Positions 1-64,000 of a DNA stretch of 64,000 nucleotides are shown here, one piece after another. Source of the DNA: Rhizophlyctis rosea (Eukaryota; Chytridiomycota; Chytridiomycetes; Rhizophlyctidales; Rhizophlyctidaceae); contig JADGJC010000011.1 of NCBI GenBank assembly GCA_027596075.1, positions 173,936 to 237,935 of the forward strand, in the 5' to 3' direction. Position 1 is the first letter of the stretch. Every line of letters begins with the position of its first letter. The translations under genes and the position numbers were made by a program. The notes beneath the pieces were generated by a model. The model ran no database searches, was not told the origin of the DNA, and worked only from the letters and a program-made list of their open reading frames with translations.

Positions 1-1052
1 TCCTGGTGTGATGAGTCCTGGTGCGATGAGTCCTGGTGTGAGGAGTCTTGGCACGAAGGGGAAGAAGAAGGTGGAACCTGTTGTAAGTTTTCTGATTATT
101 CACTTCCACTTCCATTGACCTCTTACATTCCTTCACCCACTCTCAAATTCTCCAACACATCCAGCGCACCGTGCGCCCATACATCGAAATGACATTCCAA
201 CGCCGCCGCACCCGCACCTCCGTCTCTGAAGGCCCAAACCCGCACTGGAACGAACCCCTCTCGCTCCAAGTGCAAGCCCCGCGAGACGATTTCCGACCTG
301 AAGCGTTATTAGAGTCGGATGTAGGCGTCGAGGAAGTGTTTTTGAACTTATTTGATGAGTATTTTGTTGATATGAATGTGGTAAGTTTTCGTGGGGAGAG
401 GTGGAGATGGGGGGTGTTGTTGTCGATGATTCCTTGTTGACCAGTGAAACCGCCATGCAGGATGAGCGAGACAGGGAGAGGAAGATTCATCAACGGAAGG
501 AGAGGAATTGGTTGGGGAGTCTGGCGATTCCTTTTAGTACTATTCATGAGCAGACTCGGGTAGGTGTTACCCCTCACAGTACCCCAGTCCTCTTCCAATA
601 GCAGTTCTGCCCTGCGCGATGTTGTTCTAACTCACGTCAACAGATCGAAGGCCACTTCCGCGTCAACACTCCGGCAATCATGCTTGGGTACGAGAAGAAC
701 CCGGCGTCGACGGAAGATGGAGCGGTATTGATTGGAATTGGAGAAGAAGCCACAACAGAGACGGTGTTACATTTATTCATTACATTGGAGCCGCCATTGG
801 TGCAACCTTCCAAGATGAAATTAAAGGTAGGGCAGAACTTTCCGCATCACGACTGTTCGGGCACCATCAATCATCCACTTGGTTGCGAGAAATATGGGTA
901 AACTCCATAATCCTAACAGCCCCTTTCTCCCCGCCAAACAGTTCACATCAAGCGAACCCCAAAACCTCCTCCGCTACATCTCCCACCACCTCTCCAACCT
1001 CCCCCCCCAAACCCACCCCCCCCTCCCCCCAAAACTCCCAAACCGCTCCTGA
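1..1052 (+). CDS. CC2D2A: CC2D2A homologue, ciliary transition-zone protein, 3' part (5' end outside window)
   Basis: Exons read as 2-82, 165-380, 461-559, 644-826 and 942-1052, joined by GT-AG introns with consistent phase. The second exon starts RTVRPYIEMTFQRR and carries EGPNPHWNEPLSLQ and the FLNLFDE segment. The third and fourth hold NWLGSLAIPFSTIHEQTR and TPAIMLGYEK. These blocks follow the C2 domain of animal CC2D2A in order, so the family call is firm. CC2D2A is part of the MKS module at the base of cilia, which implies a flagellated stage. Oddity: the reading frame ends at 1050-1052, soon after the C2 domain. Animal CC2D2A continues for several hundred residues with a transglutaminase-like region. 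The last exon lies in long C runs, so an indel could have created this stop. The final 79 bases overlap the opposite-strand PHD gene. Confidence 0.85.
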
Positions 1053-3321
1053 AACTTCATCAAACTCCTCTCCAACCTATCCAAAAGATCCATACTGGTC
1101 TCCTTCTCCTTCACCTCCCCCTCACCTTCACCTCCCACACCCCCCACCCCCACCACCTCTATCTTTCCCTCGCCCTCCCCACCCCTCAAAGGACTACTCC
1201 CACTCCCACTCCCCTCAGTACTCAAACTACTCAGACTGCTCGAACTGAGCGCGTCGTGGTTGTGGTGGTTGTGGTGGTCCGGTGCATGGTGTTGGTTGTT
1301 CGAGTCGGGTGGGGAGAGGGGTGTGGAGGATGGGTCTTGTCTGGAAGGCTTGACAGGCGTCGTCATGGGAGGTGACGCGACGTTCCGTCCTGGTGGTGAT
1401 CCGGCCTCCGCGGCGGTCGGAAGCGCCACAGTGGCCGCGGTTGATGCTGATGATGATATTGCTGTTGCCGAGGCGGGTGGTGCCTGTCCCGTTTGCTGCG
1501 CAGGACTCAACTCCACCTTCGATTCGCTCGCCATCTGTACCTGCAATCGTGTGAGGTAATCCGACAACTGCTTAACGCGCTTATTCATCTCCCCCAACGA
1601 AGCTCGGTTGTGCCATGTCCGAATCTTGACCGGAGGCGTTGCAGGCCCAGGTGAGGCTGGATCTAGGTCGTTTTTGGTGGATGGGGAAGACGTTTGGTGC
1701 TGCTTGGACCGGGAGTCGGCGCCTACATTTGACCCGCTGCCGGTTCGTTTGCTCTGACTAGGACGGCCCTTTGACCCGCCGTTGGCTACGCCATTCGGTC
1801 TTCGTGGCGCCTCTGTTTTTGCTTTCTTGCGGGAGTTTGGGTCGGGCGATTCGGCCGGCTCGAGCTTGCGCTTGGCGGTTTCGGGTTTAGGGTCGGGTTT
1901 GGTGTTGTTGGGCTTGTTGTTGTTACGCTTGCTACTGCCGTTGCTACTGTTACCGTTGCTATTTGACGTTTCCGTTACGGCGGCTTTCCGAGATGGGCGA
2001 CCGTTGCTTGCATCTGGACGACTGGAAACTTCGTTCACCAGTTGATCAGAGTCGGATCCGCCATCCTCACCATCTTGCTTGACGCTGGATGGATTGGACA
2101 TCCGTCTCTCGGACCGTATCGGTTCGGGAGGTGGGTCTCGCTTTCTTTTGTTGGAGTCTTGTGATCTGGACTCCGATCGAGACTCGGTCTTGTTCATTCT
2201 CTTAGCATTCGTCCCTGAACGGTCCCTGGACTCATTGAGCTTCAACCGTTTACCGGGTTGAGGTTCAATCGGTGATGACCCTTCAGAGGAAAGAGGTGTA
2301 TCTAATAAGATCATGAATATAACGGTCAGGGATGAAGGAATTTGCATGAGGAACGTAGGATTCTCCCACCTTTACCACTCCGTCTACCATTTCTCGGGAC
2401 TTGACTTTTCGCTTTCCCATTGGATGGTCGTTGCATCTTCACATCGTTCCGTTTTTGCTTTTGACCGCTCTTTTCGTTCGCGTCTTCAAAGTCGGACCCC
2501 TCATCCTCTTCCTCCTCTTCCGACTCGGATTCTCGGTGGATCACATTGCCATTCGCCAAGGGACTCGCGTCAGGTTTGAAGAATAACAGCTCACTATATG
2601 GCTGAGCTGCTTCCCGGCTGGTCATGGTGTTGCGCTTTTTTGGAGAGTTTGTTCGGGACGGCGTGATGCTCGCAAGTCGCTCTCGATGAGCTTTTGAAAT
2701 TTTCCCTTTGCTGGAAGTTACATAAGCCAAGTCAGTAGGTTCAAAAGCTCGCTTCTGTCAACAAAGTAAGAAGTGCTCACGTGATCCATGTGTGGTCTTC
2801 TGGTCTGCATTCTTCGCAATAGTAGTGTTTCGGAAGTTTCTTAGAATTCATATTCATGCAGTCACAGTGCTGCCATACCGAGCATTCCTCGCACTGAACC
2901 ATTACACCGAAAGACTCTATAAGTGGTAGGAAGAGAGGTTACGTAAGGAGGTGCGCATGTGTGAACGTCGACATTCAGCCGGGTGGGACCGACTGCTGAC
3001 TGGGATACGATTCCAGTCAACGGGTGACAGCTCGTGGGGAGATATGGCACCTACCAGTGGACATGCACACACAACGAGTGATCTCTTCCTCGTCATCACC
3101 CACGAATTCCTCTTCCGGATCCGACTCTGGAGGCCGACGGTCTTTGGTGGACTGGTTGCGAGAAGACGTGGACGACCGGCGTGGGGAAGGAGCAGCTGTG
3201 ATTTCGCACAGACAAAGTCAGTGAACGTTGACCTAAGACATATGGCTGTCAGCCTTGCAAGTGACTGCAACGAACCTATCGAGACGAGCGTGACTGACAC
3301 GGATCCTCGTCGTGAAGACAT
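974..3321 (-). CDS. PHD-finger protein, Cti6-like (Rpd3L-type histone deacetylase complex subunit)
   Basis: Exons on the minus strand: 3276-3321, 3055-3195, 2781-2916, 2376-2754 and 974-2301. The start at 3321 (MSSRRGSVSV) is chosen because it splices in phase to the next exon. A PHD finger is assembled across two introns. It uses Cys57 and Cys59 (TRCVCMST), Cys71 and Cys74 (QCEEC), His79, Cys82 (WQHCDC), and Cys96 and Cys99 (YYCEECRPE), a C4HC3 pattern. The MVQCEECSVWQH and YYCEECRPE wording is typical of fungal Cti6-like fingers that read methylated H3K4. The rest (about 570 residues) is disordered, rich in Ser, Lys and Arg, with an acidic run and a coiled-coil-like tail. Oddity: exon 3 ends in phase 2 but exon 4 needs phase 0, a one-base mismatch I could not resolve. 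Bye1- or Set3-type PHD proteins are alternatives. Confidence 0.75.
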
Positions 3322-4648
3322 GGTGGGTAAGTTCAACGAAAGTGGAGACAAGGAAGGGAAATTGTTTCGATTGGTAGAAAGGACAAGGACCTGTTGTATA
3401 GTGAAAAAGACAGCAGTGAGTGGGAACTTCTTGTGCACCATTGCATGAGCTCTTGTACACGGCACTGGAGAATTACAGGGCCTCCCCATGCACAACATAC
3501 AGCGGCTCAAAGTCGAAGGATGGTCACTTACATAGAGTATCGCGAACAGGCGCTAGGGTGTGAGCCGACTCCACTCTACGGATACGGCAAGGTATATCTT
3601 CGATTCCCTCGTCGCCTGCAGAGGCGTGAATGGAAAGTTGTTCGTGCAGATAACGATGCGTAGAGCAGGACAGTCACAAAGGGTTAAGTTTCGACACTAT
3701 CCGCCGAGAGCGTTGAAGTTGACGAGGTCTAATTCAAGCCAAGTCCACGCTGGCAAACGGGATGGGTGATTGAGCGGAACACTAGTGTGGGCTGGAGTTG
3801 GTTCTGCTCTCTTGCTATCAAAGAAAGCTAAAGAGTGCGACAGAGGTGAGCGATTCTATGGAGGGTATGCAGTGGCGATTCTACCCCGATGCCGATATGT
3901 GAAGAAGGATGAGTGGTTGCAGTATAATTATCAACCGAAGCAGTCAGGAGCGTTATAATTGGCAATGAAGGGATAATCCATGGTTTTCGTCACCCTTTTC
4001 AGTGAGGTGTTTTCTCACGGGGGAGTGTCTGGCTGGTGTCTCACGCTGGCCCTGTTCTGGCCTGGTCAGGTTCTAATTCCTCTCTCTCACACATCCAACA
4101 GTCTAACTGTGAATTGTGCATGAGCAGAAGGCCAGACCAGGTTTGGTCAAATCACCCAAATTCTGACCCCCCATCATTATACTAAGCCACAATTGATGGG
4201 GGCTCTGATGGAGGGCCAACTCACACAACCCCGTCAACGTGAAGGGCCTTCTATCCTGGATAGCTCACCACACTTGGCCGGTTATGTGTAGCATTGGTCA
4301 TTCAAACGGAGGGCACATCATCTGGCTGGACACATTTATAGGCTGGGAGTACAGCCGGCCCAATCGCACCAAATCCTGGATGGACATCGGACCTCTGGAC
4401 ACCCAATGATCCACGCCTCACAAGACACAAATGCATTACCGAATTACCGGATGAATGTGGCGTCCCTTCACTCGGACGGCGTGGCTTGCGTTCAGCCTCA
4501 GGCTTGGCTTCTTCTGAAATCGTGAGTCGTGACTGCCCCAACTTGAAACTCATCGCACTCCAAATTTTACGTAAATAGCACCGGGCAAATCGTCGTGAAT
4601 TTCTGTAGATCAACATAATACTTGACACAGACCCTGCGATATACCAAC
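3322..4648. other. Intergenic; small hairpin, no supported gene
   Basis: This lies between the divergent starts of the PHD gene and eIF3g. The open frames here lack any recognisable domain and overlap each other on both strands. The only structure noted is an inverted repeat, CCCCCATCA at 4168-4176 and TGATGGGGG at 4194-4202, with a 17-base loop. Confidence 0.5.
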
Positions 4649-6296
4649 ATGCCTGCGTGAGTGAACAGCTGTGGTATGGGTTTACGGGTACAGGATTGCT
4701 CATTTTACTTTTCATTTCGCAGCGAAGTGCTGTCAAACAAGACAAACTGGGGTGACGTCCTCGACGACACTCTCGGAGACGGTGGGTATCCAACTCTATG
4801 CATACCAGTTCAGCAGTCAAAGTGCACCGATCACCATGGCTTATGCGAATTCACCTCCACAGAAACAGAGGACATTCAACAAAACGGGCCCATCACCCAC
4901 GAAGAACCCGACGGAACCCGCGTAACTGTAGAATACCGCACAAACGAGGATGGGAAAAGAGTAAAAGTGACACGGAAGACCCGCATGCGTTTGGTACAGG
5001 CACAAGTCAACCACGCCGTCGCAGAGCGAAAGGTCCGTCCATGCCATATTCAACCCAAATTGCATCCCTTCACCTCCCACGCGTCCACCCTAACACCCAA
5101 CCCCCTCACAGAAATGGAAGAAATTCGGCGAAGCCTCCGGCCTAGGTCCCGGCCCCGACTCCAACTCCACCTCCTTCGGCGAAAAAGTCTACCTTAAACT
5201 CACCACCACCCTCAAAGAACAGGACAACGCCCCCTCAGAGGAGAAATCCCCCTTGCAACTCGCCCTCGCCAGCGCCGCTAAGAACAAAATCAACTGCCGT
5301 ATTTGCAAAGGCGATCACTACACTTACAAGTGTCCGTACAAGGACACTCACCAGCCTTTGGACGAGATTGCGCCCGCGGAGACGAAGGATGCTGGTTAGT
5401 GTTTTTGGTGTGGGTGGTGGGTTGTGGTGAGGGGATGGTGAAAAAGGCGGGTGTGTGTGGATGTGGGTTGGATGGAGGAGCGTCGACCGTTGATTCGGAA
5501 CCTGGTGGGGTAGGAAAGAGGCAAGCTGATGTTGAGACGGTTAGGGCACTTGTTCGTACATCGTCTGATCGGCTGTCTTTCTTTGGTCGTGAACACCATG
5601 GAATCGAACATGGAGGGGCAGGGACACAGGATTCTGGCAAGGCAGACAGGGGCCTTGAAAGGCCTATCTGAAGTGAAAAAATCCCGTGCTCGAAAATGCG
5701 AGAGGGGAAAACAGACTTATCCGACTCATCATCTAAATCTTCCTTACCAAACAGCACCAACAACCGAACCAACCGCAACCCACGACGCCTCCGGCAAATA
5801 CATCCCCCCCTCCCTCCGCGGCGGCGCCAAACCCTCCGCAGGCTCCACACCCCCAACCGGCGACCGCATGTCCGACCGTAACCGCGACGACCTCTCCACC
5901 ATCCGTATCACTAACCTGTCCGAAGACACGACGGAGCAAGACGTTAAGGATCTTGTTTCCCGCTTCGGGCATACGTCCAGGGTGTTTGTGGCAAGGGATA
6001 GGGAGACGAACACGTGTAAGGGTTTCGCGTTCGTGAGTTATTATTCGAAGGAGGATGCGGAACGGGCGCAGAAGGCGTTGAATGGGTATGGGTATGATAA
6101 TTTGATTTTGAGGGTTGAGTGGGCTAGGTGAGTTTTTTGTGTGTTGTTTCTAGTGGCGTTTTTTGTGAGTGGATTTTTGGAGGTGGGGTGGTATGGGTTT
6201 TACGGGGAGTGTCGTTTTTTTTGTGGGGCTGTCGTTTGGTCTGCGGTTGACTTACGCATCTTCCGTTCATTTCTTTACAGGAGCAACAAGGATTAA
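4649..6296 (+). CDS. TIF35: Translation initiation factor eIF3 subunit g
   Basis: Six exons (4649-4656, 4723-4781, 4863-5032, 5112-5394, 5755-6127, 6281-6296) give 302 residues with every splice in phase, starting MPAEVLSNKTNWGDVLDD. The first exon is only eight bases. Characteristic eIF3g features appear in order: the N-terminal TNWGDVLDD motif, the basic KKWKKFGEAS segment, a zinc knuckle with Cys141, Cys144, His148 and Cys153 (CRICKGDHYTYKCPY), the GKYIPPSLR motif, and a C-terminal RRM from about residue 215. In the RRM, IRITNL is RNP2 and KGFAFVSY is RNP1. The protein ends LRVEWARSNKD. eIF3g is part of the eIF3 complex that recruits the 40S subunit and supports scanning and reinitiation. 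The fourth intron, 5395-5754, is unusually long for this window (360 bases). Confidence 0.95.
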
Positions 6297-6623
6297 GGAG
6301 TCGGCGGGGGAAATCACGTATTGGGTTTTTGTTTGGGCCTGTCGGGACAGGTCCCCTGTTCAGCAATCTTCTTTCTTTTCACTGTGAATAGAGATGTTAA
6401 TATATATTCTGTTTTGCGATTTTACATGGTAAAAGCCATCGTCGATGTGAAGGAGGAGAGATGTGACTTTTGGGACCAAGCGGGACCAGGGGTCAGAATC
6501 ATCCGAAGGCTATTTGATCATCCACGTTTGACGGGTCTATGGAGCGCGGCAGATCTTGTATGTTGATTTCGTCCCACTCTCAATGAATGACAGTATGAAA
6601 TAAACGCACAGCGCTAGGATTTA

Positions 6624-8107
6624 TCACTTCTTGCCAAAGAACGACGCAATATTCTTCATCCCCGTCCGATCCGCTTTTGCAAGCGCGTTCTGCGCTGGTG
6701 TGAGCTTCTTTTTCTGGAAAGGTTTGCGATGTGAGCAATGCAGTGCGATTTTCAATCTTTGCTGCCACAGCCGGCGTTTGATCTAAACAGATCCCCTCAC
6801 CTTAGCACCTCCCTTCCCCTTATTCTCACTCGCCGAGCGCTTCAGACTGGGAATGTCTTCCTTCTGCGCGTCCGGGTCGTCGTCGACGGACATGGGGATC
6901 GATGTTGTGTCGGGTAGGATTTGTGGTTGGAGCCTAGAGAGTTGGGTTGATGTCAAGGGAAGTGTTGAGATAGTAACAATCAATTCAAGGAAGCGCGCGA
7001 TGAAACCATACCCATAGCTCTCCATCAACATCTCCGACCACTTCGCAGGTATACAATCGGATATTACGCGGAGGACGGTTCGTAGTCTATTTTCTGAGGT
7101 GCGGAGTCAGTTGGAATGTGATTTGTTGAAGAACCAAGATCTTTTCAGTGCCCGACCTTGCTTTTCAGACTCCGACATATTCCGTTCATGATATCGCGCG
7201 ATTTCGAAAAATGTGTAGGTGTCGAATTTCGATAGGAGAAGAGTTGCCTGCATGGTGGGAATGAGACATTTTTCATTCGCGATTGTAGGCAATTCGCCAT
7301 GAGAATATCTACTGTTCAGAAAATGCTAACCTTGGCCTTCAACCACCCCACCACCTTCTCATCATTCAACCGCCAAAACTTCGACCCGCCCACATCTGCT
7401 CATGAACAATAATCAGCTAAGGATGATGCAGGGGGGGTGTAAGATATCTCCTTTCGTCGAATATTGTCGTGGTGGTAACCAACCTTGTACGTCCGCTATG
7501 GTTGTCAGCTTCGCTTCCAGGGCATGGAGAGAGGAAAGACGGGAAAGAGAAGGGTACTGGTCGTTGTATAGGACGTCGTCTAGGGAGACGTATCGGCCCG
7601 GTTTGTCGGGTGTCTGTAGAGCGTTATGTGATTGTTGGTGGACGGGGTGCACGACGGATGAACGGAAAACATTGCTACAACACCTTCTTTCTTGACTCAT
7701 CAAGTAATGGCAGCAAAAGGTATAAAGGATCGAACGCACTCATGATATGTAAATCTCCCTCTATTCCGCGTGTTGTGAGTCAACTTCCCGTACAACAGCC
7801 AGGTAACAGGGTGTCCAAACCAACCTTTCACCACCTCATTCCCAACAAACCACGACCGAGTCTGCGCACTATCGACCTTCTGCAGTTCCAAGAAATTGAC
7901 GTTGTTCTCTATGACGAAGCATACTTCTGTTCCTGTTCGTGGGTGCGGTAGGAGGACGATAACGGCGTTGGGGTCTTCTTTGGAGGCTGGGGAAAATTCA
8001 CTTTCAGTTTGCGAAATTTCAGCGGAGGGTTGCTTCTGAGTGCGGAGAGAGCTTTCTCACTTACCTTCGACGGGGTTTGTGCTTTTCAAACAGATCCAAC
8101 GAGACAT
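6624..8107 (-). CDS. RNASEH2B: Ribonuclease H2 subunit B
   Basis: Nine exons on the minus strand: 8065-8107, 7825-7986, 7684-7760, 7484-7613, 7331-7395, 7157-7247, 7012-7093, 6801-6933 and 6624-6713. All joins are in phase and give 290 residues from MSRWICLKSTNPVE. Conserved landmarks match the animal subunit in order: SWFVGNEVVK, SAFDPLYLLLPLL, the GRYVSLDDVL segment, VVGWLKAK, a helical domain ending IPAKWSEML, and the tail TPAQNALAKADRTGMKNIASFF. That last stretch resembles the human PCNA-interacting end (M-x-x-I-x-x-F-F), so recruitment of RNase H2 to replication forks is probably conserved. RNase H2 removes ribonucleotides and RNA-DNA hybrids; B is a non-catalytic scaffold. The gene is convergent with eIF3g, with 327 bases between stops. 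Confidence 0.93.
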
Positions 8108-9022
8108 CGTGTATACGTGCTGATTCTATTTTCGGTTGAGTGATGGTTTGTGTGGGATTTCGGATTGGCAAGCGTGGGAAAATGGCAGGAGCGTGGGAAA
8201 GGTCTGAACGAGAAGCTTTGGGAAGACCTCAAAATGACTCAGTTCGTCCAGACGTGTGGACGACATGCCAAGCCACACAATTTCCTCTTGCTAAGCCACG
8301 AACTTTGTTTGTAAACATTCCAAGATGGGGAAGATGGAGTATGCAGACGATACCGTTGTGACAGATTTTACCGACCATTGGAGCGACGGGAGCAATGGTA
8401 GTGGTTCGGGCGCTCATGAGGAGTCTTTCGAGACAAAGTTGAATAGAGAAGCTGCCGACGTGGGCAAATTGAGAGCTGTATCTTTCTTGAAGGAATTCAG
8501 TTAGTGTGCGAAGATCCTGGTCTTGCCTATTCTCCAGGAATAATCTCGGAGCTTACTTCACACGTAGTTATGCCAAAGTAAAATTGGGTTGTGGGGAGGT
8601 GGAGGGAGGTCAGAAAAGGCTAGGAGGGATTTTGGAGAAGGCTTCAGCGGCTTGACCTCATTCCCGGTTATTCCCCATACTGCGCCCGCCGAAACCGGCT
8701 CCGGTCAATGCCCTCCATTCGCCTCAAATTGGCAATGGGATACAAAAGAGGGACAGATCTGACAACATTTCCTTCACTTCTTCCAACATTGAGCCGGAGG
8801 GCAAGGGCGGGCGGGCCAAGTTTGTGAAGGGACTCCACCCCACAAAAGGTCGGGGATCACATCCCAACACAACAAAAAGCAGAGATGGACGACAGCCCCA
8901 GCAAAGTCGAAGAGGGTGGTGGGAAACAAAAGTCGGAGGGGGAGTTTGACAAGATTTCCTTCTCACGACATCTAACATCACCCACTGGACATCTCCCGTA
9001 ACCTCGATAACCCACTATCAAT
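8108..9022. other. Intergenic, divergent promoter region; nothing specific seen
   Basis: This separates the RNase H2B start from the next plus-strand gene. Open frames on both strands (for example 8140-8361 and 8724-8981) have no domain or splice partners and look like chance. Confidence 0.5.
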
Positions 9023-9793
9023 ATGAGCAATCAAGGCTGCGAGTCCCACGTCCCAGTCCGCACGACAACCGGCTGCTACAAAGGAACCCCGAGCTGCAAA
9101 GCCACCGGCACCACAACAGTCCTGACATACTGCTCCGGTACATCAGCATCATCAACCACCCGCATCACCTACACATACCCAACCTGCACTGGCATACCCT
9201 ACACATCATCTTACGTCCCCGACTGCTCCGTCACCCAACTTCTAGCACCCTCCACCTGCCCAGGCGACACCGCGTCGTATGCTTCAACCACCCTCACCTT
9301 TGTAGACTACTTCTGGCGAGACGGCTGCTACAGAGACGTCCCACCCGTCACAGTATATGAAGTTCTAAAATACCCCACAGACGTCCCAGCAATCACCACC
9401 ACCACCGGACCCGCCGCAACAACCACTCCAACCTCAACAATAACCCCTCTGCCCACCACCGACCTATCAACCTCCAACAACACATCAATCCCCAACAACG
9501 GAACAGACCACACCTCAAACAACTCCACATCCAACCCCGTGACAACCGAAGTAACGACAAAAACCACCGTAAACGCGGGTCTAATTGCAGGCATCTGTGT
9601 GGGAGTGGCCGTCATCCTCGTTGCACTTGTTCTGGGAGTCGGCTGTTGGTGGCGAAGGAAACAGTATGGGGCACGATCTAAGCAGTATGGACAGAGGAGT
9701 CCAGCTGGACGGATGGATGTGCCGGAATATGAATCTTACAGAAGTGATGAGGTTCCACATCCGTCGCGTGTGGCACTTAGGCCAAAATACTGA
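9023..9793 (+). CDS. Cysteine-rich single-pass membrane protein with Ser/Thr-rich stalk, unknown function
   Basis: An uninterrupted 256-residue frame. Residues 1-115 carry about a dozen cysteines and many Thr and Ser, suggesting a disulphide-bonded ectodomain. Residues 120-185 are a Thr/Pro/Ser/Asn-rich stalk with several N-x-T/S sites. One hydrophobic segment follows, AGLIAGICVGVAVILVALVL, then a basic WWRRK stop-transfer and a short cytoplasmic tail rich in Tyr and Arg. This is the plan of fungal cell-surface sensors such as WSC or mucin-like proteins, but I see no WSC or other named domain. No N-terminal signal peptide is visible. Either a 5' exon is missing or the membrane segment acts as a reverse signal-anchor. 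Third-position C is strongly preferred, which supports real coding. Confidence 0.7.
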   Translation: MSNQGCESHVPVRTTTGCYKGTPSCKATGTTTVLTYCSGTSASSTTRITYTYPTCTGIPYTSSYVPDCSVTQLLAPSTCPGDTASYASTTLTFVDYFWRDGCYRDVPPVTVYEVLKYPTDVPAITTTTGPAATTTPTSTITPLPTTDLSTSNNTSIPNNGTDHTSNNSTSNPVTTEVTTKTTVNAGLIAGICVGVAVILVALVLGVGCWWRRKQYGARSKQYGQRSPAGRMDVPEYESYRSDEVPHPSRVALRPKY

Positions 9794-11697
9794 AAAGGAG
9801 TGTCGATGGAGGGGAAAATGGTACGAGAAGGGGTTAGTCTGGAAGTCATAATTTGTTTACTGTAGTTGATCTATAGAAACATATCTGTAGGCGTGCTGGG
9901 CGCGTTTGGAGAGGACTGCTAATAATAAAATTGCTTGGAGTATTGCTAGCGTAAACATAATGTGTTCAAAGAGCGTGTGTCTTTGTCAATTGCAATAGTC
10001 TTTGTTTTTGACTTTCTGCCATTGTCTGTCGGGTGTAAAACAGTCAAAATATTTACTGTTGCTGAAAGCAGAGATCCGGTATCATGAAAGTCCTTGGTAG
10101 GTGAGGAAGGAAGTCCGAGACAGATGCAAACATCATTCAGATCGGTCATGTTGTCATTTCCGTCATTGCGATGGGGCGAACAATGAAGAGACTTAGCTGG
10201 CTTTTACTGATGCCCTCAAATCCACTCCTTGAAAACATGCTCAGCATTTCATAGTGGGTTCAAAGACTTTTTTTCTCCTCACCAGGCGCAGCAATACAAG
10301 TCAATACATACTATTACTACTCATACTGCGCAAAATCACTTGACCTCCTCACTACCATATCATCCTCCTCCCAGGTCTCCTTATTATCCTCCTTGCCTCA
10401 TCCCCATACCCAACTTGCGACTCCTCCTCCACCACATTGATCTTTGGCGACTCATCCATCTCATTCCACTCGACTTCTGCCCACCATTTCCCGGAAGTGT
10501 ATCTCATGCATTCCACAGCGAGCTGGATTATATATCTCTTTCTCAGCCTGTTGACCGATCTGCTTATCGTAATAGCACAGAAATGAAATCCCACCTTCAC
10601 TATGTTCAAGCACAGTTCGAGTAATTTGAATGACAAGTTGAGGAAACCGATAGGAATAGCTCTGAGCTCGATCTCTCAATGCAGCATGGTGCTCGCGAAC
10701 CTTGAGAAACGTCAAGGCGGTCGGCAAAGAAGGCCGCCCAAAGAGAACGGTGGATACTGTCCGTACGAACATGCAACTGGGCGTTAAGCTGCCGAAATGC
10801 CGACGACTCCTTCTTCAAAAACGGGCTGATTCGACATGACAGTGAAGCGACATCGGGGGATATCGGAACTGGGTGCTACGCCTTGAAAAGTGGCTCAAAG
10901 GGCTCATGTACAACTAGTGAGTAGTGCGAGATTACGATATGTTTACCTGCGACCTCTGTCAAGTCAGTCGAGCACGTTGCACTGGAATTGGTCAATTGTG
11001 TCAGAAGCCGGTACTGCGCAACAATGTATTCGCCTTTATCAGTGGCAAGAAAGCGCAAGAGCACTGCAGAGGCTCTGCAGTGGAGACTGGAGGCTCTGCA
11101 GTGGAGAGCGGGAAGTTCGTGGACGCTCCCAGGCTTTTAATGAAAGTTTTTAGGCCTTTCCAGTCTCTTTCGAGGCTGTGTGGTCGCGTGAGGAAAAGCC
11201 AACCTTCCAACCTTCTGATTATTCAGCTCCCACAAAATGGAAAGGACGCAGAAGCCGCCAAGGGTCCGACATATCTGCGCCCGCGGTCTCCTCCGAAAGT
11301 TAGAAATTCTAAATTGGCGCCACGAGAAGAATCCGTTGGGGTCCAGCACAGCCCGCTCCTCACGCGACGTGGTACGAAAACTCAAAAGACACTTTTTGGT
11401 GCTGCGCAGCCGGAAGGGTCCGACCGTCGACGATTCGAGGGGCTCTGGGTCTTGCGCAGATTCCGCCCATCAAACTGGTGTTGGAGATTGATCCATTTGT
11501 CTTGGGTCAGAATGCATTGGTCAAATGATAGACTTTAGACATCTATAAAAGCAGCGACCGTCCCCGTCATTTCTTCAACATCATCACAACATCACATTCA
11601 CACACGACAAACAAAGCGCATCCTTCCAAATCTTAACGCTTCACACCACCCTCATCACAACCACCTTCCGCACTCCAAACCCACACAACACCCAAAA
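9794..11697. other. Intergenic with possible minus-strand coding remnant and a 21-bp duplication
   Basis: Two overlapping minus-strand frames at 10461-10772 and 10352-10636 read like protein (for example VLFGRPSLPTALTFLKVREH and AVECMRYTSGKWWAEVEWN). I could not join them with a sensible intron or identify a family; they may be a decayed gene. At 11070-11111 a 21-bp unit starting AGGCTCTGCAGTGGAGA occurs twice in tandem. A TATA box (TATAAAA, 11544-11550) lies about 150 bases before the next gene. Confidence 0.35.
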
Positions 11698-11982
11698 ATG
11701 ACCCACCAACCCATCAACATCATCAACCCCGCTGAGGTCGCCGCCTACACCGGTCTCTCCGTCTCCCCCTCAAAGGGCGTCCACACTGACTTTGTGAAGG
11801 TCAAGCACCACCACCACACCGACCCCAACGCGCTCAACCCAGCTGATGTTGCCGCATTTGCGGGTACTGCACACATCGCTGCTGTTGGGATTCGCACGGA
11901 TATCGGAAAGGAGCACCACAAGGCGCATAAGCCAGTTCATGTAGACTCTACTGTTCCTGTTGGGTCTTTCGCATCTTATTAG
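11698..11982 (+). CDS. Small His-rich protein with two internal repeats, unknown function
   Basis: A 94-residue single exon. The protein consists of two related units of about 40 residues: NPAEVAAYTGLSVSPSKGVHTDF followed by the KHHHHTD linker, and NPADVAAFAGTAHIAAVGIRTD followed by KEHHKAHKP. Each begins NPA[ED]VAA[YF] and ends in a histidine cluster, so the gene looks like an internal duplication. There is no signal peptide or membrane segment. The upstream TATA box, a long C/A-rich leader and strong preference for C-ending codons suggest high expression. It sits just before HSP20 on the same strand, and stress co-regulation is possible but not shown. The histidines could bind metal; that is inference. 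I do not recognise the family. Confidence 0.65.
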   Translation: MTHQPINIINPAEVAAYTGLSVSPSKGVHTDFVKVKHHHHTDPNALNPADVAAFAGTAHIAAVGIRTDIGKEHHKAHKPVHVDSTVPVGSFASY

Positions 11983-12619
11983 GAGGGATTTTGGTGACTT
12001 GAAATCGCCTGGTGCGATTGCGTTGTTTGGCGGAAATATTTGGGAATACCCGGGAATATCATGTTTTCTGTAGTAGTAATTTCATCTGTACAATAGTCAC
12101 AAGTGTATGAATACATTACCTCTTACTTCATGCTGTTATATTTGTCTTTTGAGTGACACTCCAGCACTCATCGCTTGTCAGAACCGGCAAATACCGACGA
12201 GCTGTTATAAGCACCTGTGCGACGGATATGACTTCAACAACCAACACACGTGTACGAGCGCTTTCGGACTTCTTGACAGGGAATATTCACTTGAAATTTT
12301 ATACGTCGCCACAACTTTGCTGATCCTCAAGGTGTACGGAGGTCACGCAGGGCTTAACGACAAATGTTATGTTCCCGGGAACAGAATGGACTGTACAATG
12401 TTCAATGATGCAATTGATCCAATTTCCAAAGGATTCTGGCAAGTTTTGCGCACAGCTCAGGAAATGCTAGGAAAAATGTTTGTTGCTATGTTTGTATCCG
12501 TCCAATTTGCTGATTGGCGTGAGTTCCTGTTCCGTCAGTTCTGCCCGACACAACCTCTGTCGCGGTTGGAGGCACAGCAGTATTGCGCCACATTCTGGTT
12601 GGCGCAGCAGACGCGACCA

Positions 12620-12642
12620 TTCAGGAAATCTCTCGAAAATTA
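12620..12642. promoter_or_regulatory. Heat-shock element upstream of HSP20
   Basis: Five alternating pentamer cores are in exact register: TTC-ag-GAA-at-CTC-tc-GAA-aa-TTA. Three are perfect and two have a single change from TTC. This is the arrangement bound by trimeric heat-shock factor. It lies about 75 bases before the TATA box and about 220 bases before the HSP20 start codon. Confidence 0.75.
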
Positions 12643-12715
12643 CCGACCAGTCAGGATCCAACGCGACATCTCTTCCACCAAGTCTGATGAGAGGATGCAC
12701 GAGGGCATTGATGGA

Positions 12716-12725
12716 GTATATATAG
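12716..12725 (+). promoter_or_regulatory. TATA box of HSP20
   Basis: GTATATATAG, a full TATATATA core, lies 137 bases before the HSP20 start and downstream of the heat-shock element. The leader that follows is A/C-rich with a CAACAACAACAA run. Confidence 0.7.
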
Positions 12726-12862
12726 GGTCGTGGGTCTTGAATGAGTCTCATCTGCACTCAACAACTCAAATCATTTCAAACAAGCAACTCCTCAACGCCA
12801 ACGCATCACTCCAACAACAACAACAAACCCTAAGCACGTCCTTATTGTGAACTGATTTAAAA

Positions 12863-13426
12863 ATGTCTCTCTTCGGCGACTTCTTCCGTGACCCCTTCTT
12901 CCGCGACCCCTTTGACGATCACTTTGCTCGCCGCCTTGATGCCCTCTTCACTCCACCTGACTTCCACAACCACCCCGCCACCCTCCTCATCGGCGAGGCA
13001 GCTCCAACCGACACCAACGCCCAACCCCAGCACTCCCAAAACCAACAATCCAACCAAGTAACTACCACCAACCCACAAACCACCTGGCAGTCCCTCTTTC
13101 GTGCCCCGCGTCTCGACGTCTCCTCCCAAGACACAACCTACACCATCAAAGTCGACCTCCCCGGCATCGAAAAGGACAAAATTGACATCCACGTGGAGGA
13201 AGGCAACGTCCTCTCCATCTCCGGTGACCGTTCGGAAGAGAGAGAGGAGCAGAATGAGCAGTTTTACAGGAAGGAGCGATCGTATGGGAAGTTTGAGAGG
13301 AGGGTGAGGTTGCCGGCTGATGCTAGGTTGGAGGAAGCGACTGCGCAGATGGAGAATGGGGTTTTGAGTTTGAAGGTGCCGAAGGTGGAGAAGCAGGAGG
13401 AGCGTCGGAAGATTAGCATTGCCTAA
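12863..13426 (+). CDS. Small heat-shock protein HSP20 (alpha-crystallin family)
   Basis: A single-exon 187-residue protein. Residues 1-70 are a variable N-terminal arm rich in Phe and Asp (FFRDPFFRDPFDDHF) followed by a Gln/Asn linker. The alpha-crystallin domain spans about residues 75-180: it opens RAPRLDVSSQDTTYTIKVDLPGI, has the EEREEQNEQFYRKERSYG loop, and closes with the signature ENGVLSLKVPK. The C-terminal ISI is the I-x-I motif that docks neighbouring dimers during oligomer assembly. It is an ATP-independent holdase, cytosolic because no targeting sequence is seen. The absence of introns is usual for heat-shock genes and fits the element and TATA box upstream. Confidence 0.95.
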   Translation: MSLFGDFFRDPFFRDPFDDHFARRLDALFTPPDFHNHPATLLIGEAAPTDTNAQPQHSQNQQSNQVTTTNPQTTWQSLFRAPRLDVSSQDTTYTIKVDLPGIEKDKIDIHVEEGNVLSISGDRSEEREEQNEQFYRKERSYGKFERRVRLPADARLEEATAQMENGVLSLKVPKVEKQEERRKISIA

Positions 13427-13701
13427 TGGGAACTGTAAGGATAATGCAGGATAGGCCTTTAGTAGTATACCTTCAACAGCATTTCTGCGGCACGGAAGTA
13501 GAGGCTGTTTGTGCGGACGATGTAAACTCCTTGTAAATAGCAATTGTATTTCCATCCTGTATGAACTTGAATATATTTTTCCATCCAAACCAGTGTGTGC
13601 ATGGTGAGGGAGCGCTACAATACAATATAAGATACAGTTCAGATAATGCACGATGAAGCAATATGGTACATGGACATCAAAAACGATTGTATACGTGATA
13701 T

Positions 13702-15627
13702 TCAGACGGGCTCCCTCCCAACATCATCCACCACCACCTGATCTACAAGATCATTCCCCGCTCGTGACTTCCTCAAACTGGATCTGAATGCAACGGCTGC
13801 GTAGAGTATGATAGTCACCGCCGTGAACCCGGATGCAGATCGGAACATGATATGGTACCCAAACTTCCTTGCCAATACTCCACCCACCACACCACCAATG
13901 CCTGGTCCCAAACCTTGATACATCCCAGTGATAAGACCCTACACGGACCATGATAATGACTGCCAATGAGCACATGTACGCACAGGGACAGAAACAGCAC
14001 ATGTCCTTACCTGCGCAGTACTCTTCATCCCAACCGGTGCAACATCATTCGCATAATTCACAGCCGCGACCCACATCGACGAAAACGAAAATCCATGCAA
14101 CATCTCCACCGCCAACACCCACCACGCCGTCCGTTCCGTCAAGAACGTATACGCCAACGACCGCACCGTCATTCCCATTCCAGCAACAAGAATTGCCATC
14201 CGCTTCCCTAGATAGCTAAACATCTGTTTGGACCCAAAGAAAAAGGGCAGCTCGATGAGAATGTCGAAAACTCCTACGAGACCTAACATGGTGTTCGATG
14301 CGTTTAGGACGGTGGATGTGTAGAGCCATGCGAAGGAACTGCAGACGGTGAAGGCGGTGCCGAGAGCTGCCATGGCGAATAGGAAGGCGATGAAATCTGG
14401 ATCTAGGACCCATTTGTATGAATGCCAGCCAATGTTGCCTTTCAAGACTTCTCGCGAGATGATGGATGCTTGTTGAGAAGAACGGATTGTGGCCGTCATG
14501 CTCCTGCGCGGGGTGATGTGATCTGCGGGCGGGACTGTGGGATCGTCTTTGACCGTGAGTGGATCTTTGAAGTCGATGTGTAAAGTCTCAGATGGCGAGT
14601 ATGCTGGCGGCTCTTCTGGCATGGGAACGAGACGGCTGAAGATTCCCGCACTGATAGCCAAACCCAGAGCGAAAGCTGTTTGCACGGCTAACGAGACCAC
14701 TGCAAGTGGGGTGGCAACATGGTCCAACACTCCATTGGTCAGCATGTACGCGGCACCACAACTTACAGCTGCCCAAAGGCGCTGACGACCGTAACTTTTG
14801 AGAAAGGATTCACCACCTGCGGGTCAGTCCGGATCGCTCAAAGCGGCGAAAGCCTGTGAATACGTCAGATACTGCTACTCACAATTCTTTCTGGCCTCTG
14901 AGCAGCGTCAACGTCATCGCATCCAACATAGGCATCGATGGCGTAATGAAGATAAAACTAACGGATGCAACCACCAATGCAAGGCCAAAGGCGCAATTGG
15001 GCACTAAGAGTATCCATGTCATCAGCGCGCCCTACAATGAATCAACCGAGTCAGTGCATCCATCAAAACATCATCATTACATCCGCCATTACCAAAAGTG
15101 GCAACACTGCCATGAAGATTCGGGGTCTTTGGGTATAATCTGCAGCCGATGTCCATAATGGTGCGGTGATCATGGCCAAGAATGGTGGGACGGCACCCAA
15201 AATGCCGATCTGGGTGCTGTTGAAATGAAGGTATTTCTCATAGATCAAAGGCAGGAAGAAAGTCTACATCCGATGTGAATGGCGAGTTGAAGGATCATTG
15301 TTGAGTATCAGCATCCAGTGCATGAAGGCGAGGCAGAAGAGAGATGTCACATAAGCTTACCTGTGCAATTGGAGGCCCCGAAAAGAAATACAAAACCTTC
15401 AATCCGGTGTATTCCAACAACGTTGGTGCATCTCTAGGCGGAAGAGCATGGATTTGTGGTATACTATGAACGCTATGCGCGGATGTAGCGAATTCGGAGC
15501 GTTTTGAGTCACCGGCGGTAGATCGTCGAGATAGGGCTGGGGATTGTAAGGGAGATACTTTTGGAGAGTCGATTGTTATGCTGGCAGCGTCCAGTGAGGG
15601 GCGAAAGTTGGTTTTGGAGTCCGGCAT
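13702..15627 (-). CDS. MFS transporter, MFSD6-like (MFS_1_like family)
   Basis: Exons on the minus strand: 15361-15627, about 15081-15263, 14883-15031, 14011-14816 and 13702-13938; roughly 545 residues starting MPDSKTNFRP. The N-terminal tail is Ser/Pro-rich. Conserved MFSD6-type blocks follow: GPPIAQTFFLPLIYEKYL, NSTQIGILGAVPPFLAM, MPMLDAMTLTLL, then KSYGRQRLWAAVSCGAAYM. The family usually has a YGR-x-RLW motif there. In the second half, FSSMWVAAVNYANDVAP and GLITGMYQGLGPGIGGVVGG match the family's glycine-rich helix. About twelve membrane segments are expected; a large loop of some 90 residues separates the halves. Substrate unknown. Oddity: the exon 3-4 join is off by one base, and an in-frame TGA lies just upstream of the only usable acceptor. 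Confidence 0.8.
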
Positions 15628-15970
15628 TTCGAGATGTCCAACACCCTATGCCGGAGTTTGTGGGAATGGAGGTGTGGCGGCAGGAATGTCCGATCAGGCC
15701 ATGAACCGATATTCTGGACTGAAGGTTTTCGAAGGGATCTGACATGAGGAGACCATCTTTATTCTCCGGATACGAGCCATTGTTGCTTTTGACAGGGTAT
15801 GACCTGCAAGTGCGTCCATGTTTGATTGGCGGCATGGATGGCATTCGCAAAGCTTTTTCAGTTGGGGGTCGTTCATGATAATGTTTTTTTCCCCAGGGGA
15901 TGTGGAACATGGGAATTTTTCTGTAAGACCCGTGATGGCTTTCTTTGGGATTCGGAGGGCCAACCCCTAA
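15628..15970. other. Intergenic, 5' flank of MFS gene
   Basis: Nothing supported in this stretch. It ends with the TAA target-site copy (15968-15970) of the element described next. Confidence 0.4.
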
Positions 15971-16286
15971 GAGCATCTACAGCTTGGGCTGCGCAGACGT
16001 GGCACGGTCAAAAAAATCGAATGTGCAGGTTTTTGCCGAATTGATTCTATCCGGCTGGATGAGGCATGCTCTGAATTTAGGTCACGGCTGTCACCTGATC
16101 GGCGCAGATGGAGGCACAGTATTACAAAAGTGGGGTACTGTGCCTCCATCTGGGCTGATCAGGAGACTGCTTAGCTAAATCGCGCTCAGGCTCAACCCAG
16201 CCGGGTAGAAATCAATTCGGCAGTTTTATGCAAAATCAAACCGGCTAACTGTGCCACGTCTGCGCAGCCCAACGCTGTAGATGCTC
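15971..16286. mobile_element. Fold-back MITE with TAA target-site duplication, PIF/Harbinger-like
   Basis: The left end starts GAGCATCTACAGC and the right end finishes GCTGTAGATGCTC, giving inverted termini. The next 25 bases (TTGGGCTGCGCAGACGTGGCAC) also match in inverted orientation with one indel. The match continues, with divergence, to the centre: GCCGAATTGATT in the left arm pairs with AATCAATTCGGC in the right, and CAGATGGAGGCACAGTA at 16111-16127 pairs with TACTGTGCCTCCATCTG. The whole 316 bp is therefore close to one long hairpin. TAA flanks both sides (15968-15970 and 16287-16289), the three-base duplication typical of PIF/Harbinger insertion. There is no transposase, so it is non-autonomous. 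Confidence 0.8.
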
Positions 16287-16289
16287 TAA

Positions 16290-17015
16290 GAACGCGTCGT
16301 TTCAGAGGCGAAGCAAAATGAAGACACATGCCGGTTCAATGTTCGCCCTGCTTACTATCCTAACGCCCTTGCTAGTCCTGCAGGGTTTGCATAGTAGCGC
16401 AGTATATCGACCCGAATGAAAGGGGACCACGTTTCAATAAAGAAAAAATTGAAAGATAACCCAGTGAAGAATGCAATCAGGCGTTTGCACATTGGACTGA
16501 AGTGACCGACCAGCAGGCGGTTGAACCGGCACAAACATTCAAAGCGTGAAGTGGCACAGCCGCCTTTACCCATGAGGACCCTTCCATACAGACCTGTTCC
16601 ATCTATTTGAACATCTTGCTCAAAGCGTGGACATTCATGCTGGAGATTCGACTTGCGAACTATCTACATCGCGCATATTCAAAAGTATCTTACGCACTGA
16701 CCATAGCACGCAAAAGGCGAGAATGAAGTTCATCAACGAAACTTGGTCCAGGTGTATATTGTGTTTCGCAGCCGATGGGGCCACGGAATTCGGAGCGCAG
16801 AAGAAAGTTATTACATGTAGATTGCAGTCTACCCACACCGTTCTTCCAACACGATAGGTCCCAGAAAACTTCTGCGAACCAGCGCAGAAGCCTAGAACCC
16901 AAAGAACGGGAACCACCACAAGTCACTACCCTATCCTACATACATTTGTACATGACTATATAACAACCGCTCACAGTCGTAGCATGACCGAGAAGAGCAG
17001 GAAATACGTCAGCGT
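16290..17015. other. Intergenic between MITE and LPMO gene; nothing supported
   Basis: Short open frames occur on both strands (for example 16635-16926), but none has a domain, splice sites or codon preference. Confidence 0.4.
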
Positions 17016-17993
17016 TTACAAGCACTGAGAGTAGTATTGGTTGGACGACTTGCAAGTAGATCCGGATTGGCAGCAAGTAGGACCGGTGAAGCCTTGACCA
17101 CCACATTGGGCGTACTTGGCAGCGCAGGAACCGCCGCTAGACCCGCCGTTGGTAGTGGACGCACGAGTGGTAGTTTGACCGCCAGTGTTGCCGCCGGTGC
17201 TTCCACCAGAAGAGCCACCAATGGAAGCGACGGAGGGTCCGGGAACGGTGTAAGACCCACCACCGTAGAGGTTGTAGTGAATGCCGGGGTCAGTGCGCTT
17301 GTAAGCACCAGGGAACTGAACAGTCGGGGACCCAGTACCAGTGCCAGAGCCCGTCACCGTAATAGCCAAGCAGTGGACGTAAACTTGGACACCACGAGTA
17401 GTCGAGGAGCTCCACACGGTGTCAGCTTCGTGGAGGGTGATGAGCTCGGTGCGGAGATCGTATTGTCCGGGAGCGAGGTTGGAGGGAATGGTGAAGGAGA
17501 GTTTACCCCTGTTGGAGATGACCTTGTCGACACACCATGGGCCTTGAGATCCGTCTTGGAAGATTTTGAACCATTGGTTTGCGCCGGCTTTGCTTAGGTA
17601 GGCGAGGCAGGGACCTTTGTGGGAGGAGGCGATGATGTCGTCGCTGGAGGAGCGGGCATCGTGGTGCTGGGCGATGGAAGAATATTAGTTATTTTGGATA
17701 GCAAGGGAATCTCACTTTGGTGGGTAGTTACGTACCCACTCGACAGTGATGGTAGCTCCGGCGGGAACGCTGCAGGACTTGGACGCTTGGGAGTTGGCGG
17801 ATCCGGCACCGCAGCGGATGTCGTTGGACTCGACGTCCTTCACGGGGTAGTTACGGGGTGAAGAGTAAGGGCGGATGCAAACACCATCTCCTTGGTCGAC
17901 GCCGTTGATGTAGAAGTTGGAAATGTAGGCGTGCCCGAAGACGGAGGGGGCAGCGGCCAGGAGACCAGTAGCGAGGGCGAGGAGCTTCAACAT
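17016..17993 (-). CDS. AA9 lytic polysaccharide monooxygenase with C-terminal CBM1
   Basis: Two exons (17736-17993 and 17016-17666) joined in phase give 302 residues. Residues 1-20 are a signal peptide ending SVFG, so the mature protein starts with His21, the first copper ligand of the histidine brace. The second brace ligand is His102 ([13 protein letters not shown]). The family tyrosine and the preceding Gln lie in RGVQVYVHC, and the active-site His in LITLHEAD. The conserved [17 protein letters not shown] block ends the catalytic domain. A Gly/Ser/Thr linker leads to a CBM1 in the last 36 residues ([15 protein letters not shown] to YYSQCL). The enzyme cleaves crystalline cellulose oxidatively outside the cell. 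In the 69-base intron the donor directly follows the EW codons. A TATA box lies upstream at 18079. Confidence 0.95.
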
Positions 17994-18078
17994 TTTGGAA
18001 GGTATAGGATGTGTGGGATGGATTGGTGGAGGTGTGGCAGTGGATTGGAATTGATGATGGTGAGGGGCGATGGCCGCA

Positions 18079-18084
18079 TTTATA
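18079..18084 (-). promoter_or_regulatory. TATA box of the AA9 LPMO gene
   Basis: TTTATA on the plus strand (TATAAA on the coding strand) lies 86 bases before the start codon at 17993. Confidence 0.55.
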
Positions 18085-19426
18085 CGGAAATTGGCCGCAA
18101 ATGAGGTATTTTGACTTTCAGACTTTCAACTCCAGCTTACAGTCGCCGCGCGTGCGTCATGATAGACACTTGCACCACATGCTACTATAACACCCCACTC
18201 CCTTCATGCTTATCCGAAAAACTCTGGCACACCGTGTTACACCTCCATTGGAGAATGAGTCTCCATCCCTCCATACCAACACCTCCACTTTTCGGTTGCC
18301 CCATCAAGGTCACGAACAACAGCCGCGCACCTTGCCTCCACCAACTCGGCAACCATCAGAGCCCACATCACTCAACCGCACCCCAAATTCATCCGAATTC
18401 GGTTCTTCCAACTATTTTGGACAGTCGCAAGACACCCCAACATCCGCGCCCGCCACTCCTCGTTCGATTCCAACCTCCAAATTGGCACCACATCTTCCAT
18501 CGTGGTTGTGGCGAATCTAAAAACCGGAGGGATGCAGTTCATGCGCCGCTTGGGGGCGTTTCCGTTCACCTTGACAAAAAAAGTGTAAAGACACATCTGC
18601 CCAGTTGGTAGACACTTTTTAGAAGGGAAGGTTGCCAGGCTGCGTGGATACCCCGCAAGTTGCAGTGGCAGCATTTTCCCAGTCTATTTGAATGGTGAGT
18701 TGCCATGCCCCGGTCCTGCTCGTGGCAAACGGCAGAATCTCTCCCACTTTCAAGGAAAGAGCCGCTTTCCATTAGGGAATGGCTACCACCAACATGACAT
18801 TGCGGTGCATTCCATGCGCGAATTTCGCTGTGCGTGAAGCTTCAAGCCACTCTGGTGCGCTGTCACCTTGAAACCTACTCCGCGTAAAATTTTATCTAAT
18901 TTGGAAAGAGGTGGCGGTTGGTTCCGAGAATTGGGATATGGGTGTGTGATGCATTGTGTGTCACGGGGTCGTACGTAAGCATTTTATAAGCCAATTTTAC
19001 CATCTTTGCACCAAAGCCAATGTTTGTTTATTTATTTACGGGAACCTCGTTCTTCAGGGGGCAGCAGGAAAGGTGAGAAACCATGTGAAACGTGTGCATA
19101 TCACAACATATGGAATAACATATACAATCAAGTTGGTATTTGCAAAAAGCTGTAACGTTCTGTCAAGGCGTAAAGAAGTGCGCTTCCTATCACCGCACTT
19201 CAATCACAGGCTCCCACGAATACATCAAAGAGATGATGACCGCAAGATGATCTTCGACTGTATACTACAAACCGCACTTATTCTGAGATCTACGACTACG
19301 TCAACCGCAACTTAAACTACGTACATGCATCCCACACGAAAAGACATCAAGGACAGGTTTTGCAACTCCGAATTGCTATCCCCAGTGTCCCATTATCCTA
19401 TACCTATTATCATCGCACCAACCCGT
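18085..19426. other. Intergenic; no supported gene
   Basis: About 1.3 kb between the LPMO promoter and the end of the copper-protein gene. A 166-residue open frame at 18111-18611 is Pro/His/Ser-rich without recognisable domain and lies where the LPMO control region should be. I treat it as non-coding. Confidence 0.45.
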
Positions 19427-20207
19427 TCAGAGGAACCCGTGCAAAAGGAGAGCCACTCCCCCCAAGATGACGGCGCCAGATCCCACCATCCTGCCAGTGT
19501 CGCCTGAATGGGGAGTCGGCGAGGCGGTGGTCGAGTTTGTTGTGGCGTCAGTTGTGTTAGTAGGGGCGACCGTAGAAGCGTTGGAGCCGGCGGTTGGCAT
19601 CGGCATTGGCATTGACATTGACATTGTGTGGGAGGCCGTTGGCATAGGTGCTGCGCCGGAGGCAGTGGAAGATGTGGGGGAGCCGGTCGCCAATTTGACG
19701 ATGACGTTGCCTTGCATGCCGTTTTTGCAGTGCGCGCCGACGTCCTGTTAGGAGTACGAAAAAGTTTGGACTGGTGAGTGCAAAGGTCTTCGCACCAATC
19801 ATTACGCGAATCAGGGGGATTCAAAGACATACACAGAAGTACTCGAAGGTACCCGCGGTCATGAAGGTCTTGCTGTACGTTCCGGTGGCCAGGTCGCCAG
19901 AGTTGAGGAACGCGTTGGCTTCGGCCTTGCAGTCCCCGGCTTTGGCTTGCGAGGTGACACTGTGTTGCGATGCAAAGTTCCAGGTGACGGAGTCGCCGAC
20001 CTATGATGAAGAATACGGGACGCAGGGTTGATACCATGGCCTAAAGTTTTGAAAGTGCCTCTCACGAACAACGATAATACCCACATTGATCGTCAAAGTT
20101 GCCGGGTCGTACTTCAGGCCGCCTTGCCCGACTTGGACGGTGTGTTCAGCAGCCCAAGCGGAGGCGAGCAGGACGAGGAGGGCGGATGGCACAAGGATTG
20201 AGCGCAT
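19427..20207 (-). CDS. Secreted blue copper protein (cupredoxin), GPI-anchored
   Basis: Three exons (20085-20207, 19833-20000, 19427-19744), in phase, give 202 residues. Residues 1-19 are a signal peptide ending AWA. The cupredoxin domain follows with type-1 copper ligands His54 (FASQHSV), Cys97 (FEYFC), His102 (GAHC) and Met107 (KNGMQGNVIV). The TINVGDSVTWNF strand and the CxxxxHxxxxM spacing are diagnostic of plastocyanin-like fungal proteins. After residue 115 comes a Ser/Thr/Pro/Met-rich stretch with a short MSMSMPMPMPT repeat, then a C-terminal hydrophobic segment (AVILGGVALLLHGFL) fitting a GPI-anchor signal. The likely role is electron transfer or copper binding at the cell surface. 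It is the next gene upstream of the AA9 enzyme, on the same strand. Confidence 0.9.
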
Positions 20208-21066
20208 GGTGTCGTTTTGATCGTTGACAGTAGAGTGAATGCCGATGTATCAAGAGGCGCAAAGAGCTGAAGACGTGCAACAAGAGGTATAAAAGCTTTT
20301 AAAAACACCTTTACACGAAGGTGTAGGTTTCTGATATATTTTAGGATGATGAGAGTCGAAAGAGAAGCAAGGTGGGGGTTGAACAGTTCCGTCTTTTCCC
20401 ACACCCCTTCGCCTGGGCCCGTTCCACCATTACACAACCGCGGAGGGACACAACCGCGGGAGTGTGGGAATCTTCCAAAAAGAACAAAAGAAGCGCCCTG
20501 TGCAGTGTTTGTAAGCCCATTGTACAACGCACACTGACATGAAAACGGCAATATGACGCGCCACAGGAATGTCTCCATGTTCCTCCGTTCCTCCTTTCTA
20601 AGCCACCAGTACGATGTTGTTTACCGATGCGCCCGTGCCACCACAATCCCGTCAAATGAAGGGATGCCCCCTTCCTGTAAGGATTGACATGGCTAGGTAT
20701 GCAGGTATCAAAAAACATTGATAGGAGACTGGGTGTAAGAAACGAAGATGGTTCGGAGATTGAGTTGACTGAGATCGACATTGAGAGCATCCGCTAGCTA
20801 CGGCATGTCAATATACACCCTTTTCCAGATGCGGGTAGCTGATTTTAGTGACGGAATGAAGTAGAAATGTGCAAAGTTTCAGATGACAGATGACGCAATG
20901 GTTTCGAATGGGCTTTGAGCTTTCCCATGTAAAAACCTGAAACATAAAACCTGATGGATCACGTATATGAAGGAAAGTCTTTCCCGCTGATCGTGGACGC
21001 ATTGACTTTTGGTCTTTCAATAACGGTATGCTCGGTTGACAGCCGAAGAAGTAACTATCTAAGGTC
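20208..21066. other. Intergenic, upstream of copper-protein gene; nothing supported
   Basis: No gene found. Overlapping minus-strand frames (20114-20578, 20341-20790) have no domain content. Confidence 0.4.
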
Positions 21067-21160
21067 CACGTACAGAAGCGAGACATTAACTAACCTTCCA
21101 CTACAAGAGTAAGAACGTACAGAAGCGAGACATTAACTAACCTTCCACTACAAGAATAAG
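21067..21160. repeat. 47-bp tandem duplication
   Basis: The unit ACGTACAGAAGCGAGACATT... occurs at 21067-21113 and again at 21114-21160 with one difference (AGAGTAAGA versus AGAATAAGA). It is a recent local duplication upstream of the small plus-strand ORF. Confidence 0.9.
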
Positions 21161-21290
21161 AGTCGCCGTTTGATGCGTTGTGTTTGCCATGGCTTGACTG
21201 ACACACTTTCCAAGGAACAAAAGGCAAATATTGATTTGGTATCTCCGGTCCATTACTATCCAAAACAATCGACCAATTCGTCATCCAACG

Positions 21291-21584
21291 ATGCGTCCCA
21301 TTGTCATGAAAGTTACAGAGTCAGCTACCGGTCGCCCACTCTCCACCGCATCGCCCTCCCACAGACTCCCCTCCGAGAAACTCACTTATGAAGGCTCTTC
21401 CTCTACGAGTCCCGCGTCAAATGAGAAAGACTGCACAGGACACGATGATACTGGAACTAGTGACAGCAATACGGAAGCTCCGGAATTTTTGAATGCGGAA
21501 GATCCAGGGTGGGCTGTAGTGGTTGCTAGGAAGAAGCCAAAAACTGAGGTGGAAGTCCTGCCGGTCCGTCCTGGTAAAAAGTAG
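21291..21584 (+). CDS. Small hypothetical protein (97 residues)
   Basis: An open frame starting MRPIVMKVTESATG and ending LPVRPGKK. It is hydrophilic, Ser/Thr/Glu-rich in the middle (residues 30-70), and has the ordered-looking segment EDPGWAVVVARKKPK near the C-terminus. No signal or membrane segment. I do not recognise it. The Trp-containing segment and normal amino-acid mix argue weakly for coding; no TATA or splice evidence decides it. Confidence 0.4.
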   Translation: MRPIVMKVTESATGRPLSTASPSHRLPSEKLTYEGSSSTSPASNEKDCTGHDDTGTSDSNTEAPEFLNAEDPGWAVVVARKKPKTEVEVLPVRPGKK

Positions 21585-21848
21585 ATCATGATGTGGGCGA
21601 GACATAGGTTTCTTGGGGAAGTACTGCATGTATGTATTTGTTATCCTGTATCAACGTCGCTTCCTGAGCGACCTCTTCATGGTCCATGCCGCTTCACAAT
21701 GACCTCTTCAGTGTATGGCAGCAATATCTCCCACTCAGATTCTCCACCCTTTCAGAATCCTTCACATCATACATTGTTTTGACACCGTACTAAACATGAA
21801 TCAGTCGAACCCCTCCCATCCCTTATTACGGTGCTGTCAGTACTCCAC

Positions 21849-22826
21849 CTATTTGGCCTCCCTCTGGTGAGTCAAGAACCATTCCCACAGCTCGATACGG
21901 TTGTATGCCTCTGTCCATGAATCATGACCCGCCTCTGGATAGATGCTATATTCAACCTCTTTTGCCCCACAACGCTTCAGCGCTTGGATGACCTCGTCAG
22001 ATTCCTGTTATGCATTCACTCAGCAACATCATAAGCAACTGTGGTTAAGAAAAGCAGCATGCATACCGAAATGGGAATAATCTCATCCTTAGCACCATGA
22101 TGATTCCAAACAGGCGTGTCTTTAATCACACTAACCCTGGCAGCATCTGCTCCACCGCACACTGGTGCAATGGCTGCAAAGCGAGTAGGATTGTGCATCG
22201 CTAATGCCCAAGTCCCGTACCCTCCCATAGATACGCCCGTGACATACTCTCTAGTTGCATCCACCCTGTAAAGCGACTCAATCTCTGCAAGGAGGTCAGA
22301 TAGGACGTGCGGGTTCCAACCGTAACCGCCTTCAGAGAAATTGAGTTGAGGGGAAACTGTGATAAATGATTCAGTTACGAGGGTCGCGCAGGAGGGTGTT
22401 ACGGGTTGAAGGGGTGGTGGGGTGTCTTTTCGACGGCTGGAAGTTGGAGGGCGGGTGGGTTGTTGGGGGATTACGGGAGTTGGGGGGTTTGGTGACCGAA
22501 GGAGCTCGTACGCTTCGAGGCAAAACGGTCAAACAATTGAGACGGGTATCCCATCTAAAGGCATATTAATGCACTTGCTGCATACCACAAACAAGTTTTG
22601 GCACGCCATGCATCTTGACCATTTCAAGCTCGAGCAACGCGTCTGCACCCTCCCCACGCGCACTCTCTCCAGCACCGTGAAGAAACAACATTAGCGGCCA
22701 TCGTTTTGTTTCATCTTTATCATAGTCAGGAGGGACTGACAACCAGTATCGGTAGCGAATAGCCGCGGTCGAGTTATTCTGTACGAATGGTCGGAGAAGA
22801 GATTGAGCGGGAGGTGTTGGTGGCAT
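21849..22826 (-). CDS. Alpha/beta hydrolase, predicted peptidase/esterase (COG4099-like)
   Basis: Three exons (22589-22826, 22067-22512, 21849-22004), in phase, give 279 residues from MPPTPPAQSLL. The core reads YRYWLSVPPDYDKDETKRWP, then LMLFLHGAGESARGEG for the oxyanion region. The nucleophile elbow is GVSMGGYGTW with the catalytic Ser, preceded by NFSEGGYGWNPHVL. GAKDEIIPIS carries the acid, and YPEAGHDSW supplies the catalytic His. A Pro-rich insertion (about residues 85-120) sits between the second strand and ATLVTESFITVSPQL. No signal peptide or membrane segment, so probably cytosolic. The substrate cannot be told from sequence. Confidence 0.88.
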
Positions 22827-23170
22827 CGCGAAGTTTAGTGCGCGTGGCTGAGGGAAATAAAGAGACCAGGGTCTGATCTTGCTCCCTGACGCGCAACGCA
22901 CCGGCCCTTGGCGGGCTCTTCGCCTCTTTTATTTTCCCACCGTGAGAAACGCGATCTCTCCATCGGCAAGAGCTTTTATCAGTCCCCCAATTTGTATGAT
23001 TGATCAGGTTTACTCGAACACGTCATACCCTTTGTAGCTATTAGTCCTCCATCAGCGTGGGAGCACATCTCGCACGTTCCTCACGATCTTCAACGTCCAA
23101 CAAGAAGCACCATCAACTCTAACAAACTGATCTACCCAAGTACCGACTTACCAATATCCGCGGTCTTGAA
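22827..23170. other. Divergent promoter region; nothing specific seen
   Basis: 344 bases between the hydrolase start and the ankyrin gene start. No clear motif. Confidence 0.4.
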
Positions 23171-25218
23171 ATGGTGTCAATAAGCCTGGAGGGTAAGGAG
23201 CTCACATTTCCTGTTACCGTCGCAGCGATTGAGCCAGATGCCTTATTCACCACGCACTTGAAAATCTCCAACTCTTGCAACTCAGAAAATCAAACGTACT
23301 TTCAAGACAAAATGCTGGAACGTCGACGACAGTTTCACGCTTACCTCGAAAACTTGAGCGAGCCTGTCATCAAAAGAATATGCTCCAAACTTGGTGAGAG
23401 CACCTGACGTTGCATCTTCACCGTCAACCGTTTAGAAGGCTGAACTGTTTGTTTACCGACTGATTGTTTACCAACCATAGATATTCCCACCGAAGACACA
23501 AACACATCCCTGATCCTCCGCATCGAAGAACAACTCGAAAAACAACTGCCCACTCCCAATACGGGTCTCCAACTATGGATGATCCCATCTCCAAGCGACC
23601 TACCCGACCTGCCACCTGAGCTGGTGCACAAAATCGCTCGAATGTCGGGACCGATCGTCAGTCGCAACTTTCGGCGCATGGACAAGTATTACCGCAAGTT
23701 CATTACGGACAAAGACGTGCAATGGGCGGAAGCGGGATACAGATATCGTACTGAATGATTGTACGAAGTTTTCTGGTGGTCGTTAAATCGATGGCATGTG
23801 GATATACTCTGCGCGTACGTTCTTGAGGCGGACGAGGCTTTCCCGGAAAGAGTCCCTCTCTTGAAGGCCCTCGCACATGCAGCTGGAAGAGGGGACATGG
23901 GCACGATGAACTGGCTTTTCGAAAAGGGTGCGACTCCTCATAAAGTTGCAATGCTCGCCGCGGCTCGACATCCCGTAGGTACCCAACCACCACGCGCCCA
24001 TCCTGACATCCTGAAGGTTCTATTGGCACGTGACCAAATAACGGACCTCAAAACTGTACAAATGCTCGTGGCCTACGCAGCGACGAACGGCTATGTTGAA
24101 ATATTGGAGTTGTTGATAGAGCACTTTGATGGGATCAAGCACGACATTTTGGGCAGGGCTCTTTTTGGTGCTGCACAACATGGTTGCATCAATGTCATAA
24201 AGTTTGCTTTGGAGGTTGGGGATCCAGCCAGACCGGAAACGAAGAAATTCCCCGGATGGCAATGTATGGGGCGGCTTGCAGTGGGCACACGGAGGCAATG
24301 CACACCTTACTGGCATATGATGGATCAGCCGCGGATCAAGCGTTGTTGCTCGGAGCCATGAGGGGGGATCTCGATGCAGTCAGAGCATTGTTGAGAGCCG
24401 GAGCAAATTGCAACGCTCATAACGCGGGCGGCTCGGCGCTCAGTTTTGCGGTCCTGGGGGGCTCGGTCGACATTGTCAAAACTCTTTTGGAAGCTGGTTC
24501 TGATGTGCATTACCATCAGGAACTTGCGTTGCTGTTTGCGGCGGATGAAGGGCGGACGGAAATAGTCAAGCTGCTGGCGGAGGCTGGGGCGAACGTAAGG
24601 CTTCATCCAGGGTTTATTTACAGTGCGGCTCAGAATGGGCACGCAGCGACGCTAAAGGCTTTGCTGGATGCGGGTGCGACCCTGGAGAATGATAGGGGGG
24701 ATTTTTTCATGTTGGATGCGGCCAAGGAGGGTCGTGTGGAGGTGGTGAAGGTGTTGATAGAGGCCGGAGTGAACCCTTGCTACTGCAATTATTCCCCCAT
24801 CCGCTCATTAGTGAACGAGGATGATGTTGAGGCTGTCAAGGTCTTGTTGGACGCCATAGCGTGGGAAGACGACGGCTTCCGCGCAGTCATCAGGGAGGCA
24901 ATGAACAAAGACAAAATCACCCTCCTGGACGAGGTCGTGGAGGGTGCGGTCAACAAGAAGGGATTTGATGCGGCGTTGGAGCTCTTGTCGCGGCCGGGAT
25001 TGAGCGTGCACTCGCGTCAGGTGGCGTTGATTCGGGCGGCGGAGAGGGGGTTGGTGGGAGCTGTCAAGGTGTTGGTTGCGTCGATTGGGAAAACTGATAC
25101 TTCTTTGGATGGGACGGCGGATGCGATTAGGGAGGCTTTGGATAAGGCGGCGGAACGGGGGGATGATGATGTTGTGGCGGTTTTGATGGAGGGGCTTGGG
25201 AAGTTGGGTCTTGATTAG
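23171..25218 (+). pseudogene. F-box-like/ankyrin-repeat gene, broken by a stop and a frameshift
   Basis: Exon 1 (23171-23391) is spliced in phase to 23481. An F-box-like segment (SDLPDLPPELVHKIARMSG) is followed by at least eight ankyrin-type repeats, for example HTEAMHTLLAYDGSAADQAL, DLDAVRALLRAGANCNAH, SVDIVKTLLEAGSDV, RTEIVKLLAEAGANV, HAATLKALLDAGATL and RVEVVKVLIEAGVNP, ending LMEGLGKLGLD. Two lesions interrupt it. An in-frame TGA at 23756-23758 sits inside otherwise continuous coding sequence. A one-base frame change near 24250-24253 falls in a CCCC run: the upstream frame ends near ETKKFP and resumes as RMAMYGAAC. Intact members would be ubiquitin-ligase adaptors with a repeat array for substrate binding. 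Either a young pseudogene or, for the homopolymer site, an assembly error. Confidence 0.75.
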
Positions 25219-25648
25219 GCAGGGGCATAGTGCTGCGTCGAGAAGATGTTTAGGATACGGTATGGTAGTCTAGGTCTCCATCCATCAAATTCGGATAGAG
25301 AGTGGACATCGAAAGGCGTTACGACACATTGATGCAATCGCATGAGTCAGCTCTAAGTCCGCAAGGGTATCCAAAGTGGTAGTGGCCTGATCTCCAAGTG
25401 GAAAGGCATACAAACTCGAGCTTCAAACCCATCCGGAACAGAACGGGCTAATTATCCTCATGACTCATAGGAGGTTCCCATATGTTTTTAAAAAAAAAAC
25501 ACGCGACAAAGAGGTTTTATATACATAATGATAGAGAAAAAGCACAAATCCAATGACCTATGTACAAAAAAAAACTAACAGTGGATCTCCCACTTTCACA
25601 ACTAACGACTCATCAAAACCATCAATCCACCCAACCTCAACCCGACAT
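25219..25648. other. Intergenic, convergent 3' ends; A-run
   Basis: Between the ankyrin gene and the SH3 gene stop. Contains an A10 run near 25490 and A-rich sequence, consistent with 3' flanks. No gene. Confidence 0.4.
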
Positions 25649-27334
25649 TCACGCACTCCCACTCTTCTGCACATCCGCCCCACCTCCAACCCCCCTCGCC
25701 CCACCCCCCAAATCAACATCAACAACCTGCCTCCCAAGCCCCAACCCCAACCCAACAACCACAATCATCGCCAGCACACACCCCACAAACACCAAAACCC
25801 TCTTCCTCCCCTCCCGTTTCGCAGCTTCCTCTTCCTCCCTCATCGTCTCCCTCCTCGACTTAACCACCCGCCGAGGTGCTGCGTCGACGGGCGTGATGCG
25901 GTACTCGTAGGTGTCGCTTTTTGATTTTGTCGATGATGTTGGGGAGGGAAGTGGGGATGTGAGGGGTGCGAATAGGTATTTTGGGTCGGGGAGGATGGAG
26001 CAGGGTGTGGGTATTGGTGGGGCGCCGAGGCAGCCTCCTGGGTAGATCCCGGCTTGTTGGGTTGTTAGGTTGTAGCCGTATATCCAGCCTTTTGTGGAAA
26101 AGCGAAAGAGAGTGAGTTTCATTCTTGTGTAGCAAAATCTGCGGAATGCAAGTTTCGAGTACATACCATCATCAAACCTCGTATCAACAATCAATTCATC
26201 CCCAGCACTCACAAAAATCTCATCACTTAACGTCGGGACATGCGACGCAATCGCTACAGCACGTTCCCATCTATCTTCGTCTTCTTCCTCGTCCGTCCGT
26301 CCATCCACCTCCTCCAGCTGCGGCTCCAATCTCACATCCCCTTCCGCCGCAACAGGTAACGACGGCCCCTTTTCGTCCCCAGCCCAGGGAGCCTTGGCAC
26401 TCTCATCCGGCGGCGGCGTGACAACAACGTGCGCCGTGGGAGTCGGTAACGGGACTTGTAACGATAGGGAAGAAGGTGGTACATGCGTGCTTGAGGCTGT
26501 TTCACTTTGCGGGACGGGAGGTTGATCTATGACGTCGATGACGATGGTGGTTTCGTCCTTCTTAACGCTAGCGGGTTCCTCGCCATGTTTATCGATTACG
26601 ACACCAGTTTGAACGGGAGAGGGTTGTGATGGGGGACGGAGGGGCGTTCGTAGGGGGGTTGATGCGACGGGGAATGGGTATTCTTTTAGTGGGGAGCGGA
26701 GCGGGGTTCGGAGAGGTGTACGTAGAGGTGTGGCTATGGGAAGGAGGGAACTTGTACGTGGTGTCGTTACGGCTGGGAAGGGATATTCTGAGCGAGGGGA
26801 GAATGCGGAGGGTGTGAGGATTGTGCGGGGTAGGGATAGCGCAAAGGTGGGGCGGGGTGGTCCTGCCGGGTTGGTAGGAATGCTGGTATCCGTGACGGTA
26901 TATGGAGGTGTTGCATCTGAAGCCGGGTGTTGGGATGGTGAAGATGCATTGGGTGATGATGAATCGGTGGGTGAATCAGTAGTGGGAGAAATTGACCGAG
27001 GAACGACGGGAAAGGGGTATTCGACTGGAGTTCGCAATGTTAAAGTCGGGACTGCTAAAGACGGAGTCTTCGCAGGTGCGGCTGGTGTTGATGGGAACGC
27101 CCGTTTTAGTTGCAGCGCAAAGGTTGCGCGGGAAGGTGGCAGAGGAAGAGTGAGGTTTTGAGGAGGTCGCCTTTGCGTGGGGGAGTTCTGTGGGGAGTGG
27201 TTGCCTTCCTCCGTTCTTTTCTGCTTCTCATACAAAATCTCTGGAGTGGCATGCTGACCACCACTCCCGTCGTCTACCTTGTCTGTCGAATTGCTATCCT
27301 GAGGCGGTGCGGTTTCTGGGGACCTGTCTGCCAT
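25649..27334 (-). CDS. Disordered protein with SH3 domain and C-terminal membrane segment
   Basis: Two exons (26167-27334, 25649-26088) give 535 residues from MADRSPETAPP. The 78-base intron (26089-26166) is a multiple of three and stop-free, so the genome also reads straight through it. Removing it restores an SH3 domain: ERAVAIASHVPTLSDEIFVS, GDELIVDTRFDDGWIYGYN, then QAGIYPGGCL. The N-terminal 370 residues are Pro/Ser/Thr-rich, with three copies of an EYPFP[VA] motif beside TPLRTPLR-type repeats. Near the C-terminus a basic stretch (AAKREGRKRVL) precedes a single hydrophobic helix (VFVGCVLAMIVVVGLGLGLG) and a Gly-rich tail. It is probably a membrane-tethered SH3 scaffold; partner unknown. 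Start chosen at the first ATG giving a typical N-terminus; the frame is open further upstream without an ATG. Confidence 0.75.
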   Translation of the reverse strand: MADRSPETAPPQDSNSTDKVDDGSGGQHATPEILYEKQKRTEEGNHSPQNSPTQRRPPQNLTLPLPPSRATFALQLKRAFPSTPAAPAKTPSLAVPTLTLRTPVEYPFPVVPRSISPTTDSPTDSSSPNASSPSQHPASDATPPYTVTDTSIPTNPAGPPRPTFALSLPRTILTPSAFSPRSEYPFPAVTTPRTSSLLPIATPLRTPLRTPLRSPLKEYPFPVASTPLRTPLRPPSQPSPVQTGVVIDKHGEEPASVKKDETTIVIDVIDQPPVPQSETASSTHVPPSSLSLQVPLPTPTAHVVVTPPPDESAKAPWAGDEKGPSLPVAAEGDVRLEPQLEEVDGRTDEEEDEDRWERAVAIASHVPTLSDEIFVSAGDELIVDTRFDDGMYSKLAFRRFCYTRMKLTLFRFSTKGWIYGYNLTTQQAGIYPGGCLGAPPIPTPCSILPDPKYLFAPLTSPLPSPTSSTKSKSDTYEYRITPVDAAPRRVVKSRRETMREEEEAAKREGRKRVLVFVGCVLAMIVVVGLGLGLGRQVVDVDLGGGARGVGGGADVQKSGSA

Positions 27335-27993
27335 TTCGGTTAAGACCTTCCTACTAGTGTGAACCGATACCAGGGAGTCCTTGCAGTCAACAAGGAAACG
27401 GGCGGTGGAGGAAGGGAGTAGGGCTTTTTGAGGTTGTTTCAGTGGCAATAAATTTTGTGCCCTCCCACTCTCCCACCCGCAAGCTGCAAGCGGCAGGCTG
27501 AAAATGCGGTAGGAGACACCAATTGATACAACTTGCATCATATGTATCACACTGCATCCACGTGTGGTAATACAGGTCATACAAGGTATGTGCGGCTTAG
27601 ATCAACCGATCCCCAATACCCGGATCGCGCTTACGGCACAGATCACAAGATCGACGATCCATTGATCCGTTCCACGGATCGGGTTGGGACTTTGACTGAG
27701 ACCGTCACATCTCACATTGAGTTGGCGAGAACATTTGCACCAAGTCTTCCGTTGTCTTCGACAGGACAACTCTGATAAAGTCAAAAGCCAGCCGCTGAAG
27801 GCTCTCATGCAAATGGGAATGTGCGAAATCATGACCAAATGCAACTTGGGTGCGCAATTCATCAACTCAAATGGAATTGACCGAAGGTAACAGTGCCAAC
27901 CTCCACAATATTGAGTTGCCGTAGATCATTTTCCATTCCGCATAGAGGATGTAAACAATCCACCATACACCATTTGTACAGTTCCTCCACCCC
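27335..27993. other. Intergenic; GATC-rich stretch, no gene
   Basis: 27595-27680 contains many GATC/CGGATC motifs (for example at 27653-27682). Nothing else supported. Confidence 0.35.
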
Positions 27994-28738
27994 CTACTTC
28001 TCACCCTCCTTCTCCGCTTCCTTCCCCGCCAACTTCGCCACCGCATTCCTCAAAGTCTTCTCCGCAACTTCAACTCCAAGCTTCACTGCCCCTCTAAACT
28101 GCTTAATAGCCTCCTCCAACTTTCCCATCGAATCCAGCACCACCCCATAGTTATATCTCGCCTCCCCATCATTAGGATCAATGTTCAATGCCGCCTCGTA
28201 GTGTTTACATGCTTCCGGACCGTCCTTCAGGATCAGTGCGGTGAGGTTGGCTATGTTGATGTGTGCGTCGGCGTTGTCGGGTGAGAGTTCAAGGGATTGT
28301 TTCCATGCTTTTATGGCTGCTTCGTGTTTTCCTGATTGAGGCGTGGGAAGGATGTTGTAAGCCTCATGTTGTAACTTTTTGGATGAAGGAAGGGTCACCA
28401 ACCTAACGAGTAATGGCAGTTTGCCATGTTATAATATCCATCAGCTGTTGGTCGCGTCCACACCGACTTTTCAAATGCCTCTAGTGCCCCTTGGATGTCC
28501 TGTCGGCAGGCAAATCTAAGTGAGCCAAATGCTCCCCACAAGCCATTGGATGCCAGTGCCTGTCATGTCGTCAAACTCCCACCTCTTGATTCCACAACTC
28601 CGTGCCTTTATCAAACCATTCTTGTGCCTTTTGTATTAGGGGTTCGTTCGGAGATGGGTCTGCTGCTGATGCGTGGGAAGGTGCTGTTGTGGTAAAGGCT
28701 GGCGGCAAAGTCAATATGCATTGAGGGACTCTAATCAT
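27994..28738 (-). CDS. TPR-repeat protein, possibly mitochondrial
   Basis: Exons 28583-28738, 28403-28499 and 27994-28331, in phase, give 196 residues. Three tetratricopeptide repeats are readable: AQEWFDKGTELWNQEDIQGA through ADGYYNMANCHYSLGKHEAA; then AWKQSLELSPDNADAHINIA; then HYEAALNIDPNDGEARYNYG and SMGKLEEAIKQFRGAVKLG. The protein ends in a basic/acidic KEAEKEGEK tail. The chosen N-terminus (MIRVPQCILTLPPAF) is basic and hydrophobic and could be a mitochondrial presequence. An alternative upstream start at 28980 (MSAYRVVRITLTR) also looks like one but does not splice in phase. TPR proteins act as protein-binding scaffolds; no specific partner can be named. Confidence 0.75.
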
Positions 28739-30854
28739 GGCGATTTTGGCAATTGAGGCCTTCTTACACACCTCGCGCTATCGAGGCATATCGAGGTTGG
28801 GTAAAGTGTGCGGTGGGTGTAGATCTGGCTGATGTGATAGCGTAAACAGTTGAGGTTCTGACAAAGTGGGCATTGCACCGAGAGTTTTCATGACAAGCTG
28901 CTCACCTAGAAGAGACCGTGGGACTCCTAGGTGCCGACACCTTGTTAGCGTAATTCGGACGACACGGTATGCGGACATGGTAAGGGTTTTGCTGTTTTGG
29001 CAATATGATAGTAGTTGGTAAACAAAGAAGGGGGACGAGACAGCACAATGCAACGTTGACGAGTAGTTGTGGCTTGGATTATGTGACGCTGTGGCTAAAT
29101 GTGGCTGAAATGGCTTGCCACACCGTCAAGCCACAGATTGACACATATCCCCGGCCCCCTCCCAACAGCCTGGCCTCACTTCTTTGTCCGCTGCTTTTCA
29201 TCTGCGGAACACATTCAAGCATTAGATAGCTTTTCCATTCGCGCATTTTCATCCTCGACTATCCATCCACACGTTCCATCCATCCGTTCCATCCATCCTA
29301 GTACTAGCCATCCAAGTACCACCCGCTCTAGTACTCTCCGTCCACCCGGACCACTATCGACATGAGGACATACCAAAGCTAAGTATCCAAAGTCATTTCC
29401 GTTTTTCAAGGGCAGCTGGGGAAGTCTAGTGCACCTGCCACCCCATCTATTGGGACTAAGTGCCGAAGGCATTGCAGATGACGGAAGAGTGGGCGCGTCA
29501 GAATTGACGGTCCCGCCTCTGGATGAGTTTGTAATGGCGGACGCGGGGGTCGCACATTCTGAACCTGGGTTTAGATATTGGATAGCTCGCGGGGAGATAC
29601 CGAAGTGACACTTTACCAACTATTCCAAGAACAGATACTAACAACCCTTTTGCATTCCAGCCTTAGGAACCTCCTGCAAACGTCCTGGGCACGACCAGTC
29701 AAATAACTGCGCCCTGGGATGTGGAAATCAGAGCAAGCGACCGTAACACTCGGTGGCCACTTCGGTGGACAATAATACTCGCCTTTTTGGCCTTCCTGGT
29801 TCCGACTTGACGACCTCGTGCACAATTGCAATGATCACAGTCACCGAAGTGCCACCGCGTCGGAGCTGAGTCTACCGACGCACAGGATAAAACGCGGAGG
29901 AGCATGGGATTGCAATCCATACCTGGGCGGGTTGCAATTCCATAGCTGTGCTCGTGGTGAGCTTTGGTGAACGAATAGTCAAATCGGGCTGAACTTTGCA
30001 GGTGCGTATCTCAGGCGGGCTGATGCTGTCTTCGGAGCATGGCTGTGGTAGAGGAGTGCTGGGCGGCATGTTTGAGATGTCCTTTTTGAGACACGAGACC
30101 CACCTCCTGCGGGCTGTTCCCGGGGGGGATGCGGTTTGTTCTGGTACATGGTGCGGGTGGCAGCTTTGTCTGCGCCGGTCGTGGAAGGAGCCGGCATGCT
30201 GTTTAGTCACGAGTCGTAACGCATGCTCGTCACCAATGGTTTCACGTCGTTTCTTGCGTTCTGTTTTTGTGTTCTGTTATTACCAGTTCGTTTCCTTAGA
30301 CAATAGACATGTTCGAAATATCGAAAGGGCTGGCTTGTATTAATATATGCTGTAAAGCTAAATGTTTGGTCTTAAGGCTGGCTGCTCAAATATATTGTTT
30401 TGAACTCAATGGTCCCTTCGTTTCCCGATATTGCTGTATAAAGTTCACGGATTCAAAGCCATGGTTTCGCTCAGTGTGTTGTAGCAAGCTACTGTTCTCA
30501 TCCATACCTAATTTCACATAGAAAGAATACGTCAGAGGCTCACCATGTCCCTTCATCAACAATCAAACCCTCATGCTCCACTAGAGGTGACCCATCACTT
30601 CCGGCAGCGCACATCCGACAAAATGGAAACGCAGCACTCGTCCGTCATCAACGCAAAACAGTCGCGTACATCTCCGCACGCAACAAACCTCCCCACGCAC
30701 CAAGTCCGACTCCATCCGCCAACATCCCCTCAACGAAACTTCAAGTCTTCACGAACCTCCCCAAAAAACAAATAAACTATTAAATTATCTAAACACAAAA
30801 CACCATCTACAAAACACATCACACCAAGAAAAGTCCTCATAAAAAACCTTCCGC
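28739..30854. other. Long intergenic region with one interrupted ORF
   Basis: 29099-29608 is one frame of 170 codons interrupted only by a TGA at 29363-29365. The first half resembles a mitochondrial presequence (FFVRCFSSAEHIQALDSFSI) and the second reads SFPFFKGSWGSLVHLPPHLL to FRYWIARGEIPK. The opposite strand is also open over most of it, so this may be chance. No other structure is supported between 29609 and 30854. Confidence 0.3.
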
Positions 30855-32242
30855 TCACAACCACAACTTAAACGCATGCACAGTACTCCTCACGTCCTCG
30901 TCCCCCTGATCATTAGGAAACATCGCACTCCATCGTTCCTCGTACAGTTTCTCCACCTTAAAGTTATACGGCTCTTCAACCGCAAGTTCGAAAAACTTGT
31001 CGTCTCTGTCGGACCATTTTACGACGTGGCTGGCAGGGGGGAGGAGTTAGTGTGGAGTGTTTGTAATGGGCGAGGAGGAAGAGGTGGGGGATGCTGAATG
31101 GGGATGACGAAGGGGGTGCCAAGAAGATATGACACTCACTGCGTAAAAGTCGTAATAACAACCCCACCCTCCGCCAAACATTGTTTACAACTCTTCAAAA
31201 GATTATGATGTTCAGTGTGGTTGAAGATTAGATCAGCTAGTAGGATTAAGTCGTATCGTTCGTTGGGGCCGCCGAGGGCGGCGAAGAGGTCGTCGGTTGG
31301 TTGGCCCCATTGGAAGCCCTACATGGTGTTTGCGTGAGATACTGGCGGAGGATTACGACAGGTGGAGAGTGATACGCACAACAATCTGGATCACTCCATC
31401 TGCCAAAGCGTTTGGAGCGTTTTGCGAGGCGTTGTGGTGCATGTTGTTGATGAGTTCTGGGTCCGGGTAGTCGGTGATTGCTACCTGCGGGCAAATTAGC
31501 TTGGGTAATGCACCGTTTGTGATAGATCAGGAATGGGTTATACCTTCTTAGCCCCATTCACTGCACAAATAAGTGATGGCAATGATGCGGCCGCTCCTAG
31601 TTCTAGCACACTGGATGACATGTGATGAGACGAATGGGTTCAGCTCCGTGCCGGATGGACAGTGGTTGGAGCCATACCGTTTGCCTGCATACAGCTCCTT
31701 ATGCTTGTCCAGATACTTTGTCATGCTAAGCCCAGCGTTCCATAGTTTATGTGCCCAAAGACTATTGTATTCGAGTGTGATTAGCCATGGTGTTTGCCAG
31801 CGAAGCGCGCAGCATTGATGAGAACTGAACTGTACCTGTGACGCCCAACAAGACGGACTTCTAATCTAGATGGCTGTCCTGTACAATGGAATAATGAGTC
31901 AGCGTCGTCGGAAAACGTGCCAGTTGCCGGCCTTGTCACCGCCGCAAACTTACCCTCCCCAATATATTCCGCTTCTCGAACAAACTCCTCCGTGGTTGGA
32001 GGTGGAGTAGGCGGTCTGAAACCTTCTGGTTCCTATGGTGCCAATGATCGAATAGTTAGGAGCACGGTTCCAGTTGTCAACTTCCGCCGATAGCTGATAA
32101 GGCGAGGAGGTTGCTCAAGAGAACACGGTAAACACAACACCGTGCCCACCTCAAAGACATCTGCCGGGATTTCAAAGTCGTCCTCTTCCTCTTCAGTGGA
32201 AGTCACAGCGGGACCAACGTTGGAGGGTTTCGTGTCGGCCAT
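30855..32242 (-). CDS. EFM7: EFM7/NNT1-type protein N-terminal and lysine methyltransferase
   Basis: Eight exons on the minus strand (32150-32242, 31954-32032, 31836-31878, 31678-31761, 31544-31610, 31380-31484, 31140-31318, 30855-31029), all in phase, give 274 residues from MADTKPSNVG. After an acidic N-terminus, the substrate-side segment reads SLWAHKLWNAGLSMTKYLD. The SAM-binding motif I is GKRVLELGAAASLPSL (Gly105 region), with VAITDYPDPELINNM for motif II and RYDLILLADLIFNHTEHHNL for motif IV. The C-terminal DQGDEDVRSTVHAF matches the family. Yeast Efm7 trimethylates the N-terminal Gly and dimethylates Lys3 of elongation factor eEF1A. Eight exons in 1.4 kb is dense even here; one exon is only 43 bases. 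Confidence 0.9.
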
Positions 32243-32470
32243 AGTGATAAGGGCGTGTCGTTTGAGTATGTATGGGAAAGTACCGGTAGAGAGGAAAAGG
32301 AAAACACATACAAAGACCCGAAATTGACCATTAGCAGGTGGCTTGCACCGCACCTACCTACCTCTATTTTGTGTAACACCCGCGTGAAATGGCGCAGCAC
32401 ACAACTCCCCGATCCGAATGCCATCATCAAAGATATTCTCCACTCATATCCATTTCACCCATCGCCAACC

Positions 32471-33221
32471 ATGCGACTATTACGCTCCATACCCCACCGA
32501 CGACTCTACGCGACCATAGCACCACATAGAATACGATGGGAGCACTCCCAAACGCCATATCAAGTCCTAAACGTCCCCAACGCCGCTTGTCTAAAAGAAA
32601 TAAAAGCCCAATATTACAAGGTCCGTTCCACCACTCCCCACCTACCCGCACCGGGCGCTAACGTGTTAAAAACAAACAAAAGACTGACTCCCCCACCAGC
32701 TATCAATGCAACACCATCCCGATCGCCAACATAACAAACCCGAAACGGAACGCTCCTCTTGCGCTGACTCCTTCGTCCTAATACAACAAGCGTATGATAT
32801 TCTATCGAATGAAGACTCGCGAAAAATCTACGATCAGGGACAGACGAACGGCAGTGTGGATGGAAGTGCTGCACCGTGGGGTGGGAACGCGGCAGCATGG
32901 CAGGAGTACGCGAATGCGGCGGAGGGGAGACCTCCTGGTGAGTGAGAGACAGTGCAGAGGCGTCTTTCCGTTCCGACCGTCATAGCACGAAGAATGAATC
33001 AACTGATATGCACTCCAAAAGATCCAGACGAACCAAAATCCAACCTCCCAGGTTTCCTAGCCCCAGTCGTCATGTCCATGGGCGCCGTCCTAGTCGTAAC
33101 AATAATCATGTTCAAACGGATACAAAAAAGTCGGCAAAGAGAGGAATGGGAAGCATGGGAACGGTTCGCACAAGCAAGAGAAAAGGACGGTCTCGCAGAG
33201 GTATTGGGGTTGCGAAGATGA
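32471..33221 (+). CDS. DnaJ-domain protein with membrane helix, mitochondrial, DNAJC30-like
   Basis: Exons 32471-32620, 32700-32937 and 33028-33221, in phase, give 193 residues. MRLLRSIPHRRLYATIAPHR is an Arg-rich mitochondrial presequence. The J domain follows: TPYQVLNVPNAACLKEIKAQ (helices I-II), the invariant His56-Pro57-Asp58 in QHHPDRQ, and IQQAYDILSNEDSRKIYD. A short Gly/Ala/Asn linker leads to a single membrane helix (FLAPVVMSMGAVLVVTIIMF) and a basic, charged tail. The order presequence, J domain, linker, C-terminal membrane span is that of DNAJC30-type proteins of the inner membrane. It should stimulate a mitochondrial Hsp70. It is divergent from EFM7, 228 bases apart. Confidence 0.85.
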
Positions 33222-33468
33222 AACGAGAAATGTATTTTGTATCAGGGGTTTCTCCCGTTTTGAGTGATGCTATCTGTAACTATGACAGGGTAATGCTACG
33301 TCCCCATCCGCTCCTGGCTTGAAACCTGTCCGCGACCGACGACCCATCATGTAGTGTGACTCCTCCTGACAAATAACGCTCATCTCCCTAGGGTATATCT
33401 TATCCGCCACTATAGATTTCTCCTTCCCGGGTATTTTCAACGTTTTCCCAATGGGTATGACCAATCTC

Positions 33469-34422
33469 TCAATATAAGGTATCCTCGCGATATGCCTTTG
33501 AATCATCATTCGCATCCTCGACCCGCCGCCGTCGTCGTTCAGTCTCCCTAGGACTCCTGCTCCGTTCCCGCCCGGCATATGAACGGCTGTAGGATGCCGA
33601 TATTGGAGTCAACTCCCAGATGGGCTCATCGTCTTCGTCGGCAGATTCGGGATCTTCCCAGGGTAGTGCTTGGACAGGGATGTCGTCTACCATGGGTAGA
33701 TCTGATGCGGCTCTACAGATACAGATGAGGAAGGAGGGTCATTGCAAAGTGGTATGAAATAGGACAGTTCTGTCAGGGAAATAACCCCAAACATACCCAT
33801 ATTCCATCCAATCAATATTGCTCGCGTTGGCAGGCACCTCGACGTTTTTCCACACCTGATGTGGGTCAAATTGTATTGTCGGAGGCGGTGGATTCGACAT
33901 AAGGATTTCTGCTTCGGTAGCTCCCATTCCGGTGAGATATTCCGCCGCTTGGGCCAAGAACCCGCTCGACGGGAAACCGTTCGATGACAGAGATACTACC
34001 GCTCCATGACTTAGAGTTGAATTACCCGCTCCCGTCATGTCTTCCCACAGTCCACTGCCAAACCCTTCTGCATGTGACGCGGGTGAAGGACTCTCGACCC
34101 CCAAACCTAATAGAGCACCCGACGGGTTATTCTGCACGACAAACTGCGGCTGTGATGCTGCCAGGTCTCGGCGCTGGTTACTGAATTGTCCGAAGTCAGG
34201 TTGCGCTGGGAAGGAGTTGAAGGTTGCGTCAGCAGGTGGCGGCACGATTGGGTCTGGAGGGAGATTGTCTGTGTAGTCCATGTCGGAGGTTGCGAGATGT
34301 AATTGGCCAGAATAGGGGGCTTTAGGTAGTAGTGGTGGTAGATTTGAAGGTGAGGGTGGTGTGTTCCAGTAGCCTGCTGAGGAAAGGGGCAGTGGAGCGC
34401 CCCAGCCTATTGCGGGGTCCAT
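33469..34422 (-). CDS. Disordered protein with short SR-like tail, unknown function
   Basis: Two exons (33797-34422, 33469-33712) spliced in phase 2, giving 289 residues from MDPAIGWGAPLPLSS. Composition is Pro/Ser/Asn/Ala-rich with little predicted order. NPPPPTIQFDPHQVWKNVEV and NIDWMEYG look like short conserved linear segments. The C-terminal part is acidic (PWEDPESADEDDEPIWELTP) and then Arg/Ser-rich (AGRERSRSPRETERRRRR). An RS tail of this kind is common in nuclear RNA-processing factors, but nothing else supports that. The alternative GTG-initiated frame to 34482 adds 20 residues and is less likely. Convergent with the J-protein gene. Confidence 0.6.
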
Positions 34423-34861
34423 GCTGCGCTTTCGCTGGCGGAGCAATGAGTTGACGGTTGTGTGCGAGTCGGTTTTGGTCACTCACCAGCGATTGTTCAC
34501 CTATTGTGAAGCTTCGAGGTAGTGATTGTTCAGCTTATGTGCACCAACCAAAATCTATTGGTAGAAACGGGTGCTTACTCAAATTGGTGGGAAAGGATGC
34601 CGAGACCAGCACAACCGCGACCTTCTGCAAGCTGATCGCCATCCAGGCCATAAATAGCTTTTGATCACATGCAGATCGCCTAATCAATTCATTTGTTTAC
34701 AAAGAAACCAGAAACAACACGAGAGTCCAGACCAGAGTACAGACACTCGAGAGTCGCAATCTCCGAGAGTCGCAATCTCACCCCACATCTGCCCCAACGA
34801 AATTCCCATCTGTCAACACGAAGTTAATCCTGCATTAGGAAAGCAATAATACTTTGGCAGA
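34423..34861. other. Divergent promoter region; short direct repeat
   Basis: Contains CGAGAGTCGCAATCTC twice, at about 34748 and 34766. No gene. Confidence 0.4.
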
Positions 34862-36101
34862 ATGGCACTTCCACCCGAGCTACTAGCCGAAATTGTGAGC
34901 TACTTAGACGTCATTCTTCTGCCGAATGTTCGCCGGGTCAGCCATTCGTTCGAAGGGGCTGTCAAATATCACATCCTACACGTCATCTTGAAGCAACTCA
35001 ACCCGCGTTTGACGTTTACCTTCTCGAGATCCGGCGGAGTGCCGTATAATGATAGTACATGGCATTGGTGGGACACCTACAACTGTGGGGAAATCCTCAA
35101 CCTATTGCTTCCGCAGTATGTAGCCGAGAAATATCCGGAGATGCTGCAGCTGAGAGCGGTCAAGACGAGCTTGGCTCCAAGTTGGCCCATTCCCAACTTG
35201 CAAACCTGCTTTCCTCCGAAGCATACGGAAGATCATACAGCCATCCCTTTCTTCGCGCTCTACTACGACAGCTATCGAGTTGGGTGGACTTTGGCGATAC
35301 GGGAAAGATATGGGCATGGGACATGCAGTCGAACGTGAACACAGCTGGAACAGAAGTCGGTTTTCATTGTGCTGGAACTGTCAAACCGTTCATGATCTGG
35401 CAGCGCCAGCAAGGGGTCGTTGTGAGAGCCACTTTGCATCCGGCTGAAGGCGCCGATCTCAGCAACGTCTTGCCCGCGGAAATACACCTCATGGAGAAAC
35501 CCTTCGAACTCAAATCCGTCAAACAACAGGCTTCGCTACGTCCGAAAGACGAAAGCTACACCCTCACATACTCTGTCAGCCCAGACCACCTTATGGACGA
35601 CCTCCATCTCGCCGTTCTCACCATCGACTCCTTCACTTGCAGTACGGAAGCCATCTACAAAACCATCATATCCAACCTCTTCCACGCACGGCTCGCTCAA
35701 ATCCGTCCGAAACACCTACAATCCGTCGTAGCCCTGGAAGCTGCAAAACTAGCAGTCGATGCTTCCCTAGGACGCTACATCCAATCTTTCGCGCACGTCA
35801 ACGTAAATGAGTTGGTGTTTCGCTGCCGCGGATGCAGGGTGTACGGCAAATCATGGCAATGGATGGAATGTCACATCATGAAGCGTCATAGGGAGGACGT
35901 TGTGGAGCGGTTGGAGTTCTATGAAGGGGACAAAGGCTACGAGCCCATGGAGTCCATTGTGGAATGGAAGGTGAAGGGGGATCAGAATTCCGTGTACGCG
36001 GTACGTTCCCATGGTGTCTTTCTGATGCAGATCCTGCGGTTTCTTCTTCCAATGATCTGATGATACTTTTGGCATATACTGATTAGTCGAAACGCCCATG
36101 A
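34862..36101 (+). CDS. F-box and C2H2-finger protein, paralogue 1 of local family
   Basis: The N-terminus is an F-box (MALPPELLAEIVSYLDVILL). A middle region without a known domain contains VDFGDTGKIWAWDMQS and the motif DESYTLTYSVSPDH plus LTIDSFTC. A single C2H2 finger (C-x2-C-x12-H-x4-H, CRGCRVYGKSWQWM to HIMKRH) and the block VERLEFYEGDKGYEP follow. The last exon (36087-36101) encodes only SKRP. The reading frame changes near 35181-35221. A 41-nt phase-1 GT-AG intron (35181-35221) restores it and gives 370 residues; otherwise it is a one-base frameshift. A 47-nt intron at 56110-56156 shows that very short introns occur here. F-box proteins recruit targets to SCF ubiquitin ligases; the finger may bind the target or nucleic acid. 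Same family as the genes at 36768 and 40166. Confidence 0.75.
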
Positions 36102-36456
36102 ACACACACATCAAAGCGGCTACTCGTCGATGTTCGCGGACCATGTAGGGGAAGATGTGTATCAGATGAGTGAAATGATCAGGAGTGCAATTGTGCGCGC
36201 ATGAAAGTACGTGCTCCAATTGAAAGTTGCTCCATTGAGGAATTTGCACATTGAGAAGGGTTCAGACGGCATGCAACAGTGTGGCACAAAAATTCATGTT
36301 GCACGTCAAAGCAAGTAAAGTATTCAGAGTGCAGAATTGGCCTAGCCCACTAACAGCTTGATATATTTAAACTATGTTCAAAAACGTGACCAAGATGATT
36401 GGCAATTCGGACGAAGTAGCATCATCCTTAGCGACCCGGCGGGACACATGCAGAAT
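36102..36456. other. Intergenic between F-box paralogues; nothing supported
   Basis: No feature seen other than ordinary AT-richer sequence. Confidence 0.3.
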
Positions 36457-36866
36457 AGCGGGGCAGAAGAAGTTGCCCCGTTCATCTGCCAGCGATCGGA
36501 TCTAAATTCCAATCAAATAGATTAGCCCCGCTTGCTGGTTGTTTGCCCCATCCAGACGCGTTCAGGCTGGACAGGCTCTCGCATATAGAGAGATGGCGAC
36601 CCTCTCACTCATTCTACATGTTATTACTGATTGAAAAAACAAAAAAATGGGCAGGGGGGTGAACCCCCCAGCAACCCCCCATTAGTCCAATCCTTTCAAA
36701 GACTTAAAAAATGTCATTCATTAAGTGATATGTACAAAAATGTATTAAAGGAGAAAAAGAAATTTGCATGCATTTCAACGGGGCTCTGATCGGTGACAGC
36801 GGGGCTAATTTGATCCGGACGGGGCAAGTCCACATAAATAAGGGCCAAAAACACGTCAACGGGGCA
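36457..36866. repeat. Region of inverted CGGGGC/GCCCCG motifs, possible degenerate fold-back element
   Basis: GCGGGGC or CGGGGC occurs near 36459, 36779, 36799, 36819 and 36860. The complement GCCCCG/GCCCCA occurs near 36475, 36525 and 36545. AGATTAGCCCCGCTTGCTGG near 36520 is complemented by CAGCGGGGCTAATTTGATC near 36798. A second short palindrome, GGGGGGTGAACCCCCC, lies near 36655. The pattern suggests an old insertion whose right end overlaps the 5' part of paralogue 2. Confidence 0.45.
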
Positions 36867-37905
36867 CCTCCTCCACGCTATTCTGCATTCTTCCCGTATC
36901 GGCATATGCTGGAGGGAAAGGTGGTTGAGAAACCGTTGGACGCTGGTATAGTGCAGATTTCTCTCAATGGCGCAATCCCAAACATATGCAGAGTTTCACG
37001 CTGGGTTGAATTCCGTACGCAAGCAAGGGAATGGGTGTGGGCGGCGCGTATGGACGTGAACGTTTCTGAGAATCAGGTTACGTTCTACGTCCCAAACAAC
37101 ATCTCCCCGTTCATTCTGTGGAGTGCCGGTGACGCCATTTCTATAGAAGCCTCTATCAACCTCCCCAAAATTACCCCCAACGGCCCTAGACCTAAAACCC
37201 TGGCCGACGAGCCCGTACGCCTCCCTCCAGACAACGACATTCCAAAAAGCATCGTCCTTACACGCCGGAATATCTCACTACTCCGATCCCAGCAACACAA
37301 CATTACGTTGGAACCGCAAGACAAAAGCTACACCCTCAAATATTCCGTCAACCAAAGCAATCCCGAGAGTTTCCTCCACCCTGATGTGCTCACCGTCCAC
37401 TCCTTCACCTGTCGCCTGGACGACCTACGTAAAACCATCCTCCATAACCTTTACCACGCCCACCTTAACCAATGCCGCACACTGACCATCCAACGTGTAC
37501 TAGAGGCACGAGAAGATGTGATTTCCTTATTAGCTAACTACCATCAGTCATTTGCGGATGCCAACCACGATATTGTGGATATAGTTTTTAGCTGCCCCGA
37601 ATGTCGTCTGTATGGGAAAAGGTGGGAATGGATGAAGCGTCATGTGCTTGAGGTTCATTGGACTGGCATTGCCACCCGTCTGGAGTATTATAATGGGCCA
37701 GACTATGATCCGCTGGAGTGGCTTATAAAGTGGAAGGTGAGGAAGGACAAGAAATCTACTTATGCGGTACGTCATCGTGCTACTCTTTGGGATCTTTTCA
37801 GTTTTCAGCTTCTATGCTAAATTATGCTGATGCATGTTATTTGAATTTTCTATTGGTGATCAAAAACAGTGGAAACGCCCAGAAAAGCATACGGAGGATG
37901 CATGA
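36768..37905 (+). CDS. C2H2-finger protein, paralogue 2, lacking the F-box
   Basis: Exons 36768-37766 and 37870-37905 give 344 residues. From RVSRWVEFRTQAREWVWAAR onward it is collinear with its neighbours: ISPFILWSAGD, DKSYTLKYSVNQSN, LTVHSFTC, LRKTILHNLYHAHL. The finger CPECRLYGKRWEWM to HVLEVH follows, then RLEYYNGPDYDPLEWLIKWK. The final exon reads WKRPEKHTEDA. The first 70 residues are unrelated to the other copies and there is no F-box. The start codon lies in the GCCCCG-rich repeat region, so the 5' end seems to have been replaced. It may be a 5'-truncated gene or one that has acquired a new start. The expected promoter is the repeat itself. Confidence 0.65.
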
Positions 37906-38438
37906 GAAGCTTCTACGATTCAAGGGGCCGCGCAATGGGTTTGGCCTGTTGGTGGCAACATTAGTCGTGAGCATCAAGTATTTTCCTGCAATAGCTTATG
38001 CGTGGACCGAACGCTTCATTGTTGAAGATAAGCCAAGATATATCTGTATGTGGTAGTACAATGTAACACGGCTTTTCAAAGTGGGATGGCCAAACTTGAC
38101 CCGAGGCCGGTTTGCAATGAAGTCCTTAGTTCATACTGCTACGAAATGTCAGCTGGTATGCAGTACAATAAACAATATTCAGGCGCATGTACTCAACTCT
38201 TATTCCATATTAATTCTGACCTGTTGATTTTGCATTGGTTCTCAGAAAGTGCACACCAGGCGCTAAGCCACATCGCCACTCGGGTCGGGGTGGGCCGGGC
38301 CCTGCCCTTACTCACTTTGGCTTCCCTTCCTCTCCCCTCCAGCCCTTCAGATTCTTCCCACCACAATTTCCAGTAAATACCGTCATATTACAGTCACTTC
38401 GGTTGATCTCCTGAAGTTCGGTCACAATACTCGTTGTC
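37906..38438. other. Intergenic; nothing supported
   Basis: Short open frames only. Precedes an F-box gene on the same strand. Confidence 0.35.
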
Positions 38439-39778
38439 ATGTCGCTAAACACCTCGACCCCTTCCGGCAACACTGCCCCCATTTGCTACATCACCGCGCT
38501 GCCTGAGCACATACTTTTCGCCATCTTCGAATACATCCAGCCTCGCACTCGGCATTCTGTGAAACGAGTCCAATTACGGGGCGCTGATGGGACGGTCAAG
38601 GAAGGTGTCCCCTACGAGTTACTCCTGGCTCAGGTAAGGCTGCTTTCAGCTGAAATTGCGGGCCGCGTCTGTGACATTTTACTGCCTAGGTCTGCAAAAC
38701 GTTTCGTGCGACAGCTTTTCGTTTGCGAGCGGGTCACTGCTTAGATGTGAGACAATACGTTTACTATGACTTGCGTCCACGCAACGATCGCTGGGACGCG
38801 CGATATGGCCCAGCCTACGACGTTTTCCTTCGCGACCCTCTACGAGTTGCGTCTGTGCGTACACTTTTCCTTCACAATCACGTTGACTGCAAGCTCTTGG
38901 CTGCGGGCAACCTGGCGAAATTGCGATACTTTGACGTCGAACTCCATGGCAACAGTCAAGGCGCCAGCGACCAGATAGCGAAGGCCTTTTTGACGGCATC
39001 AAATGCCGAACATCCTCTGCGTCTGCAAACTTGCAATCTGCACCTGACAGATGTCAGTTTCACCCCCACATTCATACAATTCGTCAACGTGCTACAAGAC
39101 GCACCGCTTGTGAACTTCAGCTTAGGAAATTTCTACCCCCCAAATGACCAGAACTTTTCCCTTACCGTCCCTGCTAAACTCTCCTTCAAATTCGTGACAC
39201 GCCTGGGTATCACAACCAACATCGTCTTCTCCAACATCGCAGCTTCGCTGCCAAGTTTGACCAGCATCAAACTTTCGCCCTTCCGAACCAGTGGAAACGG
39301 CCGCTTGTTATCATGGCTGAGCACCTTGACGCAACCAACCCTCAAACACCTCGCTCTGCATGGCGACTTCCTGGAAGAGGCCTTCCAAGCCATTCCATCC
39401 ACCACCTTCACATTCCTGACAAGCTTCACCATCACATTCTTCCTTTGGCGTAACGTGTCTGGATTGGCAACCTCCTTTTCCCAAATGCGTAACCTGTTGT
39501 TCATCGACTTTGATCACGTGCCGTGTCACGTCATGTGTCAGACATTGTCGTACATCGGGAGCAGGAAGTTGGAAGCGGTGCAGGGTGATGTTATTTGGTG
39601 GGAGCATGAGGTAGTCTTGAAAACATTGCGGCGTTGGCGTGGAGTATTGAAGAAGGTGCGGTTTCGGACTTTTGATGTTGGGGGTTCTGAGGACGACGAG
39701 GAAGCTGTGGCGAGGGGTGCAAAAAGGTTGCGGAAGGAATTGGGGATTCGGGATGTGAAGGTGGAATTCCATTATTGA
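38439..39778 (+). CDS. F-box protein with LRR-like C-terminal region
   Basis: Exons 38439-38633 and 38690-39778, phase 0, give 427 residues. An F-box-like segment (ITALPEHILFAIFEYIQPRT) is interrupted by the intron and continues as VCKTFRATAFRLR. The rest has repeated Leu/Phe patterns typical of degenerate leucine-rich repeats: VRTLFLHNHVDCKLLAAGNL, KLRYFDVELHG, LTSIKLSPFRTSG, TLKHLALHGDF and FLTSFTITFFL. It ends with a charged segment and VKVEFHY. It shares no C2H2 finger or tail with the flanking family, so it is a different F-box class that happens to lie between paralogues 2 and 3. Likely SCF substrate adaptor. Confidence 0.8.
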
Positions 39779-40165
39779 GGGCCAGGTTCTGGCATCGTTG
39801 GGTTGGTTTCGGCTTTTGGGAAGGAGGCGGAAGAATGTGCAAGTTAGATTATCATCTTTTCGCGATTGTTGTTATGATAAATATATGCCCTTCCACTTGA
39901 ATGACCTGCGGGTGGTAAACCGCTGAAGATGGGAATCATTACAATCAACATGATGGACGTGCCTGTCACAAAATTTCGCATCACAATCAAATAGTTGCAG
40001 GGATTATCATTTGGCCTACCTTACAGTAGCCAAAAGAGAATAACACCTGAGCCCCATTCAGGGTAGCGTGTGCCCCGGGGCCGGTTGATTGCCCTGGTCG
40101 GGGGCGCGCATGAAGGCCTTTCTCCGACCGTTCGCATCTTCTACGTTCAGCGCTGGCTCAATTTG

Positions 40166-41415
40166 ATGTCAGTGGAAATAGATATGCTCCCACAAGAGCT
40201 ACTAGCCGAGATTGTTAGTTACCTAGAAGTTGTGCGCCTGCCGCTTGTACGCGGGATTTGTCGTGAATTCAGAGAGGCTGTCAAATATCACGTAGTCCAC
40301 GTCCTCCTGAAGAAATACAAACCATGCATTTCGCTTGCGTTCCTCGCGTCCGGCGGATATCAGTACTCTTTTAGCAGTTGGGGCCCTTTGGAAAGGAGGA
40401 ACATAAACCGAATATTCAATCAAGTGCTTTGGGATCACGTGCGCAACCAGTGCCCACAAATGCTGAACGGCACCCTTCCGGTCGAACAATCGTTACCATA
40501 TACTTTATTAGCGTGTGAAATTGCTCCCCCTTCTCGCGAAGAGTTCATCTCCTCGCTGCAAAAGCTTGGCTCCTGGGTGCAGTTCCGCTCATTGGGAAGG
40601 GAGTGGGTGTGGGAAGCGCAGCCAGAGATAAACGAACCAGGAACGGAAATCACTTTTCGGTTCTCTGAGAACACGGCTCCTTTCATTATTTGGGACTACA
40701 ACTGCAGAATCTCGGTCGAAGCCTCTTTGGAAGCGAACATGGCCGACGTCAACCATCGTCAGCTCAAGCCCATCCCCCTCATGCACCATAATATCGGTCT
40801 CAAATCCTACACTGACAACGCCAAACTCGAAGCTGAAGATAAGAGTTACACTCTTACCTACTCTGTCACGCCCACCCACCCAGAACAATGGACAAACCTC
40901 TACCTTCTCACCATCCATTCCTTCACCTGCCAAACGAAAGACCTCTGTAAAACCATTCTCCACAACCTTTACAAATACCACCTCACCGACCTTCTCCGAA
41001 ATTACACATGGACCAATGAAAACACCAAATCAGCAACAGAGGTCACCGAAGCAGTGTTAGCACATTACCACAAATCCTTTACAAAAGCCAACATCGACAC
41101 GAGGGAAGTGGTTTACTGCTGCCAGAACTGCAGGGTGTATGGCAAGAGCTGGGAGTCCATCAAAGCGCACATCCTGCAGCAACATTTCCACGACATTTCC
41201 ATTCGTATGGAGTATCATAAAGGAGACAAAGATTACAATCCGGTGGAATTTCTTGTAAAGTGGAAAGTGAAGAAGGACAAGACGTCTGTTTATGCGGTAT
41301 GTGTGAATCTTGTTTGCTATGCGGCCACAGAAGAATGCCCAGCGTTGGCGGCCTGTATGCATGTCTCTAAATCACCCATTCTTTTGCCCTTCTTTTCAAG
41401 TGGAAACGATCATAG
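40166..41415 (+). CDS. F-box and C2H2-finger protein, paralogue 3 (intact reference copy)
   Basis: Exons 40166-41296 and 41401-41415 give 381 residues with no frame problem, so this is the best guide to the family. F-box: MLPQELLAEIVSYLEVVRLP at the N-terminus (an alternative start at 40184 is possible). Middle region: SWVQFRSLGREWVWEAQPE, NTAPFIIWDYN, DKSYTLTYSVTPTH, LTIHSFTCQTKDLCKTILHN. Finger: CQNCRVYGKSWESI to HILQQH (C-x2-C-x12-H-x4-H). Block: IRMEYHKGDKDYNPVEFLVKWK. The last exon encodes WKRS and a stop, the same position and phase as in the other copies. A family known to me with this order does not come to mind. Role inferred: ubiquitin-ligase adaptor or DNA-associated regulator. Confidence 0.8.
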
Positions 41416-41964
41416 TTGCCGACATAAAGCTTACAGTTGTTCAACTTGTGCACATCGGTGTACGTGATGTAGGCAATACGGATTATCTTGTATCGGAATA
41501 GATTTATGCACCAGTAAATTCCGTGCAGCGACATTGGGTTCACAATGTGGTGGAATTTGCGCACATCCGAAGCTGTATGGATCGGCCAGGGTCATACAGC
41601 TGCGAGAGGCGAGCGCTCTCGTGGATGGTATATCACGTGGCTTTCAGCAGCAGATGGAACGGTTATGCCCCTTGGGTAGAGAGAATGGCAGCTGATTGGT
41701 CACGAAGTTCCGCCTTTTGTCATGCCATGCTCACGATGCAGTGCCAGTCATTTTAGCACAAGCCGCGCCCAATGACATCGCTGCGAGTGGTAAGCGTTCG
41801 ACTGGTGATGCAATAGTTACAACAAATTCTACCAAGCAATCTGCCAGGCGCGGTCAAACCCAGTTCTTGGTTGTTTCGGTATATGGTTTGATATAACGTA
41901 TAGTACAAAAGATTTGCGCCATGGTGGACTTCATGTCTAAGAGTAACACGGGTGGATCTCTTCA
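41416..41964. other. Intergenic, convergent; nothing supported
   Basis: No domain or repeat found in this stretch. Confidence 0.35.
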
Positions 41965-43303
41965 CTACTTCTCCAATCCAAGAGTTTCCCTCCTAGATTT
42001 GGAGTTCGGGTCCAAGTAAGGTCTCTCGCCCAGCGAGACGGCCCGCTCGCCCAACCTCAACTGCGTTCCGTAATCGAACGTGGCAGCGTGGACGGTGGAG
42101 CGGTTGTCCCAGATGGCCACTAGTGGGATGCAAGATATCAGCATCTCTACAACGTTTTAGGAATCCATCGTTGCATTGCACTTACAGTCATTTTTCGACC
42201 ACTTGTACCGCACTTGCAAGTCATGGTTACGCCTGACCAAATCATGCAAATACTCCAAAATAGCCTCACTCTCATACTCGCTAACATCATTGATATGCTT
42301 CGTGATCAGCCTGTTGGCGAAGACCGTCTTCCACCCCGTCACAGGGTTGGTGCGAATGACCGGATGGACAGCCTCGAATGTCAAATCGGTATTGTCCGGC
42401 GACCCGCGGGGATCCCGCAACTTGAAGCCATGCTTTGCTGCAGTTTCGTGGAAGTTCCTTGCGCGGTGGGTGGCGGTGAGAGTTTCGAGGAATGCGCGGT
42501 AGGGTTTGGAGAGACGGTCGTAGACTTCGTAGCCGGAGGCCCAGATGGTGTCGCCGCCAGTTGGAGGAAGTTCGGTGATTTTGAGGAGGGAGTAGTCTGA
42601 GGGGACGCGTTCGTAGGTGATGCTGTGCAGGGAGTGTTATCAGCAACAATCTTCCTTGTGCGATTCGATCTCTGAAAGTACTTACTCAGAGTGGAAAACA
42701 TCCTGTCCTCCCTTCTTGATCAACTCCTTGTCCTCGGTCACGTATTCCTTGCTGTCATTGATTGTGTTAATGATGCGCCAGCTTCCTATAGTTCTCTGAT
42801 GGGAGGGTGTCCTTACTTGACGGATGAGATGACATAGATCTGATCACCGCGTTGACTTCCTTCCGGAGTAAGGGGATGAATGTGAAGGTGAGACGTAGCG
42901 GGTTTGCCAGATTGGACGCCGAGTCTATGTGCGAGTTCCTGCTGTTGCTCCAATGTGAGGTCCTGGTCTTTGAGAAATACGACGCCCCTTTGCGAAACTG
43001 TGTTCCGATGACGTCACAATCAATCAGTCAAAGTTCATTCCTTTTTGCTGAATGGGGAGTGGCAGATTACTTACTCAAAACAGCAAGATCCCTCAAGAGC
43101 TCATCTGAGTTCTCTGCCTTCAAAATCGCGCTGGCTTGAACTTCTTTAGGGAACTGTGTGCCGATGATAGGTGTCAGATCTACGCGACCCTTGTCATCCA
43201 AAAGGCCCTTGTATTGGAGCGGTTGACGTTGCAAAGGTTGCTCGGGGTTGAGCTTGAGGACACCCTCCTGGAGAGCAGTCTGAGTGACGGTTGCGGTGGA
43301 CAT
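41965..43303 (-). CDS. Fe(II)/2-oxoglutarate dioxygenase, TauD/TfdA (taurine/sulfonate) family
   Basis: Five exons (43075-43303, 42817-42997, 42686-42751, 42186-42622, 41965-42119), all in phase, give 355 residues from MSTATVTQTALQ. Iron ligands: the H-x-D motif His157 and Asp159 is split by an intron (QDVFHS then DITYE), and the distal His is His315 in IWDNRSTVHAATFDY. Arg326, in GTQLRLGER, should bind 2-oxoglutarate. Family blocks RGVVFLKDQDLTLEQQQ, SHLHIHPLTPEG and PPTGGDTIWASGYEVYD are present. Fungal members release sulfite from taurine or other sulfonates as a sulphur source; some act on other substrates. No targeting signal is seen, so cytosolic. Confidence 0.92.
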
Positions 43304-44578
43304 GGTTTGACGGTGAGAAAGTCGAAGGACTGGGTGTCTTAACAGTTGATCGGATGTGTGACGTCGGGGCGTTCTGCAGAGGGAGCATCCGTCGCCGCTG
43401 ACGGTTCCTTTAATACAATTTTCACATTGCGCGTTGACAACCGACTCGGAACTGTGCGTCAGAAGTCACTCAACCGGCCTACATCTCTTTTCATCATATG
43501 CGTAGCGTGACAGCCGAACAATCGCTCGCAACTCGTCTCCCCCTTTCCCTATGAGTTCAGGTAAGCAAATGACCCCATGGTCAAGCTTCAAGGGGCTTTT
43601 TTAAACTCTTTGGGTACAGATCGCGTACATTCCAACTCGGACGTCGTGAGATGGATGGGTTTTGGACAGCTTGGAGTTGGTTAGGTGTAATTCTCGATGC
43701 GCTTTGTAATCAGGCAGTTTGAACTGGTTGAAGTTGCGTCAACTGAATGAGGAAGCACGCGTTCGTGGGTCCCACTTCTCTCACGAAATGAGGCACAGTA
43801 ACCTGGGCCAGGGACCACACAGGGTCCGTCTGCGCCACGGGGCCGTGTGCATCTCCTCGGTGCATCCTTACAACCTTGACAGACAAAACATCCACTCACC
43901 GCAGCAGAAGTCGTTTTCTCTATTGCCTTTGCTAAACTGGAGAATGGAAATGTCCAATGACAAGACCATCCTACCATGTTGCAAAAAGCGGATAAGAAAC
44001 CCATTGAACCCCACCACGAGTAAAGTGGCCAATTGCAACATACCTTGAACGACATCCAGGTTCACAGTGAAACTTTCGAAACGATCAAAAGTGGCTGATC
44101 TCCTCCACGTGGTTGTTCCGCAGCCCGTGCTGCCATATCTCCATCTGTGATTGGAAGGAATATATCATGCCCATACACGGAGTATCAATTAGCCAGTAAG
44201 ACAGGCCCACAGCCTTGCAAACGGACAAAATATTGAAAATGTTCAGTGGGCACTTTGGTTCCCCAAAATGACATTTAAAATGGATTCTATCGAACCAAAA
44301 TCAAGTACTCACAGCAAGTAGAAAGCAGAACATTATCTAATTTCATTGAATGGAACAACAAAAACACAAGTTTTTTCAGAGTTCTAAGCTCTAGAAACAC
44401 AATCATAGATACAATTTAATCAAAGGGAAGAAACAAGAAAACAAAAGGTATTCCAAGAAGAAGGGAGACCAAGGGGTAAACCATAAAAAAACTTCCTTAG
44501 AACGCGGAGCCGCATAAAGAAAGTATCTTACGCGGGACCATAAAAAAGGTAAATAGAAACCATATCCATCATCCTACA
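43304..44578. other. Intergenic; AT-richer after 44.1 kb, no supported gene
   Basis: The 1.3 kb between the dioxygenase promoter and the cyclin stop. ORFs at 43681-44055 (minus) and 43719-44048 (plus) are mutual shadows without domain. Confidence 0.4.
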
Positions 44579-45805
44579 CTACACCTCCCGACTCCTAGGC
44601 GGAGAACGATCCAGCGCTCCCCCACCCACACCCCTCTCCCCATGCCTCTCACTCTCCGGCCAACTCCTCGACCTCCCCAACCCGGCCTCCCCTTCCCTCT
44701 CCTCCCTCACAACCCCCATCCCCTGCTCAACCTCCGCACACCTCACAACACCAACCCTCCCAAACTCCTGCCCCAAAACCTGCACACTCTTCAACCACCG
44801 CTCATACTCCTCCCTCCGCACATGCAGTCGTCCCCCAACACCTCCCAAAAACTCCCGTTCCATGGTGTTGATGTCGATGAGTGGTAAGCCCGTGAATTTT
44901 GCCCAGGTTTTGTTACTGTACCGGTCGTCTGTATGGTATTTCTGCGCGAGGATTAGCGCGGATGTGAAGACGCGGAATTCGGCGCCTTCGCCGGTGGAGG
45001 ATGTAGGGAGGGCTTGGCGGAGGCGGGCGACGTAGAGGAGCGAGATCATGAGGTGGGGGAGGGAGACGTTTGCGCGGTGGATTAGGGTGTGGACGGCTGT
45101 GATGAAGGAGGGGTACCAGGATTCTGTGCCGGTTGGGATGACGAGTCCTGATGCGGTTGTTGTTGTTGATGATGGTGACGAGGTTGATGATGATGATGAT
45201 GATGAGGATGATGATGATGAGGTTTGTGATGATTTTAGGGGTATACGGTTCCATATTCTGTGGACGGCAAAGCAGACGAATTCGCTGGCTTCTTGGGAGA
45301 GTTTTCCTGTCACGGGTATGGCGCGGGATGCGTAGTTGGCTAGGGGGTGGTTGGTGTGATGATGGGAATGGTGGTGGTCTCGTTCCCTGCCTGACGTCCT
45401 TCCAACTCCACTTCCAGATCCATATCGTTCCATTCCGATTCCTCTCCCGCTGATCCCCTCTCCAGGTCCTTCTGACTTGGATCTTCGTCTCTGTCCATGT
45501 CCACTTCCGTCCATTTCGCGAGGTGTCACATAAGTTCCAGAATCAGGTATCCATTGCGGCATGTCCACGTCCATCCGATCACTTCCACTACTTCCACCCC
45601 CATTTTTCTCTACTCCTATACTACCATAATCATACTCCCATCCCCCTCCTCCCATCCCCACCCTCTCCCCGTCCCCTCTCGGACTCCACCTCCTCTCCGA
45701 TCCCTCTCCCCGTGTCATCCAGGCTCTTTCGTCACCTGCCCCGGATGTCTCACGCCGTCCACTCTCCCCGCCCCCTCGACGCTGTCCATACATCTTCTCC
45801 GCCAT
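44579..45805 (-). CDS. PHO80-like cyclin with serine tract inside the cyclin box
   Basis: A single exon of 408 residues from MAEKMYGQRRGG. The N-terminal 160 residues are disordered, Gly/Arg/Ser-rich, with a His run (HHHSHHHTNHP). The cyclin box begins LSQEASEFVCFAVHRIWNRI and resumes SWYPSFITAVHTLIHRANVS, LPHLMISLLYVARLRQALPT, FRVFTSALILAQKYHTDDRYS and NKTWAKFTGLPLIDINTMER, the usual helices of the Pho80/Pcl class. Between the first and second helix lies a run of about a dozen Ser followed by Thr, encoded by a trinucleotide repeat. A coiled-coil-like tail and Arg/Ser-rich end follow. Such cyclins partner Pho85-type CDKs in phosphate, glycogen and cell-cycle control. Confidence 0.85.
   Translation of the reverse strand: MAEKMYGQRRGGGESGRRETSGAGDERAWMTRGEGSERRWSPRGDGERVGMGGGGWEYDYGSIGVEKNGGGSSGSDRMDVDMPQWIPDSGTYVTPREMDGSGHGQRRRSKSEGPGEGISGRGIGMERYGSGSGVGRTSGRERDHHHSHHHTNHPLANYASRAIPVTGKLSQEASEFVCFAVHRIWNRIPLKSSQTSSSSSSSSSSSSTSSPSSTTTTASGLVIPTGTESWYPSFITAVHTLIHRANVSLPHLMISLLYVARLRQALPTSSTGEGAEFRVFTSALILAQKYHTDDRYSNKTWAKFTGLPLIDINTMEREFLGGVGGRLHVRREEYERWLKSVQVLGQEFGRVGVVRCAEVEQGMGVVREEREGEAGLGRSRSWPESERHGERGVGGGALDRSPPRSREV
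45150..45224. repeat. Trinucleotide microsatellite (TGT/GAT repeats) within the cyclin gene
   Basis: TTGTTGTTGTTGATGATGG is followed by a GATGATGAT-type run with two interruptions. On the coding strand it encodes the Ser/Thr tract of the cyclin. Confidence 0.85.
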
Positions 45806-48241
45806 TCCGACTTCCTCCGCACGTAACCGCCGACAAGTGTTTGTGTGCCGCTACTACCTTCACGCTCCGCTTCTCCTATTGGTATTGATGATGGTGTGGG
45901 TGATGTTTCCGGTGGGCGGTCACTGGTGTGAGGGCTCGGGCTTGATAAAGTTCTATGAGGCGTGGATCGGATGATGCTCGGCATTTGACGTCGTTGGCGG
46001 TGGGAGTGGGTGCACGAAAATGGGTGTGGGTGAGAATATTTTGAGAGGATATTGTAAGGACAGCGTGATTATGTTCGTTTGAGGGAATGGGTGGGGAATA
46101 TGGACAGAAATCGTAGGCTGCAAAGAAGATCCAGCTCCAAATTGCAGATGACCGGGGTATATGTGCAGGGTGTATGACGGGAACCCGCAGCGGTATATGT
46201 AGATTGTGCTCAAATATGAGCCCTTACTTCGTTTCCTGGTCTGAACCTCCTCCTCCCTACTGTGAGGAAACTTAAGATCGTACAAAGACGAACTCAGTGC
46301 AGAGAGATTGTCGCAGTTTGATAGCAAGGGCCGCAGCTTTTTGGATAGGCAGGGGCGAATAAACACTGTATCGCTATTTGTATGTATGTTGTACGGCTGT
46401 CGTTTTGGTGGTTGATATGGCCTTTCGTAACGCACGGGTTTGACGCGCAAAAGCAAATCTTGCCGACGAGCCGATTGTTTACCTCTGGTAAATAATAGCT
46501 GTGGCGTTTGGGCGAGGCTTTTGGGTGCGCTGTCAAAGCAGCATTAGGATGGGGTTATGTGTGGAATGCGTTCTTTATGCAGGGCGAAGATGTCGGCAGC
46601 ATATGGAGTCGCCTTTTTGAAACGTCAGGTTTGAAATATGTGTCGGCGGGTAGGTCACGACTCACGATGCGGAACCTGTCAAGAACGAATGGCGGCTAAC
46701 AAAGTACAAAAGCCGATAAGGGGGTTGTGCGTTTCGCTATAGCAGGCGGCCCTTCACAAGCTTCGGCAAAACGCTACCGATCGCTAATTGAAAAGGGTAG
46801 AATGAGAAGGTTGGGCGTCAGTGGACGAACGACCATCTTTGAGTGACGCCGTACGAAACCTTGAAAATGCGGGATGATGTTTTCCTGGTAACGGTACAAG
46901 TATGTTCCACCACGGCATATCATCCGGCACCGTCGGGCCCCAACCCCTCTTTTCCAGCCCACCACAAAAGTTCGGATGGGGCCGTCCAAAGGACCATTAT
47001 TTCTTTTGTGCGCCTTTTCACGCTTATGGGTATAGAACAAGGCGGGGCAAAACTGTTTCCAATAAGGCGGAGGTTTCCTGTTTTGAACACCGAATGGCCG
47101 GCGTTTTTGTGTTCCGTGAAATCATCCGTTCTTTTCTGGCCTCCGTGGTTGAAGGGGGCAAAAAGCTCGCCAAAAGATTTTGCTGGCGCCAATTGCCACG
47201 GCAGCTCAAAAGCGTTCAAAAGCTGGGCCGGGTGGCTGGGGTGTGTGGAGGCACAGTCACATGGTACATTTCAGTGTCTGAAGTGCTGTTCAATGACCTC
47301 ACATTATATCCTTTTTGGGGTTGATGGGCTGAGTTGAAGGCATGGGAGCAGCACGAACACCTGGAGTGCAAACAACCATACTTTATCTCCTTCAACAGCG
47401 CAATGACAGGTTGTGCACAGCCAACCGCTACCATCGATGAACCCAGCTTCAAACCACTTCCAATGCCGCACCGATAAGATGATGAGTTTGAATAACCGGG
47501 GCGCCGTTACAGGCATCATACAACACCCCTCCAATTCGCATTTTCCTGCAGAACTGACCGTCCAGACAATCCCCAAACCCTTCGGACATAACACGGGAAC
47601 AATGAGCTTCACCTCCGACAGAGACACCCGCCGCGCATTACTACATGTACGAAAAGTGTATCGTGGTCGGGCGTCACTCCTCTCATCTTCGAACGCGTGA
47701 CTAAGCCACATCCGTCGGTGAGTTCAGTGTCCGGAAGGACAGAGCTTCGCAAGGAAGAATAGGCACTCCTTCCTCTCTGCACCGCCAACCTGCCAAAAAG
47801 CCGATCGATTCTCATATTCCAACATATAGTCAGCGATAATGATGCAAATAGAGAATCTCCGTATCGTCGCCAGCTTTCGTCTAAAATCATACAACCTCCT
47901 TGCTGAGGGGAACGAAACGCGTCATAGTGCACAAGATCAAAACCACGAAATGACTTTCATTGGTAATCCTTTCAACAAAGTCGGCAGAACCGCATCAAAT
48001 AGCGCCATTCGCGAGCTTAGGAATTGGGCTTCACGTGCAATCCGGTGCTGTTTGACAGTGTGACGGAAGAGCCCTCAATACTTCCATCGCCTCCACCCTT
48101 CATCAATTTCACACCGATTCCGCCCATTAGCCGAAACCACCTCCCAACCTCCATCACATTTCCCAAGCGCTCTTAAATTTCACAAACCCCGAATCCGCAA
48201 ACAACTAATCATTGAAAAATTTGTACAATAATACACAAACA
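45806..48241. other. Long intergenic region; no supported gene
   Basis: About 2.4 kb. Open frames up to 165 residues exist on both strands (45953-46456 minus, 46843-47337 plus, 47304-47711 minus). None shows a domain, splice sites or biased codons, and they overlap one another. The minus frame 45715-45984 could be an alternative cyclin 5' end but does not join in frame. Confidence 0.4.
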
Positions 48242-48273
48242 GAAAGGAAAAAAGCAGGAGCAAAGCCGAACCC

Positions 48274-49102
48274 CGCGCCCCGGGGGGGGGCGCCCCCGGC
48301 GCCGGGCCCGCGGGGCGGGGCCCGGGCCCCGGGGGGGGGGGGGGGGCCGGCGGGGAGGAGCGATGTGGGGGTGGAAGGGGAGCGGGAGGTGGAGGGTGAG
48401 GNNNNNNNNNNNNNNNNNNNNNNNNNNNNNNNNNNNNNNNNNNNNNNNNNNNNNNNNNNNNNNNNNNNNNNNNNNNNNNNNNNNNNNNNNNNNNNNNNNN
48501 NNNNNNNNNNNNNNNNNNNNNNNNNNNNNNNNNNNNNNNNNNNNNNNNNNNNNNNNNNNNNNNNNNNNNNNNNNNNNNNNNNNNNNNNNNNNNNNNNNNN
48601 NNNNNNNNNNNNNNNNNNNNNNNNNNNNNNNNNNNNNNNNNNNNNNNNNNNNNNNNNNNNNNNNNNNNNNNNNNNNNNNNNNNNNNNNNNNNNNNNNNNN
48701 NNNNNNNNNNNNNNNNNNNNNNNNNNNNNNNNNNNNNNNNNNNNNNNNNNNNNNNNNNNNNNNNNNNNNNNNNNNNNNNNNNNNNNNNNNNNNNNNNNNN
48801 NNNNNNNNNNNNNNNNNNNNNNNNNNNNNNNNNNNNNNNNNNNNNNNNNNNNNNNNNNNNNNNNNNNNNNNNNNNNNNNNNNNNNNNNNNNNNNNNNNNN
48901 NNNNNNNNNNNNNNNNNNNNNNNNNNNNNNNNNNNNNNNNNNNNNNNNNNNNNNNNNNNNNNNNNNNNNNNNNNNNNNNNNNNNNNNNNNNNNNNNNNNN
49001 NNNNNNNNNNNNNNNNNNNNNNNNNNNNNNNNNNNNNNNNNNNNNNNNNNNNNNNNNNNNNNNNNNNNNNNNNNNNNNNNNNNNNNNNNNNNNNNNNNNN
49101 NN
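48274..49102. other. Assembly gap (N, 48402-49102) with artefact-like G/C homopolymers on its left edge
   Basis: The 701 N bases are preceded by runs such as GGGGGGGGGG, GGGCCCGCGGGG and GGGGGGGGGGGGGG at 48280-48360. This composition is unlike the rest of the window. It looks like low-quality polymerase slippage or an unresolved GC-rich repeat rather than real sequence. Confidence 0.9.
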
Positions 49103-50689
49103 GCACTACTCAACGCCTTGTCCGTCCCACCACCTCCCCCGCCCCCACCCCCCGCCCCTCCTCCCCCAACCCCTCTCCCACTCTCCGCCCCCTTCCCAGG
49201 CGACGCTCCCTCATCCCGATGCACCCGCTTCGCTGGCGGTGTAGAAGTGTTGTTCCGACTTGCCCCTGCGTCGGGTGTTAGTGTCCGTTTCCTCGTCTCA
49301 GATTGGTAGGAAGAGGATGTGGAGCGGTCGTATGGGTGGTGCGGGTTTTGCGGGTGCATGGGGAAGTGGGGAGGAGCGTTGGGTGGGAAGGGTCCGCCGG
49401 GTGGACCGAACATTGGGTATATTGGAGGTGGGAATGGTGGCTGTTGCATTGAGTTGGTGCATTTTGTTAGGGTGGTAGGCCAAAAGAGAGGATCGTCCCA
49501 CAAATCAATACAAATCACATTCGTCATTGAACGACATTCAATCAAGAACAAAACTTACCCGTCCCATTCCTCTTCCCCCCATTCCACCTCTCGGTCCCCT
49601 TCCAAACCTCTCCCCACTAGGCCCACCCCATCCCTCCGGCCCACCAGGTCCCCCAAAAGGCGGTATTCCCATATCTCCCATCATCCCCATTCCCCCCGCA
49701 TTCCCTCCATACCCTCCCCTCTGTCCCATATGCTGGAACGCCTGCATGGCCTGCATCTGCTGCTCCATCTGCATGCGTTGCATTTGTTCTTCCTGCATTC
49801 GTCTCTGGAACGCCGGGTTGATATGGATTGAGCGGCCCAGGCCGGGACGGGGTTGTGTTGCTCCGGTGGTATTGGTGGGGAAGGTAGGTTGTTTTCCGGC
49901 GGTTCCGGGTACGGGGTTGGTGTTCCATGATTGTACAGGGTCGGATCCCCATGTTGCCGTGACGGCTGGACCCCAATTTCCGTTTGTGTTCATATTGGGA
50001 TTTATTGCTGCCGCTGTCCCGCTGGATCCACCTCGTCCCCTTCCCCTTCCCCTTCCGCTTCCACCATTACCCCACGCTGCCGGCTTCTGTGCTCCAGTGG
50101 GTTGCCGTCCTCCCACCACGGTGCTCCACCCAGTCTTCTTTTGATTTGTAGGTCTGGGTTGTACAACTGGAGGTGGTTCATCGCCTAGTGTTGGGATCGG
50201 TTGCGGTGCACTTTCACTTTCATCCGCGCCAGTGGACACATTGGTAAGGGTATCTGTGGCCGTTGCGGGTGGTGCATCTCCCCATCCTATTCCTCCTCCA
50301 ATCCCACCGTCCGCCACTCCTTCTCCAGCCGCCGGCGCATCCCACCCGCTTCCACTGTTTGCTTCCGCCGGTGCTCCGTTCCCTTCCCCTTCCTGCTGCG
50401 AAGCGTCAGCGTCCGCTCCTACTCGTGGATCATAACTCTCATCGGCGTTCGCTTGCGACTCGTCGTAATAATCATTTTCAGCTCCGTAGTCTTCTATTGC
50501 ATATTCCCCTTCTCCACCATAGCCTTCCTCCCCATATGCCTCTGGGTTGTAGTCTTCTCCGGTGCCTTCCCAGCCTTCTCCGTTGGCCTGAGCGGTACCG
50601 TCTTCAGCAGTCTCCTGATTCCACGAATCCTGAGAGTCGTCTTTTGGAGGAAGTGTAACTGCTTCTGTTGTGTCAGGTTGGTCGGCCAT
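49103..50689 (-). CDS. Gly-rich RGG-type protein, 3' end lost in gap
   Basis: Exons 49559-50689 and 49440 down into the gap at 49103, on the minus strand; start MADQPDTTEAVTLPPKD. The N-terminal 170 residues are acidic and Tyr/Gly/Glu-rich. Next come GWSTVVGGRQPTGAQKPAAW and a basic GRGRGRGRGG patch with repeated NGNWGPA/NTNPVPG segments. The region after TTGATQPRPGLGRSIHINPA has a Gln/Met helix (MQRMQMEQQMQAMQAFQHM), then Gly/Met/Pro-rich sequence ending GGMGGRGMGR at the splice. Exon 2 continues PPFPPPIYPMFGPPGG and KRTLTPDAGAS before poly-Gly at the gap edge. Low complexity and RGG repeats suggest an RNA-binding or condensate-forming protein. No RRM is visible in the sequenced part. Confidence 0.7.
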
Positions 50690-51544
50690 AATGGGAGGAG
50701 GAAGTCCGTTCGCGATTGTGCGGAAAGCAGTCCCTCAAGGATCGGCCTACGATCTCGCGGCTAGCAGGGAAGTATGGCAAGAAGATCAAAGAGTTGTCTA
50801 CTTCTGTTGGGTCGCACCGTCCCTTCTACAGCCTGTGTCGGATGGGATTTGGCTTAGCGATCTGACGTGAGAACGAGTGTGTGGATGCAGGTGGAGAGTT
50901 GTTGATGATTGAAGCAAGGGTGGCTTGCCAGACTCATCAGCCCGGCGATCAGCGTTGCTGCGCCATTTGTGACATGGAATCAGTCACACCCTGATGAAGC
51001 TGCTGATGTAATGACGATGGTGGCCCAGCGACCAATTGGTGAATCACGTTCATTCCTGGTTCATTCCCACAATCCTCTTTTCACACCAAGAAACCATCGC
51101 AGACCCATCAACACAAGAATTAGTCCAGCACGTACGTCGAAGGTCAAGGATAGTAGTGACAATATGATCGCTACGTGTCGAACACTCCCAGGAAGACGGT
51201 TGGTCACCGCGTTCAATCGGTAAGTTGATGGCACAAGGGGTGGGTGCTATACTGGGCGATGAGCCAATAGCAAGCACAAACAGGAACCACTAGCGGCCAA
51301 TATGGTAGCACTGTCTGGGAGGTTTGTGCTTTTTGCACCATGCTCCGCTTTAGATACTTCTCGGTTGTTGTGTCAGGGAGGGGTTGGTGGCAGCCAAAGT
51401 AAACAAACAAAGGATTTGTTGACAGTGTGAACTGAGGCGAGAGCTCGCGCGTCGAACGTTATGGATTGTCAAGTGCTTTATTCAATATTGACATTCGAGA
51501 GCTGCTACGGCATTCATTGCGACTTAAATGTAACAGATTCTCAT
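50690..51544. other. Divergent promoter region; nothing specific seen
   Basis: 855 bases between the RGG gene start and the DUF1279 gene. No conserved motif found. Confidence 0.35.
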
Positions 51545-52156
51545 ATGCGTACACTTTTTTCCAGGGCACCGCCACATTACCGTCCAACTCAATCGAACCC
51601 GTTTCGCACTCCACGGCGTGCCCAACATTACTCCCAACCATCCACTTCCTCCAATGCACCTTCCTCCACTTCAAACCCGTCCAGTTCACTAGCACCATCA
51701 ACAACCCCTCGCACTTCCCGCCTAAAATCCCTCATCAAAGAATACGGCCCTTCCGCCTTCATAACCTACGAGCTAATCTCCAACACCGCGCTCCTGGGCT
51801 GGTTTTTCGCAATCCAAATGGGCGTAGACGTTGAATCATTCATCCACCGTCTCGCCGCCCTCAGAGAAGAGTATTTTGGTTCATCCGAGAGCGAGGAGGA
51901 GAGGGAAGTTGAAGAAGCGCTGCATGCGGCGCATGAGGAGGAGGGGAAGGAGGGTGGAGGAGTGGGGATGTGGACAAGGGTGGGCACGACGTTACTGTTG
52001 GCACACGCTTGTAATGGTGTTATTTTCCCGTTGAGGGTTGGGTTGACGGTTTTGGTGACTCCACGAACGGCAAGGTGGTTGAAGGCTGCGGGGTGGGATG
52101 CGTGGTTGAGGAGGCAGTTTGGGAGGTTTAAGTGGGGTGGGAAGAAGGAACAGTAA
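51545..52156 (+). CDS. DUF1279 (FAM210-like) mitochondrial membrane protein
   Basis: A 203-residue single exon. The first 55 residues are Arg/Ser/Thr/Pro-rich (MRTLFSRAPPHYRPTQ), consistent with a mitochondrial presequence. The DUF1279 domain follows: RLKSLIKEYGPSAFITYELI, then SNTALLGWFFAIQMGVDVES with the first membrane segment. An acidic loop of about 45 residues comes next, then WTRVGTTLLLAHACNGVIFP and LRVGLTVLVTPRTARWLK with the second. The tail is basic (WLRRQFGRFKWGGKKEQ). FAM210A/B and yeast Nat2 relatives sit in the inner mitochondrial membrane; the molecular role is poorly known. Start is the first ATG; the frame is open 84 bases further upstream but without a better N-terminus. 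Confidence 0.88.
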   Translation: MRTLFSRAPPHYRPTQSNPFRTPRRAQHYSQPSTSSNAPSSTSNPSSSLAPSTTPRTSRLKSLIKEYGPSAFITYELISNTALLGWFFAIQMGVDVESFIHRLAALREEYFGSSESEEEREVEEALHAAHEEEGKEGGGVGMWTRVGTTLLLAHACNGVIFPLRVGLTVLVTPRTARWLKAAGWDAWLRRQFGRFKWGGKKEQ

Positions 52157-52351
52157 CTGTGTTGCCATTTTGAGATCCCGAAACAAGGATCCATAAGACA
52201 GAACCGGTGGATATCAAAACACATGACTCGCCATTTTGTGCAATGCGTCCTTGAAGGTGGATGTGCCCATTTGTGTTTACAGGTGTTGCGTCGTATGTAC
52301 ATGACAAGATTCCCGATTCCCATTCCGTCAATCAACCAAAAAATCCACCAT

Positions 52352-52801
52352 CTACAATTCATCCTTCTTCTCCTCCCCACTCTCCCCCATCTCCTTCTTC
52401 AACCTCTCAATCCTCATTTTATTCCTCTTCCCCAAAACCCTCAACACATTCTTCCGCTCAATTTCGCTCATTTCCGGCCAATTGCTTATTCTCGACAAAC
52501 TCCCGTCCTCGTTGACTACTAAAGGGCCTAGCTGGTCGTAGAAGGAATCTGTAAGGTCATGAACGCCGTCGGCGTTGGGTTGGATTTGTGTTGCGGCGTC
52601 GGTTGGCGCGGGGAGGGCTTTTAAGTTTGGTGGTGTTGATGAGGAGGGTGGTGAGGAGGGGTTTGGTGGGGAGGAGGGTGTGGTTAGGGATCTTGTGGGT
52701 AGGATGGTTGGGATTACTGGTGTTGGTGTTGTTGTTGCTGTACCTGTTGAGAGTGACATTCTGGAACGTGGAATGTAGCTGCGAAGTTGAGTGAGGCGCA
52801 T
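52352..52801 (-). CDS. Small conserved fungal protein, probably mitochondrial
   Basis: 149 residues, single exon, convergent with the DUF1279 gene. The N-terminus (MRLTQLRSYIPRSRMSLS) is Arg/Ser-rich and lacks acid residues, as in mitochondrial presequences. A Pro/Ser/Thr linker runs to residue 85. The ordered part is at the C-terminus: SFYDQLGPLVVNEDGSLSRI and SNWPEMSEIERKNVLRVLGK, then RNKMRIERLKKEMGESG. The pattern I-S-x-W-x-x-M-[ST]-x-x-E-R-x-x-x-x-R-x-L-x-K-R-N is familiar from uncharacterised fungal proteins, but I cannot attach a function. Confidence 0.7.
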   Translation of the reverse strand: MRLTQLRSYIPRSRMSLSTGTATTTPTPVIPTILPTRSLTTPSSPPNPSSPPSSSTPPNLKALPAPTDAATQIQPNADGVHDLTDSFYDQLGPLVVNEDGSLSRISNWPEMSEIERKNVLRVLGKRNKMRIERLKKEMGESGEEKKDEL

Positions 52802-53709
52802 GCAGTAAAGGGTGCTCCAGTTCAGGGTACGATTCCGAGGCGAGCCGAAAGGCTATATGTGTTAGTAAATGTAAGATGGTTAAGAATCTGTGACGGTACT
52901 ACCTAAATGCGAATGTTGGAAAAATATGGAAATTTTTGGAAGAGAGGGTTTGTGAGTGATGGAATGGAAGATGTGGCTTTGATCGGAGCTGATCTGAAGA
53001 AAGCATGTTCACGTGCCAGTCCACATCACGTCAGGAGAGATCCAAACCCCCTTGGTGTGCAGAAGCTTGTTTTGGTCGAAATTGGTGCTGGTGGTACAAT
53101 GGCCTGCTACCAGGAATCAACAGGACCCGCGCGGCATCTGTAGGACGAAGTCAACAATGGTGCTACAACCAGAAACGTCAAGTTTTCATGGCCAGGAGAA
53201 ACCCATGAAGCCCCTTGGCACAATCCTCGGGCTGAACCGGTCACAACATCAAACAACAAGGGTTGGTTTACATCCCCGTCACGACCGTCAAGTTTCCCGC
53301 CTTTTCCCACGCTTGCTAGCTTGCTTGAGGAAAGGGGAAAGTAACTGATGATAGGGCATTTTTCACCTATGAGACCGATATTCTATTAGGCATATACGCA
53401 ACCTCGTTCGACCTCATACCTGATCTTCAGCGTAGGAAAGAGAGGTAAATTCACGCGTTGTTGAAAGGTGGGTAAACTGGCGTGTCGTCTGTTTGTTTAC
53501 ATTCCCAGGCCTTGGCCCGTGGGAAAATCGCGACTCGCTTCAGCAATCTCCAAAACCACAATTGCAAGCGTGATGTGCTTTGCTGACCATCAATACATAC
53601 TTTTCACCCCTTTCATACAATGCAGAGCATAGAAACATAATAACAATTCAAATACAAAACCATCAAAGTTCCCAATACATTCCACACCTTCAACACTCCC
53701 AGAAACACC
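52802..53709. other. Intergenic; nothing supported
   Basis: Divergent promoters of two genes. Open frames without domain. Confidence 0.35.
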
Positions 53710-54965
53710 ATGGACTCCCCACCAACATCAACCCTTTCCCTCCCCTCCTCCGCCTCCTCCACAACCCCACCACCCCCCTCCCTAACCCAATCCGACACCG
53801 CATCGCTCTCCTCCCGGCGGTCCTCCCATACAGGTGCCAGCGGTCTCCCACCATCTTACTACAACAAATACTACACGACTAAGCGGTTTGACCTTGCGGA
53901 ACGGCAGCGAGAGCAGAGGAGGCGGGAGGAAGAGGAGAGGGGACGGAGAGAAGAGGAGGAGAGAAGAAGGAGGGAGAAGGAGAGGAGCTTTGGAGATGGG
54001 AGTGAGACGGTTTTGACGGATCATTTGGAGGCTGCTGTGGATAATTTGTTTAAGTTGGTGGGTATCTGGGTCTAAGTATGGTGGTTTGTTTGTGGTGGGG
54101 TTTGTGTGAGATGAAGAATTGGTTGAAGAATGCGATTGCGTGGATGTATGCTGCCAGTCGGGACCAACTTGGGCTTGCTGCTAAGAAATTTGGGACATAT
54201 TCGTGTTCAAGCATCATGGGAATATAGGGATATGGTTCGCATTGCATTTGGATCTGTGGGAATGTACGCGACTGGACAATGGGTAACGAGTCGGACTAAT
54301 GTGGCATGAAAATACTTATCTTCATTCTTCACCACCAACAGGTCGAAAAAAAAGTAAACCTAGACCACCCCCAACGCCCCCGCACCCGCTCCCGCTCCTC
54401 CTCCTGGTCCTCCTCCGCCATCCGCTCGGAAGTCTCAAAACTCTACCACGCAGCCGAACGCACATTCCAATCCCCCTCCCCCTCCTCCCAAACAACCCTC
54501 ACCTCCTCCCCACAATCCGCCGTCCCCTCCTACCTAAGAATGCGCAACCCCTCATTCGACGCCGGGCAACCGAAAAACGCGGAGAAATCGGAGTACGCGT
54601 ACCCCCACCTCCCGCCAATCCACGAGACGAATTCTAGGAGGGTGCGGTATTTGGACCCGGAAGGAGGAGATTTACATGATGTGCCAGTGGTAAATGGGCG
54701 GAAGTTGGGGGCTTTGAGGGTTTTTAGTAGGAGTAGTTCTTTGCCGAGTGGGACTGACAATTCTTCTTCTTCTTCTTCTCTTCCTGTTGCTCCGCCGAAT
54801 GGTATTTTGAAGAATCATACGAGGGTGGGGGTGGAGGAACGGGATAGGAAACAGTATGGGAAGGAGGATGGGGTGGTGGAGAGGCATGTGAGGGAGGGGG
54901 CAGGAGGGGATAGAGTGGGGAAATGGATGTTTGCTTTTGGTGGGTGTTGTAGGGATGGGAAGTAG
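53710..54965 (+). CDS. Coiled-coil and Ser-rich protein, unknown function
   Basis: Exons 53710-54057 and 54342-54965, phase 0, give 323 residues from MDSPPTSTLSLPSS. After a Ser/Thr/Pro-rich N-terminus comes GLPPSYYNKYYTTKRFDLAE, running into a highly charged Arg/Glu helix of about 35 residues. The ordered segment LTDHLEAAVDNLFKLVEKKV spans the intron. Then RTRSRSSSWSSSAIRSEVSK, KLYHAAERTFQSPSPSS, a Glu/Pro/Tyr stretch, and RRVRYLDPEGGDLHDVPVVN GRKLGALRVF follow. A Ser7 run is encoded by TTC repeats at 54763-54780. No named domain. The charged helix suggests oligomerisation. Downstream DNA is very T-rich on this strand. Confidence 0.6.
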
Positions 54966-55202
54966 AGGGGGAGAAGAGTTTTTTTCCTTCTTTTTCCTGT
55001 TCGTTTCTTTTCATTCTTGTTTTGGGGTGGGATTTCTTTTTCTTTGTCCTTTCTCACCTTTTTGCCTTTTTTTTTTTTTATCTTGCATCTTGCACACGCA
55101 CTTGCGTTTGGTCCATTCTTTTCCGGGCCTGTTCGTCCTCATTTTTCCACACTCTTGTTTTTTTGGCCACACCCTCATCGTTTGGACGACTTTTCACTTT
55201 TG

Positions 55203-55388
55203 ATGTTCAATTTGGATTTCGTTTGGTTGTTTGTATTGTTGGGGTACGTAGGCTTCCTCTTCTTCCCCGCCTGGTTCGCCGGCATTTTCTTTTCTCGTTC
55301 CGATGGGTGGCGGAAAGCTTGTATCATGATGTCCCTTGTGGCGGTTTGTTTCTTCATTGCCTTGGGGCTGATTTTGGCGTTGCCGTAA
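55203..55388 (+). CDS. Small two-helix membrane protein (61 residues)
   Basis: A short frame, MFNLDFVWLFVLLGYVGFLF to LALP. Two hydrophobic segments (FVWLFVLLGYVGFLFFPAWFAGIFF and CIMMSLVAVCFFIALGLILAL) are joined by a basic loop SRSDGWRKA. The positive loop between two helices is a classical small hairpin membrane protein. The surrounding DNA is T-rich, which by itself produces hydrophobic frames, so coding status is uncertain. No splice partner found. Confidence 0.35.
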   Translation: MFNLDFVWLFVLLGYVGFLFFPAWFAGIFFSRSDGWRKACIMMSLVAVCFFIALGLILALP

Positions 55389-55943
55389 GCTCGTTTCCGT
55401 CCCTCTTTCGCCTTGGTTGTTCTTGCTGTTCCGTCCTTTTTTTGCGGTGTTCCCCTGTTTTGTGTCTCGTATATAGTGATGGTGTCGATACGGGGTTTCT
55501 GTTAGAAGTAGTTTTTGAGAACTGTATATTTTAGAACTTATTTTTATGTTGTATTGGTGTGTTTTTGTTTGTTTTTTCTTGTAGGTTGCTGGTCTTCCTG
55601 TATCTTTTTTATACTGTTTCGTTGGTTAATGATGGGAGTATTTGTTTCATGCAGAGGGTAGTAGGGAACGCCTTCCTTGTGTCTGTTGTATGTTTTGCTT
55701 CCTTGTCCGAATGAAAATCATTGATTGTTCACGTCTGATATATTCAACACATGTGATGGGTATCTGTCTTGCCGCATCATACTACAGCCAATTTCACAAA
55801 TCGCCGCGCGGTCACCTGTTTCTATTTGACCATATTGGGGAAATTGGGTCAGGTGACCACGCGACTATGGTGAAACGGGCTGTAGAGCAGCTCTTGCATC
55901 CTCACGAAACACAAGTCCAGTACCTTCCCCCCTCCCGCAAACT
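55389..55943. other. Intergenic; T-rich, no gene
   Basis: No supported feature before the stop of the DUF4246 gene. Confidence 0.35.
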
Positions 55944-56960
55944 CTAATGGTAACACAACGGAAACTCCCTCTTAAACACCTTCCCGCCAACACCCTCACC
56001 AACAAACTTTCTCTCCTTCATCACCGCCTCCCTCCACTTCGTCGCATCCTCCACCGTCATCATCCCCATGTACCCCACAATCCGCTCAACAACATGTTCC
56101 GGCAACATCCTCAACGGCGCCCACCGCGTACAACAAGCTCATACAACAACCACTACGGCTGCTGAGGTGGCACGACGCGAGTCGACATAACCGGTTTGGA
56201 TGGATCAATGAGGAGGAACGCCAGGACTTTGCGATGACCCGGTTGAGTGGCGTCACGAAGAGAGAACGGTGATAGACGATGTTGGTGGAGGTTTGAAAAA
56301 GCAATACCGACGTTGGCGCGTGATGACGTGTCCAAGGTTTTGGTTTAGGCTCCTCTTATTTTCCAACCCATACACCAATCTGATCCCCATGTGATCGTCA
56401 TTCATGTAACTTGGTCTATGCACAGCGGTACGAAAATAGAGTTTTGATTCCCTGATGTTACGCGAATTATAGTAATATATCCCCGTCGCGACGATGTTTT
56501 CGTTTGCCATGCCTTCGACGTGCCAAGATCCGCCTGCGTAGGTGGGGTTGGAGGGCGTGAGATGGTTGGTGGCGACTTTCATGATGACTTGGACGGTGCA
56601 ATTTTTGAGGTTGACCATTGAGTGGAGGTGGGTGTATTCTGGTATTGATAGTTGGTATGGTCGTCGGTTTCGGTGGTATTGCTTGCTCTCTTCTTCTGTT
56701 TCCAAGAGTGGGATGTCTCCGTACCAGGGGTGGGGTTCGACGTTGATGAGAGGTCGACAGGGATGGTAGAGGTCGTTTAGGACACCCTCAAACAGGGGTA
56801 CAAAATGTTCAAAGATCTTTGCCATTGCTTTATAGAGACTACGATGAATGTTCGGATGGAGGTTGTTGATGTATGACGTGATGACGACTGATCGGTCTGG
56901 GTGAACTTTGAACTTGGAGGGAAGCCATTGGAACTTCTTGGAACAGAACTCACGTTCGTA
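55944..56960 (-). pseudogene. DUF4246 gene, 5'-truncated and frameshifted
   Basis: The C-terminal half of a DUF4246 protein is readable: FCSKKFQWLPSKFKVHPDRS, VVITSYINNLHPNIHRSLYK, AKIFEHFVPLFEGVLNDL, NENIVATGIYYYNSRNI, LVYGLENKRSLNQNLGHVIT, then VGIAFSNLHQHRLSPFSLRD, PGHRKVLAFLLIDPSKPVMS and RVVPPQQ. A 47-nt intron (56110-56156) leads to the last exon MLPEHVVERIVGYMGMM to FKREFPLCYH. Two defects: the frame shifts by one base between HVITR and VGIAF near 56316, and upstream of FCSKKF the frame reaches an A10 run and a stop with no ATG. The family is normally much longer, so the N-terminal half is missing. Likely a decaying copy, or a gene damaged by homopolymer errors. Family function unknown. 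Confidence 0.7.
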
Positions 56961-57056
56961 GATCTTTTTTTTTTGTAGGCAAAGTCTACTATCCGAATAC
57001 TATCAAATCAAAAGACTGGCCAGAATGGCACCATCACCAAAACGCAACCAAGACCT

Positions 57057-57545
57057 TCAGAATATCCCACACCCCTTCCACACATGCGACAAAGCGATGC
57101 TGAAGACAAAGGCCCACGACTGCCACCAAAACCCGTACTTGAACTTTCGCTTATCAATCTCGCGAATACCATCCGCAATAAACCCAATTTTCTTGAACAG
57201 TTGCTCTCGGAAAATTAGGCTTTAGATTGTGCGGGGAGTAATGATTATTTTACGTACAAACACTGGTACTCATATATCCATGAAGACCCCATCTTGAAAT
57301 TCCATCGTGAGGTTGAGTTTCCCATCAGGCGTGTGGGCCAGGCTTCGTTTAGCTTTCTTAGCTCTCGCCACTTTGGCCAATTGAGGTTTTAGTGCTTGAG
57401 AACCCTACGTAATCACGCAACCCCAGACCTAAATAAGATCAAAATGCCTAACTTGAACATAGCATGTCTGCTGCAAGTCTGCCTTCAGGGCCGCATTCAA
57501 ATCATTACCGTCTTCTCCCTGTCCTTGGAGCGGATCTGTGCAAGG
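57057..57545 (-). CDS. Unrecognised protein with C-terminal hydrophobic segment, 5' end not found
   Basis: Three exons read on the minus strand: about 57453-57545, 57288-57404 and 57057-57203. They encode APCTDPLQGQGEDGNDLNAA and LKADLQQTCYVQ, then GSQALKPQLAKVARAKKAKR and SLAHTPDGKLNLTMEFQDG, then QLFKKIGFIADGIREIDKRK and FKYGFWWQSWAFVFSIALSH to GCGIF. Phases agree if the second intron uses a GTCTTC donor and GAGAG acceptor. The stop at 57057-57059 is clear. No family recognised; the last 25 residues may insert in a membrane. A first exon with ATG was not found. Confidence 0.4.
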
Positions 57546-58774
57546 TGCTAACAGCGCAGCTCAGAGTTTTCAATATTACCGCCCAAGGCTTATATGTTTT
57601 GGCCTCTGGCGACAAGGGGAAGTCCATTTAGTATGAATGAAAAGTACCTATAGGTATGCGGAGCGACACATTGAGAGAGTACAACCATCATCTGGATCGA
57701 GAAGGGCGAGTGGACAAATGAAGAGTAGCTGAGTGCATCAATGACGTGGCCTGCTGGACGGCAAAGGAAGTGGCCCAGCCCCAACATATGCAGTCAAGTC
57801 GCGAAACACAAGGATTTGAGATCGACGACTCGTGACCGTGGCGGGGTTCATGCGTAAATGAATTGAAAAAGCTGTGTTGTTCCTGCAGCATGCATAATGA
57901 AGAGGACGGGTACCGTCAGTCACAGCATCGCTGCCAAGCCCACCACGAGAAGCATGCGGACCCACGGGCTTGCCCTGCTTTGTGCCACCTGATCTGCTTC
58001 GATGAGCCGTGTCTGGCTCTCTGGCTTGCAAAGCATTGCACATTTCATCACAGCACCACCCTTGGGATTTCAGGGCGTGGATGTCCGTCCCACCAGACCC
58101 AACCCTTGTTGGGCCAACAGCCTCTGGGGTTCTGACTTGCAGACCGTTCGTCCGCATCTGCAATCAGTTCCCTCCTGATTACTTCCATAGCAAGACCGGA
58201 CGGACGTATACATACATAACGCGCGCGTTGCACTTTCCACTTTAATATATCGATACTACTGAGACACCACTATACCGTGCGGCAGGACGTGTATGTTGTT
58301 CGGGCCCTCTGCTCTGATGGTAACTTGATGCTGAAAAGGTAAGGGTCCTTCCCCACGCCCCTATTTCATCGAATACCCTCCCCCCCTACTTTCTTGTCGT
58401 CCTTCTTCGCTCTCTATTAGTTTTTGTGCCGCCCCTACTGCGCAGTTTTGTGACTTCCCCCAACTGGTGTGAACTATTGGTGGACTGTGTTGTTGTTAAG
58501 TTCGAGTCGTGGGAAAGTTCACACCCGTCCGACACGTTGGGAGAAGCACTAAGACGCGACAACTGCCAGTCCCTGCATTTTCCCTTTTGTGTGGGCGGTT
58601 TGTCATACAGACATACAGACTAGACTAGTAGTGAGCGGGCGTGGGAAAGTACACCACCGCGAAGGGAACACACTCAGCACGTACCCCATACAATACACAT
58701 ACAATCAATTACACGTATTACAGAAGATTCAATAGGATAAATACATTCATTCCTGCCGCCTGTGATTACAAACA
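57546..58774. other. Long 5' region of the MedA gene; nothing specific supported
   Basis: About 1.2 kb. Open frames at 57738-58163 (minus) and elsewhere have no domain. Long upstream regions are common for developmental regulators. Confidence 0.35.
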
Positions 58775-61240
58775 ATGGCAGCTTTACCTCATCCCACTCA
58801 CGGAGGCTTGACCACCTCCTCCATACACCGAAGCTCCCACTACGAAGATTCGTTACTCAATTCCCCATTCTACTTTGCAAATCCAGAAGAGCCCCTTCCA
58901 CCGCCATCGTCGGCATCGCACGCTCCACCTCCAACTTCCTCATCATCTTCTTCAGTGATACCCGGTGGAGCGCCCGGAGGCGTCGCACCGAATCTGATCT
59001 TCAAACGTGAAGCGCTGGACGCATCCCACACATCCGCCACGGAAGGCGGTTGCGACAGACACGCACATCAGTTCTCGCAGCATTCGCAGTCTCACAACCA
59101 TTACAATCATTACGGTCATCAACATAACCATAACTCGTCACATCACAACAACTCACACCACCATCACGGGCACCATCAGCATCAGAAAGCGACGTCCCAG
59201 CAACCTCCTCACTACTCCTCGGTATTTGAGCAAACGAATTCTGGCACGCCCAGCGCACCGATTTTCAGGGGACAGGCACCACAGGAATTTGGCGCGATGT
59301 ACAGCCCAACAATGGGTGAGTCTCACGGATCTTCTGCATTGCAATTCTCCGGAGAGCCCGCCTCTTGTTTACAACGCAATGCGCACGGAATTCACATGTA
59401 AATAAACCATCATCTCAGAAAATATGTCAGGACTGACCGTGTTATACGACTCCATCATCTACTACGCGACTGATGCGAAAAACAGCTTCTCACAAGGCGC
59501 AGAGCAAGAGGCCTTCGAGCGACTGGAACAGATTGTCAGGACGATCTCCGTTTTGCGAGACTTCAAAAACAAATGTGATATGGTATGTTTGGTGAATATG
59601 AAAGCGGATTTCCATTTCATCCGTAGCTGACTTGGTGCCACAGGCTGCTACTCGAAGCAGCTCACTACCGCACTCATTGCCGCAACTTACACCTGTACCT
59701 GAAGCACCGATCGAAGAAGGCAAAAGCAGGGTACGCGTTATAATAACATGATTTCGCTGCCATTGACCTCGTGTGCTGATTTAATGACATTCTACAGAAA
59801 CGTGCACGAACCGTGAAGGAAGAAGGAGCAACTCAAAGTAGACGTCACAGCATCGTCAATCCCACGTCCCCCATCAATACAGACCTACCACCTGAACCGT
59901 CACAACTATCACCCTTTGACGATGAAGGACCGGGACCGGGATTGCTCTTACCGATGTGGACGATCGACCCAGAACTATGCGCTCAATTGGACGAGGTGTT
60001 CTTCGCGTTCCTCGCAAAAGTCTGTTCGGATCTGGAAATCACGGATGAACAAGGAGAGAAAATGTAAGTGACATAAAATCCCAAAAGCACTTTTTCGGTC
60101 TTCTACATTTTATCTGACCGGAACATTTGCATCTAACATCCATTACCCCACCCATTCCAGCCACCAAACCCTCATCGCCCGCAAAATGTCCAAAATAACC
60201 GAGAGCCCCGAATTCCACCCCTTCAAGTTCCGCATCCGCTCCTTCACCAACGCCTTCCGGTCCGAGCTCTACCGCTCCGGCTTCACCGAAGAAATGATCC
60301 CCGAACGCAAGGTCAAGCAATACCTATGGCAGCAGCGCTACATTTCTCGATTCAACGAGGACGGGAGGAAAGCTAAGAGTAAAGGGAGTCATGTTTGGGT
60401 GGTGGAGGCAAGGAAGACTGCAGATGGCGGGTGGATTTTTAAGGAGTTTGAGAGACGGATTACGGGGAATGAGCCGAATCCTGTTGCGTATGTTGGGGTG
60501 AAGTATGTTTATGAGCCGAAGGTTTATGATCCGCAGATTAAGAGTGAGTAGGGAGCTGTTTTGTTTTTGGCGTGCTGAAGTTGCGCGCTGTGCTGCATGA
60601 GTACAATCTTTCAAGTATGGCTAATCCACAATGCCGCACCTATCCATATGTGTTCTCAGGTCCGAAAGTCGTGTTCCACTCTCCATGGCTTCCAAACTGG
60701 TTACGCTGGGAAGACAACATCCTCGCGGGCATCCCCCTCCCAGACGCCAAGAACTGCTCCATAACCGTCGTGGCAAGCTACTTCCACGGAGAAACAAGTG
60801 AGTTCCCAATCCTTCTTTTCGCCCCACACTCTGCCCCCTTTCCTCACCGACTAACAAACCACAACAGGCTTCCGCCTCGAAAAAACCTTTTTCCTAACAA
60901 TCACGACCCTCCCCCCACCCAACAACACCCACCACCCACTCGACCAGGACATCGACGACCACCGTCGACGCAAGAGCGAAGATATGGGGAACGGAGGAGG
61001 ACCACCTGGAAGTGTGGGTGGTAATGCGGCTGCGCAGGCTGTGAGTATGTATGCTGCGGCTTCGGCGGCAGCGGCGGGAGGAGGTCCGGGGAGGTATCCG
61101 CCTTATGGGCCGGTTGGGAGTGTTCGTCATGGTGGGTTGGTGAGTAGTTGGGGTTTGGCGTGTTGAGCACTGTTGAGTCGAATGAGCAAGGCATATTGAC
61201 TGTTGCCCTGCTCTTTTGCCCTTAGGTCGGCCATCACTGA
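58775..61240 (+). CDS. MedA (Medusa)-type developmental transcription regulator
   Basis: Eight exons (58775-59315, 59419-59582, 59644-59730, 59798-60063, 60161-60543, 60660-60797, 60868-61139, 61226-61240), all in phase, give 621 residues from MAALPHPTHGG. The first exon is Ser/Pro-rich and strikingly His/Asn-rich around residues 100-140. ENMSGLTVLYDSIIYYATDA starts an ordered region; KRARTVKEEG is a likely nuclear signal. The conserved core reads ARKMSKITESPEFHPFKFRI, RSFTNAFRSELYRSGFTEEM, KVKQYLWQQRYISRFNEDGR, KSKGSHVWVVEARK and GWIFKEFERRITGNEP. It ends SPWLPNWLRWEDNILAGIPL and DAKNCSITVVASYF. This matches MedA/Acr1/Ren1 of filamentous fungi, which control conidiation, adhesion and morphogenesis. 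The last exon encodes only VGHH. Confidence 0.85.
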
Positions 61241-61678
61241 CCTAACCGACGGCCAAAGGAAGTCCAGCGGAAACGGAAACACGAAAGAACAAGTAAATGA
61301 TACCCTTGAGCGTAACGACATCAAGATACCAATTTCTTTTCTCTTTTTCTCATCCAACCACCCCTTTTCGCTTTGTGCGGCATTTGGGACACTGCTTTCC
61401 CTCTATTCTTGTTCTCTAGTTTGCTATTTTGATACCCCTAATGCCCCATTTCGGATGTGCTTGTTTGTTGGGCTCTGGGGACTTGTACATAAAAGAGTTT
61501 TTCTTACATATCTTATGCTGATATTGGTGCTTATTGTGTTGTCGGATGTATGACCCAGAGTGATTCATGCTGCTATTAGCATATCATGTACCGCGCAATG
61601 TGCCTTTGCTTTCAATTGACATTGTGATTGATGGATACATAGAAATAAGGATGTGTACAATGGGGAGGGATATCACAT
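61241..61678. other. 3' flank of MedA gene
   Basis: T-rich sequence after the stop, probably 3' UTR. No gene. Confidence 0.35.
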
Positions 61679-61809
61679 GAGGACTAATCTATTGTCTTGC
61701 GAGTCCTCGTCGACTTCCTTGATCCCCTAATGAAAGGGGACAAGGAAAGGGGAAGCGGTTAGTAGCTGGATGGGCAGGATAGTGACGTGTGTCACTGCCC
61801 AACTGCTAC
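61679..61809. repeat. Three consecutive strong hairpins
   Basis: Hairpin 1: GAGGACT (61679-61685) with AGTCCTC (61702-61708). Hairpin 2: TTCCTTG and CCCCT (61715-61728) with AGGGG and CAAGGAA (61735-61747). Hairpin 3: GTAGC (61762), GGGCA (61772), GTGAC (61782) pairing with GTCAC (61791), TGCCC (61796) and GCTAC (61805). They directly precede the tandem structured array. Confidence 0.75.
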
Positions 61810-61916
61810 CTACACATCCCCATTAACGAAGACGCAAGCAATCAACACCTACCTCCGAAGAACCTTGAGGGGGCAGCGTAGCTATGGGGAAGAAGAAATC
61901 AAACGGGTTAGAAGTC

Positions 61917-62695
61917 CCTACCTTAGCCGTCCCACACTGGCGGGAGGGAAGATATAGCGACGTTGGCGAACGTCACTTACTCCAAAAAGGAGTATAACCA
62001 GCGCTACCCGTAGGTCGTCGCGACATGGTACCACCCCTTTGAACCGCCGCACAGGTTGGGTGTTCTTGCCGGTCTTGCACAACGAGCCGGGAGGGGTGGG
62101 CATAGCGATGCCAGAGACATCACTCACCCCAAAAAGGAGTGTGACCAGCGACCATCCCCGCGAATGGAGATGCGCCGACTGGTGCCACCCCTTCAACCGC
62201 CGGACAGGTTGGTCGTTCTTGCCGAGTCTTGCACAACGAGTCGGGAAGGCAGGGCGTGGAGATCCGTCGGCATTCCAAAAAGGAAGGATAACCAGCGACC
62301 GTCACCCGGCGGTGACGCATCGACTGGTGCCACCCCTTGTAACCGCCGAGCGGGTTGGTCAAGTCTTGCCGGGCCTTGCACAACAAGGCGGGAAGGGCGG
62401 GCAAAGCAAACGTTCGCACACTACCACTGAACGTTTGCCCATTCCAAAAAGGAATGTAACCAGCGACCGTCACCCGGTGGTGACGCATCGACTGGTGCCG
62501 CCCTTGAACCACCGCACAGGTTGGTCGACGGAACTTGCACAACCAGACGAGAAGGGAGGGCGTAGCGAAACGTTCGCACACTACCACTGAACGTTTGCTC
62601 ATTCCAAATAAGAATGTAACCAGCGGCCACCTCCCGGCGGAGGTGAACCGACTGGTGCCACCCCTGCAACGTACAGGTTGGTCGCCCGTTATCGC
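61917..62695. repeat. Tandem array of five ~150-bp structured units with compensating stems
   Basis: Units start near 61955, 62103, 62257, 62404 and 62563, aligned on TAGCGA or a variant; spacing is 147-159 bp. Each unit has four pieces. (A) A hairpin after TAGCGA. (B) A stem around AAAAA such as ATTCCaaaaaGGAAT. (C) ACCAGCG with an inner hairpin and CGACTGGTGCCACCCC. (D) CAGGTTGGTCG and CTTGCACAAC flanked by CCGG/CCGA-type arms. Inner stem C is CTAC/GTAG, CATC/GATG, GTCACC/GGTGAC (twice) and ACCTCC/GGAGGT in the five units; stem B is ACTCC/GGAGT in one and ATTCC/GGAAT in another. Complementarity is thus kept while sequence changes. CTTGAGGGGGCA flanks the array at 61864 and 62798. Function unknown: structured RNA, or mobile double-hairpin elements. 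Confidence 0.8.
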
Positions 62696-63421
62696 CGCCG
62701 CTCGGTCCGCCGTATCGCCCCGTTCGCTCCTTGGGTCGTGGGTCTTGGATATCCCATGAGAGACATGGTGAGATCGGTACACCCGCTTGATAGCCAGCTT
62801 GAGGGGGCAAACTCACCGAAAGCCGACAGGGAAGGCAACGTGCCACTTGTGTGTTTGCCGATAACCGCAGGAGTCGAAACCGAAGGTGAAGGCATTGGAC
62901 GTGCAGGCGAAGTTGGTGTTGAGGTCGGTGGGGGAAGTGTGGGAAAGAAGAGGAGGGAAGTTGTGAGAAGACCTTCGCCATCTCCTCTGTCCCACCTTGA
63001 GAATTCATGGCGACATGAATTTACGTAATCTCTATGACTGTGCCAAGCGGCTTGCTCACCGTGCCTGATACTAGTATGACTGTGCCGGGGTCATTTACGT
63101 AAAAAGTCTCAATGCGTTCAAAGGGATGAGTAGTGTTCCCATGGACCATGATGGCTGATGATTGTTTCAATGAATTTTGTCTGTTGATGCTGGCTTTGTG
63201 AATACCTCAACTGCTAAATGAATAAGCGTATCATTATCTGTTAGCATTCAACAACCAATATGATATCCCCCAGAAGCACGAAAGGAGCGCCCCAATCGTC
63301 ATGCTGTCAACACTTGAATTCTAATATTCAATACACATACACAAAAAAGCACAGAAAGACACAGAAAAGGGGACCTAAACAAAACACAGAAAACAAAACT
63401 GCTGCCCACCAAAACATTTCA
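62696..63421. other. Intergenic; short direct repeats, no gene
   Basis: ATGACTGTGCC occurs at about 63034 and 63075, and ATTTACGTAA at about 63018 and 63093, bracketing a 90-bp interval. Otherwise nothing is supported. Confidence 0.35.
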
Positions 63422-64000
63422 TCACCGCCCTCCAACCTCAACCTCTCCCCACCTGCCCCCAACATCCTTGAAGGCATCACTCCCATACTCCCCCCTTTCC
63501 CCACCAGTACCCCCACCCCTCTCCTCAACCTTCCTCATCTCAACATACTTGACAACATTCCTAAAATGCTTTACCACTTCCGCCGCAACCGGCTTGCCCC
63601 TGCCCGCCTTGCTCGCTGCCCCGCTCAGCACGTCATCATCAAACAGAGAAGCGGTGGACGCGGTAGGGGATAGAATCCCTGCGGGACGGAAGGCGTGCGG
63701 AATGAGGTTTGTTGAAGAGGTTTGGGAATCCGTGGAGGATGGAAGGGGAATGGTGTCGGAGGTGGAGAGGTTGGTTTGAACTAGTTCGATGAGATTGTTG
63801 AGGTATTTTACAGCAATCTGGGTGAATGTATGACGTCAGTAAGTAATCTTTCTACGCTTGCTGTTTTTTTTGCAGATCAAGGAGCGAATTGCAAACCCAC
63901 CGCATCATTCCTCCTCTCGAAAAACCAAACATATCTCTCCAAAATCTCTACAAAAAGCTCCACATTTACACTCCGATCCATTACACTATCCGCGACCTTC
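63422..64000 (-). CDS. VPS35: VPS35 retromer subunit, C-terminal part (5' end outside window)
   Basis: Exons 63901 to beyond 64000, and 63422-63817, joined in phase 0. The first reads KVADSVMDRSVNVELFVEIL and ERYVWFFERRNDA; the second starts IAVKYLNNLIELVQTN. This matches the last helical repeats of VPS35, where LFVEILNRYLYFYE and the following NDAV...LNxLI helix are typical. A Ser/Thr/Pro-rich linker follows (about 50 residues, longer than in yeast or animals). Then GKPVAAEVVKHFRNVVKYVE, equivalent to the conserved HFxNTLxHLRLRR end. The Gly-rich tail is atypical. VPS35 is the core of the retromer coat that returns cargo receptors from endosomes. Stop at 63422. Confidence 0.85.

Follow-up and report, generated by a model that had tools for sequence, protein, structure and literature searches.

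Repeat-built scaffold long noncoding RNAs are exemplified by the Xist repeats, roX and NORAD. Structured units also occur in tandem in satellite DNAs with self-cleaving ribozymes and in Neurospora VS RNA, and fungal TPP riboswitches hide splice sites. To our knowledge, eukaryotes have few noncoding RNA folds supported by covariation beyond the classic families. For Xist RepA, the cited section of a review states that conserved structure is not supported by covariation (PMC8250186), and the double-hairpin elements of fungi are described in the cited part of another article as mobile repeats of mitochondrial DNA (PMC7218506).

Here we describe a tandem array in Rhizophlyctis rosea whose sequence suggests a noncoding RNA gene not described before. 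The array lies in a window of 64,000 nucleotides, the whole stretch of DNA analysed, which belongs to a contig of 264,940 bases (JADGJC010000011.1) in an assembly of 44.1 Mb and 634 contigs. Five diverged units are arranged head-to-tail at positions 61945–62688, in an intergenic region flanked by two gene 3′ ends (Table 1), and repeat detection confirmed the position that an initial annotation had given. The conserved cores are spaced, start to start, by 147, 147, 168 and 160 bp. GC content is 58–63% per unit, with the units as cut for folding, versus about 50% across the window. Ungapped repeat blocks are 63–85% identical to the reference copy, and mean column identity in the full five-unit alignment is 70%. 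The short blocks that had been reported as shared by the units occur in three to five of them: ACCAGCG in 5/5 (by eye and by pattern), CGACTGGTGCC in four and CAGGTTGGTCG in three (both by eye), and CTTGCACAAC in four (by eye and by pattern).

On the minus strand, a VPS35 gene lies upstream of the array, with about 0.73 kb between the end of its coding frame and the array. The VPS35 exon that reaches into the window matches PF03635 in Pfam (E 7.2e-51), and the last exon is recognized as a reading frame only. One exon of the convergent gene on the opposite side was compared with Pfam, without a match. The locus looks like the space between two ordinary genes of a probable fungal nuclear genome. 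Elsewhere in the window, a run of N at about 48400–49100, either a gap or withheld sequence, gives unknown residues in reading frames.

Table 1. Features of the array and its surroundings, in window coordinates.
Feature	Position	Strand	Basis
Unit u1, last in predicted transcript order: H0, HA, P1 (mismatch), altered P2, P3, P4	61945..62090	-	Helices placed letter by letter; 126 bits with model R1 (by construction)
Unit u2: H0 (one mismatch), HA, P1–P4	62092..62244	-	Model R1 and helix placement
Unit u3: P2 and P3 retained (P3 with one mismatch), two mismatches in P1, loss of P4	62247..62391	-	Model R1 and helix placement
Unit u4: complete P1–P4, weakened H0; sole unit with firm P1 in the long-transcript prediction	62394..62550	-	Model R1, helix placement, pairing probabilities
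Unit u5, first in predicted transcript order: P1–P4 present, H0 absent, HA short	62553..62688	-	Model R1 and helix placement
u4 hairpin P2 (base ACCAG..CTGGT, upper stem covarying)	62459..62496	-	Helix placement, coordinates counted on sequence
u4 hairpin P3 (CATTCC TTTTT GGAATG)	62440..62456	-	Helix placement, coordinates counted on sequence
u4 hairpin P4	62405..62439	-	Helix placement, coordinates counted on sequence
89-bp module with two GGCACAGTCAT and ATTACGTAA; putative promoter for the array transcript	63001..63089	-	Repeat match and motif counts
GGCACAGTCAT, copy closer to the array	63034..63044	-	Sequence reading, genome count
GGCACAGTCAT, second copy	63076..63086	-	Sequence reading, genome count
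Intron-like stretch, 99 nt: GTAAGT (in u1, P3/P4 border), CTAAC, CATAG	61882..61980	-	Signal scan
Intron-like stretch, 126 nt: GTAGGT, TACTAAC, pyrimidine tract, CATTAG (alternative start 61813)	61727..61852	-	Signal scan
VPS35 gene, 3′ part, same strand as the array RNA; extends past the window	63422..64000	-	Reading frames; Pfam match to neighbouring exon
Convergent protein gene, intron-bearing	58775..61166	+	Start and exons by eye

Helices were read on the minus strand, and a covariance model (R1) was built from the five units, which score 113–153 bits with it. H0 bridges two units. In u1–u3 it consists of CCG, N, CUNG, a UUGUG loop, CAAG, N and CGG; it is weaker in u4 and absent from u5, its stem has a mismatch in u1, u2 and u4, and it includes one covarying pair (G-C in u1, A-U in u2, C-G in u3). 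The UUGUG loop is invariant in all four units having H0. HA is made of AACC, 8 nt and GGUU, and is shorter in u5. P1, formed by AGGGGUGGC and a near-complement at the unit end, encloses P2–P4. The long hairpin P2 has a base, ACCAG/CUGGU, that is invariant in u2–u5; above it come a bulge and an upper stem that covaries. Two or three bases, UA in most cases, link P2 to P3, which comprises six pairs and a UUUUU loop (UAUUU in u5); P4 adjoins P3 directly and is followed by two bases and then by P1 again. Such short spacing would allow P1/P2 and P3/P4 to stack, perhaps as a four-way junction.

The stem variants of the initial annotation are real and are given here as read on the minus strand. The inner stem of P2 reads CACCTCC/GGAGGTG in u5, CGTCACC/GGTGACG in u3 and u4, and CATCTCC/GGGGATG in u2. 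The arms of P3 are CATTCC/GGAATG in u4, CATTCT/GGAATG in u5, CACTCC/GGGGTG in u2, TACTCC/GGAGTA in u1 and CCTTCC/GGAATG in u3, and P4 occurs in three kinds, found in u1, in u2 and in u4/u5. The inner P2 of u1 is altered and P4 of u3 is lost; u1 and u3 are partly decayed, with one helix lost or altered each. By eye, a contact between HA and the P2 loop (CGGC/GCCG in u3, CGGT/ACCG in u4) matches in two of the five units and is not claimed here.

Pairing probabilities were calculated by folding a 1.5-kb minus-strand transcript. They are at least 0.94 for P2 of u2–u5 and for P4 of u1, u2, u4 and u5, while P3 reaches at least 0.99 in u4 and u5, 0.91 in u1, 0.31 in u2 and 0.13 in u3. In these predictions P1 is the weakest helix of the unit (0.56 in u5 and 0.00–0.02 in u1–u3), and only u4 has high values throughout: 0.96 for P1, 0.96 for P2, 1.0 for P3 and 0.99 for P4. 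HA of u5, the only HA tested, has a probability of 0.03.

The sample for covariation consists of five paralogous units of one locus, and the cited part of the review warns that misalignment and pseudogenes may mislead covariation tests (PMC8250186). In a plain MAFFT alignment the 42 named pairs show pairing in 91.0% of cells. Changes on both sides occur in 10 pairs, against a mean of 5.4 when the 3′ letters of this alignment were redealt, and 0/500 shuffles reached 10; further pair types number 24 versus 20.7 and were reached in 42 of the same 500. When partners were slid by 1–3 columns, 1–5 pairs had both-side changes. RNAalifold compared with 200 column-shuffled alignments per strand gave z scores of -4.7 (minus) and -6.1 (plus).

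The null that we trust most is a tree null on the uncurated alignment, in which the substitutions inferred for each branch were replayed at random columns and the structure was re-predicted each time. Against it, the 13 compensatory columns found on either strand were reached in 0/400 replicates (means 4.7 minus and 4.4 plus, maxima 11 and 12). On the minus strand, 55 double changes preserve pairing and 24 break it, with null means of 13.6 and 15.1, and the energy z scores are -6.1 (minus) and -5.3 (plus). With the curated alignment there are 49 pairing-preserving double changes and no breaking ones (null means 5.3 and 19.4), and 13 compensatory columns versus a mean of 2.2 and a maximum of 8, with 0/2000 reaching 13, but this test is inflated because curation omits decayed helices, and it is unfit as the main test. 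Both tree nulls model substitutions without conversion tracts or template switches, and hairpin-spanning events could alter both arms together. The P2 common to u3 and u4 and the P4 common to u4 and u5 suggest conversion-type exchange between units. However, one P2 position steps from A-U (u3, u4) through G·U (u2) to G-C (u5), which is not a block event and speaks against an origin by conversion or template switching. The array has covariation beyond a phylogenetic null, as is expected of a conserved structured RNA. Four controls place the compensating stem changes first noticed in these tandem units of about 150 bp beyond chance, and the covariation, within five local copies only, is significant.

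The minus strand is likely to be the RNA strand, because G·U wobbles favour it. The hand-curated minus-strand helices contain 227 cells, of which 205 are Watson-Crick, 15 G·U, 2 A·C and 5 other mismatches. Counted by stem column, 10 have G·U versus one with A·C on the minus strand (sign test about 0.012 two-sided, by hand), a count with some residual bias, since the drawing of the helices accepted G·U pairs on this strand. With the automatic structure the trend is the same, at 25 G·U and 7 A·C cells for the minus strand versus 12 and 9 for the plus strand with its own structure. The alignment energy is -88.5 on the minus versus -79.5 on the plus strand, and the whole-array energy -353.9 versus -322.1. 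For single units the minus strand is lower in u1, u2, u4 and u5, with the reverse in u3 (-59.5 minus, -62.9 plus). Both the covariation and this strand bias of wobble pairs support the initial proposal of an RNA fold under selection.

No second array was found in the 44.1-Mb assembly by DNA searches with the whole array and with u4 or by five patterns that tolerated variable gaps or as many as 3 mismatches, a scope that strongly diverged copies could escape. The patterns returned the array and 13 isolated matches, all of which were scanned with the model and reached 8.2 bits at best, versus 113–153 for the units. When cmsearch was run with R1 on 20 fetched stretches, including all 13 isolated matches, the array itself was the only strong match. 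The flank at 61170–61925 yielded no second copy, and the flank at 62690–63430 one further match elsewhere, which is the 89-bp module. In these DNA and pattern searches, copies occur only at this locus, the outcome that the initial annotation had listed as counting against its proposal.

Rfam gave no match in the window at the gathering score (riboswitch, ribozyme, snRNA, snoRNA and tRNA families). Up to E 5, region 61600–63000 gave six matches, none reaching the gathering score; the best, Lambda_thermo over P2 of u3, has E 0.073 and 21 bits, with 50 required. ARAGORN found no tRNA in the window, a distant BLASTN search of phages and plasmids was empty, and exact patterns (two for each set) had no match in bacterial/archaeal and viral contigs. 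Among the open-licence PMC papers found by searching, none has a title or abstract that describes such an array. Two RNA classes were tried and rejected. Sm sites are of the AUUUUUG type, and C/D snoRNAs carry box C (UGAUGA) and box D (CUGA). For a spliced leader or snRNA, the Sm-type ATTTTTG and AATTTTTGG are absent from the minus strand of 61501–63100; for a C/D snoRNA, both box motifs are absent from the same stretch.

On contig C16 (L040 2010–2081, minus strand), a P3-like hairpin, CCTTCCTTTTTGGATGG, is followed about 53 nt on by GTTCTGCAAGTACCG; the two resemble P3 and H0, and their spacing is about right. As a candidate diverged unit, this pair (TACCCTTCCTTTTTGGATGGGC, and GTTCTGCAAGTACCG about 53 nt further on) has BLAST E values of 0.033 and 4.8 and model scores of 5.3 and 4.2 bits, and it lies on the strand opposite to the copy of the shared module on that contig. 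Window positions 29678–29760 match repeats of C16 (AAGCGACCGTAACACTCGGTGGCCAC; 83% over 87 bp). At about 67.8–73 kb, near the second module copy, C16 holds several pairs of 29–155-bp repeats, such as AAGTACGNACCAGCTGCCCC..GAGGGGTGCTTTGC, and by eye no gene was identified there past an upstream helicase-like frame.

The module upstream of the array is 85% identical to C16:70805–70892 and partially similar to C321:14367. Its two copies of GGCACAGTCAT lie 42 bp apart, 0.35–0.4 kb upstream of the array. Genome-wide, GGCACAGTCAT occurs 314 times versus 7 for the reversed control; about 21 copies are expected (by hand), an excess of about 15-fold. Aligned at 30 places, the first in contig order, the motif has a weak flank preference, GTGGCACAGTCATNNAA, and no longer similarity. 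Leaving out both module copies and the second copy on C16, 27 of the 30 places were compared for the direction of their longest flanking frame: 20 have it directed away from the motif and 7 towards it (two-sided probability about 0.02, by hand). This comparison was picked after the table had been seen. Frame lengths around the motif, compared in three paired tests, gave 0.75, 0.06 and 0.41, none significant. We take GGCACAGTCAT, with reservation, as a promoter-type motif because the longest frames point away from it, as at promoters. On the minus side, the closest target would be the array. The motif is perhaps a transcription-factor site at gene starts. Papers listed for the letters of the motif are, judged by the titles shown, unrelated work on mouse and cells. 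The idea that the module serves as a promoter of RNA genes only was dropped, the motif being genome-wide; a scan of 20 of the 30 motif loci with Rfam gave two tRNAs in total, and L040 gave none.

Two intron-like stretches lie downstream of the array on the minus strand (Table 1). When the region was dinucleotide-shuffled 400 times, 7 shuffles contained one or more such signals and none contained two, odds that are flattering, the definition having been tightened after a looser scan had revealed both. The same scan found no intron-like signal on the plus strand of the downstream region, and in the whole window it found one on the plus strand and five on the minus strand, three of these five in this region. 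At the P3/P4 border, u1 has GTAAGT, within paired bases, and u2 has GTGAGT, both resembling 5′ splice sites. Since the 5′ site of the first stretch is inside u1, splicing would cut this unit and leave its fold incomplete. By eye, a long hairpin (GTAGC..TGGGCAGTGAC..GTCACTATCCTGCCCA..GCTAC) occupies about 61755–61812 on the minus strand and adjoins TACTAAC in the second stretch.

We give about even chances to a minus-strand gene, separate from its neighbours, for a noncoding RNA in which five copies of a repeated structured domain would form a binding platform for a partner. The case for a separate gene is drawn from the covariation, the wobble bias, the lower energy of the minus strand, the high pairing probabilities of most P2 and P4 hairpins, the promoter-type motif upstream and the two intron-like signals downstream; the 160-bp spacing, which breaks a common reading frame, was counted in favour of a noncoding product. 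Transcription may start near the module at 63001–63089, and the transcript, probably spliced, would pass through the five units and then through two spliceosomal introns. The repeated three-hairpin domain, P2–P4 closed by P1, would be the platform, and its five copies could provide avidity for one protein or ribonucleoprotein partner, as in other scaffold RNAs built from repeats. Counted against this reading are the prediction of P1 in a long transcript only for u4 and in part for u5, the 24 pairing-breaking double changes of the uncurated alignment, the lost helices of u1 and u3, and the lack of AATAAA on the minus strand of 61501–63100, as well as ATG frames of 186 and 160 aa in the spliced model. 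We consider it improbable that these units represent a new eukaryotic class of RNA sensor or switch whose folding controls splicing of the downstream introns; the module would then fold around the P3/P4 border with its consensus 5′ splice sites (u1, u2), and a ligand or protein would tune this folding, on which the splicing of the introns of the host noncoding RNA would depend.

The rival explanations rank in the order small-RNA precursor, cis element, DNA-level origin, ribozyme and coding repeat. A precursor cut into small structured RNAs of about 150 nt, one per unit and with the H0 linkers as processing sites, is favoured by the position of H0 between units, its invariant loop and its one covarying pair, and it has a real if minor chance of being correct; however, H0 is mismatched in three units, the units are widely divergent and two have lost a helix, and neither C/D or Sm motifs nor an Rfam match accompany them. 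Somewhat less probable is an action in cis, with the VPS35 transcript carrying the array as a structured 3′ tail, or with the array as a transcription barrier between the convergent genes. Its strand, its distance from the VPS35 coding frame and its place between two gene 3′ ends are consistent with this, but a promoter-type module between VPS35 and the array would be needless for a simple 3′ tail. Unlikely, in our judgement, is selection or mutation at the DNA level with no RNA function, whether through mobile or recombinogenic palindromes or through the correction of hairpins by template switching. In its favour the structure is significant on both strands, the column shuffles favour the plus strand even more, and P4 changes as a block between u1/u2 and u4/u5. 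However, the wobble columns favour one strand (10 versus 1, in helices that admitted G·U on the minus strand), the stepwise P2 position is not a block event, and the DNA and pattern searches found no other copies in the assembly.

The compact, multi-helix tandem units with conserved unpaired blocks could also be an undescribed self-cleaving ribozyme of the kind borne by satellite DNAs. This is very unlikely: the array is single and short, and region 61600–63000 has no Rfam ribozyme match even up to E 5. A protein-coding array with a repeat peptide is hardly credible. Open frames of 230 aa (minus, 62120–62812), 210 aa (plus, 61958–62590) and 199 aa (minus, 62421–63020) do cross the array, in addition to the two ATG frames of the spliced model, but the 160-bp step from u4 to u5 shifts the frame. 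Codon scores of six ORFs, each in its open frame, are -0.039 to -0.091, versus -0.042 to 0.161 for held-out real frames, with 12/13 above -0.039; trained on 13 frames of the locus, these scores are a weak measure, and equally high values are reached by some wrong frames of real genes. The array is probably noncoding.

Five diverged copies side by side amount to an evolutionary experiment within one locus, in which the parts of the fold that are kept can be told from those that drift, and the model is directly usable on related genomes and RNA-seq. Like the mitochondrial double-hairpin elements, the array is GC-rich, hairpin-forming and fungal; unlike them, it is a single nuclear locus of units of about 150 bp, located between VPS35 and another intron-bearing gene rather than in mitochondrial DNA, and the many dispersed copies typical of these elements were not found by DNA searches and patterns. 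With no other copy found in 44.1 Mb by these searches and with nuclear-type neighbours, the alternative of mobile GC-rich double hairpins offered by the initial annotation is not supported. Ribozyme-bearing satellites and Neurospora VS RNA have structured units in tandem as well, but the array has only five copies and lacks a known ribozyme motif. The GTAAGT that u1 carries in a paired stretch at its P3/P4 border recalls the TPP riboswitches; differences are the five units and the absence of an Rfam riboswitch match and of a known metabolic host gene. Xist, roX and NORAD share with the array transcript, which is here predicted from sequence, the use of tandem copies of one domain, whereas the domain of the array is a covarying multi-hairpin fold.
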